Below, one piece after another: positions 1 to 45,995 of a DNA stretch of 45,995 nucleotides. Made by a program: the position numbers and the translations under genes. The stretch covers positions 1-45,995 of the forward strand of contig JAFWFL010000047.1 of NCBI GenBank assembly GCA_017515595.1, written 5' to 3'. Within the stretch, counting starts at the first letter, position 1. Every line of letters begins with the position of its first letter. Below the pieces are notes generated by a model. It was given only the letters and a program-made list of their open reading frames with translations. It did not search any database and was not told where the DNA came from. The DNA comes from Coriobacteriales bacterium (GTDB lineage: Bacteria > Actinomycetota > Coriobacteriia > Coriobacteriales > UMGS124).

Positions 1-83
1 ATGCCGAACCCGGAAGTTAAGACCGCATGCGCCAGAGGTACTGCGGGGGCAGCCCCGTGGGAGATGAGGGCAACGCCTGCCCA
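1..83 (+). rRNA. rrf: 5S ribosomal RNA, 3' part (5' end outside window)
   Basis: The first ~83 bases match the conserved 3' two thirds of bacterial 5S rRNA: the loop block ATGCCGAACCCGGAAGTTAAG at the start (21 nt in the gene, partly recalled), then GGTACTGC near 38 and CCCCGTGGGAGA near 55. About 30 bases of the 5' end are missing because the window starts inside the gene. The exact 3' end cannot be fixed without the 5' strand of the closing helix. A strong terminator follows at 114-140, as expected for the end of an rRNA operon. A nominal open reading frame across this stretch is not a gene. Confidence 0.93.
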
Positions 84-113
84 CGTATGGCATTCACTTC
101 AAGAAACACCCAA

Positions 114-140
114 AGCCTTCTCGCAAGAGAGGGCTTTTTT
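114..140 (+). terminator. Rho-independent terminator of the rRNA operon
   Basis: A 9-bp stem (AGCCTTCTC / GAGAGGGCT, with one G-U pair) closes a GCAA tetraloop and is followed by six T residues at 135-140. It lies about 30 bases after the 5S rRNA and ends the rRNA transcript. Confidence 0.92.
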
Positions 141-234
141 GTTGACTATGAAAACTTTGAGCGTTCTCTATGATTTAAGGTGACGTATTTTATACAATAT
201 GTAAGTTACATAATCTATGAGTAAGGAATGATTT

Positions 235-1182
235 ATGGCTCAAAGCACAAGGAGAACGTCCGGTAACCGTACGAATCCTTATGAGAGAAGCTCCTATACA
301 AATAATAGCAATAACCAGGCTGTTGGTGTTAACCGCAAGACAATAGAGAGAAGAGAAACAAAAGTTCCAGTTCTGGGAATAATTGCATGTGTTGCAACAT
401 TGATACTCGGTATACTGCTTGGGTACTTTATAAACTCACTTTTTAATACAAAAACGGTAGAAGACCCAATACGGTCAGTTCTTTCAGAGGCGGAACTATC
501 TACCGTTGTAGCTACATATAAATATAATGGACAGATATATCAGATAACTGCAAAAGATGCTATAGAAGATGCGTCTACAGTAGAAGCGCAAAGAAGAACT
601 GACGGTCTCTATAATGCGCCAACCGCAGATATGATTCTCTCTCGAGCAAGAAACGAAATTCTTGCTAAGCTCGTAAAAGACAACGGGATTACCATATCTC
701 AAGAAGAGGCAAATCAGTTTGCCTTGGATACTATGGGTACAAGTGATATTTCTGAGCTAGCAAGCAGCTATGGAATCTCTGAAACTGCAATGCAGAGAAT
801 GCTTGTTGAGTCTGCCGGAGCAATGAAACTCTACAGCAGAATAGCCGGTACAGGAAATGCTCCACAAGAACCGGTTCCTCCGGACAATGCAGATACAGAG
901 ACGGCGAACTACGCCTATGCCGAGTATATTAAAGGTTTACTCGGGAGTCTTTGGAATTATGAGACTAATACCTGGGCGGATACCAACAATGAGTATTACC
1001 GGGCGTTAAGCAACATGGTTTTCTCGGCTGATTCTGCGAATTTTGAAGCTGCTGAAGCTGCATTTGGCGTGGCATATGCAGCATATTTAAATTCGAATAC
1101 AAGCGATACTGAGAAATGGATCAATTTCCTTAATCAATATTTGGACAATGCTGCCATAAACATTTATACCTTACATTCATAG
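235..1182 (+). CDS. Exported membrane-anchored hypothetical protein with a SurA-N-like helical region
   Basis: This 315-residue protein has a basic, Asn/Arg-rich cytoplasmic N-terminus of about 45 residues and one hydrophobic segment (about 46-68, VPVLGIIACVATLILG...). The rest is extracytoplasmic. Residues about 130-200 (ARNEILAKLVKDNGITISQEEANQFA...) resemble the helical N-terminal domain of SurA/PrsA-type foldases, but no parvulin domain follows. A chaperone-like or envelope role is therefore only a guess. The start is set by AAGGA at 223-227, seven bases upstream. The gene uses many AGA/AGG arginine codons and is more A-rich than its neighbours, which favour CGC/CGT; this may indicate separate ancestry. 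The DUF1385 gene follows after 23 bases, so the two are probably co-transcribed. Confidence 0.75.
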   Translation: MAQSTRRTSGNRTNPYERSSYTNNSNNQAVGVNRKTIERRETKVPVLGIIACVATLILGILLGYFINSLFNTKTVEDPIRSVLSEAELSTVVATYKYNGQIYQITAKDAIEDASTVEAQRRTDGLYNAPTADMILSRARNEILAKLVKDNGITISQEEANQFALDTMGTSDISELASSYGISETAMQRMLVESAGAMKLYSRIAGTGNAPQEPVPPDNADTETANYAYAEYIKGLLGSLWNYETNTWADTNNEYYRALSNMVFSADSANFEAAEAAFGVAYAAYLNSNTSDTEKWINFLNQYLDNAAINIYTLHS

Positions 1183-1205
1183 AGCTGTTACAAGGAGTTA
1201 TTCAG

Positions 1206-2345
1206 ATGTCAAAAAAAGATTATAGCCAATCAGGCGAGCTTTTTCAGTCGCACATTGGCGGCGCCGCCATGCTTGAGGGCGTTATGATGCGCGGCAGGTA
1301 TAGCTGGGCAGTTGCTGTTCGAGAGCCTGAAGGCGGTATATATCTTGAGGAACACGATGTTCCCGGATACGGCAAAAAACAAAACTGGAGAAAGTGGCCG
1401 CTTTGGCGCGGCTGCGTGTCACTTATTGAGTCATTGATTCTCCAGTTTAAAGCTATGGGCATTACCTCGGCTCATGCATATGACTTTAGTGAGGAAGAAT
1501 CCTCTAAAAAAAGCGATATGAGTCCGGAAGAAGCGGCTGCCTCCAAACAGCAGGAGCAGGAACAAGCCACAAAAGAAGCAGAACAAGAAGGCCTTGCAGG
1601 CTGGATGGTTGTCTCAATGGTTATTGGCGTTGTGCTGGGCGTACTCCTCTTTGTTGCTCTGCCTGCGGGTGTTGCGAATCTTATTGTGGGCGACTACACG
1701 CATGAAAATATGTTTGTATGGAACCTCGTAGAAGGCATCCTGCGTGCAGGCATCTTTATTCTATACATGTGGCTTATTGGTTTTATGCCTGATATCAGGC
1801 GTATGTTTGGCTACCATGGCGCTGAGCACAAAACCATTCACTGCCTTGAACATGGTCTTGAGTTAACACCCGAGAATTGCCGCAGTTTTTCCCGGCAGCA
1901 TGTACGCTGCGGTACGGCGTTCATTATTATGACGCTCATTGTTTCTATCATTGTGTTTACGCTCTTCCCGACCGACCTCATTCTTGAGGCGCTTGGAGTG
2001 GGCGGAGGAATTGGCAGGTTCTTGCTGGTATTCCTGTCGCGTCTTATTCTTTTCCCCTTGGTAGCGGGCGTATCTTATGAGGTAACCGTTACCTGGGCCG
2101 GAAGCCATCCTGATAATCCTGTTGTGCGTGCGGTGCTTGCTCCCGGCATGGCTATGCAGCTCATTACCACAAGAGAGCCTGATGACTCAATGCTCGAGTG
2201 CGCCATTGCCTCTATGAAGGCAGTTGCTGCCCGCGAAGCAAAAGAGCGCGGCTTGGAGCTCGACGAGAACGGTATGCCCAAAGATTTGAGCGCACTTTCC
2301 GGTTGTCCGCTCGCAACCGATGTTCCTGAAGTTCCTAAAGCGTGA
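1206..2345 (+). CDS. DUF1385 family membrane protein (YqhQ-like)
   Basis: This 379-residue protein matches the DUF1385/YqhQ family, whose biochemical function is unknown. The family core is clear: HIGGAAMLEGVMMRG near residue 16, WPLWRG near residue 63, and GYHGAEHKTIHCLEHG near residue 205, followed by RQHVRCGTAF. Hydrophobic segments lie around residues 140-165, 180-205, 240-262 and 275-300, so it is an integral membrane protein. A Lys/Glu/Gln-rich insert of about 40 residues (about 97-132) precedes the first membrane segment. The start has AAGGAG a few bases upstream. The 3' end overlaps the convergent exonuclease III gene by 11 bases, with no terminator between them. Confidence 0.9.
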   Translation: MSKKDYSQSGELFQSHIGGAAMLEGVMMRGRYSWAVAVREPEGGIYLEEHDVPGYGKKQNWRKWPLWRGCVSLIESLILQFKAMGITSAHAYDFSEEESSKKSDMSPEEAAASKQQEQEQATKEAEQEGLAGWMVVSMVIGVVLGVLLFVALPAGVANLIVGDYTHENMFVWNLVEGILRAGIFILYMWLIGFMPDIRRMFGYHGAEHKTIHCLEHGLELTPENCRSFSRQHVRCGTAFIIMTLIVSIIVFTLFPTDLILEALGVGGGIGRFLLVFLSRLILFPLVAGVSYEVTVTWAGSHPDNPVVRAVLAPGMAMQLITTREPDDSMLECAIASMKAVAAREAKERGLELDENGMPKDLSALSGCPLATDVPEVPKA

Positions 2346-3114
2346 TCTCAAGCCTTACCGGGCAGTGGTCTGAACCGTATATATCATTGAGAATATCGGC
2401 TTTTTGAATTGAGTCTTTGAGTGCGTCGCTTACCAAAAAGTAGTCAATGCGCCAGCCCGCATTGTGCTCGCGTGCCTTAAACCGGTAGCTCCACCAGCTG
2501 TATGCTCCTGTTTCTTCAGGATGAAGATACCTGAAAGTATCGGTAAACCCGGCATCAAGAAGCTCGGTAAACTTCCCGCGTTCTTCGTCCGAGAAGCCCG
2601 CGTTGCCAACGTTTGATTTGGGATTCTTAAGGTCTATTTCCTCGTGAGCGACGTTAAAGTCTCCGCAGGTGACAACAGGTTTTTGAACGGCGAGATCACT
2701 GAGGAAAGAACGGTAGGCGTCGTCCCAGGCCATGCGGTAATCTATGCGCGCAAGACCTTCCTGGGCGTTGGGGGTATAGACGTTTACAAACCAAAATGTG
2801 TCAAACTCGAGCGCACATATGCGGCCTTCGTTGTCACGATCCTGTTCAAAGCCATACCGTATACTAATGGGCTCCTGTTTTGAGAAGACGCATGTGCCCG
2901 AGTATCCCTTGCGCTCGGCGTAGTTCCAGTATGAGTTGTATCCGTCAAAACAGAGATCAAGCTTAAGAAGATCAGCCTCCTGAAGTTTGGTTTCCTGGAG
3001 GGCGACAATGTCTGCATCAAACCCGCAAAAGATTTCGGAGAATCCCTTCTTGAGAACCGCGCGCAGCCCGTTGACATTCCAACTGATAAGGCGCAGGGGA
3101 TATGTTTGAGTCAT
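2335..3114 (-). CDS. xth: Exodeoxyribonuclease III / AP endonuclease
   Basis: This 259-residue protein belongs to the exonuclease III (ExoA/Xth) family of the endonuclease-exonuclease-phosphatase fold, which cuts DNA at abasic sites in base excision repair. Family motifs are present: LRLISWNVNGLRA at the N-terminus, DIVALQETKLQ, NVYTPNAQ, CGDFNVAH, a WWSYR segment, and the C-terminal WRIDYFLVS and GSDHCPV with the catalytic Asp-His pair. The start at 3114 is preceded by AAGGAGG. A longer in-frame reading to 3201 has no homology and no ribosome site. It is divergent from folE; the spacer contains a TATAAT on the reverse strand (3211-3216) that could be its -10 box. It overlaps the end of the DUF1385 gene tail to tail. 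Confidence 0.95.
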   Translation of the reverse strand: MTQTYPLRLISWNVNGLRAVLKKGFSEIFCGFDADIVALQETKLQEADLLKLDLCFDGYNSYWNYAERKGYSGTCVFSKQEPISIRYGFEQDRDNEGRICALEFDTFWFVNVYTPNAQEGLARIDYRMAWDDAYRSFLSDLAVQKPVVTCGDFNVAHEEIDLKNPKSNVGNAGFSDEERGKFTELLDAGFTDTFRYLHPEETGAYSWWSYRFKAREHNAGWRIDYFLVSDALKDSIQKADILNDIYGSDHCPVRLEITL

Positions 3115-3261
3115 GGAAGTCCTCCTTAGTACAGTGGGCTTTGACCGCAAATCGTAACTTTTATTTGCGCTCGCGTATACATCGCAATCTCTCGATAACA
3201 TATTGCTACAATTATAGTCTATTCTTGAAGTGCTGCTTATGAAATGTCAAAGGGGGGCGCC

Positions 3262-3831
3262 ATGGATTCCAAAAAGATCCAACAAGGAGTCAGGCTCATT
3301 CTCGAAGGTCTCGGCGAAGATCTTACCCGTGAAGGGCTTTTGGGTACTCCGCAGCGGGTTGCCCGCGCATTTGAAGAAGTATGTGCAGGTACTTCTCAGG
3401 ATGCTAGTGCTCTTTTTGAAGTTTCGTTTGAAGCCAATCACCATGAGATTATTCTTGTGAACGACATCGAGTTTTATTCCTTGTGCGAGCACCATTTGCT
3501 TCCGTTCTTTGGGCGGGCTCATGTAGCTTATATTCCCGGAGAATCGGGCAAGGTTTGCGGTTTGAGCAAACTCGCGCGCGTTGTGAATGTGTTTGCGCGC
3601 AGGTTGCAGCTTCAGGAACGCCTGTCCAACCAAATTGCAGATGCATTGAATGATGCCGTTGACCCGGCAGGTGTTTTTATGATGATCGAAGCCGAACATA
3701 TGTGCATGACCATGCGCGGCGTGAAGTCTCCTCATGCCCTGACCACAACCATAGCAACTCGCGGTTGTTTTACTGAGGATGAAACGCAGGTCCAAAAGGT
3801 ACTGCAGCTAATTCAAATGGAGAAAAGATAA
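3262..3831 (+). CDS. folE: GTP cyclohydrolase I
   Basis: FolE converts GTP to 7,8-dihydroneopterin triphosphate, the first step of folate synthesis. The 189-residue protein is full length. The zinc and active-site region is intact: [15 protein letters not shown] around residue 72 supplies Cys and His ligands, and [11 protein letters not shown] supplies the second Cys. [13 protein letters not shown] is the usual substrate-binding stretch. I chose ATG 3262 because AAGGGGGG lies just upstream; an in-frame ATG at 3244 has no ribosome site. The folP-folK fusion begins one base after the stop, so these form an operon. Confidence 0.95.
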
Positions 3832-3832
3832 T

Positions 3833-5179
3833 ATGCCGGTAGAAACATGGCAGTGCGGCCCGCGTGCGCTCTCTTTACAGAGGACGCGCGTTATGGGCAT
3901 TATTAACGTTACCCCTGATTCTTTTAGCGACGGCGGAGAGCACGATACCGCAGATAAAGCTATTGAATGGGGGTATAAACTTCTTGATGATGGGGCCGAT
4001 ATCCTTGATATTGGCGGAGAATCAACAAGGCCCGGTTTTACCGCGGTAAGCGTACAGGAAGAAATAGACCGTGTTGTTCCTGTTATTAAAGAGTTCGCTT
4101 CTTACGGAGCTTTGGTTTCTGTTGACACGCGTCATGCCGAGGTCGCCAAAGAAGCCCTTGATGCCGGCGCTTTAATCCTCAACGACGTGAGCGGTTTTGA
4201 AGACAAACGCATGATAGACCTTGCCCGGCAAACCCGGTGCGGTGTGGTAATTATGCGTCCCTCAGCCCGGCATTTGCAGGGGAGCATTATCAAAGCCGAG
4301 AATGGCGGCAGCGAACTCGTGCGTGAAGTAAACGCTGATCTTGTACAGCGTGCCAAGATTTTGCAGGAAGCAGGCATTGAGCACAATGCGATATGCATTG
4401 ACCCGGGCAGTGGTTTTGGCCTTAATGCTCAGCAGGATGTTGCGCTCATGGAACAAATTGACGTTCTTGCTCAGAATGATTACCCGCTTTTATGCGCTGT
4501 TTCAAGAAAACGCTTTGTGGGAACCGTAAGCGGAGTGAACCCTGCTGCCAGGCGTGACGCAGCATCTTTGGGAATCGCTCTGGGAGCGGCTATGCATGGG
4601 GCACATATTGTGCGCGTCCACGATGTAGCGGGAACCGCAGCAGCCCTGTATGCCTATGAAACTTGCTGGCAGCCCACTATGCGAACAGCATTTATTGCAC
4701 TCGGTTCAAATATGGGCGATAGATTGCAAAACCTCAAGGATGCCTGTAAGTGCATTTGTGACTTACCCCAGACAACACTGGTGAGGACAAGCAGTGTTTA
4801 TGAAACAGAACCGGCGTATGTTCTTGACCAGGCCCCGTTTGCGAATGCAGTAATTGAGGTTAAAACCGCCATGCACCCCTTTGCGCTGTTGCAGGCCCTG
4901 CTTGATATTGAGGATAAAGCCGGACGCGTGAGGACCATACCAAACGGCGCGAGAATTCTCGATTTGGATTTACTCGCCATGGAACATGAGCGCTATGTAT
5001 CGAGCAGGCTCATGCTGCCCCATAAGCGCATTGGCGAGCGTGACTTTACAGTAATTCCCCTGCAGGAAATCCTCGGAGAGACTGCGTTTGATGAGTTCTG
5101 TAAAAAGCAAGCCCTTACCATAGAACCGCCTCAGAACCGCGTAGGCAAGATTACCGGTATTTTGGGAGGTCTCCAATGA
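3833..5179 (+). CDS. folP-folK: Bifunctional dihydropteroate synthase / HPPK
   Basis: This 448-residue protein fuses two consecutive folate enzymes. Residues about 15-275 are dihydropteroate synthase, with GIINVTPDSFSDGG, DILDIGGESTRPG, CIDPGSGFG and the late SRKRFVG motif. Residues about 283-440 are 6-hydroxymethyl-7,8-dihydropterin pyrophosphokinase, with ALGSNMGDR, RTSSVYETEP and RILDLDLL. The order is DHPS then HPPK, opposite to the better-known plant and fungal HPPK-DHPS fusions. No folB (dihydroneopterin aldolase) lies between folE and this gene or elsewhere in the window. GGAGA at the end of folE provides the ribosome site. The stop overlaps the birA start (ATGA), giving translational coupling. 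Confidence 0.95.
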   Translation: MPVETWQCGPRALSLQRTRVMGIINVTPDSFSDGGEHDTADKAIEWGYKLLDDGADILDIGGESTRPGFTAVSVQEEIDRVVPVIKEFASYGALVSVDTRHAEVAKEALDAGALILNDVSGFEDKRMIDLARQTRCGVVIMRPSARHLQGSIIKAENGGSELVREVNADLVQRAKILQEAGIEHNAICIDPGSGFGLNAQQDVALMEQIDVLAQNDYPLLCAVSRKRFVGTVSGVNPAARRDAASLGIALGAAMHGAHIVRVHDVAGTAAALYAYETCWQPTMRTAFIALGSNMGDRLQNLKDACKCICDLPQTTLVRTSSVYETEPAYVLDQAPFANAVIEVKTAMHPFALLQALLDIEDKAGRVRTIPNGARILDLDLLAMEHERYVSSRLMLPHKRIGERDFTVIPLQEILGETAFDEFCKKQALTIEPPQNRVGKITGILGGLQ

Positions 5180-6012
5180 CGCAAACCGGCAGTTACGTGG
5201 ATTTACTGCAAGAATGCGTCTCGACTGATTCTACAAACAATGAAGCCAAAAAACTCGCATTGGCAGGCGCTCCTCACGGTACGACAGTTGCCGCAAAGTT
5301 CCAAACAGAAGGCCGGGGCAGACGCGGCCATGCGTGGGCTTCTCCGCAAGGCGGCGTTTATGAATCAATAGTTATACGGCCAAATGTCTCAATGCAGTAT
5401 TTACAGGGTGTTACCGCTGCATGTGCTTTAGGTACGGTGCGGGCGTTGAGGCAACTTGTACCACAAGGAAAATTCGCAGTAAAATGGCCCAATGACGTAG
5501 TAACCCCCAAGGGCAAAATTGTGGGCATTCTGGTAGAAGCCGGCTATTCTGAGCAGGGCGTATTTGCTGTTTGCGGAATCGGCGTCAATGCAGAACGCCC
5601 CGAGCAAGTACAAGAACATGCCGAGAAGGACAAGAAGCCCATTCCTGCTTTAGAGAGCGCTTATTTGGCGGACGAATGCCCGGGTCAAGAGTTACCCTGT
5701 TTTCATGACATTGCAGCTGCCGTACAAGAGTCAGTACTCAGCTGCATAGATGACTGGGCAGCAAGTATTACCTCAAAAAGCGGCGTATCAGGCCCGTTGG
5801 GCCCAATTCTCGACGCCTATTATGATGAACTCGTTTATATGAACAAACGCTGTAAGATGTATAGTCCGGAGGGTATCTGTTTGGGTGAAGCAGTCTTTGC
5901 CGGCATTGACAGCTGGGGGAGAGTTTCTCTCATAAATGATGCAAGTAAAGAACTTATATTCTCTCCGGAGCAAGTAACTTTGCGATCCTGCGATAATGTA
6001 CTTATAGAATAA
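5176..6012 (+). CDS. birA: Biotin--[acetyl-CoA-carboxylase] ligase, monofunctional
   Basis: BirA activates biotin with ATP and attaches it to biotin carboxyl carrier proteins. The 278-residue protein carries the catalytic signature GRGRRGHAWASPQGG (about 47-61) and the KWPNDV biotin-binding motif (about 101-106) followed by GKIVGILVE. GIGVN follows, and a C-terminal SH3-like domain starts near residue 220. There is no N-terminal helix-turn-helix, so this is the group I enzyme and not a repressor. The start overlaps folP-folK by four bases and has GGGAGG upstream. The biotin transporter gene bioY follows after 14 bases, which supports the assignment. Confidence 0.95.
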   Translation: MTQTGSYVDLLQECVSTDSTNNEAKKLALAGAPHGTTVAAKFQTEGRGRRGHAWASPQGGVYESIVIRPNVSMQYLQGVTAACALGTVRALRQLVPQGKFAVKWPNDVVTPKGKIVGILVEAGYSEQGVFAVCGIGVNAERPEQVQEHAEKDKKPIPALESAYLADECPGQELPCFHDIAAAVQESVLSCIDDWAASITSKSGVSGPLGPILDAYYDELVYMNKRCKMYSPEGICLGEAVFAGIDSWGRVSLINDASKELIFSPEQVTLRSCDNVLIE

Positions 6013-6026
6013 CGGGAGTAAAAAAT

Positions 6027-6644
6027 ATGCAAGATAATTCTTTGGTTCCTCCTGCGCCAGCAAGGAGGATTCCCCTTGATGTTGTGGTTCAATCCGGTCT
6101 CATGATTGCGCTTTTAGCAGTATCAGCTCAGATTGTGATCCCGTTTGGACCCATTCCCTTTACTCTACAAACACTCGTTGTAGTGCTTATCTCCCTTATT
6201 TTTACTCCGGGGCAAGCTGCGCTCACTATGATTCTTTACATAGTGTTAGGCGCTTTGGGACTACCGTTTTTCTCAGGTCTGGGAGCTGGATTGGCAAAGC
6301 TCGCCGGCCCTACCGGCGGTTATCTCTACGGATTTATAGCATCAGTTATAGTGGGATCGCTTTTACGCCGTGCTTTGTGCAAACCACGAGACCGCCTCGC
6401 TGCTCCAAAACGCGCATTAGCTGCAGATATCTGCGCTGCAGTTGTTGCCATAGCCATATGCTACGCAGTTGGAACCATGCATTTTATGACCATAGGCATG
6501 CTTTCTGAGAACCCCTACGGCTTAGCATATGTTCTGGGTGTTTGCGTAGTGCCGTTTATCATTCCCGATATCGCAAAATGTGCCGCGGCGATTCTGGTAG
6601 CTCAAGCATTACGCAAAGCAATCCCTGCCGTAGTATCAAGGTAA
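6027..6644 (+). CDS. bioY: Biotin transporter BioY (ECF S component)
   Basis: BioY is the membrane biotin-binding component of an energy-coupling-factor transporter. The 205-residue protein has about six hydrophobic segments and the family motif run: GPIPFTLQTL (about 47), then a GQAAL... segment, then LAGPTGGYLYGF (about 91-102). The shared ECF ATPases and T component are not in this window and presumably are encoded elsewhere. GGGAG lies seven bases before the start. It ends an apparent folE-folPK-birA-bioY operon; eleven bases later a 250-bp palindrome begins, which could serve as the transcript end. Confidence 0.95.
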   Translation: MQDNSLVPPAPARRIPLDVVVQSGLMIALLAVSAQIVIPFGPIPFTLQTLVVVLISLIFTPGQAALTMILYIVLGALGLPFFSGLGAGLAKLAGPTGGYLYGFIASVIVGSLLRRALCKPRDRLAAPKRALAADICAAVVAIAICYAVGTMHFMTIGMLSENPYGLAYVLGVCVVPFIIPDIAKCAAAILVAQALRKAIPAVVSR

Positions 6645-6654
6645 CCGTTAAATT

Positions 6655-6904
6655 GTTTTTGTTTATGGAAGAATAGGTTTGATCTCCAAAATACTGAGCC
6701 GTGGCTCTTGTTTTCAGGGGGTCTTCGAGAAAAGCTGTCTTACAAGCGCTTTGCGGGTGCGAGGACTGTCTGAGCGCGCCCTTTGCGCGAGTTCCGCAGC
6801 AGCTAAGCGCTTGTAAGACAGCGGGTTTTCTCGTCGACCCCCTGAAAACAAGAGCCACGGCTCAGTATTTTGGAGATCAAACCTATTCTTCCATAAACAA
6901 AAAC
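6655..6904. repeat. 250-bp near-perfect palindromic element (MITE-like)
   Basis: The outer 69 bases on each side (6655-6723 and 6836-6904) are exact reverse complements. The match continues inward to 6751 and 6805 with only a 3-base insertion and a couple of mismatches, giving arms of about 97-100 bases around a 53-base GC-rich centre. It fills most of the gap between bioY and ccmE. The two mirrored reading frames that begin MALVFRGS are a consequence of the symmetry, not genes. No transposase is present. A diverged copy of one arm plus part of the centre lies at 27623-27700, so this is a dispersed element. As RNA it would form a very long hairpin. Confidence 0.93.
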
Positions 6905-6943
6905 CTGAGCTTGAGGTATATCATGGTTTTGTTTCACTGATGC

Positions 6944-6971
6944 TTTGCGAACACCGAGAGCATAGTATAAT
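6944..6971 (+). promoter_or_regulatory. Probable promoter of the ccm operon
   Basis: A perfect TATAAT lies at 6966-6971, about 49 bases before the ccmE start. A weak -35-like TTTGCG lies at 6944-6949 with a 16-base spacer. It sits just downstream of the 250-bp palindrome, so the ccm operon starts independently of bioY. Confidence 0.5.
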
Positions 6972-7019
6972 AGTCAGATTAGATGAAACCGTTGTGTACT
7001 GCGTAAAGAGAGGTTGACT

Positions 7020-7688
7020 ATGAATTCGGCAGCAAAAAAGCGTCTTATTCTTATGGGGCTCATAATTGTGGTTGCTGCACTGGTTTTGTTTGCGGTTTTA
7101 GGATCGAGTTCAGTTGCGACTTCACTTAACGTAGCCCAGGCAGCTTCAGGGGACTATGAAGGTAAGAAAGTCCAGGTTTCAGGCAAGGTTGCCGAGGGAG
7201 TCAGCACGGTAGACGGCCGTACGTATTTTACGATTACTGATGATGAAGCTCAAAATGAGCTAAAGGTGAACTTTGGTGGCGCTATGCCTTCTACCTTTGG
7301 TTCAGGCATTACAGCGATCTGCACGGGGAAAATGGAAAACTCGGTTCTTGTTTGCAGCGAGCTGTTAACCAAGTGCCCCTCAAAGTATGAAAGTGCAGAG
7401 GGCGCTCTGACCGTGAAACAGCTCCTCAAAAACGCAGATATTTATAATGCTACAAAAGTAAAAGTGGCCGGATACGTGGTTAAGGACACGCTTAAAGACG
7501 GAACGGCAGATATACGCTTTGTGCTTGAGTCTCAGGATGCAATCGTAGATGTCGCTTTTAGCGGCGGTTTGCCCGATACCATACAAGAGGGTTCCGCTGT
7601 GATTCTGACCGGTAAACTCAACAGTGAACAAAACAGGTTTGAAGCCGAGGATGTTGCGCTTGATGCAGATGTAGCAGCGCGCGCATAA
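7020..7688 (+). CDS. ccmE: Cytochrome c maturation heme chaperone CcmE, CXXXY type, with a second OB-like domain
   Basis: CcmE receives heme from CcmABCD outside the membrane and passes it to the CcmF lyase. The 222-residue protein has an N-terminal membrane anchor (about 7-30) and a CcmE OB-fold (about 35-120). The fold ends in KCPSKYE, a CXXXY motif. Known CcmE proteins use HXXXY in classical proteobacteria and CXXXY in archaea, Desulfovibrio and relatives, with the Cys as covalent heme ligand. Residues about 130-218 look like a second OB-fold (KVKVAGYVVKD...GSAVILTGKL) with no heme motif; CcmE is usually about 140-160 residues. I chose ATG 7020 with GAGAGG upstream; a TTG two codons earlier is less likely. 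Confidence 0.88.
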   Translation: MNSAAKKRLILMGLIIVVAALVLFAVLGSSSVATSLNVAQAASGDYEGKKVQVSGKVAEGVSTVDGRTYFTITDDEAQNELKVNFGGAMPSTFGSGITAICTGKMENSVLVCSELLTKCPSKYESAEGALTVKQLLKNADIYNATKVKVAGYVVKDTLKDGTADIRFVLESQDAIVDVAFSGGLPDTIQEGSAVILTGKLNSEQNRFEAEDVALDADVAARA

Positions 7689-7750
7689 GCTAAAGTTGTA
7701 TCCGAGAAAGTAGCAAACGGCGTTTATGCCGGGCGCTGAGGGAGGTCTTT

Positions 7751-9928
7751 GTGGTTTCTTACGGGTTGGTATATGCGGGTCAGGCCTTCATGTGGGTGGG
7801 CTTTATTGCGGCAATCTGTGCGGTTGTTGCGTTTCTTATGGGCCATTTGCTGACAAAGCAAGCGGCACAGTCAGCCAAAAAAGAAGCAGTGGCGCGCAGT
7901 GCAAAAGCAGACACCTTTACCAAAGTAGGTTACTGGGCGGTGTACGTTGCAGGCGCCGCACTTCTCGTCTGTGCTATAATTATTGTGCATGGATTCTTTA
8001 CCCACAATGTTGCCATTGAGTATGTTGCGCATAACTACCCCACAGATACCGGCTCTCTCTTTTGGCTTTACCAGCTTGCAGGGTTGTGGGCAAGCAGGTC
8101 AGGCTCATTGTTAACCTGGGCATTATTGATTACCGCCTTTGCGGTATGGGTTGCCTGGCATGCCCGCAAGCGCCGCGATGACCTTACCAATGTGGCGCTC
8201 ATGGTAGTCATGATTGTTCTTTTGTTCTTTATTGCGGTTATGCTCTTTTCCCAAAGCAATAACCCGTGGATTCCTACGGATAAATCTCTTATAGATGCGG
8301 ACGGCAACCTTTTGGTGACCTCGTGGGGCATGAACGTACTTCTCGAGCACTGGGCTATGGCGTTGCATCCGCCAACCTTATTCCTGGGATATGCGGGCAT
8401 GACCATTCCTTTTGCCTTTGCGATTGCTGCATTGATTTGCAAGGATACCGAGGGTGTTTGGATTGAGCGCATTAACCGCATTGCGCTCTTTGCCTTTATC
8501 TTTTTGACGGCGGGCATTGGTCTTGGCGCGGTTTGGGCATATGTGGTGCTTGGCTGGGGCGGCTACTGGGGCTGGGATCCCGTGGAGAACGCAAGCCTTC
8601 TTTCCTGGCTCACGGCGGTAGCAATGATTCATAGCTTTACCATCCAGCGCAAGCGCAAGCTTATGCATGTATGGTGCCTCTTTACCGTAACTCTGACCTT
8701 TGTGTTTGTGGTTTTGGGTACGTTTATTACCCGCTCCGGTCTGGTGGAATCGGTTCATGCTTTTGACGAGGACCCCGTGTCTACCTACCTCTTCCTCGCA
8801 ATGATGATATGTGCTCTGGCCGCGTTTGCTATTCCGTATGCTTTGCATCGCAAGGACTATATGGTTGCAGATGATATTGAATCAGTGTTTTCCAAAAACG
8901 GAAGCTACTATCTCACAAATGTCATCATGGTATTCGCCGGTATTTTGCTTGCGTATCTCACTATTTCGAGCGCTCTGCCCACCTGGATGCCTGCAGGCGG
9001 CATGACCGTTTTGGCTCCTTCTTATGAGACGGTGGCGCGGCCGCTTGGCATTTTGGTTTGCGCACTGGCAGCGGTCTGCCCGTTCTTGGGTTGGAAGAAG
9101 AGCGACAAAGACCAGTTCTTTAAGAATGTGAGAATTCCCCTTATCGCAGCTGCGGCGCTCTTTGTCTTCTATATGGTTATTCTCGTTACCCAGCTTATTC
9201 CTGCATACAATGCCTCCATTGCTCAGGGTGATGAAGTGGCTGAGAACCTCATTAATATGGGTCCGGCCTGGTATTACCACGGGCTTGCGGTTGTTGGCTT
9301 TGCGGTTTCAAGTCTGCTTTTTGCCAACTCGCTGTATCTGATTATTCGCGGTGTCCGCGGCCGTATGCAGTCAAAGTCAGAGTCTGCGGTTGTTGCTTTG
9401 GGACATCTTTTTGCTAAGTCGCCGGCACAGGCAGGCGGTTACCTCACACATATGGGTTTGGGCATTGTTCTCGCAGGACTCATTGGCTCGGCGATGTATG
9501 TTACCAATGTAAACGCTACCTTTAACGCGGATGAACCTACCGTGCAGGTTGGTGCGTACACGGTGACGTATGTGGATGACACGGCGTATACCGACAATGC
9601 GAACAACCGTTTTTATACCTTGCATTCGCATATAGAAAAAGACGGTAAAAGCCTGGGTGATCTCGAGACAACCCTTGAGTTTACCGCTGCGAGTTACTAT
9701 AACCAGGCGCGCTATAAGGCGGAGGTAATTACCTTCCCGTTTGAGGACTTCTTCCTTGCGTTCCAAGGCTATGAATATGACGACTCGGTTGTGTGCAATA
9801 TCCGCATTAACCCGCTTATTCTCTTTGTCTGGGTTGGTTTTGCGATTATGACATGCGGCATTGCCTGTGCAACATGGCCTAAGCGCTATACGCCGCTCAT
9901 TGCGCAGCAAGAAGGTCAGGCTCAATAG
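7751..9928 (+). CDS. ccmF: Heme lyase CcmF/NrfE family
   Basis: This 725-residue polytopic membrane protein belongs to the CcmF family of heme-handling proteins, which joins heme to apocytochrome c thioethers. The tryptophan-rich WWD-type motif is clear at about residues 268-285 (GWGGYWGWDPVENASLLSWL). HPPTLFLGY lies near residue 202, and FITRSGLVESVHAF provides a conserved His region. The C-terminal part has a large extracytoplasmic loop (about 590-685) before a last membrane helix. Translation starts at GTG 7751 with GGAGG five bases upstream. It lies 62 bases after ccmE and is followed by the ccmABC genes. Confidence 0.93.
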   Translation: MVSYGLVYAGQAFMWVGFIAAICAVVAFLMGHLLTKQAAQSAKKEAVARSAKADTFTKVGYWAVYVAGAALLVCAIIIVHGFFTHNVAIEYVAHNYPTDTGSLFWLYQLAGLWASRSGSLLTWALLITAFAVWVAWHARKRRDDLTNVALMVVMIVLLFFIAVMLFSQSNNPWIPTDKSLIDADGNLLVTSWGMNVLLEHWAMALHPPTLFLGYAGMTIPFAFAIAALICKDTEGVWIERINRIALFAFIFLTAGIGLGAVWAYVVLGWGGYWGWDPVENASLLSWLTAVAMIHSFTIQRKRKLMHVWCLFTVTLTFVFVVLGTFITRSGLVESVHAFDEDPVSTYLFLAMMICALAAFAIPYALHRKDYMVADDIESVFSKNGSYYLTNVIMVFAGILLAYLTISSALPTWMPAGGMTVLAPSYETVARPLGILVCALAAVCPFLGWKKSDKDQFFKNVRIPLIAAAALFVFYMVILVTQLIPAYNASIAQGDEVAENLINMGPAWYYHGLAVVGFAVSSLLFANSLYLIIRGVRGRMQSKSESAVVALGHLFAKSPAQAGGYLTHMGLGIVLAGLIGSAMYVTNVNATFNADEPTVQVGAYTVTYVDDTAYTDNANNRFYTLHSHIEKDGKSLGDLETTLEFTAASYYNQARYKAEVITFPFEDFFLAFQGYEYDDSVVCNIRINPLILFVWVGFAIMTCGIACATWPKRYTPLIAQQEGQAQ

Positions 9929-9971
9929 CGTCCATCAGAGCCGCCCAATCAAGACAAAGGAGCAGCAGTTG

Positions 9972-10721
9972 GTGAGCGACCCTACACAAAGCACAAGTAA
10001 TGTTATTACAACGGATATTGCGGTGCATAATCTCAGCAAAACGTTTGGGACGCGCAAAGCCTTGGACGGAGTCTCGTTTGAGGTTCCGCGCGGAGCGTTT
10101 CTCTCAGTATTTGGTCCTAACGGAGCAGGTAAAACAACGCTTTTGCGCATATTGGCAACTTTGAGCAGGCCCTCGCGGGGTACGCTTACCATGCTTGAGA
10201 CCGACGCTCTCCAAAAGCCAGAAGATTTGCGCGGCAGTATTGGGTTTATTTCGCACCAGCCGCTCGTGTACGGTGATCTTTCTGCTTTGGAAAACCTTGT
10301 GTTTTACGGGCGTCTGTATGGCGCTGATGACGTTGAGAATAAAGCCAAAGAGCTTTTGGCTTTGGTTGAGCTTGACCATCGTGCAAACGACGCAGCGAGA
10401 ACGTTTTCGCGTGGAATGATGCAGCGTTTGTCACTTGCGCGGGCTCTTATCAATGACCCGCAAATCATTTTGCTTGACGAGCCGTACTCGGGCCTTGACC
10501 CGCATGCAACGTTTGTGCTGGACTCGCTTATTTCGCGCATTCGAGAAGGTAAAACGTTTGTGATGGTTTCTCATGATCTCGAGCGCGGTCATGCGCTTTG
10601 CACGCATGCGCTGCTTTTGGACCGCGGCAAAGTGGTTGCGTTTGATCTTGCGGAGAACATAGGTATTGAAGATTTGCGCAAAGCCTATGACCCGGCAATG
10701 CTGGGAGGTGTTTTGTCATGA
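9972..10721 (+). CDS. ccmA: Heme exporter ATP-binding protein CcmA
   Basis: CcmA is the ATPase of the CcmAB complex, which works with CcmC to release holo-CcmE. The 249-residue protein has all ABC ATPase motifs: Walker A GPNGAGKTT (about 45), the Q-loop region ISHQP, a degenerate signature FSRGMMQRLSLARAL, Walker B IILLDEP, and the switch His in VSHD. AAAGGAG at 9956-9962 sets the start at GTG 9972, or TTG 9969 in the same frame. A longer frame back to 9861 lies inside ccmF and is not used. The stop overlaps ccmB (ATGA). Confidence 0.93.
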   Translation: MSDPTQSTSNVITTDIAVHNLSKTFGTRKALDGVSFEVPRGAFLSVFGPNGAGKTTLLRILATLSRPSRGTLTMLETDALQKPEDLRGSIGFISHQPLVYGDLSALENLVFYGRLYGADDVENKAKELLALVELDHRANDAARTFSRGMMQRLSLARALINDPQIILLDEPYSGLDPHATFVLDSLISRIREGKTFVMVSHDLERGHALCTHALLLDRGKVVAFDLAENIGIEDLRKAYDPAMLGGVLS

Positions 10722-11434
10722 CAGCAAAAGCCAAAGCCCCCGGCGGCTGGCAGCAATACTGCGCGCTTCTCGGCAAAGACATAAGAATGGAATTGCGTAC
10801 CCGGGAAATGCTTGTTTCTATGGGTGTTTATGCGATTTTGGTTTTGACAATCTACGGAGCCGCACTTTCTCAGACCGCAAGCTCCTTTGATATTTTGAGC
10901 GTGGCTGCGGGGCTTATGTGGGCATTGATTCTGTTTACGTCATTGCTGGGCCTTAACCGGTCATTTTCTCATGAGACCGAGAACTCCTCGCTTGAGGGTA
11001 TTCTTCTGACACCGGTATCAAGACCTTTGGTATTTGCCGCAAAAGCAACATCAAATCTCATCTTTTTGCTCGCTGTCGAGGTTATTGCCGTACCGCTTTT
11101 CTTTATCTTTTTTATGGGCCAGGCAGAGCTTGGGTCCACAACGCCTCTCATGATTCTTCCCATAATTCTCGGAAGCATTGGAATTGCGGGAATAGGCACG
11201 TTTTTATCAACATTAACCCTGAATACGCGTGGCCGCGACGTATTACTGGCAATTCTGATGGTTCCCGTTGTGTTCCCTTTGTTGTATGCTTGTGTTAGTG
11301 CAACCTCGGTAGCCCTTCTGGGCATAGAGGGTCAGATCGAGATTTTCTGGCGCTCTCTTTTGCTTGCCGGCGGTTATGATGTCATTATGCTCGCGGCATC
11401 TTGGGGATTATACGAGTTTGTATTGGGATCTTGA
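10718..11434 (+). CDS. ccmB: Heme exporter membrane protein CcmB
   Basis: This 238-residue protein has six predicted membrane segments and the CcmB N-terminal pattern LLGKDIRMELRTREM leading into the first helix. It is the membrane partner of CcmA. A conserved cytoplasmic stretch (HETENSSLEGILLTPVSRP, about 87-105) matches the family. The gene overlaps ccmA by four bases, consistent with a 1:1 complex. ccmC begins 40 bases downstream. Confidence 0.92.
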   Translation: MTAKAKAPGGWQQYCALLGKDIRMELRTREMLVSMGVYAILVLTIYGAALSQTASSFDILSVAAGLMWALILFTSLLGLNRSFSHETENSSLEGILLTPVSRPLVFAAKATSNLIFLLAVEVIAVPLFFIFFMGQAELGSTTPLMILPIILGSIGIAGIGTFLSTLTLNTRGRDVLLAILMVPVVFPLLYACVSATSVALLGIEGQIEIFWRSLLLAGGYDVIMLAASWGLYEFVLGS

Positions 11435-11474
11435 TATATGTTGACGTTGAGCCTAAAGAGATAGGAGGTAAGAG

Positions 11475-12266
11475 ATGAGCAATGCTTTAGAACATTCCTA
11501 TAATCTGGCGCAGACTCGCCAAAAATGGACAACAATTGCAGTCATAGCGCTCATCCTTGGTCTTGTACTGACAACATTTGATGTTATATGGGCATTTTTT
11601 AGAGCCCCCATAGTTGCTTCTGATGTTGTTATTGACCCGCCGGCAGTTCTTGAGGGAGGCACGGTTATTACCAACCAGCTGCTCTTTTCTCAAAAGATAT
11701 TTTATTTTCATGTGCCGGTGGCTATAGTTTCTTTTGTGCTTATTATTGCCGCAGCGGTATATGCCGTTTTACATTTGATGCATCACAGCGCAGAGACCGA
11801 TCTCCGCTCTAAGACCTGCATGGAAGTTGGCCTTGTGTTTATTATTGGCACTATGATTTCGGGCGATTTGTGGACAAGGCATGACTGGGGCGTCTGGTGG
11901 GTTTGGGAACCGCGCCTTACCACCTACTTTATTCTCACGCTTTTGGTTATAGCCTATTTTGTGCTGCGCACCGCAATAGACGAGCCCGAGCGTAAAGCGC
12001 GTTTTAGCGCGGTATTCGCCATCATTGCAGCTATTGATGCACCTATTTCTTTTGGCATTACGCGCTTAATTCCTTCTTCTATTCACCCGGTGCTCGAGCG
12101 CGGCGACTCGGGCATGTCTCCTGACATGCTTATTCCGTTTGTCTGCGGAATATTTGGCATGCTGCTTGTTGCATTTGGAATCTTTAGGCTGCGCCTTCTA
12201 CTCCAAGAGCAAAAGCTCGAAGTCGAATCGCTCAAAGCTCGTCTCGAAGAGCTCGACCGCCAGTAA
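11475..12266 (+). CDS. ccmC: Cytochrome c assembly protein CcmC
   Basis: CcmC presents heme to CcmE. The 263-residue protein has about six membrane helices and the heme-handling WWD motif TRHDWGVWWVWEPRLT (about 133-148). Conserved His residues flank it: FHVPVA near 76 and SIHPVL near 198. The C-terminus has a short charged coiled-coil-like tail (EVESLKARLEELDRQ). AGGAGG lies at the start. The small ccmD-like gene follows after 30 bases. Confidence 0.92.
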   Translation: MSNALEHSYNLAQTRQKWTTIAVIALILGLVLTTFDVIWAFFRAPIVASDVVIDPPAVLEGGTVITNQLLFSQKIFYFHVPVAIVSFVLIIAAAVYAVLHLMHHSAETDLRSKTCMEVGLVFIIGTMISGDLWTRHDWGVWWVWEPRLTTYFILTLLVIAYFVLRTAIDEPERKARFSAVFAIIAAIDAPISFGITRLIPSSIHPVLERGDSGMSPDMLIPFVCGIFGMLLVAFGIFRLRLLLQEQKLEVESLKARLEELDRQ

Positions 12267-12296
12267 ATACTCATTATTCACGGAAGGAAATTTCTC

Positions 12297-12488
12297 ATGG
12301 ACGAAATCCTCGCTTATGCATATTCAGATGTTATTGTTGCCGCTCCTTATGTCATTGGCGCCTATGTGCTTATTTGGGTAGCTCTTTTGATTTTTGTTAT
12401 AATCATGCTCAATAGTTCTAAAAAGACACAGTCAGATATTGACGCTCTCCGCGAGGCAATAGAACGGCGGGAAAAAGAGCAAAAATAG
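12297..12488 (+). CDS. CcmD-like small membrane protein
   Basis: This 63-residue protein has one hydrophobic helix (about 16-38, PYVIGAYVLIWVALLIFVIIM) followed by a charged tail. Size, topology and position right after ccmC match CcmD, which stabilises the CcmABC-CcmE complex. Sequence alone is too short for a firm family call. AAGGAA lies shortly before the start. It closes the ccmEFABC(D) operon. No CcmG thioredoxin or CcmH gene follows; a polyphosphate kinase comes next. Confidence 0.72.
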   Translation: MDEILAYAYSDVIVAAPYVIGAYVLIWVALLIFVIIMLNSSKKTQSDIDALREAIERREKEQK

Positions 12489-12533
12489 CGACGCCCGTTA
12501 TGGTGAAATGACGCCGGAGCCAAAAGGATTTAT

Positions 12534-14195
12534 ATGTTGCTACAAGATGTTGTTTTTGAGCCGGAGCTTGATGCAAAAGTCTATAAGTACAGGCGCAAAG
12601 AACTCAAAGAGCGCTTGATAGTTTTGCAGCAGATGGCTATTAAAGCCAAGTTGGGTACCGTGCTTATTGTTGAAGGCTGGGGCGCTGCGGGCAAAGGCAG
12701 CCGTGTATCAGATCTTGTGGTAGACCTTGACCCCCGCGCATATATGGTCCACGCCATGAAGGAACCCAACTTTATGGAGATGCGCCTGCCGTTTATGGCG
12801 CGCTATTGGAGCCGTCTGAGCGCTCACGGTGAGATGACCATCTTTGACCAGGCATACTATGAAGAACTCTCCCGCTCGTATGTGAACGAGGTAACACTAA
12901 AAGGCGAGCCCGGCCAGAATCCTGCCGAGCGTGATGCCCGTGCCGCATATGCCGAGCAAAGAATTGCTCAAAACATCGAATCAGCTCGCGTATTTGAGCA
13001 TCAGCTCCAGGCTGACGGTTATCTCATTGTGCGCATATTCCTGCATATTACCGAGGAGATGCAAAAAGAGCGCATAGGAAGGCTCATAACAGACCCGTCT
13101 AACTCCTGGAAGGTTGGGGATGACGACATTAGGCAAATGCAGCACTATGCGATTTACGAGCAGGTATTTAACCGCTGGCTCAATGTTGAAGGCGACAACG
13201 GCTGGGTTATAGTTCCTGCCGAGCACAGGCGCAATGCCAACATCCAAATCATGGAAGCCCTGGCTCAGGCTATGGACGCAGCGTTACAGGCACGAGGCGT
13301 TGATACCTCAAAGCCTATCCCCGCATATGATGATGACTTTGGTAAAAAGCCCGAACAAGACGAGGAGCCCGAGCCGCAAACCGAGGAAGAGCGCAAGAAA
13401 GCCATTCTCGCACGTGCCAAGAAGAATACCGGCTCTGCCGAGAAACTCGTGTCTCGTTTTGAGCTCGTCAAGGTAAAAACGCTCAAGGAGAGCCGCACAA
13501 AGAAGCGGGCCGCATATGATGAGCGCAAATACCGAGAAGAGCTCGAAGCCCTGCAGCAGCGCTTGGGCGAGCTGACGCTCGAAACCTACCGACACGGGAT
13601 CCCTCTGATTATTGCTTATGAAGGCTGGGACGCTGCCGGCAAAGGCGGCAACATTAAACGCGTTACCGCAGCTATGGATGCGCGATTCTATAAAGTGCAT
13701 CCCATTGGAGCTCCTTCCAAAGAGGAGCTTGCCCACCCGTTTTTATGGCGTTTTTGGACCAAACTCCCGCGTACCGGACATGCTGCAATCTTTGACCGTA
13801 CCTGGTATGGCCGTGTATTGGTAGAGCGCATAGAGGGTTTTGCGACAAAAGAGGAATGGTCGCGTGCGTATGACGAGATCAACGAGTTTGAGCATGATCT
13901 CGAGAATTGGGGTGCGGTACTTATCAAATTCTGGCTCGATGTATCACCCGAGGAGCAGCTTGCACGTTTTAAAGCGCGCGAAGAAGACCCGGCAAAGCGT
14001 TGGAAAATCACCCCTGATGACTGGCGCAACCGCGAGAAGAATGATCTCTATTTTAAATGCGTCCAAGATATGCTGAGGTTAACATCAACTCCTTATGCTC
14101 CCTGGTATGTAATCCCCTCAGATGACAAACTCTACGCCCGCCTAAAGACCCTCCGCGTCATAGTAGACGCCCTCGAGAAAAGACTGGCCCAATAG
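12534..14195 (+). CDS. pap: Polyphosphate:AMP phosphotransferase, two-domain PPK2
   Basis: This 553-residue cytoplasmic protein contains two tandem PPK2 domains (about 1-245 and 310-553), the architecture of polyphosphate:AMP phosphotransferase, which phosphorylates AMP to ADP with polyphosphate. Each domain has a Walker A motif: EGWGAAGKGS near residue 46 and EGWDAAGKGG near residue 363. The C-terminal domain has a canonical Walker B region FDRTWYGRVLVER. In the N-terminal domain it reads FDQAYYEELS, so the first domain is probably weakened or structural. A Glu/Lys-rich linker (about 265-300) joins them. The start has AAAAGG six bases upstream. Nucleotide preference is inferred from architecture only. 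Confidence 0.9.
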   Translation: MLLQDVVFEPELDAKVYKYRRKELKERLIVLQQMAIKAKLGTVLIVEGWGAAGKGSRVSDLVVDLDPRAYMVHAMKEPNFMEMRLPFMARYWSRLSAHGEMTIFDQAYYEELSRSYVNEVTLKGEPGQNPAERDARAAYAEQRIAQNIESARVFEHQLQADGYLIVRIFLHITEEMQKERIGRLITDPSNSWKVGDDDIRQMQHYAIYEQVFNRWLNVEGDNGWVIVPAEHRRNANIQIMEALAQAMDAALQARGVDTSKPIPAYDDDFGKKPEQDEEPEPQTEEERKKAILARAKKNTGSAEKLVSRFELVKVKTLKESRTKKRAAYDERKYREELEALQQRLGELTLETYRHGIPLIIAYEGWDAAGKGGNIKRVTAAMDARFYKVHPIGAPSKEELAHPFLWRFWTKLPRTGHAAIFDRTWYGRVLVERIEGFATKEEWSRAYDEINEFEHDLENWGAVLIKFWLDVSPEEQLARFKAREEDPAKRWKITPDDWRNREKNDLYFKCVQDMLRLTSTPYAPWYVIPSDDKLYARLKTLRVIVDALEKRLAQ

Positions 14196-14241
14196 CTTCA
14201 CAAATCTATTCGTGTAAGCCTTGTGATGAGAAAAATAATTC

Positions 14242-14270
14242 TTGCTGTTTTGTGGGGTATGCATCATACT
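14242..14270 (+). promoter_or_regulatory. Probable promoter of tRNA-Glu
   Basis: TTGCTG at 14242-14247 and CATACT at 14265-14270 are separated by exactly 17 bases. The -10 box ends 15 bases before the mature tRNA. This is a plausible sigma-A type promoter but the -10 differs from consensus in its first position and fifth position. Confidence 0.5.
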
Positions 14271-14285
14271 AATCACTTGCACTAC

Positions 14286-14362
14286 GTCCCCATCGTCTAG
14301 CGGCCTAGGACGTCGCCCTTTCAAGGCGAAGATCGCGGGTTCGATTCCCGCTGGGGGCACCA
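14286..14362 (+). tRNA. tRNA-Glu (anticodon TTC)
   Basis: The cloverleaf is complete. The acceptor strands GTCCCCA and TGGGGGC pair over seven positions with one G-U. The D arm holds TAGCGGCCTAGGA. The anticodon stem TCGCC/GGCGA encloses the loop CTTTCAA, giving anticodon TTC. The T arm GCGGG TTCGATT CCCGC is perfect. The CCA end is encoded at 14360-14362. A terminator follows after 13 bases, so it is a single-gene transcript. An antisense open frame across it is a shadow. Confidence 0.96.
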
Positions 14363-14375
14363 TTCAAATTTTCTG

Positions 14376-14400
14376 AGCCGGCTTACGTCCGGCTTTTTTT
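14376..14400 (+). terminator. Rho-independent terminator after tRNA-Glu
   Basis: AGCCGG and CCGGCT form a six-base-pair stem around a CTTACGT loop, followed by seven or more T residues ending near 14400. Confidence 0.88.
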
Positions 14401-14594
14401 ATTTTGCAAATACCCGCGGGTTTCGCAGGACATCTGAAGATTCTTGAGAACACGCTGTGTTTCTTGAGTCCTCGTGGTTTATGGAGAAATAATCCGCTAA
14501 TATGCAAATATTCAAAAAGTGTGGGCATAATGAGCCCGCACATGTATTGGCAACGGTTACGCAAGTGTGTAACCAAAAAGGAAAGGAGCTTGCG

Positions 14595-14900
14595 ATGGGA
14601 CTTAAAGCAGCTGAGCCAATTGACATTACGGCAGAGGAGCTACCTACGTACTTGCGCATGCACCATTCTGTTTATATGGATGTAAACGGCAAGTCATATT
14701 ATCTTACTGACGTGAATGATCACTATTGGCGTGCACAAGACACCGAGAAGCTCAATGAAAAGGGTCATTACTGCGATGTCTCCGAGCCGCTTCCTACTAT
14801 AGACGAGTTCTTGAGCGACCCCGCAATTGATGGCAAGAGTGTTATGGATCTTGTAGAAGAAGCAGCATTCTACCCGTCAGTGAAACCAGAGGTTGTCTAA
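14595..14900 (+). CDS. Conserved-looking small hypothetical protein (101 aa)
   Basis: This short soluble protein (101 residues) has no signal peptide or membrane segment and I do not recognise its family. It is acidic and aromatic-rich in the middle (YLRMHHSVYMDVNGKSYYLTD), with a terminal segment about disposition of Asp/Glu (PTIDEFLSDPAIDGKSVMDLVEE). ATG 14595 is chosen because GAAAGGAG lies nine bases upstream; the open frame reaches back to 14502 without a ribosome site. It stands alone between two terminators, so it is its own transcription unit. Confidence 0.75.
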   Translation: MGLKAAEPIDITAEELPTYLRMHHSVYMDVNGKSYYLTDVNDHYWRAQDTEKLNEKGHYCDVSEPLPTIDEFLSDPAIDGKSVMDLVEEAAFYPSVKPEVV

Positions 14901-14930
14901 GCTCTCAGACCTTCTCTATATCCCGTTTTG

Positions 14931-14967
14931 AAATGAGGCTATGAAAAACAAAGTAGCCTCATTTTTT
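14931..14967 (+). terminator. Rho-independent terminator after the 101-aa gene
   Basis: AATGAGGCTA and TAGCCTCATT form a 10-bp stem around an A-rich loop (TGAAAAACAAAG), with a T run directly after the right arm to about 14967. Confidence 0.9.
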
Positions 14968-14997
14968 ATGGCAATTTTGTACAGATTATTGTAAACC

Positions 14998-15026
14998 TTG
15001 ACGTAAGCCCTTCTCCTCCATATGAT
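14998..15026 (+). promoter_or_regulatory. Promoter of rplM-rpsI
   Basis: TTGACG (14998-15003) and TATGAT (15021-15026) with a 17-base spacer are a near-consensus sigma-A promoter. Transcription would begin near 15033, leaving an untranslated leader of about 74 bases before rplM. Confidence 0.78.
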
Positions 15027-15042
15027 TATAAGGTTCACTTCC

Positions 15043-15065
15043 ACAGAGCCCCGTGAAACCTCTGT
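15043..15065 (+). other. Small leader hairpin upstream of rplM
   Basis: ACAGAG and CTCTGT form a six-base-pair stem with an 11-base loop in the rplM leader. Ribosomal protein operons often have leader structures for autogenous control, but this one is small and I cannot match it to a known L13 leader. Confidence 0.35.
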
Positions 15066-15106
15066 TTAGTGTTCATGAAATGTTTCGAAAGCTTAAGGAG
15101 TTCTTC

Positions 15107-15559
15107 GTGAAAACCACGTATTACGCCAAGCCAGGCGAGGTGCAGCGTGAATGGCTGCTCATCGATGCTGCAGAAGGCAAAGATGGCGGCATGGTTCTTG
15201 GACGGCTTGCAACTGAGGTTGCAAATATTCTGCGCGGCAAGAACAAGCCCCAATATACCCCTCATGTAGATACCGGTGACTTTGTCATTATTATCAACGC
15301 AGATAAGGTTCGCCTTACTGGCAACAAGGAAGATGAGAAGGTTTGGTATCGCCATAGCGGTTACATTGGAGGTCTCAAGAAGGAGACCTGGCGTGAAGCT
15401 ATGGAGAAGCATCCTGAGCGCATTATTGAGCGCGCCGTTAAGGGCATGCTTCCCAAAACAACACTCGGTCAGCAGCAGTTTACCAAGCTCCGTGTGTATG
15501 CCGGTCCGGAATACAAAGAGGTTAGCCAGAAACCTCGTAAGATCACAGTGGAGGCGTAA
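15107..15559 (+). CDS. rplM: 50S ribosomal protein L13
   Basis: This 150-residue protein is L13, an early-assembling large-subunit protein. It shows [13 protein letters not shown] at the N-terminus, [53 protein letters not shown], the AVKGMLPK block and [10 protein letters not shown]. The start is GTG 15107, with AAGGAG seven bases upstream; this agrees with other L13 proteins, which begin MKT. An ATG 18 codons earlier in frame has no ribosome site. rpsI follows after five bases. Confidence 0.97.
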
Positions 15560-15564
15560 GATCC

Positions 15565-15963
15565 ATGTCCAATTCTCAGGAAGCAATTTATTGGGGCACG
15601 GGTCGTCGTAAGAACGCCGTTGCCCGCGTACGCCTTGTTCCGGGAACAGGCAAGGTTGTTGTTAACAAGCGTGATGCAGTTGAGTACTTTGGCCGTCAGC
15701 AGCTCGTAGATATGGCTTGCCTGCCTCTGAAGCTCACCGATACCCTTGGTCATTTTGATGTTTTCGCCCTCTGTGACGGCGGCGGCATCTCCGGCCAGGC
15801 CGGCGCCCTGCGTCATGGCATTGCCCGCGCTCTTCTCGAGGCCGGCGACTACCGTCTCGAGCTTAAGAAGGCCGGATTCCTTACCCGCGACGCCCGTGTT
15901 GTCGAGCGTAAGAAGTACGGTTTGAAGAAGGCTCGCAAGCGTCCGCAGTTCTCAAAGCGTTAA
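15565..15963 (+). CDS. rpsI: 30S ribosomal protein S9
   Basis: This 132-residue protein is S9, whose C-terminal tail reaches the P-site tRNA. Family features are [19 protein letters not shown] near the N-terminus, [20 protein letters not shown] in the middle, and the basic tail [17 protein letters not shown] ending in the invariant Lys-Arg. The gene pairs with rplM as in most bacteria. GTGGAGG overlapping the rplM end is the probable ribosome site. Confidence 0.97.
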
Positions 15964-15990
15964 TATCTATTTCAATATTTGTACAGTTTC

Positions 15991-16026
15991 AACGGGGCAC
16001 TTGCACTTTGTGTGGGTGTCCCGTTT
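15991..16026 (+). terminator. Candidate terminator or attenuator between rpsI and glmM
   Basis: AACGGGGCAC pairs with GTGTCCCGTT (one G-U pair) around a 15-base loop. The stem is followed by TTTGCTTTACG, which is T-rich but interrupted. It would partly or fully separate rplM-rpsI from glmM. Confidence 0.55.
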
Positions 16027-16064
16027 GCTTTACGTAAGGTTTATGACTTAGGAGGTGTTGAGAT

Positions 16065-17399
16065 ATGCCGAATACGCTCTTTGGCACAGACGGTGTTCGC
16101 GGCGTTGCGAATGCTGAGCTCTCTTGTGATTTGGCATTCAAACTTGGTCTTGCGGCGGTTACCGTGTACGGCAAAAAGATTGTCGTGGGCAGGGATACCC
16201 GTCTGAGCGGACAGATGCTCGAGAATGCTTTGACAGCCGGTATTATGGCTGCCGGTGGCACCGCACTTTGCGCAGGTGTTATTCCTACGCCGGCTGTTGC
16301 TTTACTGACCGTGCTCTATAAGGCAGACGCAGGTGTTGTAATCTCTGCAAGCCATAACCCGCCCGAGTACAACGGCATTAAGTTCTTTGGTCCCGACGGC
16401 ATGAAGGCGACCGATGATGCCGAGGATGCTCTTGCAAACTTTGCGCTTGAAGGCTTTAAGGATTTTGAGTATCACACGGGCGAAGCTGTAGGACGCCTCG
16501 AATATCTCGAGGATGCTCATGAGCGCTACATCTCGCATGCGATTTCTACCATCGATACTAACCTCTCCGGTCTTAAGATTGTTGTTGACTGTGCCCATGG
16601 CGCAAGCTGTCAAACAACTCCTCAGGCGCTTGAGCGTTTGGGCGCCAACGTAATTGCATTTAATACTGATTACACCGGTTATGACATCAACGTAGGCTGC
16701 GGTTCAACACACCTGGGCCAGGTGCGCGAGAGGGTTCTCAAAGAGCATGCAGACCTTGGTATTGCTCACGACGGCGACGCAGACCGCGTTCTCTTTGTAG
16801 ATGCCCAGGGCAATGAGATTGACGGAGATTATGTGCTTGCATTCTGCTCCTGCGATATGCTCGAGCGCGGCGAGCTAGCTCAGTCAGAGGTTGTCTCGAC
16901 GGTTATGTGCAACATTGGTTTTGTGCGTGCCATGAAAGAGCACGGTATCAGCGTTTACCAAACAGCGGTAGGCGACCGTTATGTGCTCCAGCAGATGCTC
17001 GAGGACGGCGCCGTTATTGGCGGCGAGCAATCAGGCCATATTATTTTCCTTAAGCACAACACCACTGGCGACGGCCTTGTAACCGCAATGCAGGTACTTG
17101 GCGTTATGAAGCATACCGGTAAGTCGCTTGCAGAGCTTGCCTCGGTGATGAAGCACTTCCCGCAGGCGCTCATCAACGTAAAGACTCCCCGCAAGGACGA
17201 GCATTCCACAAATCCCGGTGTTCTTGCAGCTATTGCTGCTGAAAATGCCTATCTCGGCGACAACGGCCGCGTTTTGGTAAGGGCCTCGGGCACCGAGCCT
17301 CTCGTAAGGGTAATGGTAGAGGCAGAGACCGAGGAAGACGCCGAGCAGTGCGCGCAGCGTATTGCGCAGGTTGTTCGTGATGAGCTTGACGGTGAATAA
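16065..17399 (+). CDS. glmM: Phosphoglucosamine mutase
   Basis: GlmM interconverts glucosamine-6-phosphate and glucosamine-1-phosphate on the way to UDP-GlcNAc for peptidoglycan. The 444-residue protein has the full alpha-phosphohexomutase layout: the N-terminal FGTDGVRGVAN, the phosphoserine loop ISASHNPPEYNGIKFFG (about 94-110), the metal-binding DGDADRVLFVD (about 238-248), the sugar-binding GGEQSGHI, and the C-terminal phosphate-binding RASGTEPLVRVM. AGGAGGTG lies upstream of the start. The gene opens a ten-kilobase co-directional run of housekeeping genes. Confidence 0.97.
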   Translation: MPNTLFGTDGVRGVANAELSCDLAFKLGLAAVTVYGKKIVVGRDTRLSGQMLENALTAGIMAAGGTALCAGVIPTPAVALLTVLYKADAGVVISASHNPPEYNGIKFFGPDGMKATDDAEDALANFALEGFKDFEYHTGEAVGRLEYLEDAHERYISHAISTIDTNLSGLKIVVDCAHGASCQTTPQALERLGANVIAFNTDYTGYDINVGCGSTHLGQVRERVLKEHADLGIAHDGDADRVLFVDAQGNEIDGDYVLAFCSCDMLERGELAQSEVVSTVMCNIGFVRAMKEHGISVYQTAVGDRYVLQQMLEDGAVIGGEQSGHIIFLKHNTTGDGLVTAMQVLGVMKHTGKSLAELASVMKHFPQALINVKTPRKDEHSTNPGVLAAIAAENAYLGDNGRVLVRASGTEPLVRVMVEAETEEDAEQCAQRIAQVVRDELDGE

Positions 17400-17416
17400 T
17401 CAGTAGGTACAATAAT

Positions 17417-17905
17417 ATGGCTGTCGCGGGTATTGGGGTAGACATTGTTGAGATTGAGCGGATGCGCGCCATCCTTGAGCGCACACCCCGCTTTAAGCAG
17501 CGTGTTTTTACCGAGACCGAGCAGGAGTACTGCGATAAAAGGTCAAATCCTGCCGCAAGCTATGCCGCATGTTTTGCGGCTCGCGAAGCTGTGCTCAAGG
17601 CATTAGGAACAGGTTTTAGCGGCATGGGTCTCAAGGACGTCTCGGTTGACCATGATGACCGAGGGAAGCCGCTTGCTATTCTGACCGGGAAAGCGCAGCA
17701 AGTTGCCCAAAACCAGGGTGTGCTCGAGGTGTATCTTTCGATTTCGCATACGAGCGATATCGCTGTTGCGAATGCCGTAGCCTCAACAGCACAAACCCGG
17801 GTTAAGCGTGAGGTACATACAGACGAGAAGACCGCATTGGCAGAGCAGTTTAAGCAGGCTCGCAAGCTTCTTGACGAGCTTGACCGCAAAGAGGAGGACG
17901 CATAA
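17417..17905 (+). CDS. acpS: Holo-[acyl-carrier-protein] synthase with C-terminal extension
   Basis: AcpS transfers phosphopantetheine from CoA to acyl carrier protein. The N-terminal ~120 residues are a normal AcpS: GIGVDIVEIERM (about 5-16), the metal-binding FAAREAVLKALGTGF (about 52-66), and LSISHTSDIAVA near residue 109. The protein has 162 residues, about 40 more than usual. The extra C-terminus (EKTALAEQFKQARKLLDELDRKEED) is charged and probably a single amphipathic helix. The following nnrE-nnrD gene starts on the base right after the stop codon. Confidence 0.93.
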   Translation: MAVAGIGVDIVEIERMRAILERTPRFKQRVFTETEQEYCDKRSNPAASYAACFAAREAVLKALGTGFSGMGLKDVSVDHDDRGKPLAILTGKAQQVAQNQGVLEVYLSISHTSDIAVANAVASTAQTRVKREVHTDEKTALAEQFKQARKLLDELDRKEEDA

Positions 17906-20665
17906 ATGAAGCCCATCATAAGTGTCTCGGCAATTCGGGATTTTGAAACTTCGTGTATCAGCAACGGGGTATCTGAGCAGGAGCTCATGACCCGGGCGGG
18001 TGCGGTTGTTGCTTTGCAGGCAGCACAGCTCAGCGAAGGCGGCAAAATTGTTGTGTTTTGCGGTATGGGCAAAAACGGCGGAGACGGATGGGTCTGTGCA
18101 GATAACCTCGAGAAACATGGCTACGACGTCACGGTAGTAACCGCTGCGACGCCGGCCCTCATCAAAAATGAGCTTTCGCGCAAAATGGCGAACAGCGTTG
18201 CCGACAGAGGCATTCCTATTCTGGTGAGTCCTTCTGACAAGCAGCTTGAGAAGCTCTTGAGCGCCTCTGACGTTTGTATTGACGCAATGTTTGGCACGGG
18301 TTTCTCGGGCGCCTTAAAAGAGCCGTACGCTCAGTGGGCTGAGATTCTCAACGCCTCGTTTAGCGGCTCGGTTGTTTCTATAGATGTTCCAAGCGGTATA
18401 GATGCTCAAACCGGTCTCGCGCAGGGACCCTATGTGCATGCTGATGTTACAGTGACCATGTTTGCGGCAAAGCCGGGCCTCATTTCTGGCGAAGGCCGTG
18501 CCGCAAGCGGCAAAATTGTGTGCGTGGGTTTGGTAGACGAGCAGGAGGGTATTGGCGGCCTTGACGACCTCGCAGATTTGTATATGCTCGAAGATGCAGA
18601 TTACGAGGGCATTCTTGCCGAGACAAACCCGCTCCAGGACAAGTATACCCATGGCCGCGTGCTCGTAGTGGGAGGCTCGGCACAGTATCCCGGCGCCGCA
18701 ATTATGACGGCAGCCGCTGCTGCGCGCTCCGGAGCAGGCTATGTAACGCTCGCGGTTCCGTACCCGGTTGTTGCCTGTGCTCAGGCACATATGCTTACCA
18801 TTCCGGTTATTGGACTTCCAAGCGATGAAGACGGCACGTTTGACTCTTCTGCAGCGAGCGAAATGGCAGCTTTGGCAGAGAAAGCAGACGTGGTAATTGT
18901 CGGTCCGGGCATGACCACCTCGTTTGGTGCATGCGAAGTTGTGCGCTCGCTTTTAGATTCCGACGCCGCGCTCGTGCTTGATGCCGATGCCCTTAATGCC
19001 CTTGTGAAGATTTGCACAGGCAGTGCAGAAGAGCATCCCGAGCCGCTTCGCCGGGAAAAGCCTCTTGTACTGACTCCGCATACGCATGAACTCTCGCGTT
19101 TGGTGAATAAAGAAGTCTCAGAGGTAGCCGCCCTGTCTCAGGCTGTTGAAGCATCGCAGTCGCTTGTTTGGGCGGTTGGCTCATCAAATATGACGGTTTT
19201 GGCAAAGGGCCCGGTAAGCTCTGTTGTTGGCGTTGAGGGCTCGGTTATTCCCGAGGCCGGTTCACCATGCCTGGCTACAGCCGGCTCCGGTGACGTTTTG
19301 GCCGGTATTGTGGGAGCTGTTTTGGCCCAGAACATGGCTGCATGCAAAGACGGAGAAGAACTCGATACCTCAGATATGCTCATGACCGTAGCTTTTGCAG
19401 ACCGTGTTCATGCTCTCTGCGGAGAACTGGCAATTGGCAGATGCGGTTCGCGAGGCGTGGTGGCGACTGATCTCATTGAGTTTGCCGGCCTTGCGATTGA
19501 CGAGCTTCTCACCCGTGCAGATTATGCTGCGCTTGAGGGAATGGAAGACAGCCCCGCGTCTCTTGAGGCAAACCTCGTGTTGTCTCAAGAAGATTCGATT
19601 GTGCCTCCAAAAGAGGTCCAGGATCTGATTCGCTCTGACCGTATGTCACAGAGCGCGGCAGATGATGCTGCGGCTTTTGCCGAACCGAGCGATGACGCCA
19701 TGCTTGAGCTTGAGGAACCTCTCGCATTCCAAGAGAAAAAAGAGCCGGCCAAACCTGAGCCGGCAGATAACTCACCGTATAATGTTGATGTATCTTCGCC
19801 CTTCGCAAGACTGTTTATGCGCAGAGAAGCGGCTTTACGCAATGCAAAGCAAGAGAAGCAAGATGTGCCTGAAGAGCAAAAAGCACCGGTGGTTCCCGCT
19901 CAGCCTGAGCCTGAACCCGAGCCGGAGCCCGAGCCTGTAACAACCGTAAAGCCTTTTGTACCGGCATCTCCGCTCAAGCGCGCTATCAGTGCATCTGTTC
20001 TTGCGGACCCGGGAGTTTCGGTCAAACAGCCGCCGCTGGGTACGGCAGGGGAGACCACACAAATGCCCCCGCTCGACCTCGATGAATTGGAATTTGGCGT
20101 TGACCCGCTCTCATATGTGGTTGAACTCGATGAACTTGATGAGCCGTATGTTGAGCTTGCCGAGGAACCCGTACAGGAACCTGTGCCAGAGGAACCCGCG
20201 CCAGAAGAGCCCGTGTCAGAGCTTATACAAATTCCTGCACAGGAAGCTGCTCAGGAGCCTGTTGAGGAAGCTGTAGCAGAGGCTGTACAAGAAGCTGCTG
20301 AGGAGTTGGCACAGGAGGCTTTTGAAGCTGCCGAGGAGGTTCAGGAATCCCTGGCAGAGCAGGTAGCAGAGTTTGCAGAGGAGTTTGTTGAGCAGCCGGT
20401 TGAGGAATTCATTGAGGAGCCTTTCGCAGCCCCCACAAACATCCTGCTCTCGGAGACCGCAATTCCCGAGATAGAAGAAGAAATACCGGTTGTTCCTCTG
20501 TCTGATGACCTCGTTAAGCCGCTGACCAAAGAGGACGTGGCCCAGGTGCTCGAGGACTACCATGAGCAGGCTACCATCCATATAGATGACCCCAAAGCTA
20601 AACCAATTGACGAGCGTCCGCGAGCTAAAGCCGTGCTCGCCAAGAAGAGACGCTTCCGTTTTTAA
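17906..20665 (+). CDS. nnrE-nnrD: Bifunctional NAD(P)H-hydrate epimerase/dehydratase with long acidic tail
   Basis: The enzyme repairs hydrated NAD(P)H. Residues about 1-215 are the epimerase (NnrE), with GMGKNGGDGWVCA and DAMFGTGFSG. Residues about 225-530 are the ADP/ATP-dependent dehydratase (NnrD), with GGSAQYPGAAIMTAAA, LTPHTHELSRL and the catalytic ATAGSGDVLAGIVGA. This fusion is the common bacterial form, about 500 residues. Here 919 residues are present: about 380 C-terminal residues are low-complexity, rich in Glu, Pro, Ala and Val. They include a (PE)n block near 670 and a long AQE/VEE-rich stretch. The last residues turn basic (KAVLAKKRRFRF). GAGGAGG precedes the start. Confidence 0.93.
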   Translation: MKPIISVSAIRDFETSCISNGVSEQELMTRAGAVVALQAAQLSEGGKIVVFCGMGKNGGDGWVCADNLEKHGYDVTVVTAATPALIKNELSRKMANSVADRGIPILVSPSDKQLEKLLSASDVCIDAMFGTGFSGALKEPYAQWAEILNASFSGSVVSIDVPSGIDAQTGLAQGPYVHADVTVTMFAAKPGLISGEGRAASGKIVCVGLVDEQEGIGGLDDLADLYMLEDADYEGILAETNPLQDKYTHGRVLVVGGSAQYPGAAIMTAAAAARSGAGYVTLAVPYPVVACAQAHMLTIPVIGLPSDEDGTFDSSAASEMAALAEKADVVIVGPGMTTSFGACEVVRSLLDSDAALVLDADALNALVKICTGSAEEHPEPLRREKPLVLTPHTHELSRLVNKEVSEVAALSQAVEASQSLVWAVGSSNMTVLAKGPVSSVVGVEGSVIPEAGSPCLATAGSGDVLAGIVGAVLAQNMAACKDGEELDTSDMLMTVAFADRVHALCGELAIGRCGSRGVVATDLIEFAGLAIDELLTRADYAALEGMEDSPASLEANLVLSQEDSIVPPKEVQDLIRSDRMSQSAADDAAAFAEPSDDAMLELEEPLAFQEKKEPAKPEPADNSPYNVDVSSPFARLFMRREAALRNAKQEKQDVPEEQKAPVVPAQPEPEPEPEPEPVTTVKPFVPASPLKRAISASVLADPGVSVKQPPLGTAGETTQMPPLDLDELEFGVDPLSYVVELDELDEPYVELAEEPVQEPVPEEPAPEEPVSELIQIPAQEAAQEPVEEAVAEAVQEAAEELAQEAFEAAEEVQESLAEQVAEFAEEFVEQPVEEFIEEPFAAPTNILLSETAIPEIEEEIPVVPLSDDLVKPLTKEDVAQVLEDYHEQATIHIDDPKAKPIDERPRAKAVLAKKRRFRF

Positions 20666-20745
20666 TACTAACAGATGAGGCAGGGGATTTACACTTGCCT
20701 TCTGTCTTACCCTGTCTTACGCAATGACTGTCAGAGGAGTGTGCA

Positions 20746-21918
20746 ATGGTACCAGAGCTGCGTGAATTGCCAAATAACCGTTGGGCCTGGGTTGAGGTAG
20801 ATCTTTCTGCCATCCGTCATAATGCCCGGGTATTTAAGGACCTCACTCATGGTTCTACCCGCTTTTGCGCTGTTGTAAAGGCCAATGGCTACGGTCACGG
20901 AGCCGCACAGGTTGCACGCGCATGCAAGTCTGTGGGAGCAGATATGTTTGCCGTGGCGACGGTAGATGAGGGAATCTCCCTGCGCAACCAGGGCATTGAA
21001 GAGCCAATACTGATTCTTGCCCAGCCGCCCGTTACGTCGGTAGATGCAATTGTCGCAAATGACCTTACTCCCGCTGTATACGATCTCGAGTTTGTGGGCA
21101 GGCTCGGCCAGGCCGCCTTGGGCCAGTCAAAAGTTGCACAATACCACCTCGCGGTAGACACAGGCATGGACCGCATTGGTGTGCCTCATGACGAAGTAGG
21201 CGAGTTTGTGGTAGTAGCCGAGCGTCTGAGCGGCATTGAGCTTGGCGGCGTATTCACTCATTTTGCAACTGCCGAGAAACCCGCTGACTGGGATTTTGCG
21301 ATGCAGTTCAAGCGTTTTAGGGAAGCTGTTACCACAATCAAAAGCTTAGATATTGATCCCGGTATTGTTCACTGCTGTAACACGCCTGCTACCGTTTTGC
21401 ACCCCGAGGCCCACTTTGATATGGTGCGTGTGGGTATTGGTCTTTATGGTCTTCATCCTGCAGATATTACCCGCTCAAAGCTTGATCTTAGACAGGCTAT
21501 GAGTGTGCGTGCACGTGTAACGCGTGTGCGTGAGCCCGCAGTGGGCGAGGGCGTGGGATACGGCATGACCTACCGCGTGATGCGCTCGGGCATACAAATT
21601 GCGACGTTGCCCCTTGGTTATGCCGACGGCCTCTCAAGGCCTTTGAGCAACCGCATTGATGTTCTGTACGAGGGCCGCAGGTTCAGGCAGGTGGGTAACA
21701 TCTGTATGGATCAGTTTATGTTTGAGGTTGACCCGGCGCTCGCACTTGCACAGCGCTCGCGCGCGAAACCGGTAGAAGTGGGCGATGAGGTTACGGTTAT
21801 TGGCACAAGCGGCAAAGAAACCATTACGGTAGATTCTATCGCGAATTTGCTCGGCACCATCAATTATGAAATTGTTTGTGCCTTTGACAACCGCTTGCCA
21901 AAAGTCTTTGTACAGTAA
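20746..21918 (+). CDS. alr: Alanine racemase
   Basis: Alr makes D-alanine for peptidoglycan using PLP. The 390-residue protein has the N-terminal VEVDLSAIRHNARVF, the PLP-lysine motif AVVKANGYGHGA (about 42-53), VDTGMDRIGV, a GIGLYGLHP segment and GYGMTYR near residue 268. The catalytic Tyr lies in this last motif, and GNICMDQFMFEV follows. GAGGAG lies upstream of ATG 20746. It stands next to nnrE-nnrD and tsaE as in many Gram-positive bacteria. I see no amino acid export or DNA-binding feature, so the biosynthetic role is the simplest call. Confidence 0.96.
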   Translation: MVPELRELPNNRWAWVEVDLSAIRHNARVFKDLTHGSTRFCAVVKANGYGHGAAQVARACKSVGADMFAVATVDEGISLRNQGIEEPILILAQPPVTSVDAIVANDLTPAVYDLEFVGRLGQAALGQSKVAQYHLAVDTGMDRIGVPHDEVGEFVVVAERLSGIELGGVFTHFATAEKPADWDFAMQFKRFREAVTTIKSLDIDPGIVHCCNTPATVLHPEAHFDMVRVGIGLYGLHPADITRSKLDLRQAMSVRARVTRVREPAVGEGVGYGMTYRVMRSGIQIATLPLGYADGLSRPLSNRIDVLYEGRRFRQVGNICMDQFMFEVDPALALAQRSRAKPVEVGDEVTVIGTSGKETITVDSIANLLGTINYEIVCAFDNRLPKVFVQ

Positions 21919-21955
21919 GTTTTGCGTTATTGCCGCCTGTGAGGAGAGGTGATTT

Positions 21956-22609
21956 TTGCCTATGAAAACAGTGCTTTCCATTCCGGGGCATGAACACCCG
22001 CACCCCCGCGAAGTTTCGCTTGATGAGATTCGTCTGACGCTCGGCGATTGCAGGCTCTGCCCGCTTTGGGAGACACGAACCAATATTGTTTTTGGCGTGG
22101 GCAACCCTTATGCCCGTGTTGTGCTGGTGGGCGAGGCTCCCGGTGCAAATGAAGACGCTCAGGGCATTCCTTTTGTGGGGCGGGCCGGAGCGCTTCTCGA
22201 CCGTGTGCTTGAGGATTGTGCAGGTTTGCATCGCAGCGATGTCTACATTGCGAACGTGCTCAAATGCAGGCCGCCCAACAACCGCGATCCCAAACCGGAC
22301 GAGGTCGAAGTTTGTTCGCCCTATTTGCGCGAACAGATTCGCAGTATTTGGCCTGATATTATTATGACGCTCGGCAACCCCGCAACCCATTTTATTCTGC
22401 GTACTGATCTTGGTATCACTCGTCTGCGCGGCATGGTGCACAAGACCGGCCATTTTGCGGTGCTGCCCACCTTCCACCCGGCGGCCGTTTTGCGCGATAC
22501 TCATAAGCTTGCCGAGCTCGAGACAGACTTCAGACTGCTTGGCCAGCTTGTTCGCGGAGAAGTACCGCTGCCGGCCGAGCAGAGTGTGCTCAATACGCAG
22601 GAAGAGTAA
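21956..22609 (+). CDS. Uracil-DNA glycosylase, family 4 (iron-sulfur type)
   Basis: This 217-residue protein removes uracil from DNA. Motif GEAPGANEDAQGIPFVGRAG (about 59-78) and the terminal TFHPAAVLR (about 172) define the family 4 type. Four cysteines fit the family's 4Fe-4S pattern: CRLC near residue 33, VLKC near 102 and EVC near 119 (a 15-residue spacing). The start is TTG 21956 or ATG 21962 two codons later; GAGGAGAGGTGA lies immediately upstream and suits either. The gene stands between alr and tsaE. Confidence 0.93.
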   Translation: MPMKTVLSIPGHEHPHPREVSLDEIRLTLGDCRLCPLWETRTNIVFGVGNPYARVVLVGEAPGANEDAQGIPFVGRAGALLDRVLEDCAGLHRSDVYIANVLKCRPPNNRDPKPDEVEVCSPYLREQIRSIWPDIIMTLGNPATHFILRTDLGITRLRGMVHKTGHFAVLPTFHPAAVLRDTHKLAELETDFRLLGQLVRGEVPLPAEQSVLNTQEE

Positions 22610-22623
22610 GGTGAATAAGTTTT

Positions 22624-23190
22624 ATGACGGAGAATGACGCCCTGGATGCTCAGGCATTGCCTCTGCGTGCGGCAAAAGGAGTCTACAAGTCCTTATCGGC
22701 AGAAGCAACGCGCTGTTTGGGACGCATATTGGGAGAATTTCTTATGCCGGGCGATGTGGTAATTCTGGGCGGTGACCTTGGAGCGGGCAAAACCTGCTTT
22801 ACCGGGGGAGTTGCGCAGAGCTTAGGTGACGCCGACCCCGTAACGAGCCCTACCTTTGCTGTGGTCCAGGTACATGACACGGGCCGTATCCCGCTTTACC
22901 ATGCAGACGTATACCGGCTTGAAGATGCAAGCCGGCTTGAGGACACGGGTATTTATGACCTGCTCGAGGCAGACGGCGTCTGTATCATAGAGTGGGGCGA
23001 TATGTTTATTGACGAGTTTGGCGACGAGCGCCTTGATATTATGTTCTCACGCAATGACGTGAGTGCACAGGGCTTGGAACCGGCCCGAACCCTTGAGTTT
23101 TATCCGCACGGAACACGTGCCCGCGACCTCTTGGAGGATTTTGACGCGCGCGTTACAGATGTTTGCGCTTCGCGCGCGCAAGCAGAGTAA
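22624..23190 (+). CDS. tsaE: tRNA threonylcarbamoyladenosine ATPase TsaE
   Basis: TsaE is the ATPase that recycles the TsaB-TsaD complex during synthesis of t6A at tRNA position 37. The 188-residue protein has Walker A GGDLGAGKTCFTGG (about 42-55), the TSPTFAVVQ switch, YHADVYRLED, and the Walker B-like CIIEWGDMF (about 120-128). The C-terminus is about 40 residues longer than typical and contains no recognised domain. The gene directly precedes the tsaB-rimI-tsaD fusion, its functional partner. Confidence 0.95.
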   Translation: MTENDALDAQALPLRAAKGVYKSLSAEATRCLGRILGEFLMPGDVVILGGDLGAGKTCFTGGVAQSLGDADPVTSPTFAVVQVHDTGRIPLYHADVYRLEDASRLEDTGIYDLLEADGVCIIEWGDMFIDEFGDERLDIMFSRNDVSAQGLEPARTLEFYPHGTRARDLLEDFDARVTDVCASRAQAE

Positions 23191-23227
23191 CACGAGGTCA
23201 TAAGGGGTGTTCCGGCAAAAGGAGAGT

Positions 23228-25663
23228 ATGTTGACGCAACCGCAAACAACCTTGCATACAGATTCACTTGAGACTCGCTGTGTTCTTGCAATTGATACAT
23301 CAACCGAGATGCTTGCCTGCGCCGTAGCAAACGTGACGTTTGAGGGCCGGGTTGCCAAGAGCATTGAGCTGCTTGGCTCGGCAGACCACACAAGCCCGCG
23401 CCAGGCAAACGTTGAGCTTGTGCTCACGGTAGACGCAATGCTCAGAGACGCGGGTTTACAGCGCTCAGATATTGACATGGTTCTGGCAGGCACGGGCCCC
23501 GGCTCGTTTACCGGTGTGCGCATTGGCGTTGCCGCAGCTAAAGGCTTTGCCTGTGGTCTCGAGGTCCCTCTTTTTGGAGCTTCTACGCTTGACGCCGTTG
23601 CCTGGAATCTTTGGCAAAACGGCATCAGGGGACGCGTGGGTATTGTGGGCGACGCAATGCGCAAAGAGGTGTACCCGGGCATTTATATGCTTACTGACGA
23701 GGGGGCAGAGCGCTGTTTTACTTCCGAGACAGTCATGAAGGTTGCGCAGGCAATAGAAGCCTGGACCGCTGCCGAGAATACCAAAAACCTGCTTCTCGCA
23801 GGAGACGGCCTCAAAAAGTACAAAGCCCAGTTTGCAGAAGCCGGCTTTGAGGAGTTCGTGAGCGAAGAGTTGTGGTATCCCACGGGAGCCGGCCTGCTTC
23901 ATACTCTCTTAAAACCGAGCAGGTTCGACGAGCGCTTTTTGGGTGATCCGGCCTCAGTGCTGCCGCTTTATACGAGGCTTTCTGATGCCGAGGAGAACGA
24001 ACGCATTCGTTTGGGCCTTGCACAAAAAGAGACGCTCTTTGTGACCGGTGTTGACGAGCTTTTGGGAAGTTTGCCATACCAGCTACGTCCCATGAACATA
24101 AATGATGCGGTTGCCGTAGCTCAGCTTGAAGCCCGGGTATATGCAGACGAAGCAACCCATACGCCCTGGTCGCGTGCACTCTTTGAAGAAGAGTTTTCTC
24201 AGCGCGACCGCCTTTGGTGGACCGCTTATGACAAAGGCCAGGTTATTGCCTTCACAGGCGGTATGGTTATAGACGGAAACCTCGAAATCCTCGACGTTGT
24301 GGTTGCTCCGGAGTTCAGAAGACTCGGTATTGCTCAGGCTCTTTTGGAACGCGTTTCATATGACGCGCAAATGCTTGGAGCTACTACATCAACGCTTGAA
24401 GTTGCGGCAACTAATGAGGCGGCTCAGGCGTTATACCGCAAGATGGGATTTGAGCCGGTAGGCGAGCGAAAGAACTATTACGGTCAGGGGAATCATGCGC
24501 TTGTGATGAAGGCAGATCTCCCGCTCAAAGCCGCTCAGACAGTTGAGCGTGATGCAGAGAATGCTGACGCCTCTAATCCATGGCCGCAGGTGCATGCAGA
24601 GCGCACTCATGAAGAAGAGCAGGCAATTGCTGCCGCCGGCAAGATGATACTTGCGATCGAAAGCTCCTGCGATGAGACCGCTATGGCGATTATTGATGGA
24701 AGCGGCCGCATCATCTCGAGTGTTGTCGCAACACAAATTGATTTTCATGCGCGTTTTGGCGGCGTGGTGCCCGAGATTGCAAGCCGCAAACATATTGAGG
24801 CACTGGTAGGCGTTTACCAAAAGACGCTCGAAGACGCTGCGAACACGCTTGGCGTGTCTTCGCTTGCACCTCAGGACCTCTCGGCCATTGCCTGTACGCA
24901 AGGTCCGGGCCTTGTAGGAGCGCTTGTAGTGGGACTTTCTTTTGCAAAGGCGCTCGCATGGACGCAGGATATTCCGCTTGTGTGCGTAAACCACCTGGAA
25001 GGCCATCTCTTTGCAAATCTTCTTGAGACTCCTGATCTCACGCCTCCGTTTGTGGCAAGCCTGCTCTCGGGCGGGCATACCATGCTTGTGCACGTTAAAG
25101 ACTGGGGAGACTACCGCATTTTGGGCGAGACGCTTGATGATGCGGTGGGCGAGGCGTTTGACAAGGTAGCCAAAGCGCTCGGGCTCGGGTATCCCGGCGG
25201 TCCCATTATTTCGCGTTTTGCGAAGCAGGGTAACCCCAAAGCCATTGACTTCCCCCGCGCGATGCTCCACAGCCATGACTACAGGTTTTCTCTCTCAGGT
25301 TTAAAAACCGCAGTTGTGACCTATATTGAGGAGCGCAATGCCCAGGGAAGGCCGGTCAACATTGCAGATCTTGCCGCTTCTTTTGAGGCAGCGGTTATTG
25401 ATGTTCAGGTGGCCAAGGCAAAAACTGCCGTTAAAGAATGCGGAGTAAAAGAATTTTGCGCCGGAGGCGGTGTGACCGCAAATAAAGCCCTGCGTGAGGC
25501 CTATGAGCGTGCGTTCAGGCCCAAGCATGTGCGCGTGACCGTGCCGCCGCTCGAGGCGTGTACCGACAACGCAACCATGATTGCGCTCGCTGCAAAATAT
25601 CACCTTGACCATGGTGATGTTTCGCCTCTGACCGCAGACGCGGACCCAAATCTCAAGCTATGA
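23228..25663 (+). CDS. tsaB-rimI-tsaD: Triple fusion TsaB - RimI - TsaD (t6A synthase and N-acetyltransferase)
   Basis: A single 811-residue open frame carries three domains normally encoded by adjacent genes. Residues about 18-265 are TsaB (VLAIDTSTEMLACAV, GTGPGSFTGVRIGV). Residues about 283-430 are a GNAT acetyltransferase like RimI, with the acetyl-CoA motif VVVAPEFRRLGIAQALLE and ATNEAAQALYRKMGF. Residues about 472-811 are TsaD (LAIESSCDETAMAI, the metal-binding HLEGH, GGHTMLV, ending in TDNATMIALAA). TsaB and TsaD together with TsaE install t6A. The start is ATG 23228 with AAAGGAG upstream; a GTG at 23207 lacks one. comF overlaps the stop. Confidence 0.95.
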   Translation: MLTQPQTTLHTDSLETRCVLAIDTSTEMLACAVANVTFEGRVAKSIELLGSADHTSPRQANVELVLTVDAMLRDAGLQRSDIDMVLAGTGPGSFTGVRIGVAAAKGFACGLEVPLFGASTLDAVAWNLWQNGIRGRVGIVGDAMRKEVYPGIYMLTDEGAERCFTSETVMKVAQAIEAWTAAENTKNLLLAGDGLKKYKAQFAEAGFEEFVSEELWYPTGAGLLHTLLKPSRFDERFLGDPASVLPLYTRLSDAEENERIRLGLAQKETLFVTGVDELLGSLPYQLRPMNINDAVAVAQLEARVYADEATHTPWSRALFEEEFSQRDRLWWTAYDKGQVIAFTGGMVIDGNLEILDVVVAPEFRRLGIAQALLERVSYDAQMLGATTSTLEVAATNEAAQALYRKMGFEPVGERKNYYGQGNHALVMKADLPLKAAQTVERDAENADASNPWPQVHAERTHEEEQAIAAAGKMILAIESSCDETAMAIIDGSGRIISSVVATQIDFHARFGGVVPEIASRKHIEALVGVYQKTLEDAANTLGVSSLAPQDLSAIACTQGPGLVGALVVGLSFAKALAWTQDIPLVCVNHLEGHLFANLLETPDLTPPFVASLLSGGHTMLVHVKDWGDYRILGETLDDAVGEAFDKVAKALGLGYPGGPIISRFAKQGNPKAIDFPRAMLHSHDYRFSLSGLKTAVVTYIEERNAQGRPVNIADLAASFEAAVIDVQVAKAKTAVKECGVKEFCAGGGVTANKALREAYERAFRPKHVRVTVPPLEACTDNATMIALAAKYHLDHGDVSPLTADADPNLKL

Positions 25664-26439
25664 CAGCACGTGTAAGACGTCTTCAAAAGCCGGTCCTCTC
25701 TTTTTTAAAAGAAGGCCTGGCAGAGACCTTGTGGCCCACGCGCTGCGTAGGCTGCGACGCTCCGGGCAGTCTGCTTTGTCCGGACTGTACACAAAAACTC
25801 CCGTATATAGAACAGATGTACGCCTGCAAAAAATGCGGAGCTCCCTATGGCTATCTGGTATGTACAGAGTGCTCCGGGTGCGTAGACCGTGAAGAAATCT
25901 TTGGAGCCGAGCCCACTCCTGAGCGCTTTTGTGAGCTTGACGGAATGTGTTGTTATGGTGAACACGAGTGGCCGCTCGACCGGCTTGTGCGAACCTATAA
26001 AGACTGGTCGGAATCGCGTCTTGCAGATATACTCGGCCGTTTTATTGCAGATGCCCTCAGGGAATCAGACGGTCTCGCGCGTTTGGACTTGCAAGCGTAT
26101 GATGCGGTTTGTTTTGTTCCGGCGACCCCGCAGGCATATGCCCGGCGTGGTTTTGACCATATGGAACCAATCGCAAAGAACGTAGCAGGGCTTCTCGGCA
26201 AGCCCTGTCTTGATGTTTTGGCTCGTAGATCGCACCATGACCAGCGGTCTTTGAGCCGTGCCGAGAGGAGCTCGAATGTGAGCGGCTCTATGGTAAGCAT
26301 AAAATCGCTGACGGGTTTGAGTTTTATTTGTATTGATGATGTGTTGACAACGGGAGCTACCATTCGCGAAGCTGCACGTACACTCAAAGAAGCTGGTGCA
26401 TCTTTGGTATTTGGAGCAACCGCTGTTCGTGTATGGTAA
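25660..26439 (+). CDS. comF: ComF family phosphoribosyltransferase-like protein
   Basis: This 259-residue protein belongs to the ComF/GntX family, linked to DNA uptake in naturally competent bacteria and of uncertain chemistry elsewhere. The N-terminus has a double zinc-ribbon pattern: CVGCDAPGSLLCPDC (about 27-41) and CKKCGAPYGYLVCTEC (about 53-68). The C-terminal phosphoribosyltransferase domain has the PRPP-binding loop ICIDDVLTTGATI (about 222-234). RAYRRR-like PQAYARRGFDHME fits the family. It overlaps tsaB-rimI-tsaD by four bases. The next protein gene is 338 bases away, after a hairpin-rich region. Confidence 0.93.
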   Translation: MTARVRRLQKPVLSFLKEGLAETLWPTRCVGCDAPGSLLCPDCTQKLPYIEQMYACKKCGAPYGYLVCTECSGCVDREEIFGAEPTPERFCELDGMCCYGEHEWPLDRLVRTYKDWSESRLADILGRFIADALRESDGLARLDLQAYDAVCFVPATPQAYARRGFDHMEPIAKNVAGLLGKPCLDVLARRSHHDQRSLSRAERSSNVSGSMVSIKSLTGLSFICIDDVLTTGATIREAARTLKEAGASLVFGATAVRVW

Positions 26440-26777
26440 AAACCGGAAAGATTTGGTACTATGTGCACTATCCTCTTGGGTCTGTGGTTGCGGGCGTAAG
26501 TCCAAGTCCATGGCAGACGCGGTCAAAAGGATCCACGTAAGCTTTTATGTGCGCATAAAAGTGAGCACGGCGCGTTCTAGGAGTAAGTCATGCCGCCCGT
26601 TTAACCGTTTCAGGATACCAATATCCTGCGGGCGAGAGAGCCGTTAGTGGCGGGCATTGCGGTGCCTTAAGCGAATGCTCCGGCATGCGAGTGTGGGGTC
26701 AAAAACCAGGTCAGCCAAGAGGATGTGCTTGGGGTTTTGGGTTATTGGAGCTGCTTTAAGCAGAGAAGGAAGAAGTT
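26440..26777 (+). ncRNA. Candidate structured non-coding RNA downstream of comF (raiA-like by position)
   Basis: No coding frame of merit spans these 338 bases, but several strong hairpins do. CTTTTATG-TGCG-CATAAAAG (26542-26561) is a perfect 8-bp stem. CGCCCG (26594-26599) pairs with CGGGCG (26629-26634) and encloses AGGATA-CCAA-TATCCT (26612-26627). ATGC-TCCG-GCAT (26675-26686) has outer CG/CG pairs. CCAAG/CTTGG (26715-26732) is followed by GGTTTT. As I recall, the raiA RNA motif occurs in Firmicutes and Actinobacteria near comF and raiA genes; here comF is immediately upstream and an HPF/RaiA-family gene lies 4 kb away. The identification is inferred from structure and position, not from a motif match; a leader controlling the downstream lipoprotein is the main alternative. 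Confidence 0.45.
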
Positions 26778-27626
26778 ATGAAGCGCAGGGTCGTTGCTGT
26801 TTTGTCTTTGCTTGTATGTCTTTTGGTAAGCGGAGCTTTAATTGGCTGTTCAGACTTACCCTCTCTTGAACAGGCTCAGCGGCAAACCCAAATGTTCCCC
26901 ACCGTCAGTGAAAAAGCAACCATTACAGAAGGCGTCTTGACCATAGGCGTTAATACCGAGAACCCCCCGTATGCATGGAGAACGTCGTCTGCCGTAACCC
27001 CTGTTGAAGGTGTTGACATTGATGTCGCCCTCGCACTTGCCGAGAACATGGGTCTCACAGCACACTTTGTGAACATCGGCACCAATGTAAACGCCGCCGC
27101 AAACGGCGCCTGCGATATCGTAATGGGTGTTCAGGGTTCGGTTTTGACTGATGGCCGCGAGCTTGTTATTGGCAGCTACTCTGACAGCGCCCCCGCGATT
27201 TTTGGCGCCGAGCAGCCCGAGGTTGTCACCGTCACCGAGCTCGCGATATCCGACGTTGGCGTGCAGGACAATTCAGTCTCGGCACGAGCCCTCCAAACCA
27301 TAGCTCCTACCTGTCTTCTTACTCCGTATGCTACCTTAAATGATGCCTTTGCCGCGCTGGCAGCTGGCGATGTAGATTATGTTGCCTGCGACTCTTTCAT
27401 GGGCGGATACCTCGCAACGGCGTATCCCACCATCACCATGGTTGGCGCCCTGTCCTTGCCCGAGACCCGAGGCATCGCAGTAGCTACCTCCAACGGCGAA
27501 CTTCAAACAGCGGTGCGCAGCGCCCTCGATACCATCTCCTCCAACGGCAAGCTCCGTCTCATCAGAGAAAAATGGGTAGGCGACCTGGGAGTCATAACCT
27601 CCTCCACCCTCGTAGTGAACCAGTAG
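26778..27626 (+). CDS. Solute-binding lipoprotein, amino-acid type (SBP family 3)
   Basis: The 282-residue protein has a lipoprotein signal peptide with lipobox LIGC at the cysteine near residue 24. It continues with a type 2 periplasmic-binding fold: LTIGVNTENPPYAWR, the conserved GVDIDVALALAENMGL, and GACDIVMGVQGSVLTDGRE, as in family 3 amino-acid binding proteins. It ends with LRLIREKWVG. No ABC permease or ATPase gene is adjacent, so its transporter partner is unknown or it acts as a sensor. The terminal bases overlap a diverged copy of the palindromic element. AGAAGGAAGAAG lies before the start. Confidence 0.88.
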   Translation: MKRRVVAVLSLLVCLLVSGALIGCSDLPSLEQAQRQTQMFPTVSEKATITEGVLTIGVNTENPPYAWRTSSAVTPVEGVDIDVALALAENMGLTAHFVNIGTNVNAAANGACDIVMGVQGSVLTDGRELVIGSYSDSAPAIFGAEQPEVVTVTELAISDVGVQDNSVSARALQTIAPTCLLTPYATLNDAFAALAAGDVDYVACDSFMGGYLATAYPTITMVGALSLPETRGIAVATSNGELQTAVRSALDTISSNGKLRLIREKWVGDLGVITSSTLVVNQ

Positions 27627-27700
27627 GCTCAAACAGACCTCGCACCCGCTAAGCACTTTTAAGACGGCTTTTCTCGAAGACCTTCAGAAAATAAGAGCTT
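27623..27700 (-). repeat. Diverged half-copy of the 6655-6904 palindromic element
   Basis: The reverse complement of this stretch aligns without gaps to about 6702-6777 over about 76 bases with roughly 13 differences by eye. Shared blocks include GGTCTTCGAGAAAAGC, GTCTTA and GCGGGTGCGAGG. The last comes from the centre of the palindrome, not just the arm. No mirrored second arm is seen downstream. It starts at the stop codon of the lipoprotein gene. Confidence 0.8.
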
Positions 27701-27780
27701 CTACCTAAGGCTTTCCGGTCTTAAGTAGCAGTTTATTCAGATTCTTATTCTCTCATATTCAAAAGGTTGACGAGAAACAG

Positions 27781-28001
27781 CCACGTGCAGAGAAATTTCC
27801 AATTTGTGACTACTTAAACGCATTTGAGTTGTCTGTTTTCTGTTTTTAGCTCGTAAGGCCGAGAAGCCCAAGCTTTCTGACCTGCGGGTTCTTCTCGGCC
27901 GTTTAATCTAACCAGTCTGAGATGACTACTCAAACGCATTTGAGTTGCCACAAAACGACGATTTCTCTGCACGAGGATGTCTCTTGGGTGGTTTGCAGTT
28001 C
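27781..28001 (+). repeat. Palindromic repeat element, copy A (inverted relative to copy B)
   Basis: The outer arms (about 27785-27831 and 27922-27975) are imperfect reverse complements centred on GTGCAGAGAAAT...TTTGTGACTACT. Each arm holds its own small palindrome, ACTCAAACGCATTTGAGT or similar. A perfect inner stem GGCCGAGAAG/CTTCTCGGCC lies at 27857-27866 and 27891-27900. The whole block is the reverse complement of 31360-31570, including the flank GTCTCTTGGGTGGT. Weaker similarity between the copies extends a little further on both sides, up to the rlmK stop codon. No open frame for a transposase. Confidence 0.9.
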
Positions 28002-28013
28002 TTTTTAGTGCAT

Positions 28014-29102
28014 TTATTTCTCTGCCGGGACGGTTCTCTGGGCCAGGTAGCAATGGTGTATGCGGGCGTTGCGGGCAAAATCCTCGGGAATTGATTCTGC
28101 CGAGATATCTTTGAGCTCAACTCCTGCTTTTGCGAGCGCTTCTGTGTCAGGTTTAAATGACCTGAGGTTGCACGAGAATACCAGTGTCCCACCTTTGGTG
28201 AGCAGGCGCGATGCCCCAATGATAAGCTCGGCATGATCTCGCTGTACTTCAAAGCCACGCTTGCGCATGCGGGCGGAATTCGAGAAGGTGGGAGGGTCTA
28301 CAAAAATGAGGTCCCAGCGGTTTTTGGTGTGGCGTTGCTCCTGAATCCAGGGCATAGTATCAGCCTGAATAAACTCATGCTTTGTGCCCTTAAATCCATT
28401 TTGCTCCATATTACGGACTGCCCACTCAAGATAGGTGCGCGAGAGGTCAACGGTGGTTGTTGCATATGCTCCGCCGGCTGCCGCATAGCAGGTCGCGCTG
28501 CCGGTATATGCAAACAGGTTCAAAAACCTTGTGCCTTTAGCCATGTCTTCAAGCATTTTACGCACATTGCGGTGGTCCAAAAACAGGCCCGTGTCGAGAT
28601 AATCCGAGAAATTTACTTCAAAAATATGACCGTTTTCCTCGACAAGCGCAACCGCGTGCTCGTTTTGGTGTTCGCTGTATTGCGACCCACCCTTGCTCTT
28701 TTGACGTACCTTTAAAAACACTTGAGAAGCGTCTACCTGGAGAATTGGGGGTATAAGCGCCATTACGTCTGCAAGGCGCATCGCGGCGCGCTCAGGGTCA
28801 ATATGTTTGGGCGCTGCATACTCGGCAACCACAACCCACCTGCCGGGCGTGGCAGGCGTACCCTCATAGATATCAATGCACACCGCATAATCAGGAAGGT
28901 CTGCATCATAAACCCGGTAGCAGGTAATACCTTGCTTGCGGGCCCACTTTGAGCGCTGTTTATAAGCCTTCACCAGGCGTGCGGCAAACTGGTCGCTTGC
29001 TGCAATTTGCACTTCTACACGGCGCCCCTGGACCGGCTCCAGATAAATGGCTTCCTGCCCGCTCTGTGCTTCGTCTTCTAACGGGGAGTCTCCTGTATCC
29101 AT
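28014..29102 (-). CDS. rlmK: RlmK-like 23S rRNA guanine-N7 methyltransferase (stand-alone)
   Basis: The 362-residue protein aligns from memory with the C-terminal (RlmK) half of E. coli RlmKL, which makes m7G2069 in 23S rRNA. Shared features are FAARLVKAYKQRSKWARKQG, CYRVYDADLPDYAV, the linker WVVVAEYAAPKHID, TDYLDTGLFLDHR-like SDYLDTGLFLDHRN, the SAM loop NLFAYTGSATCYAAAGGA, VDLSRTYLEWA, and the catalytic VDPPTFSNSARM. The RlmL half with THUMP domain is missing. The start at 29102 has AAAGAGGGG upstream. It is the last gene of a degV - membrane protein - rlmK operon; the palindromic element A abuts its stop. Confidence 0.88.
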   Translation of the reverse strand: MDTGDSPLEDEAQSGQEAIYLEPVQGRRVEVQIAASDQFAARLVKAYKQRSKWARKQGITCYRVYDADLPDYAVCIDIYEGTPATPGRWVVVAEYAAPKHIDPERAAMRLADVMALIPPILQVDASQVFLKVRQKSKGGSQYSEHQNEHAVALVEENGHIFEVNFSDYLDTGLFLDHRNVRKMLEDMAKGTRFLNLFAYTGSATCYAAAGGAYATTTVDLSRTYLEWAVRNMEQNGFKGTKHEFIQADTMPWIQEQRHTKNRWDLIFVDPPTFSNSARMRKRGFEVQRDHAELIIGASRLLTKGGTLVFSCNLRSFKPDTEALAKAGVELKDISAESIPEDFARNARIHHCYLAQRTVPAEK

Positions 29103-29112
29103 ATGCCCCTCT

Positions 29113-29517
29113 TTAATGCTCTTTATTCTTGCCTACGCTCACCAAGTCACGCTCGGCGCGCTCTTTAGCTGTCATGCCTTCTTCTTTTGCACGCTCGGCT
29201 GCTTCGGCAGCTTCTAAGTGGTCTTTGTTAACTCTAAAAAAGGTGTCGTGCTTTTTCCAAATACCTACAGATTGCCCAAAGCCTGCTTTAAGTCCGGCAA
29301 TTACACCCGCAATTAACCCGATTGCAAGGCCCGAGAAACCCACGTATCCAATGGCCACAATAAGCGCCGAGAAAAGAATGCCCGCCACTATGGCGATGAG
29401 ATTGCAAATCCAATACTGGCGGGAGGTTTCGAGGGTTTCTCCCCAGGTAGTTCCAATTTTGTAGCCTATAAGGATTCCGAGTACTCCAAAGAGCACAAGA
29501 ATAATAACGACATCCAC
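29113..29517 (-). CDS. Small membrane protein of unknown function
   Basis: This 134-residue protein has three hydrophobic stretches (about 2-22, 38-58 and 60-78). The last two are Gly/Ala-rich, with a GLAIGLIAGVIAGLKAG segment. A charged, Glu/Lys/Ala-rich cytoplasmic tail (about 95-134) follows and is probably helical. I do not recognise the family. Translation likely starts at GTG 29517, since GGGAG lies eight bases upstream. It is 11 bases after degV and 10 bases before rlmK, so the three are co-transcribed. Confidence 0.75.
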   Translation of the reverse strand: MDVVIILVLFGVLGILIGYKIGTTWGETLETSRQYWICNLIAIVAGILFSALIVAIGYVGFSGLAIGLIAGVIAGLKAGFGQSVGIWKKHDTFFRVNKDHLEAAEAAERAKEEGMTAKERAERDLVSVGKNKEH

Positions 29518-29528
29518 GTTACCGCTCC

Positions 29529-30464
29529 CTAGCGCTTACCAAGCTGAATGAGCGCGCGGTCGATGCCCCAGAAAGAAATCGCAACCATACCGGGGCCTAC
29601 ATGTGCTCCAATGGTGGGATCAAGAATAAGCCGTACAATTTGCGGGCACGTGTCTTTGAGCTCGGCCCGTACCATTTCTTCGAGATAATCTGCGTCATCA
29701 GCACATCCGGCATCCACAATGGCAATAGGGCCATGCCGGGAAGCATCATAATTGTTCTCAAGCGTCGCGGCAAGATTTTTGAGTGACTTGCGCCTGCCGC
29801 GCGACATCCCTGTGAGCGTGAGCGCTCCGTCAAGGTCAAACGCGAGATTCGCCTTCATGTCGAGAAGAGTACTTAGTTTCGCCGCAGATTTGGGCACTCT
29901 GCCGCCCGCTGCAAGCCAATTAAGTGAATCGAGGGTAAAGTATCCGTGTACATAATTGGGAGCCGTCTGAGCCCATTGTGCAATTTCACGCATGGTAAGA
30001 CCACGGTCGCGCAACGCGCACGCTTCCATTGCCAAAAGCAAAGCAGAAAGCGAAGGCAACCGGTTATCGAGAACTTCTATCTCAAAGCCGGGGTGATCTT
30101 CGCGCACAATAGCCGCGGCTTTAAGCGCATCGTCCACCGAGCGCGAAAGTCCCGCGGTAAAGCTCAGATAGAGCGTGGGTATGCCCGCCTCGGCCATACT
30201 GTTAAAGATTTCCACAAAATGGCCAGTAGGTATTGCGCTTGTCAGTACTTTTGCGCCGTTGCGCATCAGGCCATAAAACTCTTGCGATGAAACTGATTCA
30301 AATTGATCATCAATGCAGTCTTTTCCGTCGAGAACATACGGGAACTCAATAATATCCACGCCGAGCTTTTGTGCGATTTCGCACGTGATATCAGAGCATG
30401 AATCGACCACTATACGGCATGTTTGATGATTTGAATATGCACGGAAAAAACGCTTGTCAATCAT
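29529..30464 (-). CDS. DegV family fatty-acid-binding protein
   Basis: DegV-type proteins bind a fatty acid and in some bacteria work as FakB, presenting it to the FakA kinase. The 311-residue protein has the N-terminal RIVVDSCSDIT, the lipid-site motif KVLTSAIPTGHFVEIF, LYLSFTAGLSRSVDDA, and GYFTLDSLNWLAAGGRVPKSAA. The C-terminal domain ends near IGAHVGPGMVAI. No fakA gene is in the window. ATG 30464 is the preferred start; a TTG seven codons upstream has no better ribosome site, and neither is strong. A terminator separates it from hpf. Confidence 0.92.
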   Translation of the reverse strand: MIDKRFFRAYSNHQTCRIVVDSCSDITCEIAQKLGVDIIEFPYVLDGKDCIDDQFESVSSQEFYGLMRNGAKVLTSAIPTGHFVEIFNSMAEAGIPTLYLSFTAGLSRSVDDALKAAAIVREDHPGFEIEVLDNRLPSLSALLLAMEACALRDRGLTMREIAQWAQTAPNYVHGYFTLDSLNWLAAGGRVPKSAAKLSTLLDMKANLAFDLDGALTLTGMSRGRRKSLKNLAATLENNYDASRHGPIAIVDAGCADDADYLEEMVRAELKDTCPQIVRLILDPTIGAHVGPGMVAISFWGIDRALIQLGKR

Positions 30465-30499
30465 AAACCACTGAGCCTTTCGCAACCTTGAGCAATAAG

Positions 30500-30531
30500 A
30501 AAAGAGACGGTTGCACGCAACCGTCTCTTTT
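30500..30531 (-). terminator. Strong bidirectional terminator between hpf and degV
   Basis: A perfect 15-bp inverted repeat (AAAAGAGACGGTTGC and its complement) with a two-base loop carries A residues on one side and T residues on the other. It works for leftward transcription from hpf and could work in the other direction. It lies between the hpf stop and the degV start, so degV needs its own promoter or partial read-through. Confidence 0.9.
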
Positions 30532-30550
30532 GATTGCTACATGCTACCTA

Positions 30551-31147
30551 CTATGCACCCATTGCAGGGGCAGGGCTAATTGGCTTAAGAATGCCATAGC
30601 CTTCATCTTTGCGGCGATAAATAACGTTGACGTCGCCCGTCTCGGCATTGGTAAATACAAAGAAGGGGTGGCCCAGAAGATCTGTCTGCAAAAGGGCCTG
30701 GTCTACCGTGAGTCTTGTGAACTCAATAAGCTTCTCGCGCAGAATCTCTTCCTGTTCCTCTTCTTCCTCTGCTTCAGGCTGCTTTTGCTCAGCTATCTCC
30801 GGAAGCTCAACTGCAAGATCAGAGAGTGATCCGGACTGACGCTGGCGCCTGTCAATTACACGGGTCTTATACTTACGCAACTGCCTGGATACGCGGTCTG
30901 CTGCCGCATCAATGGCGGCGTACATATCTGTGGCGGCTTCGCTAACGCGAATTACCGTGCCCTTGGTAAATACCGTGACCTCCACAACCTGGGGAACAGG
31001 ATTTGCAGGGTTCTTCTCGACGCGGAGAACAACCTCTGCCTCCATAGGAATGTCAAAGACATTCGTGGCGGCCTCGAGTTTCTCGGTAACGTGTGCGCGC
31101 AATCCATCAGAAACAGCGATGTTGCGTCCGGTTATTGTAATGTTCAT
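30551..31147 (-). CDS. hpf: Ribosome hibernation-promoting factor, long form
   Basis: Long HPF dimerises 70S ribosomes into inactive 100S particles in stationary phase. The 198-residue protein has the N-terminal RaiA/S30AE domain (about 1-100, with ITITGRNIAVSDGLRAHVTEKL and YAAIDAAADRVSRQLRKYK). A Glu-rich linker follows, and then the C-terminal dimerisation domain (about 145-190) with LGHPFFVFTNAETGDVNVIYRRKDEGYG. ATG 31147 is chosen, with AAAGGAG upstream; an in-frame start five codons earlier has none. The gene is expressed leftward and ends at a strong terminator. Confidence 0.95.
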   Translation of the reverse strand: MNITITGRNIAVSDGLRAHVTEKLEAATNVFDIPMEAEVVLRVEKNPANPVPQVVEVTVFTKGTVIRVSEAATDMYAAIDAAADRVSRQLRKYKTRVIDRRQRQSGSLSDLAVELPEIAEQKQPEAEEEEEQEEILREKLIEFTRLTVDQALLQTDLLGHPFFVFTNAETGDVNVIYRRKDEGYGILKPISPAPAMGA

Positions 31148-31282
31148 ACAAGCTCCTTTCACTCAACGAACACGTTAAGAGAAAGCTTACCCCAACTTGG
31201 AGCAAGAAACGCGCTCAATCTCAAAATAATTTGATGTTTTTTGCAGATTAACATTCTAAGAAGGCCAAAAGGCAAAACTTTT

Positions 31283-31360
31283 GGTCTGTTGGGAGTCACA
31301 AGTGAGTCACGGGCATGAGATAAAACCCGCATCCTCGTGACTCAAATAGAAGATCAGACC
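31283..31360. other. Nested inverted repeats upstream of hpf
   Basis: GGTCTG (31283-31288) pairs with CAGACC (31355-31360). Inside, GAGTCACG (31304-31311) pairs with CGTGACTC (31336-31343), and GGG/CCC pairs inside that. The structure sits next to palindromic element B within the 466-base gap between the hpf start and the larC stop. The rest of that gap is element B and about 110 bases next to hpf in which I see no clear promoter. Confidence 0.5.
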
Positions 31361-31570
31361 ACCCAAGAGATATCCTTGTGCAGAGAAATCGTCGTTTTGT
31401 GACAACTCAAATGCGTTTGAGTAGTCATCTCAGACTGGTTAGAATAAGTGGCCGAGAAGAACCCGCAGGTCAGAAAGCTGGAGCTTCTCGGCCTTACGAG
31501 CCAAAAGAAGAAAACTGACTACTTAAATGCGTTTGAGTAGTCACAAAACGACGATTTCTCTGCATGAGGC
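31360..31570 (-). repeat. Palindromic repeat element, copy B
   Basis: The arms at about 31376-31427 and 31516-31568 are about 50-base imperfect reverse complements. They contain GCAGAGAAATCGTCGTTTTGTGAC and the small palindrome ACTCAAATGCGTTTGAGT. The inner perfect stem GGCCGAGAAG/CTTCTCGGCC lies at 31450-31459 and 31484-31493. It is the inverted counterpart of copy A at 27781-28001. Together they flank the 3.4-kb block rlmK to hpf. It lies between larC and hpf and ends about 45 bases after the larC stop. Confidence 0.9.
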
Positions 31571-31613
31571 CGTTTCTTTGAGAACGTCTCAGGAGGAGGA
31601 CTTTTGAGGGCGC

Positions 31614-32879
31614 CTATTCTTTTGCTGTGCAGGCGGCGAGTGCGGCTCGGTAGGCTTCTTGGTAGGGGATATGAGCTGTTTGGGCTAGGTTGCAGACGCT
31701 TTTATACTCGGGGTAAAGCCTTGTTTCTCTGGTGGGGAGGATGACGGCCTTGGCATCACAGGGACCAAAGGGTGTGGTAATGCTGGCCATAGAGCGCTCG
31801 AGAACACTACGTTCAAGGGGAATTCTGCGAATGCCAATGGTTGTTGTCTCAAAGAAAACATATGATTCTACCGAAGGGCGCACATCTTCCGAGCATATAA
31901 CCTGGAGTTGCCACGCAGGGCGGTTCTTTTTGGTATAGATGGGCAGGTAATGAGCTTCGACCGCTCCGAGGCCGAGAATACCGTCCAAAGCATGGCCCAG
32001 CATTTCTCCGGGGGCGTCGTCAATATCGCACTCGAGCTTCCAGAGGGTTTTTGCGGTTGCGCTTTCTTGCGTATGGATGAGCATAGCCCGCACAATCCCG
32101 CTTGTCTGAGGGTAATTGCGCTTTCCGGCGCCCAGGCCCACTTTCTCCACGGTAAATGCGCTGTGCAGCATTTGAGGGCTTCTGAGTGCTGCGATGCAAG
32201 CTGCTCCGGTGGGCGTAACGAGCTCTCCGTGCACCGAGTCAAGAATGCGCAAAGGAATTGCATAAGCGCTCGCGATAGCTGCTACGGCAGGCACGGGAAC
32301 AGGCATCATGCCGTGAGCGCAGCGAACGGTACCGCTCCCTTCGCAAAGCTCGCTTACATACACGGTATCTATGCCAAGATTGTCTATACAGACCGCAACC
32401 GAGACAATATCTACAATGGAATCAAGCGCTCCCACCTCGTGAAAGTGCACGGTTTCTTTAGTTGCACCGTGAACCTGAGCTTCACTCTCGGCTAAAATCG
32501 TGAAAATTTGTGTGGCGAGCAAAGAAGCTCGGTCTGTAAGCTGGCCTTTTGAGAGTATTGCCAAGACATCGCCAAGAGTGCGATGGCCGTGATGCATATC
32601 ATGATTTTGGTGATGTTCAACCTCATCGTGAGCTGTCCCGTAGAGGTACTCCATGTCATGGTCATGGTTTTCAAAATCTTCGCCGAGAAGGACTTCAAAA
32701 TCGCAGGCATCAAGTCCATTCTTTTTGACTCTTGATATTTGGGTGGTACAACCTTCCAGTTCAAGTGAAGCAAGAGCATCACGCAAAACATCCAGGTCAG
32801 CGCCCAAGTCGAGCAAAGCGGCTATAAGCATGTCTCCGGCAACACCGGCCGAGCAATCGAGCAAGAGTTCACGTGTCAT
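31614..32879 (-). CDS. larC: Nickel-pincer cofactor synthase LarC
   Basis: LarC inserts nickel in the last step of nickel-pincer nucleotide synthesis, the cofactor of lactate racemase and other LarA family enzymes. The 421-residue single open frame has the N-terminal LLLDCSAGVAGDMLIAALLDLG, then the FHEVGALDSIVDIV motif, then VPVPAVAAIA and the GELVTPTGAACIAAL block. A His/Asp-rich insert (about 73-100, with HDHD and HHQNHDMHHGH) probably binds nickel. In Lactobacillus plantarum LarC is split over two frames by a programmed frameshift; here it is one frame. AAGGAG lies before the start. larB precedes it by five bases. Confidence 0.94.
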   Translation of the reverse strand: MTRELLLDCSAGVAGDMLIAALLDLGADLDVLRDALASLELEGCTTQISRVKKNGLDACDFEVLLGEDFENHDHDMEYLYGTAHDEVEHHQNHDMHHGHRTLGDVLAILSKGQLTDRASLLATQIFTILAESEAQVHGATKETVHFHEVGALDSIVDIVSVAVCIDNLGIDTVYVSELCEGSGTVRCAHGMMPVPVPAVAAIASAYAIPLRILDSVHGELVTPTGAACIAALRSPQMLHSAFTVEKVGLGAGKRNYPQTSGIVRAMLIHTQESATAKTLWKLECDIDDAPGEMLGHALDGILGLGAVEAHYLPIYTKKNRPAWQLQVICSEDVRPSVESYVFFETTTIGIRRIPLERSVLERSMASITTPFGPCDAKAVILPTRETRLYPEYKSVCNLAQTAHIPYQEAYRAALAACTAKE

Positions 32880-32884
32880 GGCGT

Positions 32885-33682
32885 TTACTCCTTAGACGGG
32901 GCCGGCTTTATAACGGGATGGTTTATGAGGCTTGCCTGGAATCCGGCGCCAAAACCATTGTCAATGTTCACAACGCTCACGCCGCTCGCGCATGAGTTGA
33001 GCATCGCAAAGAGCGCCGTCAGGCCGCCAAAGGATGTTCCGTAGCCCACACTGGTGGGGACAGCTATCACAGGGCAGCGCGCAAGGCCACCAACAACGCT
33101 TGCAAGCGCGCCTTCCATGCCTGCTACGGCAACAATAACTTGCGCATTCGCTATAGAAGCATTTCTCGACAAAAGACGATGAATTCCGGCTACACCTACG
33201 TCATAGATGCGCTCAACGTGGTTTCCGAGCATCTCTGCGGTGAGTGCGGCTTCTTCGGCAACGGGAATATCGCTTGTACCGGCGCAAAGCACCAAAACCG
33301 TGCCCAAACCGTCTGCGGGGGCGGGGCTGCCTACGGTGCCCATATGAGCATCTGCATGGTAGGTAAATCCAGCGTCAGCAGGGAGTTTCTCGGCAAGCAA
33401 AACTTTAACCTCCTGAGCTTTTTGCTCGTCAAGGCGGGTTATGAGAATGCGTGATTGGTTATGTTCTACGAGAGTTGTTACAATACCGGCAATCTGTTGG
33501 GATGTCTTGCCGGCCCCGTAAATGACCTCAGAGACTCCCTGCCTTGAGCTGCGGTCGAGATCAACGTTCGCATAGCCCAAGTCTGCAGAGGGCCTCTGAG
33601 ACAGGCGCTCGTACGCAGCTTCTACCGGTAGCGTCCCTTGCGCTACCTGTTGTAAAAACTCACGTATATCATGCTGTTCCAT
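32885..33682 (-). CDS. larB: Nickel-pincer cofactor biosynthesis carboxylase/hydrolase LarB
   Basis: LarB carboxylates nicotinic acid adenine dinucleotide to start pincer cofactor synthesis. The 265-residue protein has the family N-terminal domain ([20 protein letters not shown]) and a PurE-like core with [44 protein letters not shown] and a terminal [20 protein letters not shown] precedes the start. It sits between the lysozyme-like gene (11 bases upstream) and larC. larE and larA are not in this window. Confidence 0.94.
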
Positions 33683-33693
33683 TATGTGTCCTT

Positions 33694-35073
33694 TTAGATG
33701 AGGGACATTTGTGCGACAACCATTTCATACCAAAGATCTGCTGTTGGCGGGCAGTATCTGCACGCCCCTTCATAGGTCACGGTATAACCGTAACCGCGTG
33801 ACAAACCGGCAACATGGGCGTAAATAGCTTCTTCCCACGAACTCCAGACAGAAGATCCCCAGCCCCAGGCATTGTACGGGAGGAAGCAGACAGCGCCTTT
33901 GCCGCTCTCAACACATGAGATTGCCGGAGAAAAACGAGGATCAATACCGTAATCCCAGGCAGCAGCCGCAAAGACCGAGCCATAACCGCCAAGCGGAGAA
34001 TAGCCCAGGTAGGCATCTATGCGTGCGCCCCACTCGGCAATAAAGACACTTCTGTCGTCTGACCAGTCAACTTCCTGCGAGCTCGTGTTATCTTCTACAT
34101 TCTCAGCAGGTTCTTCATAGTATTCTTCTTCCGGTATGTATTCCTCAGGATTCTCTTCAGGGATATACTCGGGTTCTTCTTCCTGAGGAGTCTCAGGTTC
34201 AACCGGTTCTTCCGGGATTTCTACAGGTTTATTCTCTTCTTCTGCAGGTTCCTGAGGCGTTGGCTCTGTTGGCGTTACGGTAGGTTCTTCTACCGGGGGA
34301 GTGACAGATTGCTGTGCTTCAGTTGTACCTGTATCCTGAGTTTCTGTTGCACGCTGGGCTGCGGCGGCCTCGACAGCTGCCTGCTCGGCTGCGGCCTGCT
34401 CTGCGATAGCCTGTAACCTTGCAGCTTCTTCACGTGCTTTTTCCTCAGCTATACGCTGGGCTTCTGCACGTGCGGCTTGAGCCTCAGCCAGAGCCGCAGC
34501 GGCTTCGTCACGCTGGATTCGCGCTTCTGCAAGGGAACTTTCAAGCATAGCTTGCTGAGATTCAAGCTCAGCATGAAGTTCAACTAAAGCGGCAATACGC
34601 TGGCTGTTATACTCTTCAACGCCGTTCAGATATGCGATCATGCTTACAAAACTCGAGAAGTCCTCGGCTGAAAGTATAAGGTCGAGAAGACCGTGAGAGT
34701 TCAGCTGATACTTGTAATGCGCCCTGATGGCCCGGCTTGCTTCATCACGAACCTCGGGAAGCTGTCGGTCTATCTCGGCAATCTTTTCCTGACAAGACTG
34801 AGCAATACTCTCAAGCTCTTCTATCTGGGCATTTGCATCATTATATGCTTGTGCGCTCGACTCGATGCGCATTTGAAGCTCATTTGGCACGGCATCCGTC
34901 ACGGGGGAGCTTTCGAACCCATACATATCAGCATATGCGACGTTCTGTTCAAGAGCGGCATGAGTTTGCAGCATTAGCAGTGTGCCCAAGAGCATACAAA
35001 ATGCTACAATACATCCGGCTGTAACACGCCCGTGTTGCAACGTGACCGGCATGCCTGGGGATTTGGTCCGCAA
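33694..35073 (-). CDS. Exported coiled-coil protein with a C-terminal lysozyme-like domain
   Basis: This 459-residue protein starts with a signal peptide or signal anchor (about 18-45, [21 protein letters not shown]). It continues with a long coiled coil (about 55-215) of the PcsB/CwlO type ([37 protein letters not shown]) and a Glu/Pro/Thr-rich linker. The C-terminal domain (about 340-459) looks like a lysozyme or glucosaminidase fold, with [25 protein letters not shown] and SWEEAI. The first Glu is a candidate catalytic acid. A cell-wall hydrolase for growth or division is the best inference. The start is TTG 35073, with AGGAG five bases upstream; ATG 35052 has none. It heads an operon with larB and larC. 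Confidence 0.83.
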
Positions 35074-35110
35074 TGAGACTCCTGACCTTTGGCAATAGAG
35101 ACAAATGCAA

Positions 35111-35139
35111 AGTATACTCATCTTGCAAAACCACGGCAA
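35111..35139 (-). promoter_or_regulatory. Probable promoter of the lysozyme-like - larB - larC operon
   Basis: Read leftward, TTGCCG and TATACT are separated by 17 bases. The -10 ends 38 bases before TTG 35073. This is a good match to the sigma-A consensus. Confidence 0.6.
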
Positions 35140-35299
35140 CTCTTACCTGCAGTTTTAATGTATGCGCAGGTAAACGCCTATATAAAGTGTGAACCAACCG
35201 TGAAGAAGACAAATACTAACGTTATACTTAAAGGTTAAAATAAGCCGAGAAACCGTGCAAAGTTTGGGTGATACGGGATGTACTCCATTTCATATTTCT

Positions 35300-35385
35300 G
35301 AGGACAGAGGCGGGTATACATGCCATCCTTCGCTTTCGCCTCATAAAAAACGCTCAGGACGGAATGTATACCCGCCTCTGTCCTC
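35300..35385. repeat. Isolated 22-bp perfect inverted repeat with a 42-base loop
   Basis: GAGGACAGAGGCGGGTATACAT at 35300-35321 (arm; 22 bases, of which 20 are quoted in effect) is exactly mirrored at 35364-35385. Partial pairing continues inside. It lies in the 551-base gap between two divergent genes, about 230 bases from each start. No T run follows directly, so it is not a plain terminator. The rest of this gap holds the promoter at 35111-35139 and otherwise nothing I can assign. Confidence 0.85.
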
Positions 35386-35624
35386 AATAGTATTCACAGA
35401 TAACACGTCCCCCGTGTCACTTAAGGCAGCCAGATTCTTCAAGATTTTGAAAGATGCTTTAAGCGTTTTACCTAGGTTTTCATACCGTATATCTACAGGT
35501 TTTTGTTTCTAGGCTGATAAATGATGTGAGATGAAGTATATTTTATTAAACACGAATGCAATAATGTAGCGGCTTCAAAAACTACCTGCTCAATTTACTA
35601 TGGTTTAAGGTTGGAGGTATGAAC

Positions 35625-38600
35625 GTGAAAACTCGGTTCTTGGTGTTCTTTGTATGGTGTTTGGTTATAACGTCGCTTTGTTTATGCGGCGCGGCAATGG
35701 CACAAACAAATGGCATAGCAGCCAATGCTTCTATAATTACACCCTCAGGCGGGGGGATATATAACATGTCGGCAGAATCAACCGCGAGCGATCAGTCCCA
35801 AGCTCAGGTCAAAAGAGCCACGCAGGAAGAAATAGCCGAATTATCTTCTCAAACCCAGTCGCAAACAACTCCTTCGGGAGTTCCAAGCCAGCCATCTAAC
35901 CAAGTTGAAGACAAAGGAACCTTAAGCACCCAATCAGATCCTCAAATAGAGACACCTGACCCATATACTGTAGACGGCGACTGGGTATTTGAGGGCACAG
36001 TTACCATCTTTGCCTCAAGTGCAAGCAAACTCTATGACGGAAAGCCGCTAACCTGTAATGAAGTGCTTGTGTATGGTTTGCCCGGTAACTTCAGCATCAG
36101 CGCCACTTGTTCGGGAAGCCAAACAAACGCAGGCACAGAAAAGAATACGGTAATTTCGTATACCATCTATAACAAATCAAATAAAGATGTTACCCGTCAC
36201 TTCACCAGCATAGAAACTGTTCCCGGTCAGCTTGTTGTTAAGCCTGTCCCAATGACCATATGGACCGGAAGCGCAACTAAGTTCTATGACGGAACTCCTC
36301 TTACCAACAATGAAGCAGGTATAGATCTTGTCTCGTATAACACCACAAGAATCTACCGTAACACTTCTGCAGATTATGAAGAATTCTCCTTCATCACCCC
36401 TGAAAGCGAGCATAAAGAGCCCTGGAGCGATCTTGCTTTAGCACTTACCGAGAAAGAAGGAGAAGTACTGTATGGTTTAAGCGGCAGTGTCGTTGTATAC
36501 AGCACCAACCCCCTTACCGGAGAAACCGCTAAAACCACGCTGGATGCCGGCTATAAACTGGCCGTGCGCCTCTATGATAAGCCAGACACAACAAGTGCTT
36601 CCCAAGATGCAAATAAACCGACAATAGAGTTTGTCAAGACATATGTGACAGAAGAAGACCTGCCAACAGAAATACTGTATCTGTTTTTTAATAATGAGTT
36701 TTTCCTCTCAGACTGCTGCAGAGATGCAAATTGGGACGAACCAAGTATTGCAGGGCGCATAGAGCTTCTCCCCAAGTTCGCTTCTCCCACAACCGTTAAA
36801 AATGAAGTAATCATCGATCAAGCACTTGAGAATAATCTTATACATGAGTTTACCGATATACGCATCAGTGTTGATTCGGGCATAACATACTATGACGGCA
36901 AGATACTTAACGACCAGGAAGCACACTTTACTGAAGTAGATGTCACGCACTCCATAAAGGTTGTCGCTACCGGCAGCCAGACAGAAATAGGAGAAAGCGA
37001 GAATTCCTATACCATTGACTGGGGCAGTGAAAACAAACGCAACTTTGACGTCAGCGAAGACCTAGGAACTCTCAAAGTAAGAGAGCCCATCAATAGCATT
37101 ACGATCTATACGTCTTCAGACAGTAAAACCTACGACGGAACACCGCTCGAAAACGACTATGTATTTGTAAGCGGTCTGCCAGAAGGTTATGAATTTTATG
37201 CCTGGGTAACCGGAAGCCAAACAGACGCGGGCTGGAGCCAAAATACTCTTGGGGGATATTACATTCTCGATTCCAATGAAGAAGATGTTACCAATGACTT
37301 TACTGACGTGACAATCGAGCTCGGTATACTTCTTGTTGAGCCTGCGCCGCTATATATCACAACAGGCTCCGCAAGCAAGGTATATGACGGAGCCGAGCTT
37401 ACTGATCCTGATATCACAATAGAAGGTACTGTATACGGAGAGTATATCGAAGTTGCAACCATAAGCACACTCACTGACGCAGGCAGTATAGAAAACGACT
37501 ATGATTTTGATTGGGGCTACACCAATCCCTATAACTATATTGTCTACGAAGAGCTTGGCACCCTTACTGTTGAGCCCTTAATCATAGAAGTTAACATAGG
37601 CGCAGAGAGCACAATAAACTATAGCGGAAGCGTATATGTACCCATACCTACAGTTATCTATCTAAATGGCCTTCATGCAGGGGAATTGGCCTTATCTGAA
37701 GGCAATGATGGCATGACATTTACCTATACTCTGATTACCGGTGATACCTTAAAGCTTGACATAGTGGGAAGCGGCAGTGATGCGGGTGACTACACGCTCA
37801 CAGCTTCGGTTGTCTCTCTGAGCAATGATAGTAACTATTCGCTTTCTATGCCCAAAGGCTCTCAAGTAACCATTTTGCCGGCATCTCTCTCAATAAGCAC
37901 CGGAAGCGCAAGTAAACCCTATGACGGAACTGCGCTTACGTCTGGTGAAGTCAGTGTAAGCGGCCTTATAGACGGTGACAGCATAACTGTTACGGCTACC
38001 GGTACCATCACAGAAGTCGGCAGTACTGAGAATACCTATGAAATCGACTGGGGAGAGGTAAACCCAGATAACTACACCATCTCCGAAAGCCTTGGTACCC
38101 TTACCATAGAGCCTCCGCTTGTCACAGAGATCAAGGTAACTACCGGATCCGAAAGCAAAATGTATGACGGAACACCTCTCACCTGTAGCGAAGCTGCCAT
38201 CGCCGGCCTCAGAGCAGAAGACGAAGGCAAAGTAACCATCACCGCCAACGGCACCATCACTGACGTAGGTACTGCCGAGAACACCTACGAAATCGACTGG
38301 GGCGAAGTAGACCCAGACAGCTATACCATTACCGAAGAAAGCCTTGGTACGCTTGAAGTAACACCAAAGGAGATCACCGTTACCACAGATTCAGATTCAA
38401 AGGAATATGACGGCACACCTCTGACAAATGACAATGTAACAATAACTGGTCTTGTGGAAGAAGAGACAGTATCGGTTACCGCCACAGGAACGATCACAGA
38501 CGCGGGTAACCAGACCAATACCTATGAGATCGACTGGACCTTGGGCACCGCAAAGGAAAGCAATTATACGGTGATGGAAGACCTCGGCACGCTTACGGTT

Positions 38601-40007
38601 GAACCGGCTGCTGTAGTTTTTGACTTGGACTGCGAGGGCAAGATTTTTGATGGTTGCCCGGTATTTCCTGGACAAATCAGTGGTACGTATGCTGACGGAA
38701 ATCCAGTGTTACAAGACTACGAGGTTGAAGATCGAGATGATTATGGAAATATCATAAGCATAACATCCGTATTTTACCTCGTTGGCGAAGACGAGGTACA
38801 GCTATATAGCACAGGTAGCGAGAGTGTCAATGCAGGCGATTTCACTGTCACTCCTGAAGTTACAATGATGACGGGTGAGCAAAACAACTACACCTTCTCC
38901 TTTAAAAACAACAAGGGCACAATTACTCCTCGGGATTTCGAGCTTTCTTTGAGCGATGGTGTCAATGTATACTACGATGGACTTTTCCATGGCGGTAATC
39001 TGAATGTTCTTGACGAAGATGAATTTTACTGGGTAGAGAATGAGAGTATTGGAGATGGTTTCACCACATGGAAGGTCTATTGCACTAATGGTGACATAAT
39101 CGATGTAACCATCAATGGTGGTGGCGTAGAAGATAACACTTACTCACTGTCATGCATCTACGAGTTCTCTTCTGGAACCGAAAGCAATTACAATATATGG
39201 GTAGCAAATGATTCGCTTACCATTACAACGTGGGACATAGCCATTACCTTAACCTCTGACACTACAAGCAAGCCCTATGACGGTACGCCACTCACTGCAG
39301 AAGACGTAAACATAAGTGTAACCGAAGGTTGGTTACCCAGCACCTGGCAGCTGATTGCCGTAGCGACCGGCAGCCAGACTGAAATAGGCAGCAGCGAGAA
39401 CACCATTGAGTACTACATCTATAATGAATATTGTGTCGATATCACGCAGGTCTTCAGTTCGAATGTGACATTAGTTCCCGGCACATTGACAATAACTAGT
39501 TTGGTTTACATAACATATTATATTGATATGTCTAATAATAAGGATGGAATTTATGGTGATGTGCTAGTAGAAGGCGCGGTTTGTACTCCATACAAGATAT
39601 CTGATTCGGAATGGAAAGTTACCCTTCCGGATAGCAGCGTGTTTGAGGTTATATTTTTAAAAGAGGGAGAAAGTAATCTGCTGAATGAAACTCCTATCCC
39701 AGGTCAGGCAGTCACGTATGGTATCTTCCCGGATGAATTACCAGAGAACTACTCAATAGACTACAGAGGCTGTTGCTTTGTGGTATCGAGTGATGAATTT
39801 AGTGATGGTAAAATTATCTATCATTGGGTTCCGGATGATAGAATAGGTACATTGGAATTGAATGGAATAGGTGTAGATGGTTGCAATTACTTTATACTGC
39901 TGGATTACAATGCCTTTATGAATTATTACAAGTCAGTAGAGAGTACTATGTCAAGCACTCAAATTGCTCGAGCACTCCTTTCGAAAGGAATTATTAAGAA
40001 ACCGTAA
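35625..40007 (+). CDS. Large secreted surface protein of MBG-like YDGTPLT repeats
   Basis: This protein (1460 residues) has a signal peptide with a likely cut after AMA near residue 26, a Ser/Gln/Thr-rich spacer to about residue 115, and then tandem domains of about 70-90 residues. A typical unit begins SGSASKxYDGTPLT and has TATGTITDAGSxENTYEIDW before ending in LGTLTVEP. About nine units are clear, at least three others are diverged, and units 7-9 are nearly identical. This matches MBG-type bacterial Ig-like domains of surface adhesins. There is no LPXTG motif, sorting helix or cell-wall binding domain at the C-terminus (LLSKGIIKKP). I chose GTG 35625: GGAGG at 35613-35617 is seven bases away, while ATG 35619 is only one base away. 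Confidence 0.88.
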   Translation: MKTRFLVFFVWCLVITSLCLCGAAMAQTNGIAANASIITPSGGGIYNMSAESTASDQSQAQVKRATQEEIAELSSQTQSQTTPSGVPSQPSNQVEDKGTLSTQSDPQIETPDPYTVDGDWVFEGTVTIFASSASKLYDGKPLTCNEVLVYGLPGNFSISATCSGSQTNAGTEKNTVISYTIYNKSNKDVTRHFTSIETVPGQLVVKPVPMTIWTGSATKFYDGTPLTNNEAGIDLVSYNTTRIYRNTSADYEEFSFITPESEHKEPWSDLALALTEKEGEVLYGLSGSVVVYSTNPLTGETAKTTLDAGYKLAVRLYDKPDTTSASQDANKPTIEFVKTYVTEEDLPTEILYLFFNNEFFLSDCCRDANWDEPSIAGRIELLPKFASPTTVKNEVIIDQALENNLIHEFTDIRISVDSGITYYDGKILNDQEAHFTEVDVTHSIKVVATGSQTEIGESENSYTIDWGSENKRNFDVSEDLGTLKVREPINSITIYTSSDSKTYDGTPLENDYVFVSGLPEGYEFYAWVTGSQTDAGWSQNTLGGYYILDSNEEDVTNDFTDVTIELGILLVEPAPLYITTGSASKVYDGAELTDPDITIEGTVYGEYIEVATISTLTDAGSIENDYDFDWGYTNPYNYIVYEELGTLTVEPLIIEVNIGAESTINYSGSVYVPIPTVIYLNGLHAGELALSEGNDGMTFTYTLITGDTLKLDIVGSGSDAGDYTLTASVVSLSNDSNYSLSMPKGSQVTILPASLSISTGSASKPYDGTALTSGEVSVSGLIDGDSITVTATGTITEVGSTENTYEIDWGEVNPDNYTISESLGTLTIEPPLVTEIKVTTGSESKMYDGTPLTCSEAAIAGLRAEDEGKVTITANGTITDVGTAENTYEIDWGEVDPDSYTITEESLGTLEVTPKEITVTTDSDSKEYDGTPLTNDNVTITGLVEEETVSVTATGTITDAGNQTNTYEIDWTLGTAKESNYTVMEDLGTLTVEPAAVVFDLDCEGKIFDGCPVFPGQISGTYADGNPVLQDYEVEDRDDYGNIISITSVFYLVGEDEVQLYSTGSESVNAGDFTVTPEVTMMTGEQNNYTFSFKNNKGTITPRDFELSLSDGVNVYYDGLFHGGNLNVLDEDEFYWVENESIGDGFTTWKVYCTNGDIIDVTINGGGVEDNTYSLSCIYEFSSGTESNYNIWVANDSLTITTWDIAITLTSDTTSKPYDGTPLTAEDVNISVTEGWLPSTWQLIAVATGSQTEIGSSENTIEYYIYNEYCVDITQVFSSNVTLVPGTLTITSLVYITYYIDMSNNKDGIYGDVLVEGAVCTPYKISDSEWKVTLPDSSVFEVIFLKEGESNLLNETPIPGQAVTYGIFPDELPENYSIDYRGCCFVVSSDEFSDGKIIYHWVPDDRIGTLELNGIGVDGCNYFILLDYNAFMNYYKSVESTMSSTQIARALLSKGIIKKP

Positions 40008-40016
40008 ATACCAAAC

Positions 40017-40055
40017 AAAGACCGCCGGCATCCAAACATGCCGGCGGTCTTTTTT
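40017..40055 (+). terminator. Strong terminator after the surface protein gene
   Basis: AAAGACCGCCGGCAT and its complement form a 15-bp stem around CCAAAC (40032-40037), followed by a T run to 40055. Confidence 0.94.
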
Positions 40056-40184
40056 GTTTTCACATTCTCATTTAAATTATCTCCGCCTGTGGCACACGGG
40101 CTTTAAAAGCGGTATGATATTACCGTTCTGCCTATCGCAAGAGAAGTTCTTTTGAGGCCGCGCATGCGGAGAAAAGGAGTCGAG

Positions 40185-41162
40185 ATGGATCCCAACAAGC
40201 GTCCGGAAGATATGGAGCGCATTACTACCCCCGAGCTTGCAGATGCTTTTATTGAGAAGGCAGTGGCCGAGCTTAAAGCGCAAATTGGCGATGCGGGCGT
40301 TTTGCTCGCGCTCTCGGGCGGCGTAGATTCAAGCGTTGTTGCGGCTCTTTTGATTCGCGCCATCGGGAGCCAGCTCCTCTGTGTCCATGTGAACCACGGC
40401 CTTATGCGCAAGGGCGAAAGCGAGCAGGTTGTTGAGGTCTTTAAGAACAAACTCGGCGCAAATATTATCTATATTGATGCAGTGGACCGCTTCCTCGATA
40501 AGCTCGCCGGTGTTGACGAGCCCGAAACCAAGCGCAAGACCATTGGCAAAGAGTTCATAGATGTATTTGCCGAGGAAGCCCGCAAGGCGCAAGGTATCAA
40601 GTTCCTTGCCCAGGGAACCATTTACCCTGATATTCTCGAATCCGAGAAGGGCGTAAAAGCCCATCACAACGTGGGCGGTCTGCCCGAGGATCTGCAGTTT
40701 GAACTCGTTGAGCCGGTAAAGCTCCTCTTTAAGGATGAGGTTCGCGTTGTGGGCAAGCAGCTTGGTTTGCCTGACTCAATGGTATACCGTCAGCCGTTCC
40801 CCGGACCTGGCCTTGGCGTGCGCTGCCTTGGTGCCATCACGCGCGACCGTCTCGCCGCACTTCGCGAGGCTGATGCCATTGTTCGCGAAGAAATTGAAGC
40901 CGCCGGTCTCAAGATATGGCAATACTTCTGCATAGTTCCCGACATGCGCGCCACCGGTGTTCGCGGAGAAGCCCGCGCCTATGAATGGCCCGTTATCATT
41001 CGTTGCGTCAACACGGTAGATGCCATGACCGCCCAAGTCCCCGAGCTTGACTGGCCGCTTCTCAAAAAGATAACAGACCGCATCTTAGCCGAGGTCCCCG
41101 GCGTATGCCGCGTAGCCTACGACCTAACCCCCAAACCCATAGGCACCATCGAGTGGGAGTAA
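40185..41162 (+). CDS. guaA: GMP synthase ATP-pyrophosphatase subunit (no glutaminase domain)
   Basis: The ATP-pyrophosphatase domain adenylates XMP and aminates it to GMP. The 325-residue protein has the PP-loop LALSGGVDSSVVAALL (about 42-57), then AQGTIYPDILES, the KAHHNVGGLPEDLQFEL block, RQPFPGPGLGVRCLG and the C-terminal dimerisation domain ending in DLTPKPIGTIEWE. Bacterial GuaA is usually about 520 residues with an N-terminal glutamine amidotransferase domain; that domain is absent here and no such gene is adjacent. Archaea have a separate small subunit. ATG 40185 is chosen with AAAAGGAG upstream. Its stop lies one base from the convergent LuxR-type gene stop. Confidence 0.93.
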   Translation: MDPNKRPEDMERITTPELADAFIEKAVAELKAQIGDAGVLLALSGGVDSSVVAALLIRAIGSQLLCVHVNHGLMRKGESEQVVEVFKNKLGANIIYIDAVDRFLDKLAGVDEPETKRKTIGKEFIDVFAEEARKAQGIKFLAQGTIYPDILESEKGVKAHHNVGGLPEDLQFELVEPVKLLFKDEVRVVGKQLGLPDSMVYRQPFPGPGLGVRCLGAITRDRLAALREADAIVREEIEAAGLKIWQYFCIVPDMRATGVRGEARAYEWPVIIRCVNTVDAMTAQVPELDWPLLKKITDRILAEVPGVCRVAYDLTPKPIGTIEWE

Positions 41163-41163
41163 C

Positions 41164-42735
41164 CTAAAGTTCGCTTTCTACGAGCGATAATAATTCCTGA
41201 TGAGAGTGCACATCGAGCTTGGTGTAGATATGCTTGATGTGCGCTTTTGCTGTGTTTCTTGAGATGGTAAGTGCGTCCATGATGTAGGCGGCATTCCGGC
41301 CATGGGCGAGGAGCGAGAGTATCTCAAATTCGCGCGGAGTAAGAGCCGCGTTCTCGGCAAGCTCTTTGCAACGGTTGTTGAGCCAGAGCTCACGGCTGTT
41401 GAGGTCAGCTGAAGTCTCATCAGAGTTTCCCCCGGCGTCTTCAGACGCGGTATCACTATGAGAGGTCTTCTCGGCATCATCAGAGATATCAAGCTGAGAA
41501 GAAACGCCCAAAAACAGGGGAGACTTCACTTCATGCACGGTCTCGATGCCGCGAATTGCTGCCGTGAAGCTGAACGATTTAAATCCGAGCCAAATAAACA
41601 GGAAGAACGCAAGCGCCAGGCTAAGGATGGCAGCCTGGGCACCCAAGAGATCCTGTGACGCATTGGGAATAACCATTCCGCCAAAAGTACCGCCAAAGAA
41701 CTGTCCAAGCGAATCAAGCCCCAAGAGCAAACCCGTAACCGGAGCCATAGACACAAAGCTCCTTGTACCAAGCCCATAAAGCAAAAGCCATATGAGAATG
41801 GTAAAGCAGCTCGAACCCAGGAAGAAAAATGTATGAGCTAGGAAGGTATCCTGTGTGAGCAGCAGGGGAGCAGTGAGAAGACCGGCCATAATAAAAAGCA
41901 CCACGAGCGAGAAGAGACGGTCTTCCTGTTCGTCTTTCTGGATCAATAAATAATACAACAAAAAGAGAAGAATAAAGACAACAAGAAACCTGCGTAAACT
42001 CGGCTGCGGAACACCAAGATTGTTTGAGAAATTATAGGTAAACGATATAATGAATGTGCAGATAAACAGTTTGAGAGGGGGTCTCAGCGAAGAAAGCGGG
42101 TTGGTAAGCTCGAGGTCAGAGAGGGTTTCTCCGCTCGAAATTGATTCAAAAATGGGTATGCTTAAATATGCGAGTGCGGCAATAAGAATAATACTTATGA
42201 TTCCGGCCGCGAGTATAGCGATAGATTGAGACAGGCCTGTATACAAAGGTGAAGCAAGCTGCCGCAGAATAACGCCGCCCGTTACGCAAATCGCGGCTGC
42301 TTTAAGAGAGACAAGGCGAAGCAGGCTGCATGCAAACAGATAGTTCATCCACGAATAAACAAATGCAAATAAAAACAATCCAATGCCGCATAGTACGGGG
42401 CTTTTAAATTCAAATGTGCCTGATGTGACTGTTAGTACAAAGATTGTTATCCATAGAAGTGTCGCAGCAGTTACAATGATAACAATCCGTTTTCCTGAGA
42501 GCTGCTTTAAACGGTAATAAGAAATAATCGCAAAAATAATGTACCAAAATGCCGAGAAGACCGCTCGTAAATTGCGGCTGAGCCCATACGTGCGGTACGC
42601 AGCAAAAGAAACTGATGTAGTAAGTGACGAAACTAATAAAATGAGACCAAGCGCGAGCATACAGGCAAGTGTGAGAAGAGCGTCTTTGCGTGTAAAATCT
42701 CTGAATGGATTCAATTGCAAGACATGCTCTGCCAT
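41164..42735 (-). CDS. Membrane-bound LuxR-type transcriptional regulator
   Basis: The first ~385 of 523 residues contain about twelve hydrophobic segments. Then comes a Ser/Asp/Glu-rich linker (about 395-455) and a C-terminal LuxR/GerE helix-turn-helix (about 465-523): LTPREFEILSLLAHGRNAAYIMDALTIS, RNTAKAHIKHIYTKLDV. This architecture is abundant in Eggerthellaceae, commonly next to genes for respiratory or xenobiotic reductases. GAGGAG precedes the start. The divergent partner is the flavoprotein at 43106-44815, and the shared region contains paired palindromes, so it probably controls that gene in response to a small molecule sensed in the membrane domain. No receiver domain is present. 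Confidence 0.93.
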   Translation of the reverse strand: MAEHVLQLNPFRDFTRKDALLTLACMLALGLILLVSSLTTSVSFAAYRTYGLSRNLRAVFSAFWYIIFAIISYYRLKQLSGKRIVIIVTAATLLWITIFVLTVTSGTFEFKSPVLCGIGLFLFAFVYSWMNYLFACSLLRLVSLKAAAICVTGGVILRQLASPLYTGLSQSIAILAAGIISIILIAALAYLSIPIFESISSGETLSDLELTNPLSSLRPPLKLFICTFIISFTYNFSNNLGVPQPSLRRFLVVFILLFLLYYLLIQKDEQEDRLFSLVVLFIMAGLLTAPLLLTQDTFLAHTFFFLGSSCFTILIWLLLYGLGTRSFVSMAPVTGLLLGLDSLGQFFGGTFGGMVIPNASQDLLGAQAAILSLALAFFLFIWLGFKSFSFTAAIRGIETVHEVKSPLFLGVSSQLDISDDAEKTSHSDTASEDAGGNSDETSADLNSRELWLNNRCKELAENAALTPREFEILSLLAHGRNAAYIMDALTISRNTAKAHIKHIYTKLDVHSHQELLSLVESEL

Positions 42736-42902
42736 ACGGTCTCCTCGTGTCTACACAGAATATTGACATATTGTACTATACGAATCCCAGAAACAATTGA
42801 ACAAAACTGAGTTTCAGCAATCTTTTGCACATTAGTAAATACTATGGAATCCTGTGTGAGACTTGTGATCTATTTGTATAACAGCAGGTAAATCTATGCA
42901 AC

Positions 42903-43003
42903 ACCCCATTGGGGTAATACGTAATATTGTGCCCTGAGAGCAAACCAATGTTTCATGTTTACCTCAAGATTACCCCCTTGGGGTGGTGATAAACCATAGG
43001 GGT
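42903..43003. promoter_or_regulatory. Paired palindromic operator candidates between the regulator and flavoprotein genes
   Basis: ACCCCATTGGGGT at 42903-42915 and ACCCCCTTGGGGT at 42972-42984 are 13-base palindromes of the same design with centres 69 bases apart. A third, imperfect site (ACCATAGGGGT, 42993-43003) follows two helical turns later. Flanking TAATA and GATTA are mirrored too. They lie in the 370-base divergent region at 100-200 bases from the flavoprotein start. The rest of that region includes TATATA at 43053-43058 and, leftward, TATAGT near the regulator start as possible -10 boxes. Confidence 0.65.
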
Positions 43004-43105
43004 TCTCATAAAGTGGGCATCGTTGTATCCACGGCACAACAAAAGTCATGTGTATATAGGTACAGTTGTGGTCAGTTGTGTCTTATGTTGAATTAAGGAG
43101 TAAAC

Positions 43106-44815
43106 ATGGATCAAAACATTTCGCGTCGTAGTTTTGTAACCGGTGCCGCTGTTGCAGGCGCTGCCCTGAGCGCAGCTTCTGTCGCAGGCGTTGCCCTTGC
43201 AGACGAGCCCGTCAACACCAACCTTGGTGCCGGCTGGCTTGGCGAGGCTCCCGAGATTGCCGAGAGCGAGATTGTAGAAACGCTCGAAACCGAGATCCTC
43301 ATTGTAGGCGCAGGTTGCTCAGGCCTCGTAGCCGGTATGCATGCCGCTGAGCTTGGTTTAGACTTTATCCTTTGCGAGAAGCTTAACACCTATGGCAGCG
43401 CACACGCAGACATTGGTGCTATCAACTCAAAGTTCCAGGCTGAGCTTGGTCTTGAGATGGACGCCGGCCGCTGGCTGTGCGAGTGGGCTCGTTATGCTTC
43501 TTACAAGAACGACTTTGCTGTGGGTAAGGTTTGGGTTGACCACTCAGGCGAGTTTGTTGAGTGGCTCGTTGACACCTATAACAAACACTCAGAGGAAGAG
43601 TCAACCGTTACCGTTGATGTAGAAAACGGCGGAGAAGGTCGCGCCGGCGGCACCATTTATTATATGCCTCCTGAGTGCCACCATGTTTCTAACAAGGGTT
43701 TCGTGAATCCCAATTCAAACCCCGAGCGTCCCATGTCTCTTGGCCACACCGGCATCCAGGCGACCATTATTGAGCAGGATGGCTACGAGATCAAGTATGA
43801 GTATGAACTCGTCAAGCTCATTCGTGAGGAGAACGGCCCCGTTACCGGCGCTATCTTTGAGGCTCCGCAGGGCTATGTTCAGATCAACGCCAAGAACATT
43901 GTTCTTGCAACCGGTGGCTATGCCAACAACCGCGAGATGATGGAAGCTCTCAACCCTGCAGCCGTTCAGGCTATTACCTCCATGAACGCCAACCCCGCAA
44001 ACGTTGGCCAGGGTATTAAGGCTGCTATGTGGATTGGTGCTGCAAAGGACCTCGACCCAGCCGAGATGCTTTTTGACCGTGGCCTTGTTCCTCCGGGAAT
44101 CAACTGCGGTTATCAGGAGGATACCGGTGCTTTCTACCGCACCGGCCAGCATAACCTTGGTTCACAGCCCTTCCTCAAGGTTGACCGCCGCGGCAAGCGT
44201 ATTGCCAACGAGAGCGCCAACTACGACGCCATTTGCCATGCAGCAGCCAACCGTCCAGGCGGCGTATGGTGCATCCTCTTTGACAGCAGCGCTGCCGAGG
44301 ACGTAAACATCTTCCAGACCCAGGGCTGCTCGGCCGGTACCTGGAAGCGTACCCTCCAGCCCGGCACCAACCCTGCTGATGCCTATGCCAAGGAGATTGA
44401 GGCCGGAACCATTATGATGGCCGATACGCTCGAAGAGCTTGGCGCCAAGCTTGGCTTTGAGGGCGAAGCTCTCGACACCTTCCTCGCAACCATCGCCCGT
44501 TACAACGAGCTTTGCGACCTTGGCTTTGACGCTGACTTTGGCAAGGAGCCCTACCGTCTGTCCCGCATTGACGAGCCTCCTTACTTTGGCGGCTGGTACG
44601 GCGCTTCGATTCTTACCACCCTTGACGGCCTTTGTATTAACGAGCACCTCCAGGTTCTCGACTGGGACGAGGAGCCCATCGAAGGTCTCTATGCTATTGG
44701 TACCACTTCTGGCCGTTACTACAGTGGCAACTACCCGGTATACCTCGTAGGCAACTGCCTCGGCCGCAACATGACCTTTGGTTATCAGGTAATCAACGAG
44801 ATTGTTAACAAATAA
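43106..44815 (+). CDS. Tat-exported FAD-dependent fumarate-reductase-type oxidoreductase
   Basis: This 569-residue protein has a twin-arginine signal (SRRSFVTG, about 6-13; likely cut near ALA-DEP). It has an N-terminal FAD-binding motif EILIVGAGCSGLVAGMHAAE (about 63-82). NIVLATGGYANN and the C-terminal GLYAIGTTSG...GNCLGRNMTFGYQV close the FAD domain, as in flavocytochrome c and UrdA-like reductases. It lacks both a multiheme and an FMN-binding domain, so it needs a separate electron donor. The usual fumarate-site HxTMGG stretch reads ILTTLDG here, suggesting another substrate. A strong terminator follows. It is transcribed alone, divergently from the LuxR-type regulator. Confidence 0.92.
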   Translation: MDQNISRRSFVTGAAVAGAALSAASVAGVALADEPVNTNLGAGWLGEAPEIAESEIVETLETEILIVGAGCSGLVAGMHAAELGLDFILCEKLNTYGSAHADIGAINSKFQAELGLEMDAGRWLCEWARYASYKNDFAVGKVWVDHSGEFVEWLVDTYNKHSEEESTVTVDVENGGEGRAGGTIYYMPPECHHVSNKGFVNPNSNPERPMSLGHTGIQATIIEQDGYEIKYEYELVKLIREENGPVTGAIFEAPQGYVQINAKNIVLATGGYANNREMMEALNPAAVQAITSMNANPANVGQGIKAAMWIGAAKDLDPAEMLFDRGLVPPGINCGYQEDTGAFYRTGQHNLGSQPFLKVDRRGKRIANESANYDAICHAAANRPGGVWCILFDSSAAEDVNIFQTQGCSAGTWKRTLQPGTNPADAYAKEIEAGTIMMADTLEELGAKLGFEGEALDTFLATIARYNELCDLGFDADFGKEPYRLSRIDEPPYFGGWYGASILTTLDGLCINEHLQVLDWDEEPIEGLYAIGTTSGRYYSGNYPVYLVGNCLGRNMTFGYQVINEIVNK

Positions 44816-44843
44816 GTTCTTGGCTTAAAATACCTGCCTTAGC

Positions 44844-44884
44844 AAAAAGCCCCGCTCAGCTTTGAGAGTTGAGCGGGGCTTTTT
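44844..44884. terminator. Bidirectional terminator between the flavoprotein and PrsW genes
   Basis: AAAAAGCCCCGCTCA and its complement form a 15-bp stem with an 11-base loop, with A residues on the left and T residues on the right. It ends the rightward flavoprotein gene and the leftward protease gene. Confidence 0.94.
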
Positions 44885-44908
44885 AGGTAGTTGTTTTGCC
44901 GAGAAACC

Positions 44909-45655
44909 CTAGCGGGTGTAGGGAAGCTCGCGATCGTGCCGGGCGGGAGTACCGTCAAAGTTATACTCAACTTTTGATACCCTGTTGACAATCCAGAAAG
45001 CGATTGCAAAGAAGACAATCATGTAAACAACGCTCGCAATGCCCAATGAGGTTGATTCTGTTGCCTCGGCCGCCATGAGCAAGAAGTCATAGACACCATG
45101 GGTAAAGGTGGGGACAATGATACTCATAGCAAGATGGAACTTCTCGAGCGATGCATTGCCCTGAGCTGCGCATGTTTTGGCCCGCCCAAAGAAGTAACCC
45201 ATGAACATTGCGTTGCACGCATGGCACGGAATCGCGGTAAAACCGCGCACAATACCGGTGGACGCTCCGTAGGCAAAGACATACTCGATATTCTCCACGA
45301 GGGCGAAACCCAAAGAGACAAAGACCGCATACACAATTGCGTCATAATGGTGGTTAAACTCCTCGCTTTTGTAGCCTATCAAGAAGACCACAATCCACTT
45401 GAGGCCCTCTTCTACAAGCGCTACGCCAAGAAGTATGCTCATAAAGAACCCGCTGTAGGAATAGTAAATACCATCGCTTGGTAGGAACAATTGGTCTATT
45501 GCGAGCTCAAGAATGAGGGCTCCTACCGTAGTGAGACACCCAAAGAGAAAGAGCTTGAGCAACAGGCGATGAGGCTCTTTGTCAATATCGCGCACATACA
45601 CAAAGATGAGCAGGGCTATGACGGGCAGAGCAGCAATAAAGATAAGCGTGTTCAT
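44909..45655 (-). CDS. PrsW family intramembrane metalloprotease
   Basis: The 248-residue protein has about seven hydrophobic segments and the PrsW motifs: ALVEEGLKW (EExxK-type, about 79-87), ALVENIEYVFAYG (about 117-129), a His-bearing IPCHACNAMFMGYFFG and PTFTHGVYDFLL (about 186-197) with His and Asp. PrsW in Bacillus subtilis makes a site-1 cut in an anti-sigma factor; the target here is unknown. AAGG lies eight bases before the start. It starts 9 bases after an upstream acidic-tail gene, with which it is probably co-transcribed. Confidence 0.9.
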   Translation of the reverse strand: MNTLIFIAALPVIALLIFVYVRDIDKEPHRLLLKLFLFGCLTTVGALILELAIDQLFLPSDGIYYSYSGFFMSILLGVALVEEGLKWIVVFLIGYKSEEFNHHYDAIVYAVFVSLGFALVENIEYVFAYGASTGIVRGFTAIPCHACNAMFMGYFFGRAKTCAAQGNASLEKFHLAMSIIVPTFTHGVYDFLLMAAEATESTSLGIASVVYMIVFFAIAFWIVNRVSKVEYNFDGTPARHDRELPYTR

Positions 45656-45664
45656 GATAAGACC

Positions 45665-45995
45665 TTACTTAGCAGGTGTGTCTGATGAGGACTTCTCGGA
45701 ATCTCCGGTAGCCGAGGTTGGTTCGCTTGTTAGAGAATCAGATTCAGGCTCGGCAGTGGCTTGGGCAGATTCTTGCGATGGCTTGTCCTCAGAAGTGCCG
45801 GCTGATTCCTGGGTCTGCTCAGTTTCATCTGATTGCTTGTCTTCAGAAGCGTTTGTAGATTCTTGGGTTTGCTGATCAGAATCCTTGGTTTGTTCAGACT
45901 GTTCAGGAGTCTCGGTTTGTTCTGTCTTATCGGCGGCTTCCGGTTGCTCATCTGTGGTTGTCTCTGCAGTAGCTTCGGCGTGTTTCTCGGCAGTG
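45665..45995 (-). CDS. C-terminal fragment of a protein with a Gln/Glu/Thr/Ser-rich tail (5' end outside window)
   Basis: An uninterrupted 109-residue frame runs leftward from the window edge to TAA at 45665-45667. It is low complexity: near-repeats of DKxEQTQES and SEDKxS, no hydrophobic segment, net acidic. The actual domain lies outside the window. Many exported or membrane proteins in this group carry such tails, so nothing about its function can be concluded. It ends nine bases before the PrsW start. Another open frame over this DNA is a shadow. Confidence 0.75.
   Translation of the reverse strand, partial: TAEKHAEATAETTTDEQPEAADKTEQTETPEQSEQTKDSDQQTQESTNASEDKQSDETEQTQESAGTSEDKPSQESAQATAEPESDSLTSEPTSATGDSEKSSSDTPAK

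Follow-up and report, generated by a model that had tools for sequence, protein, structure and literature searches.

Few bacterial RNAs without a known molecular function are, to our knowledge, as abundant and as intricate as the raiA RNA (ModT; Rfam family RF03072). Its usual upstream neighbor is comF (comFC), and its usual downstream neighbor is raiA/hpf. Action of the RNA in trans is known only from Clostridia: in Clostridioides difficile, it influences sporulation and the entry into stationary phase, and c-di-GMP rises when the RNA is lost (PMC11706538). A cryo-EM structure of the raiA RNA displays a pseudoknot, pk-1 (PMC11751092). The copy described here, from the class Coriobacteriia, resembles the raiA RNAs of Clostridium acetobutylicum and C. 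difficile in its full covariance-model match, its conserved columns, pk-1, and helices, and in the presence of comF just upstream. It differs from them in its next gene (a lipoprotein gene at 54 nt, not hpf or a PTS antiterminator), in the lack of a U-tract after P1, in a promoter of the extended -10 type, and in a host for which searches returned no Spo0A or GGDEF domain.

The window is a stretch of 45,995 nucleotides, in which a first-pass annotation had pointed to 338 bases after comF as rich in hairpins and empty of genes. No convincing gene lies between 26439 and 26778. The annotation had also suggested a raiA RNA from the closeness of comF, and the search that it proposed, cmscan against Rfam, bears out this identity: RF03072 matches at 26471–26723 on the + strand over the full model (positions 1–209), with 173.5 bits (gathering cut-off, 101.3 bits) and E = 4.3e-44. 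These positions hold a textbook raiA (ModT) RNA. It is large and folded, typical of an already described family, and present in a single copy in its genome. An alignment of 97 copies from Coriobacteriia and 40 from other Actinomycetota, onto which the Rfam structure was projected through the window's row, has 75 columns with at least 97% conservation, and the window copy agrees at all 75. The distinguishing mark of the stretch is conservation, not stability. Folding energy alone would have missed the RNA, since it is no better than that of shuffles (z = -0.30, + strand), and minimum free energy was dropped as support for a structured RNA. The same value is what one would expect of chance hairpins in a non-functional spacer, a reading already refuted by the Rfam match (E 4e-44) and by covariation that includes a pseudoknot, and to which we give practically no weight.

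Covariation in homologous regions, the other check that had been proposed, is present in P1, pk-1, P2, P4, P6, and other helices of the 137 sequences (coordinates that follow are on the + strand). The 5' strand of P1 (26471–26479) pairs with its 3' strand (26715–26723); pairing stands at 95%, with two-sided changes in 9/9 pairs, and drops to 56% upon a slide of one column. For pk-1, in which the P3-loop side (26515–26521) pairs with the pk-loop side (26571–26577), the corresponding values are 95%, 5/7 pairs, and 37%; within the window, 6 of its 7 pairs are standard, the lone mismatch being A26515–C26577. The same pattern of pairing and covariation extends to P2, P4, P6, and the helix 26638–26641/26677–26680. 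P2 is a hairpin (GGGC-GUAA-GUCC, 26492–26503) inserted after model position 22, which is 96% paired where present, with two-sided changes in 4/4 pairs. P6 (26594–26598/26630–26634) is 99% paired, with two-sided changes in 5/5 pairs. Covariation also pairs 26683–26687 with 26589–26593 at long range. Within the class, the 5' side of P1 is nearly all pyrimidine and the 3' side purine, unlike elsewhere.

Set against this structure, 2 of the 4 hairpins in the first-pass annotation stand and 2 fall. The stem of 8 perfect base pairs at 26542–26561 had been placed exactly and is P5 (CTTTTATG at 26542–26549, CATAAAAG at 26554–26561); the covariance-model alignment sets P5 of the window copy out of register, and these coordinates give the true stem. 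The nested stems at 26594–26634 correspond to P6, which covariation supports, and its inner hairpin (26611–26617/26622–26628). The hairpins at 26672–26689 and 26715–26732 are rejected because they compete with long-range helices supported by covariation: the bases of the former covary with 26638–26641 and 26589–26593 instead, and the latter occupies the 3' strand of P1. A ribozyme has been proposed from the compact fold of the raiA RNA (PMC11751092); the present analysis of sequence has no bearing on catalysis, and we regard this proposal as improbable.

The surroundings of the RNA are those of the family. On the upstream side, comF (25660–26439, + strand; Pribosyltran and DZR_2 domains, ComF model) ends 31 nt before it. 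The long-form ribosome hibernation factor hpf/raiA (30551–31162, - strand; PF02482 and PF16321, TIGR00741) also lies within the window, though 3.8 kb away and inverted. Elsewhere in the window, a single ORF (23207–25663) fuses TsaB-like, RimI-like acetyltransferase, and TsaD parts, and the 1462-aa product of 35619–40007, which begins with a signal-like segment and carries many repeats resembling one another, is probably a surface protein. A 5S rRNA (1–81) is truncated by the window start, which places the end of the contig within an rRNA operon.

The raiA RNA is present in 37/41 related genomes and in 294/300 genomes of Coriobacteriia. Three of the 6 absences in the class (G132, G114, and G116) fall at contig ends; in G132, the contig begins inside the 3' end of the RNA and continues into the lipoprotein gene. 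In G016, G262, G070, and G017, the RNA and its linked lipoprotein are both apparently absent, with paralogue-level matches only.

An extended -10 promoter element, TGGTACTAT, lies ahead of the RNA at 26454–26462 on the + strand (hexamer 26457–26462), with a predicted start at about 26468–26471. Its pattern, TGnTAnnnT, occurs within 40 nt upstream of the raiA RNA in 86/97 class loci, against 3.2 expected from shuffles. In nearly all of these cases it is placed 7–12 nt ahead of the RNA, so that the predicted start coincides with the first base of the raiA RNA or slightly precedes it. No conserved -35 box was found in the class loci (mean best match 2.4 of 6).

On the other side, the RNA is followed by a gene for a solute-binding lipoprotein of the SBP_bac_3 family (26778–27626, + strand; PF00497, E 4.7e-12), an orphan in Coriobacteriales, whose ATG lies 54 nt after the RNA and whose Shine-Dalgarno region, AGAAGGAAG, is at 26764–26772 on the same strand. 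The lipobox Cys24 is invariant in an alignment of 18 lipoprotein sequences. The same lipoprotein is found directly downstream of the raiA RNA in 94/97 class loci from at least 25 families, a count to which L053 was added by eye, its protein being in the query set. The distance from RNA to lipoprotein start has quartiles of 31, 34 (median), and 50.5 nt; start codons were picked by score (ribosome site, codon, and lipobox), and single distances may be off. The lipoprotein keeps its place behind the RNA in several families in which comF has gone or changed orientation and hpf has moved. Should the RNA not be raiA, the first-pass annotation had offered a large leader of an orphan lipoprotein gene; the leader distance holds across the class, and the RNA itself is raiA. 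In deep branches (e.g., L053), comF and the RNA are followed by two successive binding-protein genes, then permease, ATPase, and hpf, so the orphan gene in the window's order is probably the remainder of a transporter operon. The second binding protein of L053 (289 aa, from 1051 nt after the RNA) looks circularly permuted, with the C-lobe ahead of the N-lobe.

Transcription appears free to pass from the RNA into this gene. Beyond the class, P1 often has a U-rich stretch behind it (in 50% of loci from other Actinomycetota, against 14% in shuffles, and in 46% of those from Bacillota, against 18%), so that P1 would be able to end transcription there. In Coriobacteriia loci the frequency is 13%, against 9% in shuffles. 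No terminator was found between the RNA and the lipoprotein gene in 92/93 class spacers, and 1/93 holds a weak terminator-like site. In the window, a terminator-like site at 26715–26732 was set aside: it is weak, the region has 2 such sites against 2.8 expected, and its use would require an opened P1. Longer spacers between RNA and gene contain hairpins in some Coriobacteriaceae, and Rho or an unrecognized terminator may end the RNA transcript.

The explanation that we favor, and consider likely, is a trans-acting raiA RNA that would share its transcript with the lipoprotein mRNA and would probably arise from it by processing. RNA polymerase would start at about 26470, transcribe the folded raiA RNA, and continue into the lipoprotein gene, so that a single transcript would serve as structured RNA and as mRNA. 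Cleavage or trimming close to the base of P1 would free the stable raiA RNA, and the lipoprotein would be translated from the uncut fraction of the transcript. By analogy with its relatives in Clostridia, the freed RNA would act in trans on growth-phase control. We infer read-through, processing near P1, and trans action in Coriobacteriia from sequence. The basic task of the RNA would be independent of sporulation and of GGDEF-made c-di-GMP. No Spo0A was found in the 41 relatives, and the window's genome (97.7% complete) showed no GGDEF domain, nor did 11 further genomes that carry the raiA RNA; these genomes are partly drafts, with G003 and G033 in single contigs. The general function of the raiA RNA is therefore probably something else: where Coriobacteriia have neither Spo0A nor any GGDEF domain, sporulation and c-di-GMP, the two leading phenotypes, are improbable explanations.

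Whether the RNA acts in cis or in trans is a testable question, given its fixed leader position ahead of one lipoprotein. In Coriobacteriia, the raiA RNA could be a riboswitch-like leader that sets, through its folding state, the expression of the lipoprotein or, in deep branches, of the amino-acid ABC operon. Its spacing is fixed throughout the class, and the order seen in L053, with the RNA ahead of an ABC operon, is a typical riboswitch setting. As in the 5' leaders of amino-acid transporter genes, riboswitches among them, a folded RNA stands directly ahead of a binding-protein gene; the position and the absence of a terminator fit a co-transcribed 5' leader, the transcript being a predicted one. 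A riboswitch origin of the raiA RNA has also been left open (PMC11706538). Further, the 5' side of P1 is pyrimidine-rich in 90/97 class loci, against 17/40, 4/37, and 0/13 elsewhere, which would permit this strand to bind a Shine-Dalgarno sequence. Yet P1 5' strands match the spacers of their own loci no better than those of others (-10.36 against -10.16 kcal/mol; standard deviation of the permuted mean 0.25), and the pairing of P1 itself is far stronger (-21.0). Sequestration of the Shine-Dalgarno sequence through P1 was rejected, as the P1 5' strand does not coevolve with the spacer. Unlike in the leaders of amino-acid transporter genes, no expression platform was found, neither as a terminator in 92/93 spacers nor as a P1–spacer pairing specific to the locus, and the raiA RNA also occurs without the gene. 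Together with the unrelated genes that occupy the same place in other clades, these observations make us doubt a riboswitch-like leader.

The trans-acting RNA that we favor need not give the shared transcript any regulatory meaning: the RNA may act purely in trans, with the lipoprotein gene just using its strong promoter. We judge the chances of this arrangement to be a little short of even. It would agree with what lies behind the raiA RNA elsewhere, in records drawn as a sample by RNA pattern that is biased to one exact motif. Among the matches listed, secA stands mostly 29–31 nt behind the RNA in Acidimicrobiia, a 93-residue zinc-ribbon-like protein 28–47 nt behind it in a clade of Clostridia, and hpf from 32 nt on in other records; secA and the zinc-ribbon protein were identified by eye from translations. 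Such a variety of genes argues against a single ligand-specific riboswitch, and a distance of about 30 nt may be the shortest that accommodates a ribosome while P1 stays folded. In a clade of metagenome-derived Clostridia genomes (L186, L194–L199, L201, L205, L209–L214, and others), a U-rich stretch often lies between the RNA and the gene of the zinc-ribbon-like protein (MYEDKTLVC...). Losses in both directions would also suit a borrowed promoter, but the pairing with the lipoprotein has lasted through at least 25 families despite the loss or flip of comF and the move of hpf, which seems more than a borrowed promoter would need.

These losses suggest that the raiA RNA and the lipoprotein can be lost separately. 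In L003 and L006, the RNA and hpf are present and the lipoprotein is absent. In G040, a draft genome that is 74% complete, the lipoprotein gene is kept (E 2e-60) and the RNA is absent; a TGATAAAAT element stands directly ahead of the gene, as if promoter and lipoprotein gene had become joined. G040, G028, and G033 offer natural separations of RNA and gene. Finally, the RNA might be a dual-purpose leader that, besides any role in trans, controls in cis whichever gene lies about 30 nt behind it: the lipoprotein gene in Coriobacteriia, secA in Acidimicrobiia, the zinc-ribbon gene in the Clostridia clade, and hpf elsewhere. We consider this unlikely; if true, it would tie all of these genes to the growth state.

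As far as we searched, the extended -10 element, the missing U-tract, the lipoprotein link, the genes at a similar distance in other clades, the separate losses, and a host without Spo0A and GGDEF appear to be new. In the literature searched, we came across neither the class-wide lipoprotein link nor the common 30-nt spacing; this literature stops short of the 2017 discovery paper and the 2024 PNAS synteny study. One further genome of the class, G186, holds two copies of the raiA RNA (L103 and L104), each with its own lipoprotein gene, in an assembly of about 170 contigs.
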